Shown: piece after piece, positions 1 through 17,709 of the stretch
Layout: every line of letters begins with the position of its first letter
How positions within the stretch are numbered: the first letter of the stretch is position 1
NCBI GenBank assembly: GCA_031271075.1
Contig: JAISWN010000258.1
Span: 1 to 17,709, forward strand
Length of the DNA: 17,709 nucleotides
DNA from: Treponema sp.
Lineage (GTDB): Bacteria > Spirochaetota > Spirochaetia > Treponematales > Breznakiellaceae
Direction: 5' to 3'
Program-made: the position numbers and the translations under genes
The notes under the pieces: generated by a model
Told to the model about the DNA's origin: nothing
Databases searched by the model: none
Seen by the model: only the letters and a program-made list of their open reading frames with translations

Positions 1-103
1 AACGGACATCCTTTTTGAAGATAGCTCTGCGGTACTCGTATTTCTTTTTCCCGCCGGTTATGCGCCTGGCGATTACCGGCTGGATGGATAAAAGGAGATT
101 CAT
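1..103 (-). CDS. ASCH-domain protein, N-terminal fragment cut by window edge
   Basis: An open minus-strand frame of 34 codons starts with ATG at 103 and runs off the left edge. The visible residues begin MNLLLSIQPV and continue with a basic GGKKKYEYRR segment. This resembles the opening of small ASCH-fold proteins (typically LLSIKPEY... GKKKYEFR), a PUA-like fold thought to bind RNA or modified nucleotides. A strong purine-rich site (GGGGGGAG) lies 5 bases before the ATG. The gene starts 26 bases after the stop of the DUF3782-like gene, so the two probably share a transcript. Only the first quarter or so of the protein is seen, so the assignment rests on this N-terminal signature and no function beyond the fold is claimed. 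Confidence 0.6.
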   Translation of the reverse strand, partial: MNLLLSIQPVIARRITGGKKKYEYRRAIFKKDVR

Positions 104-129
104 GGGGACTCCCCCCTTCCAACTTATTT

Positions 130-606
130 TTACCACTCTTTTGGCTTAAAACCTTCTGGCATACATACGGTGGTGTTGGAAAGCAGAATATCTATTTCCC
201 CGCGCAGGCGGTTCGTATCGTCATATATGGGGACACGCCCGAATGTGCGTCTGAGGTTATACTGATAAGCGTCAAACTTTTCCCCCAGGTGGGGGGCAAA
301 AAGCGTTTCTACCAACTCTCCCATGGACAGGTTGAGGCCGCCGACATTGGTTGTTACCCGGTCAACTTTTTCAGCCAATCTATTGACATTCTCCGTAAGT
401 CTGTCAATTTTTGCGTCAACTTTAGCCGAGTATTCATCGTTTTTTGTCTGTTTTTCCCCGATCCCCCTAATTAGTTCATCGGTTTTTGCCTGTTTTTCCC
501 CGATTTCCACGAATTTCTTGTCGGTCTCCATAAAGGCCGCCCAAACTTTCTCAAAACTCAGGGTTTTTCCCCATTCCGCCGCTTGTTCAGCCGTCATTCC
601 CACCAT
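130..606 (-). CDS. DUF3782-like coiled-coil protein, C-terminus apparently lost
   Basis: A 158-residue protein. The ATG at 606 is chosen over the longer frame because AGGAG sits 7 bases upstream and a promoter lies just before it. Residues 30-90 form a long charged coiled coil with two similar blocks (IGEKQAKTDE, then IGEKQTKNDE). Residues 95-145 (LVETLFAP, then a segment ending in EIDILLSN) match the start of the PD-(D/E)XK-like nuclease fold of DUF3782 proteins common in spirochaetes and cyanobacteria. Family members continue with a second active-site element of the form VEVK and several dozen more residues. Here the frame instead ends in the unrelated-looking PEGFKPKEW and a stop. The protein therefore keeps the coiled coil and first acidic motif but lacks the second, and is probably a decayed or recombined copy. 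It is followed by the ASCH gene. Confidence 0.6.
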   Translation of the reverse strand: MVGMTAEQAAEWGKTLSFEKVWAAFMETDKKFVEIGEKQAKTDELIRGIGEKQTKNDEYSAKVDAKIDRLTENVNRLAEKVDRVTTNVGGLNLSMGELVETLFAPHLGEKFDAYQYNLRRTFGRVPIYDDTNRLRGEIDILLSNTTVCMPEGFKPKEW

Positions 607-635
607 AAAGTATCTCCTGTTGCAGTCTGTTTTTA

Positions 636-664
636 CTATAACAGCAATAGCGGAAAGGGCACAA
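636..664 (-). promoter_or_regulatory. Sigma-70-type promoter for the DUF3782/ASCH pair
   Basis: On the minus strand, TTGTGC (664-659) and TTATAG (641-636) are separated by 17 bases. They lie about 30 bases before the AGGAG and ATG at 606, and downstream of the lipoprotein terminator, so the pair has its own transcription start. This is by inspection only. Confidence 0.5.
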
Positions 665-690
665 GGTCGCCCCTGCCCGCAGCCGCGCAT

Positions 691-726
691 AAAAAGGGGG
701 CGCCCCGCTGCCGCGACGGGCGCCCC
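691..726 (-). terminator. Intrinsic terminator of the first collagen-like lipoprotein gene
   Basis: On the minus strand, GGGGCGCCC and GGGCGCCCC form a perfect 9-bp stem (726-718 with 705-697) with a 12-base loop. After one C come five T residues (695-691). It lies 55 bases past the lipoprotein stop. Each arm is itself nearly palindromic. Confidence 0.75.
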
Positions 727-742
727 TGGCTTCGGCCTTTTC

Positions 743-770
743 AAGCGGAAGATCTGCCGCCCTTCCGCTT
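743..770 (-). other. 9-bp stem-loop just before the terminator
   Basis: AAGCGGAAG (743-751) and CTTCCGCTT (762-770) are perfect inverted repeats with a 10-base loop. The hairpin lies between the lipoprotein stop (782) and the intrinsic terminator. It has no T tract of its own and may protect the transcript's 3' end. Confidence 0.55.
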
Positions 771-781
771 ACCGGCCTTGC

Positions 782-2029
782 CTATTCAAAATAGTCAATA
801 TCGCCACCGCCGTCCGGGACAGTACCATTGGTATAGGTCCCGTAGCTCTTGCCTACCTCAAAGTTGGTAAAGGTAAGTTTGTCCTCCTCTATGGCGTAGG
901 TGGCAACCAGTTCTTCTTCACCCTCAGTACCAGCATAGAGCAATTCCCCGCCCAGCACGTAGAAGGCACCCGCTGTAACACCGTCCAAGGGATCCACATC
1001 CGCATCGGTAATACTCGTGGTATCAAAGCTCAGTTCCCCAGTATCATCAAACTTGAGGTTCGTAAACTTACCATTCGCGTTGCCGCTTAGAGCGTTGCCA
1101 CTGGCATTTTTGGGCGCCCATATACCATCCGTATTACTACCGCCGCCTGTTAGCTCATCCGGCACATCCCGCAGCTCAAAGGTGTTTTCCCCCAGGCTGA
1201 ACCTGTCGGCCTCAACCTCGCCGAGAGAGCCCAGCAAAACGGTATCGCCCCCGCCGATTGTACCGTAAAGGGTATCCCCCAGCCACGAGATAGTAACGGT
1301 GCTCTGACCTGCGAGATCGCCAAAGATACTGGCGGAATCGGAGAAGTCGGCCGGAGCATTGCTGTCAACTACAATGGATCCCTTTTCGTTATCACTCCCG
1401 GCAGCAATCTCTCTGCCGCTGCCGTCCGTGTAGGAGTAGGTGCCGTCGGTAAATGAGGGCAGGTCGGCGGTACGGTCTACGGCGTAGATTTTATCAGTCC
1501 CGAAGGTCTCTGTTTCAAGACCCTCCACATCGGTGAAGGTAAGGGTGCCTGCCACCCGGTCAAAAACATACTCCGCAACCGGGACCAGGGACCAATCCCC
1601 GTCATCGGGCAGGTTAACCAGCAGGGTTCCCTCGGTGGCGCTGTCCTCCTGGAAGCTGTAGACGTAAGCCTCAGTATCAGTAAACATTTCCAGGACACCG
1701 AGATCGTCTGTCCCGTCAATGGTTCCGTCGGCAAAGGTAAAATATTTGTCCGGATCAATGGCTGCCACCACGCTGATATCTACCCACTGGGTACCGGCTC
1801 CCGCCTCTACAATGGTGCTCAGGGACACGCCGTTGGGAAAGGCCGGTGTTCCCGGCGTTCCAGGTGTTCCAGGTGTTCCAGGCGTTCCCGGCGTTCCAGA
1901 TGTTCCCGGCGTTCCAGATGTTCCCGGCTCTCCATCGTTTCCCGCAGGGCCAACCGGTCCCTCGCAGGCCGTAAACACAAGGGCAATTCCCAGCAATAGA
2001 ATTGCGCCAGCGCGGATACTCTTTGACAT
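782..2029 (-). CDS. Secreted lipoprotein with collagen-like Gly-X-Y segment
   Basis: A 415-residue protein. ATG at 2029 has AGGAGG 6 bases upstream. Residues 1-21 are a signal peptide, and FTAC ending at Cys22 is a spirochaetal-type lipobox, so the mature protein should be lipid-anchored. Residues 24-62 are 13 Gly-X-Y triplets, mostly GTP, directly after the anchor. This would make a short stalk that could form a collagen-like triple helix if trimeric. The rest (about 63-415) is acidic, rich in Gly, Thr and Asp, with repeated short beta-strand-like phrases such as LTFTD and LTFTN. I recognise no catalytic domain and no Cys after the anchor. It is divergent from a XRE regulator, has a structured leader shared with the lipoprotein at 13418, and ends in an intrinsic terminator. 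Its role is unknown; a surface or envelope protein is likely. Confidence 0.85.
   Translation of the reverse strand: MSKSIRAGAILLLGIALVFTACEGPVGPAGNDGEPGTSGTPGTSGTPGTPGTPGTPGTPGTPAFPNGVSLSTIVEAGAGTQWVDISVVAAIDPDKYFTFADGTIDGTDDLGVLEMFTDTEAYVYSFQEDSATEGTLLVNLPDDGDWSLVPVAEYVFDRVAGTLTFTDVEGLETETFGTDKIYAVDRTADLPSFTDGTYSYTDGSGREIAAGSDNEKGSIVVDSNAPADFSDSASIFGDLAGQSTVTISWLGDTLYGTIGGGDTVLLGSLGEVEADRFSLGENTFELRDVPDELTGGGSNTDGIWAPKNASGNALSGNANGKFTNLKFDDTGELSFDTTSITDADVDPLDGVTAGAFYVLGGELLYAGTEGEEELVATYAIEEDKLTFTNFEVGKSYGTYTNGTVPDGGGDIDYFE
1844..1924 (-). repeat. Nine 9-bp tandem units coding Gly-Thr-Pro/Ser
   Basis: On the plus strand, variants of GGCGTTCCC, GGTGTTCCA and related 9-mers are tandemly repeated. 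They encode GTS or GTP triplets in the collagen-like stalk of the lipoprotein. Units are multiples of three, so slippage would change stalk length without shifting the frame. Confidence 0.85.
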
Positions 2030-2076
2030 AAGAGTCCTCCTATAAATTTTTTTCCGGGACTACGCCCCGGCCCGGC

Positions 2077-2212
2077 CCCGAAGAGTCGGGAAATAAAGAG
2101 GATCCGCGCATATTGAAAACCATGGCCCGGAGGCCTATGATTTATATGTATTCACGGCCCCGGCTGCGGTAAATTCCGGCAAGAACCACACCGCCGCCGG
2201 GGTTCCTCTTTT
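2077..2212 (-). promoter_or_regulatory. Structured 5' leader RNA of the first lipoprotein (copy 1 of 2)
   Basis: On the minus strand, an outer stem pairs AAAGAGGA-type sequence (2211-2204 with 2102-2095). It encloses a 13-position inner stem (2202-2190 with 2170-2158) with one mismatch and a 19-base loop (2189-2171). A further hairpin, CCCGA/TCGGG, follows at 2090-2077. Then comes AGGAGG and the start codon. The same plan occurs before the lipoprotein at 13418, with compensatory changes in the inner stem and a conserved loop. It could be a cis-regulatory RNA or a mobile inverted-repeat element. No known riboswitch class was recognised. Confidence 0.55.
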
Positions 2213-2267
2213 ATTTGAAAAACAGCCAAACCAACCCAAAACCTCTGGCCCGGGCCGGTTCCTAAGG

Positions 2268-2288
2268 GCAGCCGCTAGAGGCGGCTGC
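2268..2288. other. Perfect 8-bp inverted repeat
   Basis: GCAGCCGC (2268-2275) and GCGGCTGC (2281-2288) flank a 5-base loop in the control region between the lipoprotein and the XRE gene. No T tract follows on either strand. It is a possible protein-binding site or RNA hairpin. Confidence 0.45.
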
Positions 2289-2361
2289 TATGTGTCTCAA
2301 ACTTAACCTTGTTCCTCCCTAGTGACCATGGAAGCGGGCTTCCACCGGAAACGGTTCCATC

Positions 2362-2394
2362 CGCGGGATCGGCAGGCCCTTCCCGCGCCCTTTT
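2362..2394 (+). terminator. Terminator-like hairpin in the divergent control region
   Basis: CGCGGGA (2362-2368) and TCCCGCG (2381-2387) form a 7-bp stem with a 12-base loop. CCC and TTTT follow on the plus strand. No plus-strand gene lies upstream within reach. It may insulate the XRE promoter or end a short unseen transcript. Confidence 0.3.
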
Positions 2395-2409
2395 ATAGCA
2401 ACCCGGCAT

Positions 2410-2437
2410 TTGGAGCAGATTTTCATAATATTATCAT
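2410..2437 (+). promoter_or_regulatory. Possible promoter of the first XRE regulator
   Basis: TTGGAG (2410-2415) and TATCAT (2432-2437) are 16 bases apart in an abruptly AT-rich stretch about 90 bases before the XRE start. Other AT-rich hexamers nearby could serve equally well. Confidence 0.35.
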
Positions 2438-2479
2438 ATAGCCGATAAAATCCCGGCATAATGACAATAAAAACATGTC

Positions 2480-2518
2480 AGGCTATTAATTGTCAAGTCC
2501 CTTATTGGCAATTAGCCT
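2480..2518 (+). promoter_or_regulatory. Interrupted inverted repeat before the XRE start, possible operator
   Basis: AGGCT and AATTG (2480-2484, 2488-2492) are mirrored by CAATT and AGCCT (2509-2518), with a 3-base bulge on the left. The site ends 7 bases before the ATG of a helix-turn-helix regulator, where an autoregulatory operator or a leader hairpin would be expected. Confidence 0.4.
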
Positions 2519-2525
2519 GGAAATA

Positions 2526-2840
2526 ATGGACTTAAAGCAGATATTTATCTTTAACCTAAGACGGTTCAGGCATGAGCGGGGAATCTCCCAGTTCCGCCTG
2601 GCCGAATTGTGCGATACAGCTACCAATTACATCGGAGAGATAGAGTTAGGCAGGCGTTTCCCGTCGCTCAGGCTGATTGAAAAGATTGGACAGGCCCTAC
2701 AGGTGGAACCCTACCGTTTTTTTATTGATGCTTCCGGCAGCGGCGCCGAGGGGCTGGAGGAAACCATCGGCTTTCTGGCCAAACTGCCGGACAAGATGAA
2801 GTTGAACGTGATAAACCGCATCAGCCTCCCCCTGGATTAG
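2526..2840 (+). CDS. XRE-family helix-turn-helix regulator (lipoprotein-associated, copy 1)
   Basis: A 104-residue protein from ATG 2526. A frame extension upstream to a TTG lacks a ribosome-binding site. Residues 6-65 are a HTH_3/Cro-CI domain: ISQFRLAELCDTATNYIGEI supplies the turn and recognition helices, followed by the family phrase RRFPSLRLIEKIGQAL and a hydrophobic cap (VEPYRFF). Residues 70-104 are a short tail, perhaps for dimerisation. It is transcribed away from the collagen-like lipoprotein across a shared control region and is a candidate regulator of it. A second XRE gene lies beside the second collagen-tagged lipoprotein. The target and any inducer cannot be read from the sequence. 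Confidence 0.8.
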   Translation: MDLKQIFIFNLRRFRHERGISQFRLAELCDTATNYIGEIELGRRFPSLRLIEKIGQALQVEPYRFFIDASGSGAEGLEETIGFLAKLPDKMKLNVINRISLPLD

Positions 2841-2902
2841 ACGGCGGAATTCGGTTCGGGCTTGGTTTTGGGAAAGCCTCCTGCCCGGTTGATTGATTGT
2901 GG

Positions 2903-5125
2903 CTAATTGAAGCTCAAACCCGCGATATAGTTATCGTATTCCTTCCGGCTGGCAAGGGTTTTGCTGTTCGCCTCGTCTATCCTGCCGTTGAGGGCGTCTA
3001 TTTCGGCGTCCATGGATACCATGCGTTTCAGGTATTCCTGTCCCTGGGCGGTCTGGTTCCCCGCGGCTTCCAGGTTCCGGCGGATCCTTTCCTGCTCGGA
3101 AACGAGCCGGGATCGCTGGTTTTCCAGTTCCTGCTGAACCTGGGCGGCCTCATCGGCAAGGCGCCGCAGTTCTATCGCCCTGGTCAGGAGGGCCCGCACA
3201 CTGGCGGGGATCTCCTGGCTGCCGGCGTAGCTTAAAAAGGATTCGGGGCGGAGCTGGGCCAGGGTGATCCGCTCGGAAAGGGGCGTCTCTTCCCGCACGG
3301 TGAATTTGATTTCCCCGTTTCCCGGCAGGGAACTGACGAAACGGTAGAGATTCGGCGTCCGCTCATCGAAGTTTTTCGGTTCCGCCAGGGTCGCCCCGGA
3401 AGTGACGGGATGCTCGATGATGAGTTTTTTTGTTTCCCCCGAGGCGTTCCGGATGGCGTAGACCTTTTCGTAACTCAGCCGCCGGATAATGGTCATTACC
3501 CCGCCGCTCAGGGTTACCCCGGTATGCAGCCGGGAGTTGGCGCTGCTTACGCTCCCCGTAACGGAAAGATCCTCCCCGTAGGAGATAAGGCGCTTTTCGT
3601 TTTCCGGGAAAAATTCTATCAGCGCGTCCCCGGCGTAGAGGCCCCCGTCGTAAACCGTGATAGGGCCGGCGGGGAGTTTCATCCCCGATGTGTTGGTAAG
3701 CTCCGCGCTGATGGCCGGGTTGATGGAACCGGCCGCCAGAGCCCGGGAGCCGGAGAAGACCAGGGTCTTTTCCGCCTTTACCGAGCCTTCCACCAGGGGA
3801 AGCATGGCGCTTTGCCGCCGTTCCAGGCTCACAGGGTTTCTCAGGGTAAACTCAAACTGATCCCCCGCCTGGCTTCCCGATGCGGTCTGGATGAGCCCAC
3901 CGCTTATATTGGAGGGGGAGGGGACAGGCGCCCGGAGGGCGGCTTGGGGGATCGCCTGCCTTTCGTCAAACGTCCGGCTGGAATCCGCCGTGCTTTTGTA
4001 GACCGAAGCCGACTCTTCCGCAAGTTCCGCCGCCGCTCCGGAGTAACCCGATCCGGCCCATCCGGTTCCCGAATCGTAGGTCCGGCTTTCCGCCACTCCG
4101 GCGATGGCCAGGGGCAGGATCGGCCGGGCGGTGCGGTAGGGGGCGTAGAGATTCTGGATAAACGAGACCGGCCGGCCGGTTACCAGGGAGAGTTCCACGT
4201 TGTCCCAGTCCCTGTCGCTGTCGTTGTCCACGATGGCCCAGCCCTGGAGGAAGGGTTCCTTCCCGCTCAGATCCAGGCGGTAGGATGCTTTCCAGACCGG
4301 CGCGGGAATCACGTAGCCCAGGGAGACGATCCGGTTTTCCTCCCCGGGAAGGCTTACCAGGAGGTTCCGGGTTTCCGAGTTTCTGGAGGCCAGAAGCAGA
4401 TCCAGGGCGCGGCCCAGATCGGCCTTGATATTCTCGTCCTTAAACGAAAAGGAACCGATGTCCTTAATGGCGATTACCCGGATTCCCTGGGGGGTAAAGA
4501 GGGAAAGCCAGGCTTCCGTGGCTTCCTCCCCGGTAAAGGTAAGACCCCTGGCCCGGTACTCCACCCCGATGATCCTTCCGCTTAGCGGGCCGGGGGCGGA
4601 TACTTCCAGTTCCGCTCCCTTCAGGGCGTTCAGGATCTCTCCGATGCCGGGATCGCCTGAAAGATCGATCCGCAGGCTCTTTAAAGCCCGGTTCAGGGTC
4701 TCCGAAGAGGCGTAACGCACCGTGGGGGAACCGGGCGAGGGATCGTTGATGATCAGAGACTTGAGGGCGTCGTTCACCGCCGAGACGTTGAAGACCAGGT
4801 TGAACCGGGCCGGCGCCGCAGCCGAACCCTTTACCGTCCCGGCGTGTTCAAAGAACCCCACCCCGGAGGAAAAGAGGGCCAGCCGCCGCAGGGGAAGTTC
4901 CGTTTCCGAACCCTGTCCGGCGTCTTGCGTGATGCTTTGCACAGCGCTTTGCGCAGGGTTCCGCACAGAGCCCTGTCCGGTCTCCTGCCGCCGGGGGCTT
5001 GAAGTTTCCCCGCTCTCCCGGACGGCCTGGGCGGAGACAAATCCGGGGTACAGGGTCAAAGAGGCGCAGAACAACAGAATCCTGATGGTTCGGGAAAAAA
5101 AATCCGCGCGGTTTTTCATAAACAT
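2903..5125 (-). CDS. Exported DUF4139-domain (MuiA-like) protein
   Basis: A 740-residue protein. ATG 5125 is preferred over an upstream TTG because AGGAG lies 8 bases before it. It overlaps the PPi-PFK stop by one base (TGATG). An N-terminal signal peptide ends near GFVSA. Residues about 80-125 carry a conserved strand block (LALFSSGVGFFEHAG, then NVSAVNDALKSLII) seen at the start of such proteins. Residues about 260-330 have the DUF4139 signature (VIPAPVWKASYRLDL, then IVDNDSDRDWDNVELSLVTG), with more beta-rich sequence to about 620. Residues about 640-730 are a charged coiled coil (QQELENQRSRLVSEQERIR). The MuiA name comes from a mucoidy inhibitor, but the biochemical role of the family is unknown. 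It is likely periplasmic or envelope-associated and co-transcribed with pfp. No clear terminator follows before the convergent XRE gene. Confidence 0.8.
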   Translation of the reverse strand: MFMKNRADFFSRTIRILLFCASLTLYPGFVSAQAVRESGETSSPRRQETGQGSVRNPAQSAVQSITQDAGQGSETELPLRRLALFSSGVGFFEHAGTVKGSAAAPARFNLVFNVSAVNDALKSLIINDPSPGSPTVRYASSETLNRALKSLRIDLSGDPGIGEILNALKGAELEVSAPGPLSGRIIGVEYRARGLTFTGEEATEAWLSLFTPQGIRVIAIKDIGSFSFKDENIKADLGRALDLLLASRNSETRNLLVSLPGEENRIVSLGYVIPAPVWKASYRLDLSGKEPFLQGWAIVDNDSDRDWDNVELSLVTGRPVSFIQNLYAPYRTARPILPLAIAGVAESRTYDSGTGWAGSGYSGAAAELAEESASVYKSTADSSRTFDERQAIPQAALRAPVPSPSNISGGLIQTASGSQAGDQFEFTLRNPVSLERRQSAMLPLVEGSVKAEKTLVFSGSRALAAGSINPAISAELTNTSGMKLPAGPITVYDGGLYAGDALIEFFPENEKRLISYGEDLSVTGSVSSANSRLHTGVTLSGGVMTIIRRLSYEKVYAIRNASGETKKLIIEHPVTSGATLAEPKNFDERTPNLYRFVSSLPGNGEIKFTVREETPLSERITLAQLRPESFLSYAGSQEIPASVRALLTRAIELRRLADEAAQVQQELENQRSRLVSEQERIRRNLEAAGNQTAQGQEYLKRMVSMDAEIDALNGRIDEANSKTLASRKEYDNYIAGLSFN

Positions 5126-6816
5126 CACTTTGACTCCTGACAATTTAACTCCCGACGCTTTGACTCCTGACGCTCCAGCTTCAAAGTTTTCGTGGTAAGA
5201 TCGGAAACCTCCGGGGGGCCGAAGTACTGGATCGCCCCGGGGAAGAGGAAACTGGTCTTAAGCGCCCAGGTATCCCGTACCGCGTCGAAAGCCTTGAAGG
5301 GCGTCCCCTCCAGTTCCACCAGGGCCTTCCTGATAACCGGTTTCTTTGAGCCGTGGCGCTGTTCCATGTTCATCATCATGGTCAGGGGAACCCCGCCGGC
5401 TATCCACTGGTCTGCCGGGGCGGTAAGGTTCCGCACGCTGGAAAGGTAGCCCGTAAGCCCCGAGGCGATAAGCACGAAGGCGCCGAAGCCCAGGCTGTAG
5501 CAGTAATCCGCGTCGAAATTGGAAGGAAAGGCGCAGCGTCCCTCGTAGCCGAAGAAGTGGCCCAGGGCGCTGAATTTGCCCTGGTAGAGATTCTGTTCTT
5601 TTAGCGCCTGGAGTTTCTTCTCCGCCATTCCGATAAGCAGCTTTTCGGTTTCGATCCGGGACACCTGCACGTTCCCGTGGGGGTCCCGATCCATAAGGAA
5701 TTCCCGGGCGATTTCCGGCGGAAGGCTCCGGATCAGCTTGTACGATTCGGGGGAGATCTGCCTGCTGAGCCATTCGAGCTGATCGATAAAGGAACTGAGC
5801 CTGGAGAATTCCTCGCCGGCAGCTATAAGATCGTTGAGTTCCCGGATAAGGATCTTCATCTCGGGGATGAATTCCACCAGGCCCTCGGGGATGAGGACGA
5901 CCCCGAAGTTTTCCCCCTTTTCCGCCCGCCTGACTACCGAGGCGCAGATATGGTCTACCACCTGCTCCAGGGAAAGCCCCCGGGCTTCCACTTCTTCCGA
6001 GATAAGGCAGATATTGGGCTGGGTCTGGAGGGCGCACTCCAGGGCAATGTGGCTGGCGGCCCGGCCCATAAGCTTGATAAAGTGCCAGTATTTCTTCGCG
6101 CTGTTGGCGTCCCGGCAGATGTTGCCGATAAGTTCGCTGTAGGTTTTGCAGGCCGTGTCAAAGCCGAAAGACGCTTCGATGTATCCGTTCTTCAGATCCC
6201 CGTCGATGGTTTTCGGGCAGCCGATTACCTGTATCCCCGATCCCCGGGCAAGAAAATATTCGGCTAAAAGGGCGGCGTTGGTGTTGGAGTCATCCCCGCC
6301 GATGATCACTACCGCGTTGAGTTCCAACTCGGTGGCGGTTTGCAGGGAGGCGGCGAACTGATCCGGGCTTTCTATCTTGGTACGGCCCGACCCGATCATG
6401 TCGAAACCGCCGGTGTTCCGGTAGCCGTCTATGAACGAAGGGGTAATTTCAATATGTTTGTTTCCGATGAGCCCGCTGGGGCCGCCGAGGAAGCCGTAGA
6501 GCTTCGATTCGGGATTGCCTTTTTTGAGACCGTCGAAGAGCCCGGCGATTACGTTGTGTCCCCCCGGCGCCTGGCCGCCCGAGAGGATCACCCCCACGTT
6601 CAACCGGCGTTTTATATCTTTAAGGCTCCCCGGCACAAAGGCGGCAATGGGTTTACCGTAGGTGTTTTTAAAAAGCTCTTTCAAGTCCCCCTGATCCGCC
6701 AGGGCTTCCGTGGGCGAGCCGAATTCGATTCCGATGCCGGTGATATCCCGGCTCAGGCTGGCGGGAAGTTTTGGCTGATAAGCGTAACGGGCCTTCTGTA
6801 AAGCTGATATTTCCAT
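5125..6816 (-). CDS. pfp: Diphosphate--fructose-6-phosphate 1-phosphotransferase (PPi-PFK)
   Basis: A 563-residue cytoplasmic enzyme that reversibly phosphorylates fructose 6-phosphate with pyrophosphate, replacing ATP-PFK in glycolysis in many spirochaetes. ATG 6816 has AAGGAG 6 bases upstream. The length fits the long PFP clade (spirochaetes, plants, Chlamydia) rather than the roughly 320-residue ATP enzymes. Visible motifs are [10 protein letters not shown] (79-88) in the phosphate-binding region, GGDDSNTN (173-180) whose second Asp is the residue associated with PPi use, PKTIDGD (201-207) with the catalytic Asp, and MGR (250-252) for sugar phosphate binding. The C-terminal 18 residues are a 15-bp repeat expansion absent from the catalytic fold. 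It follows UMP kinase, with a possible promoter between, and overlaps the DUF4139 gene by one base. Confidence 0.93.
5129..5173 (-). repeat. Three 15-bp tandem repeats at the 3' end of the PPi-PFK gene
   Basis: On the plus strand the units TTTGACTCCTGACAA, TTTAACTCCCGACGC and TTTGACTCCTGACGC run end to end. They are in frame and encode repeated QESK/CQESK-like tails of the phosphofructokinase. On the coding strand two copies carry the intact AGGAGTCAAA and the middle copy GGGAGTTAAA; the last acts as ribosome-binding site for the DUF4139 gene. Confidence 0.85.
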
Positions 6817-6833
6817 TTCTGTCTCCTTACCCT

Positions 6834-6863
6834 ATAATATCCAAAAAAAAGCGGTTTACTCAA
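6834..6863 (-). promoter_or_regulatory. Possible promoter of the PPi-PFK gene
   Basis: On the minus strand, TTGAGT (6863-6858) and TATTAT (6839-6834) are 18 bases apart with a T8 run between. They are close to the ribosome-binding site, implying a very short leader. The 67-base gap after the UMP kinase stop makes a separate promoter plausible. Confidence 0.45.
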
Positions 6864-6883
6864 GAATTCCTCAAGAAAGCGCC

Positions 6884-7579
6884 TCAACCGATTACCGTTC
6901 CCAGGAACTCCCGGCCCCGGAGAATATTCTCCAGGTTCCGCAGATCTTTTCCCGCCGCACAGATCACCTTAAGCCCGATTTTTTCCGCGTGACGGCTTGC
7001 CACCGGATCAAAGGGGACGTTTTTACCGGGAACCCATTCATCCCCCACCATGGCCCGGAAATCGGCCCAGGAAATGGAGTCGATGGGCTTGGCCTTGGGG
7101 TTTTTCCGGGGATCGTCGGTGTAGACCCGGTCGATGTTGGAAAGGTTTATCACCAGGGAAGCCCGGAAACGCTCCGCCAGGATTACCGCGTCGTAGTCCG
7201 ATGAAAAACCCGGCTTCCAGCCCGAGGCTACCAGTACCCTGTCCGTGAGGGGGCCTGCCTGGGTGGGATCGGTTACCACATCCTGGCCGCACCATTCCCC
7301 CATCAGCGCCTTTACCAGTTGGGCGTTGAGCCGGGTGGCCATTACGCCTATCCAGTCGGCTTCCCCATCCGAGGCCCTGGAGGCCAGGTTCCGGTAAGCC
7401 TTCTGCCAGGCTCGCGCGGGGCCGCCGCCGCCTACCACAAAGATGAAACGCCGTCTTTCGTCTTCCCCAAGCAGCCTGCCCACCAGGGCCAGGAGATCCT
7501 TTAGGTAAGCCTCGTCTACCCCCTGGGGGGCCACGACGGAACCTCCCAATGACATTACTACAACCGAGGGATCAGCCAT
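6884..7579 (-). CDS. pyrH: Archaeal-type UMP kinase (amino acid kinase family)
   Basis: A 231-residue protein from ATG 7579, with AAAGGAG 5 bases upstream. The frame stays open for 100 codons further upstream but overlaps the preceding lipoprotein gene. It converts UMP to UDP with ATP in pyrimidine nucleotide synthesis. SLGGS (10-14) and VVGGGGPAR (48-56) are the nucleotide-binding loops of the amino acid kinase fold. LSNIDRVYTDDPRKNPKAKP is typical of UMP kinases, and its spacing matches the shorter archaeal subclass also found in spirochaetes rather than the usual bacterial PyrH. It lies downstream of the TIG/transglutaminase lipoprotein with a hairpin in the 95-base gap, and upstream of pfp. 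Confidence 0.88.
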   Translation of the reverse strand: MADPSVVVMSLGGSVVAPQGVDEAYLKDLLALVGRLLGEDERRRFIFVVGGGGPARAWQKAYRNLASRASDGEADWIGVMATRLNAQLVKALMGEWCGQDVVTDPTQAGPLTDRVLVASGWKPGFSSDYDAVILAERFRASLVINLSNIDRVYTDDPRKNPKAKPIDSISWADFRAMVGDEWVPGKNVPFDPVASRHAEKIGLKVICAAGKDLRNLENILRGREFLGTVIG

Positions 7580-7606
7580 TCCCGCTCCTTTCACTTTCAA
7601 TTCAAG

Positions 7607-7643
7607 GCTGCCGTTCCAAAATTTGGCATTTTGGAACAGCGGC
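7607..7643 (-). other. Intergenic stem-loop before the UMP kinase gene
   Basis: GTTCCAAAA (7613-7621) and TTTTGGAAC (7629-7637) form a 9-bp stem with a 7-base loop. Five more pairs outside (7607-7611 with 7639-7643) follow one mismatch. No T run follows on the minus strand, so it is unlikely to terminate. A processing site or a hairpin adjusting pyrH expression is possible. Confidence 0.6.
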
Positions 7644-7674
7644 GCTTCTAAACCGCCTTTAAAAACCGGCCCCC

Positions 7675-9339
7675 TTACTGGGCGTATACCCCGGTTATCG
7701 TGATGTCCCCCCAGAGGGAAGAGTAGGCTTCCAGCCCCCCCACCGCTTCCTCCCAGAGATTCTGCAGGGCAAAGTCCCGGTTCCGCACCGCGGTTCTGCC
7801 CCGGGGATCCATTTGGGACAGAGTGGTCTGGCCCCGGGAAAAGGTTATCCGGCTGCTGTCCATGTTGCCGAAGTACCATGTCTGGTGATCTTCCCGCAAA
7901 TGAAACCCCCCGGGCGCCGCTCCCGCCCCCAGAGCCGGATCCAGGGGAACCCAGCCGAAGTCTTCTATCCAGAATTCCGCCCAGTAGTGGCGGCTTGTCT
8001 GGCGGTCACGGTCTATCAGCACCCCGGCGGAGGGAAGGGCGGGGATCCCCGCCGCACGGGCCAGGGCGCAGAAGAGGAGGGCGGCCGTGTAGGGATCGGC
8101 CTGTTTCCGCTCAAGGGCTTCGATAACGCCCCCGGAAAGAGGGCCCGGACCGATATTGGCTTCCCGGAGGAGCCATTCGTAGATCCGCCGGGCCTTGGTA
8201 TAGGGGTTCCGTTCCCGTCCAACGATAGAAGTCGCCAGGGCTGTTACCCGGGGATCATCCGCCGGGAGAAGGGGGGAAGGGGCGGTATAGGCCGCCATGC
8301 GGGAACCGCTTTCCTTTACTGACTGGACGCGGATCGATGTTTCCTGGGCGTACACTTCTACCAGCCAGCTTTGGGTTACGCTCACCGTTGAACCGGATGC
8401 GAGGTTGTTCAGCTTGAACAGGGCCGTGCCCCGGTAATTTTCCACAAAAGGTTCCGGACTGCGGGAGAGGGTTTCCGACTTCCGCTGGGCCGCGGAGAGA
8501 ACCGGGTTGGGCGTCCAGAGGTAGAGGGTATTGGGCTCCCTCACGTTACGGGTACGGATATCCACCGGATAGGCGACCGTGTAGATCCGCTTATCCCGAA
8601 AGATCTTGGTTCCCGGTTTTCCCGATACTTCGAAATAGAAAGGCCGGGACGTACCCCTGGGGGTTCTGACCTCAATATTGCCGTCCACCGCGCCGTCGGG
8701 TACCCTGACCCGGATTTCCCGTTCGCTCCAGAACTCGTAGCCCGGTTCGGTATCGGATACTTCCACCATTTCCTGATTCCGCTCTTCCACGGGGGCCGCG
8801 GGGACCGGTTCGGCGTTCCAGGAAAAAAGCACCGCGCTTTGATCCCTGAAGCTGCCGAAACCCCCGCCGGAGATGGTAACCAGGCCGCCTATAGGACCCG
8901 CCTGGGGGCTAACCGAGACGATCCGGGGGCCGGCGCCCAGGTCTTCCCCCTGCACCAGGGCCGGCATGGTCGCCCGGTTGGAAAAAAGCATGGCGTTGCT
9001 CCGGCTGTTCTCCCGGTGGACCCGCACGAGGCCGGAATCCCCGAATTCGGGGATCTTTATCTGTATTTCCCCATCGCCCCATTCAAGGTAAGAGGAATTG
9101 GTAGGAGGGACGCCGGCGATGGTAACGTAAGCCTCCTTCCGTTCTTCGCCGAAATACTTCCCCCGGATGGTAAGCACATCCCCTGTCATGCCTATTTGGG
9201 GGTTTATGGAACTTATCTCGGGAAGCCTTTCCCCGCAGGATCCAAAGAGCAGGGAGGAAAAAAGTACCCCTATAAAAAAGATGAGGCCGTGGAATTTAAA
9301 AAAAAACCTCTCCGGAAGTACCCTGAGCCGCGGACTCAT
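7675..9339 (-). CDS. TIG-domain lipoprotein with transglutaminase-like domain lacking the usual Cys
   Basis: A 554-residue protein. Its ATG overlaps the previous stop by 4 bases (ATGA). A signal peptide ends in LFGSC with lipid-anchor Cys35. Two IPT/TIG immunoglobulin-like domains follow (about 40-122, ISSINPQIGMTGDVLTIRG; and about 137-240, IVSVSPQAGPIGGLVTISG). A transglutaminase-core-like domain lies at about 355-480. Its His motif (RHYWAEFWIEDFGWVPLDP) retains the expected His and Asp. In the helix that normally begins G-x-C, the sequence is QADPYTAALLFCALARAAGI. Aligning on the AAGIP end puts Pro where the catalytic Cys belongs; a Cys seven residues later lies on the wrong part of the helix. 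It may be a non-catalytic binding version. It is part of the ECF sigma/anti-sigma cluster. Confidence 0.82.
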   Translation of the reverse strand: MSPRLRVLPERFFFKFHGLIFFIGVLFSSLLFGSCGERLPEISSINPQIGMTGDVLTIRGKYFGEERKEAYVTIAGVPPTNSSYLEWGDGEIQIKIPEFGDSGLVRVHRENSRSNAMLFSNRATMPALVQGEDLGAGPRIVSVSPQAGPIGGLVTISGGGFGSFRDQSAVLFSWNAEPVPAAPVEERNQEMVEVSDTEPGYEFWSEREIRVRVPDGAVDGNIEVRTPRGTSRPFYFEVSGKPGTKIFRDKRIYTVAYPVDIRTRNVREPNTLYLWTPNPVLSAAQRKSETLSRSPEPFVENYRGTALFKLNNLASGSTVSVTQSWLVEVYAQETSIRVQSVKESGSRMAAYTAPSPLLPADDPRVTALATSIVGRERNPYTKARRIYEWLLREANIGPGPLSGGVIEALERKQADPYTAALLFCALARAAGIPALPSAGVLIDRDRQTSRHYWAEFWIEDFGWVPLDPALGAGAAPGGFHLREDHQTWYFGNMDSSRITFSRGQTTLSQMDPRGRTAVRNRDFALQNLWEEAVGGLEAYSSLWGDITITGVYAQ

Positions 9340-9887
9340 CTGGAACTTTCGTTCTCCCCGTCTTTCACGGCCGCTTCGCCGGCCCCCGGGCCGTCCTCTT
9401 TCTTTCCCCGGTAGGGTACCAGTTCCAGTTGAATTTCGATGAGGGCTTCCTCCGGCTGGGTAACCGAACCCAGGGGGTAAAAGTAAACCTGTTCCCCGAA
9501 TTCCATGGGGATGGTTTGCAGGGTGGTCTGGTACCTCATGCCTTCGCCGGGGATCTCCATCCAGATCTGCCCCTGGGCTACCAGCACATTCTTCCCTTTC
9601 CGTCCAAAGAAGGGGGTAAACTGAACCGCCACCACCAAATTGGAACCCACCAGCTTGATGCCCACCGGCCGCCCCGGAATGGTCACCCGGGAATTGACGG
9701 AATTAAAGATCTCCTGCCGGTTGTTTTCGATAACCCGGGCGATGATGTTGATCGCCACCGCCTGTTCCTTGAAGGCAGGGAGCATTTCCGCCAATGAAGA
9801 CTCCTGGGCATTTAACCAGGCGCTGGAGGCTAAAAGAAAGACGCCTCCAATGAAATTAACGCGGAAAGCGCGGGGCAGGGGAATCAT
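9336..9887 (-). CDS. Exported hypothetical protein of the sigma/anti-sigma cluster
   Basis: A 183-residue protein whose ATG overlaps the anti-sigma stop by 4 bases, with its own stop overlapping the next start by 4, so translation is coupled on both sides. Residues 1-27 look like a cleavable signal peptide (FIGGVFLLASSAWLNA). No lipobox Cys is present, so the product is probably periplasmic. The body is beta-rich (VTIPGRPVGIKLVGSNLVVAV) with a mixed charged tail after residue 160. I do not recognise the family. The context suggests an envelope protein controlled by, or feeding into, the ECF sigma system. Confidence 0.75.
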   Translation of the reverse strand: MIPLPRAFRVNFIGGVFLLASSAWLNAQESSLAEMLPAFKEQAVAINIIARVIENNRQEIFNSVNSRVTIPGRPVGIKLVGSNLVVAVQFTPFFGRKGKNVLVAQGQIWMEIPGEGMRYQTTLQTIPMEFGEQVYFYPLGSVTQPEEALIEIQLELVPYRGKKEDGPGAGEAAVKDGENESSR

Positions 9888-10456
9888 CTCTGGGGCTTGC
9901 TCCCGTAATCGGCTTTGATGATCATGGGCTCTCCGGCGTTCATGAATTTCCTGCTTTCCGGCAGGCGGATGATCATGATGTCGCCGTTATCCGTGCTTTC
10001 CAGATACCGCAATACGCTGTTCATATCCGAAACAGGAACGATACCCTGCGCATTCATGTCTATTCCCGTGGTCAGGGGTGATTCAACAGATTCAGCAATC
10101 GACGGAATAGTTCCCGGCCCCTTTACCAGGATCGTGGTAAAGACAATGGCCAGTACCGCCGCGGCTGCGGCCAGAGCCGCGGTGAAGGGGAGGGGAACGT
10201 TCCGCCGCCACATAGCCGCCGGCGCCCGCGTCCGCCGGGCAGTCCGCCCCGCCGAGGCGCTAAGCCGTTCCCAGACCCGATCCTGCGCATCCCCAATGTC
10301 CAGGGTTTCCTCCAGGAGGGCCGGCAGCTTCCGCCAAGCGCCGAGGGTTTCCCGGCACCGGGAGCAGGAAGCCAGGTGGCCTTCCATTTTTTCCTTCCAG
10401 GGGGAGGGGAGTTCTCCATCCAAATACACCGAAAGAAGCTGACGATCAGGACACAT
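9884..10456 (-). CDS. Zinc-finger anti-sigma factor, single-pass membrane protein
   Basis: A 190-residue protein. ATG 10456 is chosen over the ATG at 10465 because AAGGA lies 8 bases before it and the product then begins MCPDRQLLSVYLDGELP, typical of this family. H27, C31 and C34 form the HxxxCxxC of a zf-HC2 anti-sigma domain that holds the sigma factor at the membrane. A hydrophobic segment at about 88-111 (FTAALAAAAAVLAIVFTTIL) is the transmembrane helix. Residues 112-190 would lie in the periplasm as sensor. The gene overlaps the sigma factor gene by 11 bases, the usual arrangement for a coupled sigma/anti-sigma pair. Confidence 0.88.
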   Translation of the reverse strand: MCPDRQLLSVYLDGELPSPWKEKMEGHLASCSRCRETLGAWRKLPALLEETLDIGDAQDRVWERLSASAGRTARRTRAPAAMWRRNVPLPFTAALAAAAAVLAIVFTTILVKGPGTIPSIAESVESPLTTGIDMNAQGIVPVSDMNSVLRYLESTDNGDIMIIRLPESRKFMNAGEPMIIKADYGSKPQR

Positions 10457-11018
10457 GTGTACCATCCTTGCCGAAACGATCGCTTAACGATTTATCTTCC
10501 GTTCCCAGGAGCAGAGCCAGCCGTTCCCGGGCCCGGAATACCCGGACTTTGACATTTCCTTCGCTAATGCCCAAGGCGCGTCCTATTTCTTTATAATTCA
10601 TTTCGCCATACTCTTTTAATATCAGCACGATCCGCAGGTTTCCGGGCAGTTTGTTCAGGGCCTCCTGTATTTCCTCTCGTGTCTCCTTTTTGATGAGGTT
10701 CCCCTCTCCGTTCTCACTAGCCCGCGCATCCTCCCGAAAAGCCCGCTGGTAAGCCTTCCGCTCCCGATCTTTCCGTTTAGCGTAATTGATCGCCGCGTTC
10801 TTTACCACCCGGATAAGCCAGTACTTGGCCTCCTCCGGGTTTGGAAACACCATGTTTTTTTCATAAAGCCGGAAAAAAGCTTCCTGACAGAGATCCTCCG
10901 CCGCTTCCTGGCTGCCGGCTATGCGGTACGCAACCCGGAACAGGATGGGGAACGTCGTATTGTATAGCTTGCGAAAATCCGGGCTTTCCACCCTGGCTTT
11001 CTCCGTATCTCCATCCAT
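10446..11018 (-). CDS. ECF-type RNA polymerase sigma factor
   Basis: A 190-residue protein from ATG 11018; a TTG two codons upstream is the alternative, and no strong ribosome-binding site decides between them. Region 2 spans about 15-85 (AEDLCQEAFFRLYEK, then YWLIRVVKNAAINYAKRK), which binds core polymerase and the -10 element. Region 4 spans about 120-175 (LNKLPGNLRIVLILKEYGE, then EIGRALGISEGNVKVRVFRA), a helix-turn-helix for the -35. There is no region 1.1 or 3, as expected for sigma-24/RpoE-like factors. It lies 27 bases after cysS and is coupled to its anti-sigma factor. CATAC-AAGG-GTATG just upstream (about 11031-11044) could fold over a Shine-Dalgarno-like AAGG. Confidence 0.9.
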   Translation of the reverse strand: MDGDTEKARVESPDFRKLYNTTFPILFRVAYRIAGSQEAAEDLCQEAFFRLYEKNMVFPNPEEAKYWLIRVVKNAAINYAKRKDRERKAYQRAFREDARASENGEGNLIKKETREEIQEALNKLPGNLRIVLILKEYGEMNYKEIGRALGISEGNVKVRVFRARERLALLLGTEDKSLSDRFGKDGTHVS

Positions 11019-11045
11019 ATTCAAAACAAAGCATACCCTTGTATG

Positions 11046-12512
11046 TTACAACAGACGCCAGACTGTTCCCGAAGGAGTGTCCTCCAGGACAACGCCCCGG
11101 TCTTTAAGGCTTTGGCGGATACTGTCCGCTTCGGCGTAATTTTTCACCTTTTTCGCCTCCCCCCGCCGGGCGATAAGCTTTTCAACTTCCTCCGCCAGCG
11201 CCGGATCCCCGGCCTTCTCCGTTCCGGTTTTGTCCAGGCTCTCCGCGAGGGAAAGTCCCAGTACCCGATCCATATCCAGGGCCCCGGCCAGGGCTTCCCC
11301 GGGGCTCAGTTCCCCGTCCCGGACAATTCCCCAAAGTTCCGCCAGCGCCCGGGGGGTGGAAAGATCCTCCTCCAGGGCCTTATCGAAGGCGGCCAGGTAC
11401 TTCCGGGCCTTTTCCGAACAGGGGGAAACCCCGGCCCCATTGGCCGCCTTTGCCCGAATGTCCGCCCTGTCTCCCCCCGCGTTCCCCGCCAGACGGCGGA
11501 TCTGTTCGAGAAGGGATCGCCGGGCATTCCGGGCCCCTTCAAGGCTTTCCCAGGAGAACTGAAGCTGGCTGCGGTAGTGGCCTCCCAGGAGGAAGTAGCG
11601 GTAATCCAGGGGATCGTAGCCTGAGTCCGCCAGGCTTTGGAGGGTGATAAACCCGCCTGAGGATTTCGACATCTTCCCCTTGTCCAGGACAAGGAATTCG
11701 TTGTGTACCCAGTACTTAACCCAGGGGTGCTTCCCCGTGGCGGCCTCGCTCTGGGCTATTTCGTTGGTATGGTGAATGGGCACATGATCGACGCCCCCGG
11801 CGTGGATATCGAACTGTTCCCCCAGGTATTTGATACTCATGGCGGAACACTCGATATGCCAGCCCGGATAGCCCCGGCCCCAGGGGCTGTCCCAGACCAG
11901 GGCCTGGTTTTCGAATTTACTCCGGGTAAACCACAGCACGAAGTCCTGGGGGTTCCGCTTGTTCTCGTCCGCCCCTACCCGCGCCCCGGCCTTTAGCTCA
12001 TCCAGCCTGAGAAGGGCAAGGTCCCCGTAGCGGGGGAATTTGCCCACGTCAAAGTAGATGTTCCCCCCGGCGGAGTAGGTGTAGCCCTTGGCCTCTATCC
12101 GTTTGATCAGCTCGATCATCTCCCCCACATGCTCAATGGCCTTGCAGACCACGGTGGGTTTCAGGATATTCATCCGCCCGGTGTCGTTGAAAAAGGCCCT
12201 GGTATAGAAATCGGCTATCTCAAGAACGCTTTTGCCCCGCTCTTCTGCGCTCCTGACCATCTTGTCTTCCCCCTCGTCGTTGTCCCCCGAGAGATGCCCC
12301 ACATCGGTGATGTTCATCACATGGGTAACCTCGTAGCCCAAGCGGCGCAGTGTCCGGGTAAGGATATCGTGGGTCACGTAGGCCCGGAGGTTTCCGATAT
12401 GGGCGTAATTGTACACCGTGGGGCCGCAGCCATAAAAACCGACCCGGCCCGTCTTGAGGGGCTCAAAAATCTGGAGGCTTCTGCCCAGGGTGTTGTAGAG
12501 GGTAAGCGCCAT
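11046..12512 (-). CDS. cysS: Cysteinyl-tRNA synthetase
   Basis: A 488-residue cytoplasmic class I aminoacyl-tRNA synthetase. ATG 12512 gives the family start MALTLYNTLGR; the frame stays open 25 codons upstream but that part has no family features. No good ribosome-binding site is visible. HIGN (38-41) and KMSKS (280-284) are the ATP-binding signatures. C29, C222 (in WHIECS), H247 or H248 and E251 (HHTNEIAQSE) match the zinc site that recognises cysteine. The C-terminal third (about 350-488) is the helical anticodon-binding region. It is the first gene of the long minus-strand run, with the ECF sigma gene 27 bases downstream. Confidence 0.95.
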   Translation of the reverse strand: MALTLYNTLGRSLQIFEPLKTGRVGFYGCGPTVYNYAHIGNLRAYVTHDILTRTLRRLGYEVTHVMNITDVGHLSGDNDEGEDKMVRSAEERGKSVLEIADFYTRAFFNDTGRMNILKPTVVCKAIEHVGEMIELIKRIEAKGYTYSAGGNIYFDVGKFPRYGDLALLRLDELKAGARVGADENKRNPQDFVLWFTRSKFENQALVWDSPWGRGYPGWHIECSAMSIKYLGEQFDIHAGGVDHVPIHHTNEIAQSEAATGKHPWVKYWVHNEFLVLDKGKMSKSSGGFITLQSLADSGYDPLDYRYFLLGGHYRSQLQFSWESLEGARNARRSLLEQIRRLAGNAGGDRADIRAKAANGAGVSPCSEKARKYLAAFDKALEEDLSTPRALAELWGIVRDGELSPGEALAGALDMDRVLGLSLAESLDKTGTEKAGDPALAEEVEKLIARRGEAKKVKNYAEADSIRQSLKDRGVVLEDTPSGTVWRLL

Positions 12513-12605
12513 AACCGTCCATACGGTAATGGAGATACGGAAAAGAATCAACACGCGGGAGATTATGAACAGGAATTCCGAATTCAACTTTCCCTGTCCT
12601 TTGTT

Positions 12606-12644
12606 GAAACCGAGAATTGAAACCGAGAATTGAAACTGAGAATT
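12606..12644. repeat. Three tandem 13-bp units upstream of cysS
   Basis: GAAACCGAGAATT occurs twice exactly and once as GAAACTGAGAATT. The array lies about 95 bases before the cysS start, in non-coding DNA. Binding-site array or slippage product; nothing decides between these. Confidence 0.85.
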
Positions 12645-12659
12645 CCTGACCCGGGGTAC

Positions 12660-12688
12660 TTGACCTTTTTCGAACTATGGGATACATT
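12660..12688 (+). promoter_or_regulatory. Candidate plus-strand promoter with no gene downstream
   Basis: TTGACC (12660-12665) and TACATT (12683-12688) are exactly 17 bases apart. No credible reading frame follows. Instead there is a C11 tract, a long hairpin and then a strong terminator ending at 12909, so a short non-coding transcript of about 215 bases is possible. Confidence 0.45.
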
Positions 12689-12768
12689 GGTATTCGTGGA
12701 AACCAGAAAAAGCGCCTTTTTACCGGCCGCCCAGTTTAATTCCCGATACGCCAAGGAATTAGATATTA

Positions 12769-12779
12769 CCCCCCCCCCC
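12769..12779. repeat. Homopolymer of 11 C residues
   Basis: An uninterrupted C11 run (G11 on the other strand) in non-coding DNA, 80 bases past the candidate plus-strand promoter. Such tracts are prone to slippage; poly-G tracts serve phase variation in other treponemes. Confidence 0.9.
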
Positions 12780-12794
12780 ATGTTCATCGTATAG

Positions 12795-12869
12795 CGTAGG
12801 AGCCTGTTGCACTTGTGGATTTTTGCGCCACTTTGTGCCGCAAAAATCCCGATTATCCGGCTCCTTACG
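12795..12869. repeat. Long imperfect palindrome (nested hairpin)
   Basis: GGATTTTTGCG (12817-12827) and CGCAAAAATCC (12839-12849) are perfect 11-bp arms. Outside them CGTAGGAGCC (12795-12804) pairs with GGCTCCTTACG (12859-12869) with one bulged base. It could be the 5' domain of a small RNA or a small mobile repeat. Confidence 0.7.
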
Positions 12870-12882
12870 TAGTTTGCAGGGT

Positions 12883-12909
12883 AAAAAATCGCCTAATCGG
12901 CGATTTTTT
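12883..12909. terminator. Bidirectional intrinsic terminator
   Basis: AAAAAATCGCC (12883-12893) and GGCGATTTTTT (12899-12909) form a perfect 11-bp stem with loop TAATC. It ends in six T on the plus strand and, by symmetry, six T on the minus strand. No gene ends here, so it probably closes an RNA transcript. Confidence 0.7.
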
Positions 12910-13054
12910 GAGATTTTAAGCGCGAAGCACAACAAACTGCTAGCTCTTCCGGCGCCAAACCATACCGTCATATCCAGCGTCTCAGTTTCTACCCGGCAGG
13001 GGAGTTCTCCCACGCAACAGGCCGCATGCAACACGGAGAAGCCGGATATGAGAA

Positions 13055-13067
13055 AATTTAACCACGG
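13055..13067 (+). repeat. 13-bp repeat, left copy of inverted pair flanking the second module
   Basis: AATTTAACCACGG here is repeated exactly in inverted orientation at 16355-16367. The pair brackets the second lipoprotein and its XRE gene. It may be a chance hit to a dispersed repeat family rather than an element end. Confidence 0.55.
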
Positions 13068-13195
13068 CTACAGAGAGTATAGTGGGGAGTATAGAGTAGG
13101 TAATGTAGAGTATATAATATGTAGTAAGGAATATAGAGTAGTGAGTACATAGTATTAAATATAGGGTACAGAGTATGGAGTATAGAGTAAGAGAC
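13068..13195. repeat. Degenerate AT-rich repeat of GTATAGAGTA-like words
   Basis: Words such as AGTATAG, GTATAGAGTA, ATATAGAGTA and GTACAGAGTA recur at irregular spacing of about 8-20 bases on the plus strand. The stretch differs sharply in composition from both flanks. Frames across it on both strands are only translated repeat (for example runs of Leu-Tyr-Ser) and I do not call them genes. Confidence 0.7.
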
Positions 13196-13264
13196 AAAGG
13201 ATAAGGAGGGTTGCCGAACAAGTCAAATGTGGTTTTAGCGGGGGCCTGAGCCCCTGATTAAAAC

Positions 13265-13394
13265 AAAAGAGGAACCCCGGAGACGGTTGGATCGTGGTGG
13301 ATTTGCCGTTTCCGGGGTAAGTCTAGGTACACAAAAAGTATAAGGCTTTTTTTGTATTTAGTCCTCTTTTGATTGGCCTTTCGTTGGGAAGGCC
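13265..13394 (+). promoter_or_regulatory. Structured 5' leader RNA of the second lipoprotein (copy 2 of 2)
   Basis: AAAAGAGGA (13265-13273) pairs perfectly with TCCTCTTTT (13362-13370). Inside, CCCCGGAGACGG (13275-13286) pairs with CCGTTTCCGGGG (13306-13317) with one G-U, and a weaker A/T stem lies at about 13331-13355. A following hairpin, GGCCTT/AAGGCC (13375-13394), precedes AAGGAGG and the start at 13418. It has the same order and sizes as the leader at 2077-2212. Promoter not clearly identified. Confidence 0.55.
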
Positions 13395-13417
13395 GAGTTT
13401 ACGTGAAGGAGGACTCT

Positions 13418-15847
13418 ATGAAGAGAAAGAGTCTGCTTTTTGGTTTACTGGCGGTACTGTCCGCCGTATTGATCTTTACCGGCTGCGTGAACCCCGCCGA
13501 CGGGTCGGACGGTGCGCCGGGGGTGGGGACGGAAGGACCGGATGGCAAGAACATCGGGTTTGTTAACACCACATCGGTTACTGCCGCGGAACTCAAGGCC
13601 CTTTTCGAGACTGCGCTTGTTGATGTTGTAACACTGGGTACCGTGGTAGAAAAGGTTGACGGCGAAATTCCTTCGGGAAAGAAGCTCATTGTGACGGGCC
13701 CCGATACGGCGGTTAAGAACGGCGAGTCCCTTGAGATCAAGGCCGACGGTACGCTTGCGATCTTCGGTGGCGCGAAGCTGAACGCCAGTTATACCAGTAC
13801 GGTGGGTTATGTGAAAGGCTCGGCGGCGGGGATTACGGGGGAAGGCGTTATCGTGCTGCCCTTTGTGGACGGCGGGACGCTTCCTGAAGGCGGCATCAGC
13901 TACACGGCGGACATAGAGGCGAAAAAGGCTGTCGGCTCGTACAACGACGGTGACAGTACTCCCGCAGGCCCGCTTGACAACGCCGGCATCGTGAAGATCT
14001 TTGGTCTGACGGAGGGCCCCGACAGCCTCACGGTGGCCGACATTACCGGCCTTACCAAGGCCGCGGTTCCGTCTGGGAAGACGCTGACGCTTACGGGCAC
14101 GGCCAACACGTTCACGGGGGCGCTTGACCTTGCATTGGGCGGGGACCTTATCGTGGACGGGACACTGGCAACCACCGGCACATTCGAGATTAAGGCAAAC
14201 GGCACAGACAGCAACATCACCATCAACGGGAAGCTGGATCTGGGCGCAACCGGTACGATTGCCGGAAAGATTACCAACAACGGCGTTATCTCATCGGCGG
14301 CGACGACAAACACCGTGCTGATGCCGCTAATCACCACCCCTGTGGGAAGCGGCAAGGTGGTGCTGTCCGGGGACGCCGGGAGTCCGCTTTCCGGCACGGC
14401 GGCGCTTACCCAGAATGTCGAGATTGCGGAGAACGGAACCCTGAAAGCGGCGGCCGTTGCCGCGCCGTTCTCCAACGACAAGACCATCACCATCGAGACG
14501 GACGGCACGCTTGATCTCGGCGAGGCGGTCGCTACTCTGTCGTTGACCGGCGTAACCATCAAAAACGACGGGGGGACCATCGCTACGACGACCACCTCGG
14601 ACAAGGCTTTGCAGGCCATTCTCAACGCGGGTGTGGGCGGCAACGTTACCTCAGATGGCGCAGTGGTGATCTCCACGGAAAACCCCTTGACCGCGTTTAC
14701 CGTTCCGGCGGGCACGGAATTTACACATAAAACCGGCGCATTTCTCGGCGGCGCAGTGCCAATCGTGATTGAGGGTGATGCAACGTTTACCACGGGGACA
14801 TTCGCAAGCCAGACGGGGAAAGTTACCGTCAACGGCACGGCAACGTTCACCGTGGGCACCTTTGAGGGCTTGGTTGGCGCGGCGAACCAAACGATTGTCG
14901 AAGTCGGCCCGAACGGGAACGCCACGTTTACGGCGGCTACCTTTAAGGCGTCGAACCAGACAGTCGGTAACATCGTGATTAACGGCACGGCATCATTCGG
15001 CGCGGCAGCGGCTCCCGGCGGCAACGTTACGGTGGGAGCATCCGGCGTGGTGAATATTGGTACCGCCGGCTCGCTCGCCGTCACGGGGACCAAGACGCTC
15101 ACGGTTGGTGGGTCCGCTAACAACGTGACGTTCACGAAGGCTACCGTCAAGGGGACGCTCACGGGCGAGACCGGGACGGTTACGATTGCGGATACCCAGA
15201 CCATCGTGCTTGTCGACACCGGTACTATCGTGGTTGCGGGGGAAGGAAAAGTCGATCTGGTTCACACCACGTTCGGCGCGGGCACCTACACGGCAGGTAA
15301 GGGCATCACCATTACCGCGGCGACAGCGGGCGACACCATCGTTACCGACAGTGTGGACAACGCCGCTACGAACAAACTTGCTGTCGGAGATCAGCTCGCA
15401 CTGGGCGAAAAGGCAGGAGCAAGCACTACCGCGGCAACGTACACCTTCAAGAAGGGTGGCGATAACAAAGTGGTGCTGAACGCGGCAGAAAACACCATCA
15501 CCATCCCCGCCGACAGTGGAAACACCGGTGCGCAGGTCGAGGTATCCGCCGCGGCGGGCATCACGCTTGGCGACGGGTCGATCCTGCTGGGCCGCGCAAC
15601 AGCAGGCGGCGCGGGCAGCCTGAAGTTTGCGTCAGGCGCGACAATCGGGACGTTTACGGAAGAGACCAATTCTAAATTAGCGACGAGCGGTAACTTTACG
15701 GACGGTGATAATGAGTCCGCGAAAGATGTACCGGTTGGTTCCGCTAATGACGATGGCGTCATCACCGCTGACACCAAGACCGTTTACGGCGCGAAAGATG
15801 GGACCGGGAACGCAACGATTGATAAAGACACGGATTTCACCGCCTAA
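13418..15847 (+). CDS. Large repetitive beta-rich lipoprotein with collagen-like tag
   Basis: An 809-residue protein. ATG 13418 is chosen because AAGGAGG precedes it and a signal peptide starts there; the open frame extends 15 codons upstream. Residues 1-22 are the signal peptide and IFTGC places the lipid anchor at Cys23. A short Gly-rich collagen-like run follows (DGSDGAPGVGTEGPDG). The rest is Gly, Thr, Ala and Val-rich repeated strand phrases, such as GDATFTTGTF, GTATFTVGTF and GNATFTAATF, as in a parallel beta-helix or adhesin-like passenger. I see no Cys after the anchor and no Trp. There is no autotransporter barrel. The lipobox region and post-anchor tag resemble the lipoprotein at 782-2029, but the bodies differ. 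It shares a structured leader with that gene and is followed by a XRE regulator. A surface-exposed structural or adhesive role is inferred. Confidence 0.82.
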   Translation: MKRKSLLFGLLAVLSAVLIFTGCVNPADGSDGAPGVGTEGPDGKNIGFVNTTSVTAAELKALFETALVDVVTLGTVVEKVDGEIPSGKKLIVTGPDTAVKNGESLEIKADGTLAIFGGAKLNASYTSTVGYVKGSAAGITGEGVIVLPFVDGGTLPEGGISYTADIEAKKAVGSYNDGDSTPAGPLDNAGIVKIFGLTEGPDSLTVADITGLTKAAVPSGKTLTLTGTANTFTGALDLALGGDLIVDGTLATTGTFEIKANGTDSNITINGKLDLGATGTIAGKITNNGVISSAATTNTVLMPLITTPVGSGKVVLSGDAGSPLSGTAALTQNVEIAENGTLKAAAVAAPFSNDKTITIETDGTLDLGEAVATLSLTGVTIKNDGGTIATTTTSDKALQAILNAGVGGNVTSDGAVVISTENPLTAFTVPAGTEFTHKTGAFLGGAVPIVIEGDATFTTGTFASQTGKVTVNGTATFTVGTFEGLVGAANQTIVEVGPNGNATFTAATFKASNQTVGNIVINGTASFGAAAAPGGNVTVGASGVVNIGTAGSLAVTGTKTLTVGGSANNVTFTKATVKGTLTGETGTVTIADTQTIVLVDTGTIVVAGEGKVDLVHTTFGAGTYTAGKGITITAATAGDTIVTDSVDNAATNKLAVGDQLALGEKAGASTTAATYTFKKGGDNKVVLNAAENTITIPADSGNTGAQVEVSAAAGITLGDGSILLGRATAGGAGSLKFASGATIGTFTEETNSKLATSGNFTDGDNESAKDVPVGSANDDGVITADTKTVYGAKDGTGNATIDKDTDFTA

Positions 15848-15889
15848 TTCGCATGTACCCCCGGCGCACATCACAGCCGGGTAAAGGCT

Positions 15890-15919
15890 AAGGCGGCGGA
15901 CTATCCGGTCCGCCGCCTT
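15890..15919 (+). terminator. Terminator-like hairpin after the second lipoprotein
   Basis: A 12-bp perfect stem, AAGGCGGCGGAC with GTCCGCCGCCTT, encloses a 6-base loop and is followed by a further T and then GCTT. The T tract is short, so it may attenuate rather than stop transcription into the XRE gene. A smaller CCCGGC/GCCGGG hairpin precedes it at about 15860-15881. Confidence 0.6.
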
Positions 15920-15953
15920 TGCTTGGCACCTTGTAAACACTTGGAATAACCCT

Positions 15954-16298
15954 ATGACCGGAGAGAATGTACGCGCCGCCTTAAGCAGTAACATAAGAAA
16001 ACTGCGGAACCGCCGCGACTGGACACAGACGGAACTTGCCAAACGGGCGAATATCTCGATGAATTTCTTAAGCGAGATAGAACGCTGCCATAAGTGGCCT
16101 TACCCGGAAACCCTGCAGAACCTCGCCGCGGCCCTTGGGGTGGAAGTCTTCGAATTCTTCAAACCCGAAGACGGCGGCCCCGACATCGAAACATATATAA
16201 ACCAATTTTCAAACCACATGGCCCTGGCCGTGGAAAAGTCGGTACGGGACACGGTCTTCAGCATCGCGCAACAGTACAGCCAGGCGCCTTTACCGTAA
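15954..16298 (+). CDS. XRE-family helix-turn-helix regulator (lipoprotein-associated, copy 2)
   Basis: A 114-residue protein from ATG 15954, with only a weak GGA 9 bases upstream. Residues 10-68 are a Cro/CI-type domain: LRNRRDWTQTELAKRANISMNFLSEIERC, then WPYPETLQNLAAALGVEVFEFF. Residues 70-114 form a short C-terminal tail (IETYINQFSNHMALAVEKSV) that may mediate dimerisation. It follows the large lipoprotein on the same strand, separated by a hairpin that may reduce read-through. By analogy with the first module it may regulate that lipoprotein. It is only modestly similar to the XRE protein at 2526, so recent duplication is not obvious. Confidence 0.82.
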   Translation: MTGENVRAALSSNIRKLRNRRDWTQTELAKRANISMNFLSEIERCHKWPYPETLQNLAAALGVEVFEFFKPEDGGPDIETYINQFSNHMALAVEKSVRDTVFSIAQQYSQAPLP

Positions 16299-16309
16299 AC
16301 ATCGTAACC

Positions 16310-16349
16310 CCAAGGCAAACCGCCAAGGCAATGCCAAGGCAAACCGCCA
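16310..16349 (+). repeat. 16-bp direct repeat after the second XRE gene
   Basis: CCAAGGCAAACCGCCA occurs at 16310-16325 and 16334-16349, with a partial copy (CCAAGGCAA) between them. It lies between the XRE stop and the methyltransferase promoter, at the point where base composition changes. Confidence 0.8.
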
Positions 16350-16354
16350 GTCCT

Positions 16355-16367
16355 CCGTGGTTAAATT
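16355..16367 (-). repeat. 13-bp repeat, right copy of inverted pair
   Basis: CCGTGGTTAAATT is the exact reverse complement of 13055-13067. It lies directly upstream of the methyltransferase promoter. Confidence 0.55.
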
Positions 16368-16376
16368 CCTTTAGAC

Positions 16377-16405
16377 TTGCAACAATATCGTATATAAGCT
16401 ATACT
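16377..16405 (+). promoter_or_regulatory. Sigma-70-type promoter of the adenine methyltransferase
   Basis: TTGCAA (16377-16382) and TATACT (16400-16405) are exactly 17 bases apart, 23 bases before the ATG at 16429. It is among the best promoter matches in the window. Confidence 0.65.
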
Positions 16406-16428
16406 AAACCTCATGAGAAGTGACGGCC

Positions 16429-17277
16429 ATGAATCCGGTATTGAAGTATAGGGGAGGGAAGTCAAGAGAAATCCCAAAATTCTTAAGCTATATTCCGAGC
16501 GACTATGAGCGGTATGTGGAGCCGTTCTTGGGCGGGGGAGCTGTATTTTTTTACCTGGAACCGGAAAATGCTATTTTAAATGATGTTAATGCCCGCCTTA
16601 TAACTTTTTATAAACAACTGCGGGACGAATATCCGGTAATGAGGAAGCAGTTAAATGCGTTGCAAAACAAATATGAAAAAAATCAAATCGCTTTTAAAAA
16701 GCTAAAATTAGAAAAGCCTGACGATACTGTTCCAAACGCCAATGAGGGTTTATATTATAAAATGCGTGATAAATATAATAAACCTGATGGCACATATCCG
16801 GAAGGGGTTGTCTATTTTTTTATCAATAAGACAGCTTATTCCGGCATGATACGGTATAATAGTAATGGTGAGTATAATGTTCCTTTTGGCAGGTATCCTA
16901 ATTTTAATACACAGCTTTTGACAGAACAACATAGCATGCTTTTGAAAAATGCGGAATTATATAATTTAGATTATGCAAGAATATTTGAAATGGCCGCGGA
17001 AAATGATTTTGTTTTCTTGGATCCTCCTTATGATTGTGTTTTTAACGATTATGGGAATATTGATATGATGAACGGCTTTGATGAAGAACAACATAAACGC
17101 TTAGCCGACGATTTCAAGAAATTGCAATGCCGTGCGTTAATGATTATAGGAAAAACACCGCTTACAGAAAAACTCTATAAAAATTATATTGTTGATGAAT
17201 ACTATAAAAATTATGCGGTGAACATAAAGAATAGATTCAATAATGACAGAATGCACATAATTGTCAAAAACCACTAA
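16429..17277 (+). CDS. D12-class DNA adenine N6-methyltransferase
   Basis: A 282-residue protein. ATG 16429 has GAGAAG 8 bases upstream; a GTG three codons earlier is the alternative. It transfers a methyl group from S-adenosylmethionine to adenine N6 in DNA. KYRGGKS (6-12) and EPFLGGGAVFF (31-41) form the AdoMet-binding motif I region, and DPPY (198-201) is the catalytic motif IV, an order typical of the Dam/D12 alpha class. FINKTAYSGMIRYNSNGEYNVPFG matches the conserved central region. The size suits an orphan or phage-type methylase. No restriction enzyme is visible, though the window ends soon after. The gene is clearly AT-rich against its GC-rich neighbours, suggesting transfer. The target sequence cannot be inferred with confidence. 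Confidence 0.92.
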   Translation: MNPVLKYRGGKSREIPKFLSYIPSDYERYVEPFLGGGAVFFYLEPENAILNDVNARLITFYKQLRDEYPVMRKQLNALQNKYEKNQIAFKKLKLEKPDDTVPNANEGLYYKMRDKYNKPDGTYPEGVVYFFINKTAYSGMIRYNSNGEYNVPFGRYPNFNTQLLTEQHSMLLKNAELYNLDYARIFEMAAENDFVFLDPPYDCVFNDYGNIDMMNGFDEEQHKRLADDFKKLQCRALMIIGKTPLTEKLYKNYIVDEYYKNYAVNIKNRFNNDRMHIIVKNH

Positions 17278-17283
17278 ATTAGA

Positions 17284-17544
17284 GTTGTTCGGAAACGGCA
17301 AGTTCAGCGCAAGCAGTACAATGAACAACAACCACTTAAAAAAGAATAGTTTCTTGGAAAAACAACAAGTCCTGCGAAAGACCCTCCGTATCCGATGCCG
17401 GCCCGAATAAGGAAACCGTAGGTTTCCAGGGCTGGCAAAATGTGGGTGGAGTGGAGCGTGGGAGGCGTCGGCAACTATGTTGCCGCGCCGACCTAGCGAA
17501 ACGGAACCCCAAGCCGCCTACCGGCCCGGTAAGGCCTGCAGGAC
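17284..17544 (+). ncRNA. Candidate structured non-coding RNA, family not recognised
   Basis: This interval holds no credible reading frame but many paired segments. A 5' hairpin pairs GTTGTTC (17284-17290) with GAACAAC (17323-17329). A closing stem pairs GTCCTGC (17369-17375) with GCAGGAC (17538-17544). Inside it are GCCGGCCC (17397) with GGGCTGGC (17429) topped by GGAAACC-GTA-GGTTTCC (17411-17427), CCCTCC (17382) with GGGAGG (17460), GGCAAC-TAT-GTTGCC (17470-17484), and TACCG-GCC-CGGTA (17519-17531). The core is GC-rich between AT-rich genes, and a terminator follows on the plus strand. It does not look like tmRNA, RNase P RNA, SRP RNA or 6S RNA. Omega/HEARO RNAs and retron RNAs were considered but no partner gene is seen. 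Confidence 0.5.
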
Positions 17545-17554
17545 AAAAAAGCGT

Positions 17555-17589
17555 AAACAGACCTTATACGAAGTTTTTGCCTGTTTTTT
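17555..17589. terminator. Bidirectional terminator between RNA candidate and PIN gene
   Basis: AAACAG (17555-17560) pairs with CTGTTT (17581-17586). Six T follow on the plus strand (17584-17589). On the minus strand six T follow after a 4-base gap (17550-17545). The loop is long (20 bases), so strength is uncertain. Confidence 0.5.
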
Positions 17590-17595
17590 CATTTT

Positions 17596-17709
17596 TTATT
17601 TTATATATTCATCAATAAATTTTCTTGGCTTCATTATCCTTGGCCTATCGACTGTTACTTCATCAAAATCTTTATCTCCTGTTATTAACAAATCTACATT
17701 TGATTCTAT
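17596..17709 (-). CDS. PIN-domain protein (VapC-like), C-terminal fragment cut by window edge
   Basis: The last 37 residues plus stop of a minus-strand gene. VDLLITGDKDFDEV followed by a basic stretch and KPRKFIDEYIK is the end of PIN_3-type ribonuclease domains, where the Asp residues of GDKDF contribute to the metal-binding acidic cluster. Many such proteins are toxins of type II toxin-antitoxin pairs, with the antitoxin gene directly upstream, which here would be beyond the window. It is AT-rich like the methyltransferase and ends convergently at a shared terminator. Confidence 0.72.
   Translation of the reverse strand: MESNVDLLITGDKDFDEVTVDRPRIMKPRKFIDEYIK

What the first reader, a model, noticed from the sequence alone, without database searches (positions are those of the whole stretch)
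13265..13394. Leader RNA with covariation, shared by two lipoprotein genes 11 kb apart
Both collagen-tagged lipoproteins have the same leader plan: an outer A(A)AAGAGGA/TCCTCTTT stem, an inner stem opening with CCCCGG, a loop, a following hairpin and an AGGAGGACTCT-type ribosome-binding site. In the 13-position inner stem, two pairs differ with pairing kept (C-G to A-T at pair 7, G-C to A-T at pair 9). The loops align as TGG-TC-TG--GGA-TTT, about 13 of 17 positions the same. Retained pairing plus a conserved loop fits an RNA element with a ligand or protein partner. I know of no riboswitch class with this layout. The other copy is at 2077-2212.
Basis: partly seen in the sequence, partly recalled or inferred. 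Interest (0 to 1): 0.75.

Follow-up and report, generated by a model that had tools for sequence, protein, structure and literature searches.

The report
Switch-like leader RNA of spirochete lipoproteins

Summary
Both leaders share a three-way-junction RNA (P1, P2, P3). There are six copies in the own genome and matches at E<=0.01 in 54 of 195 family genomes, up to 17 per genome; none was listed outside the family in draws of 390 and 392 genomes. Covariation is strong: 34 of 36 pairs with double changes. Rfam: no match. Of 141 copies, 134 have a downstream ORF, 102 lipoprotein-like, against 12 of 161 background ORFs. The P1 3' strand, GUCCUCUUU, is an anti-SD: the SD reads GGAGG(A/G)C in 93 of 113 element genes against 9 of 98 others, and in folding P1 and SD compete for it; but the two do not covary. 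Best explanation: a cis-acting translational switch; trigger unknown. No transcript, ligand or switching was tested.

The parts
13264..13273 (+). P1 5' strand (CAAAAGAGGA), an SD look-alike
13274..13286 (+). P2 5' strand (ACCCCGGAGACGG)
13287..13305 (+). L2, the loop capping P2, orientation B (ATCGTGGTGGAT)
13306..13318 (+). P2 3' strand (CCGTTTCCGGGGT)
13323..13361 (+). P3 hairpin with the conserved AGUAUA motif (13337-13342)
13362..13371 (+). P1 3' strand (TCCTCTTTTG); 13360-13366 AGTCCTC is the anti-SD
13375..13394 (+). P4, variable hairpin between element and SD (no room for it in copies with a 12-19 nt spacer)
13406..13414 (+). extended Shine-Dalgarno AAGGAGGAC, complementary to the P1 3' strand
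13418..15847 (+). lipoprotein gene (lipobox FTGC)
13231..13264 (+). conserved upstream palindrome GGTTTTAGC-GGGGGC..GCCCCTG-ATTAAAAC, possible promoter region
   Evidence: no consensus promoter on this strand
2094..2213 (-). second copy of the element: P1 2213-2204/2102-2094, P2 2202-2191/2169-2158, L2 2190-2170 (orientation B)
2034..2041 (-). Shine-Dalgarno AGGAGGAC of the second copy
782..2029 (-). lipoprotein gene with collagen-type GXY repeats

Best explanation
The element is the first part of the mRNA leader of a large set of surface-lipoprotein genes in one family of uncultured treponemes. It folds into a three-way junction. The 3' strand of its closing stem P1 (GUCCUCUUU) can pair either with the P1 5' strand (AAAGAGGA), leaving the SD free (ON), or with the SD (GGAGGAC), hiding it (OFF). 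Something that stabilises or opens the junction sets how much of each lipoprotein is translated, so one signal can tune many surface proteins. Shown by sequence: the structure, its selection as RNA, the lipoprotein link and the conserved complementarity. Inferred: that it is transcribed from P1, that switching happens, that P1 formed is the ON state, and that there is a trigger (small molecule, protein or RNA; unknown).
For: On a MAFFT alignment of BLAST-found sequences 19 of 37 pairs have double changes and 0 of 500 shuffles reach the covariation score; on 106 model-aligned sequences 34 of 36. G-U intermediates are common (P1 pair 7-211: 94 A-U, 12 G-U), as RNA pairing expects. Downstream ORF lipoprotein-like in 102 of 134 against 12 of 161; 123 downstream proteins fall into 53 BLASTP clusters, so the leader is kept although the proteins differ. 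SD followed by AC or GC in 93 of 113 element genes against 9 of 98. P1 3' strand 0.95-1.00 conserved at six positions, its P1 partners 0.86-0.98. In 123 leaders SD:P1' pairing has mean probability 0.48 with P1 present, 0.75 without the P1 5' strand, 0.07 with P1' complemented. Without the P1 5' strand both window leaders refold to an SD:P1' helix.
Against: No covariation between P1' and SD (108 leaders; Fisher p = 1.0), so the switch rests on conserved complementarity, which shared descent of the leader could also give. In plain folding P1 exceeds probability 0.5 in only 41 of 123 leaders and the SD is mostly free in only 24 of 123, so many leaders would be OFF unless something stabilises P1, while the window's two favour P1. 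The lipoprotein and SD classes come from my own rules; background ORFs were not checked to be genes. No transcript data. No trigger found.
Confidence: 0.6

Rival explanations
1. A true riboswitch: the three-way junction is an aptamer for a small molecule (for instance a second messenger), with the P1/SD platform as output. A special case of the best explanation.
For: Three-way junction with a hidden SD in the OFF state, as in the add adenine riboswitch (PMC8191784, passages). Many copies per genome before envelope genes, as for c-di-GMP riboswitches in C. difficile (PMC6200980, passages). Conserved AGUAUA motif in P3.
Against: Junction positions are weakly conserved (J1/2 A 0.63; J2/3 at most 0.59), unlike most aptamers (recalled). 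L2 flips orientation. Ten sampled targets share no pathway. No Rfam match.
Confidence: 0.3
2. A passive leader: a 5'-terminal structure that stabilises the mRNA or insulates the SD, with no signal and no switching.
For: A TATA-like sequence lies within 16 bases upstream of the P1 GAGG in 89 of 141 copies against 28 of 282 control windows (P1's own A-run inflates this), so the RNA may begin with P1, like known 5'-end protecting stems (recalled). The window copies fold mainly with P1 formed.
Against: The SD extension matching P1' (93 of 113 against 9 of 98) and the competition of the two states are not needed for a stabiliser.
Confidence: 0.2
3. The element pairs in trans: L2 loops of type A (CGCCAA) and type B (UUGGCG) are reverse complements, so leaders of different lipoprotein mRNAs could kiss each other and be co-regulated.
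For: 59 A and 49 B loops of 141, both in one genome (G025 6 and 6, G023 4 and 7, G007 4 and 3). No clear cis partner for the loop. In ten genomes the 12-mer has about 24 sites outside elements; the 17 examined all lie in stop-free frames of 160 codons or more.
Against: The window's own genome has six B and no A, and G002 five A and no B, though both are incomplete. Hairpin-templated inversion explains the two orientations without function.
Confidence: 0.07
4. A DNA element: operator, recombination site or mobile inverted repeat.
For: Long inverted repeats; P2 loop inversion between relatives; a palindrome upstream of P1.
Against: G-U intermediates and covariation in copies from 17 genera; same-strand gene close behind (median 63.5, range 12-172 for the 86 strict lipoprotein calls); no match of a 21-base core in viral contigs.
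Confidence: 0.05
5. An RNA thermometer, melting to free the SD, as upstream of ligA/ligB in Leptospira.
For: A precedent for lipoprotein leaders in spirochetes (PMC4166951, passages).
Against: A thermometer needs only a weak SD-masking hairpin (recalled); here a covarying three-way junction with a 12-pair P2 is kept.
Confidence: 0.05

Closest known systems
add adenine riboswitch (purine riboswitch, translational)
   Same: Three-way junction of P1, P2 and P3; a stem-loop hides the SD in the OFF state and refolding frees it (PMC8191784, passages). That the P1 strand itself competes is recalled.
   Different: No Rfam match for the window or 20 loci with copies; other loops and junction, other target genes, ligand unknown.
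c-di-GMP-I/II riboswitches of C. difficile
   Same: Many copies in one genome (16 predicted) before several surface and envelope genes (PMC6200980, passages).
   Different: No Rfam match. The output here looks translational; that theirs acts mainly on transcription is from the passages and recall.
Leptospira ligA/ligB leader (RNA thermometer)
   Same: Structured leaders of two spirochete genes for putative lipoproteins (PMC4166951, passages).
   Different: Different taxon; the passages seen give no three-way junction; temperature not tested here.
Termite-flg and Termite-leu RNAs (Weinberg 2010)
   Same: Structured RNAs listed as termite hindgut only (PMC2864571, passages).
   Different: Both carry Rfam accessions and neither matched.
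Flip-flop small inversions in chloroplast hairpins
   Same: Stretches of 5-50 bp between short inverted repeats flip orientation (PMC12928735, passages).
   Different: Here the flipping loop caps a conserved bacterial RNA stem and its sequence stays conserved in both orientations.

Membership tests
Cis-regulatory structured leader RNA | Conserved secondary structure with compensatory changes | tested here: met
Cis-regulatory structured leader RNA | Close before functionally related genes on the same strand | tested here: met
   134 of 141 with a same-strand ORF within 320 nt, 102 lipoprotein-like, background 12 of 161; distance 12-172 nt for the 86 strict calls
Cis-regulatory structured leader RNA | Transcribed as part of the mRNA | not testable with these tools
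   no RNA data
Translational switch | Two competing pairings, one hiding the SD | tested here: met
   in silico only
Translational switch | Covariation between anti-SD and SD | tested here: not met
Riboswitch | Binds a small ligand and changes expression | not testable with these tools
   needs probing and reporters
Any Rfam 15 family, including purine and c-di-GMP riboswitches | Covariance-model score at or above gathering | tested here: not met
   0 in the window, 0 in 20 loci with copies; the 7 weak hits at E up to 10 in 13200-13440 are far below gathering
RNA thermometer | Temperature-dependent SD opening | not tested
   no temperature series was folded or measured
Mobile inverted repeat (MITE-like) | Insertion independent of downstream genes | tested here: not met
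Mobile inverted repeat (MITE-like) | Target-site duplications at the ends | not tested
   flanks were not compared for this

The most novel reading that the evidence does not exclude
An orientation-free, invertible loop inside a conserved regulatory RNA: the P2 loop flips by inversion between the P2 arms, and both forms are kept because they act as a complementary pair, so that lipoprotein mRNAs with A loops and with B loops recognise each other (or a common partner) and coordinate the surface coat.
Probability: 0.08. Interest if true: 0.93.

Novelty: new variant of a known kind. Interest (0 to 1): 0.77.

Why it matters
It would be a new structured RNA class that places many unrelated surface lipoproteins of uncultured treponemes under one post-transcriptional switch, giving a handle on how these bacteria remodel their surface. 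The loop that stays conserved while flipping orientation is a puzzle in its own right, either as a mutational process at RNA-coding hairpins or as a pairing code between mRNAs. A covariance model from these alignments would let others annotate it.

Tried and rejected
Rfam at gathering score for the window and for 20 loci with copies, and at E up to 10 for 13200-13440: nothing near a gathering score. Covariation between P1' and SD: none. A cis partner for L2: of 101 columns outside the loop (79 rows) two passed 0-3 of 300 within-genus permutations, column 69, which is in P2, and column 181, in P3; about one is expected by chance; complementarity of L2 to the rest of the leader was the same for the real and the inverted loop (5.56 and 5.50; 106 copies). 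A trans site for the 12-mer TTCTTGGCGGAA in ten genomes: 45 matches, 24 outside elements by my comparison with the listed hits, against 17 matches of the backwards control pattern; I examined 17 of those 24, and all 17 lie in stop-free frames of 160 codons or more. Fast phase variation of L2: no clear flip among 20 pairs at 90% identity or more outside the loop (18 same, 2 unclear); 2 of 35 at 85-90% (19 unclear) and 10 of 105 at 80-85% (64 unclear); at least 18 changes on a tree of 79 rows built from short sequence, with no shuffled control printed. XRE-type HTH genes as the general partner: tblastn of four such proteins on 34 element loci matched 3, two of them one contig, all in the window's genus; the loci I set aside as controls turned out to hold element copies too, so there is no true control, and flanks were short. 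Intrinsic terminator within 13150-13430: none; one terminator-like site lies upstream of the second copy on its strand, 2261-2228. Consensus sigma-70 promoter on the coding strand: none for either window copy; one promoter-like match per region lies on the opposite strand, 13226-13198 and 2113-2141. Literature: no paper describing this RNA appeared in nine answered searches, of which four aimed at treponemal or spirochete RNAs. Two later surveys, passages only: no mention of Treponema in PMC11109978, and in PMC8040213 Treponema motifs only before ribosomal-protein genes L7/L12 and L20. The 2017 survey of 224 motifs is not held, so a description there cannot be excluded beyond its Rfam entries.

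Full report
Observation. Each folds into a three-way junction: P1 (AAAAGAGGA/UCCUCUUUU), P2 (CCCCGG...), and P3 abutting the P1 3' strand, followed by a hairpin P4 and an AGGAGGACUCU SD. Folding energies beat all 200 dinucleotide shuffles in both (z -8.4; z -4.8). The two compensatory changes in P2 are real; one further P2 pair is lost in the 2.1 kb copy.

More copies. BLASTN in the window's own genome (2.53 Mb in 394 contigs, 63% complete) finds three more near-identical copies (92, 90 and 87% identity); model R2 finds six sense copies, plus six weak antisense echoes. BLASTN with the leader matches 26 of 195 family genomes at E 0.01 or better, several of these by short pieces only.

Structure is under selection. 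I read 18 of those loci, left out L080, which lacks the junction, and aligned 17 with the 5 own copies by MAFFT. The hand-drawn junction pairs in 85.2% of cells against 38.8-55.0% with the 3' partner slid by 1 to 3 columns; 19 of 37 pairs have double changes; covariation score 0.286 against 0.170 in shuffles, 0 of 500 as high. Model R1 matches 54 of 195 family genomes at E 0.01 or better; the matches column sums to 198, weak and antisense rows included. I fetched 100 stretches beside loci already held and rescored them: 156 rows dropped as antisense, partial or duplicate, leaving 141 from 42 genomes of 17 genera. In 106 of these, aligned to the model, 34 of 36 pairs have double changes and 86.3% of cells pair against 43.1-54.9% slid; this alignment leans towards the structure. 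The strongest mutual-information pairs are structure pairs.

Range. R2 gives 8 to 17 matches in each of ten genomes chosen for many copies, weak ones included. It matches 51 of 390 genomes drawn from the order and 7 of 392 drawn from the phylum; every matching genome listed is in the window's family. These large searches use stricter filters and score few candidates per genome, so weak relatives could be missed. A 21-base core found, among named genomes, 12 stretches, all in MAGs titled Treponema sp. or Spirochaetaceae bacterium, and nothing in viral contigs. That these MAGs come from termite guts is recalled, not from a call. Rfam has no match at gathering score in the window or in 20 loci with copies.

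Target genes. Of the 141 copies, 134 have a downstream ORF; by a lipobox rule of my own 102 look like lipoproteins, 12 have only a signal-peptide-like start, 20 neither; 7 have no ORF, 6 of these within 110 bases of the locus end. Background: 12 of 161 SD-preceded ORFs of 100 aa or more in the loci then held; these were not checked to be real genes, which may lower the background. Many of the 20 look like decayed genes whose start is kept; that is my reading of the translations. The 123 downstream proteins over 60 aa fall into 53 BLASTP clusters beyond residue 25, so the shared leader is not one gene family. Ten sampled proteins include fibronectin type III, VWA, MACPF and List_Bact repeat domains, one sugar-binding protein, and four with no Pfam match.

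Output device. The P1 3' strand reads (A)GUCCUCUUU and is more conserved (0.95-1.00 at six positions) than its P1 partners (0.86-0.98). It is the complement of the SD of these genes. GGAGG is followed by AC or GC in 93 of 113 element genes and in 9 of 98 background genes (AC alone 76 of 113 against 3 of 98), an extension that 16S rRNA does not ask for (recalled). The longest Watson-Crick run between P1' and the SD averages 5.4 against 3.4 for other windows of the same element (127 leaders). In 123 leaders folded with the SD included, P1 forms at mean probability 0.32 (over 0.5 in 41) and SD:P1' at 0.48; the SD is mostly free in only 24. Without the P1 5' strand SD:P1' rises to 0.75 (over 0.5 in 104 of 123), and with P1' complemented it falls to 0.07. 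The window copies favour P1 (0.97 and 0.84), and both refold to an SD:P1' helix when the P1 5' strand is missing. Against the switch, P1' and SD do not covary (108 leaders, Fisher p = 1.0).

Promoter. A TATA-like sequence lies within 16 bases upstream of the P1 GAGG in 89 of 141 copies, against 28 of 282 windows farther upstream; P1's own A-run inflates this. At least 20 copies have only 12 to 19 nt between element end and start codon, too little for a promoter in between. Four own copies and several copies of other genera carry the palindrome GGTTTTAACAGGGGC-N-GCCCCTGATTAAAAT upstream. A consensus scan finds no promoter on the coding strand of either window copy.

The flipping loop. The loop capping P2 carries a conserved 13-mer in two forms that are reverse complements: A, TTCCGCCAAGAAT, 59 of 141, and B, ATTCTTGGCGGAA, 49 of 141; 33 unassigned, among them most g18 copies. 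Shuffled loops give 7.3 and 5.8. Both occur in single genomes (G025 6 A and 6 B; G023 4 and 7; G007 4 and 3), while the window's genome has six B and G002 five A. Among element pairs at least 72% identical outside the loop, 531 pairs of equal class (unassigned included) have mean loop identity 0.68 forward and 0.51 reversed; 339 A-B pairs have 0.52 forward and 0.65 reversed. L155 and L161 of genome G023 are 87% identical outside the loop, and in the loop 0.54 forward and 0.86 reversed; the two closest A-B pairs show no clear reversal. So in clear cases the whole loop is inverted, as small stretches are in chloroplast hairpins (PMC12928735, passages). No clear flip was seen among 20 pairs at 90% or more, which speaks against rapid phase variation. 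The loop has no clear partner in cis, and the 17 of 24 non-element sites of the 12-mer that I examined all lie in long stop-free frames. Why the sequence is kept in both orientations is unexplained; pairing between A and B leaders, a double-stranded DNA site, or a structural role of the UUC/GAA-closed loop remain open.

Verdict. A new family of structured leader RNA, very probably real (my estimate 0.97), most likely a translational switch (0.6), with an unknown trigger. It works like the add adenine riboswitch platform (PMC8191784, passages) but matches neither that nor any other Rfam family. Papers were seen as search listings and passages only; no whole text was read.

Noticed in passing
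window 2490-2840 and 15954-16298; L050 1575-2412; L087 967-1278: XRE-type HTH genes lie near element-led lipoprotein genes in the window's genus; those at window 2490, L050 and L087 are divergent from the element. Only 3 of 34 element loci matched by tblastn, all in that genus.
   Followed up: partly
L2 of 141 element copies: The P2 loop is conserved in two reverse-complement orientations, both within single genomes.
   Followed up: yes
L080 around 1501-1546: The upstream palindrome GGTTTTAAC..GATTAAAAT stands before a lipoprotein-like start without the three-way junction.
   Followed up: no
L154, L169, L192, L196, L162, L175, L197: Elements in front of lipoprotein-like starts that run into frameshifted or truncated frames, as if the genes decay while the leader is kept.
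   Followed up: no
window 13081-13189: AT-rich direct repeats of AGTATAGAGTA type upstream of the element's palindrome.
   Followed up: no
upstream of copies in genera g10, g14 and g18: Several lineages have their own GC-rich hairpin a few bases upstream of P1 (for example GCCCGTATGGGC in g10).
   Followed up: no
window 2228-2261: A terminator-like hairpin with a T-rich tail just upstream of the second element copy, on its strand.
   Followed up: no
window 16420-17277: D12-class adenine DNA methyltransferase next to an HTH gene downstream of the second lipoprotein.
   Followed up: no
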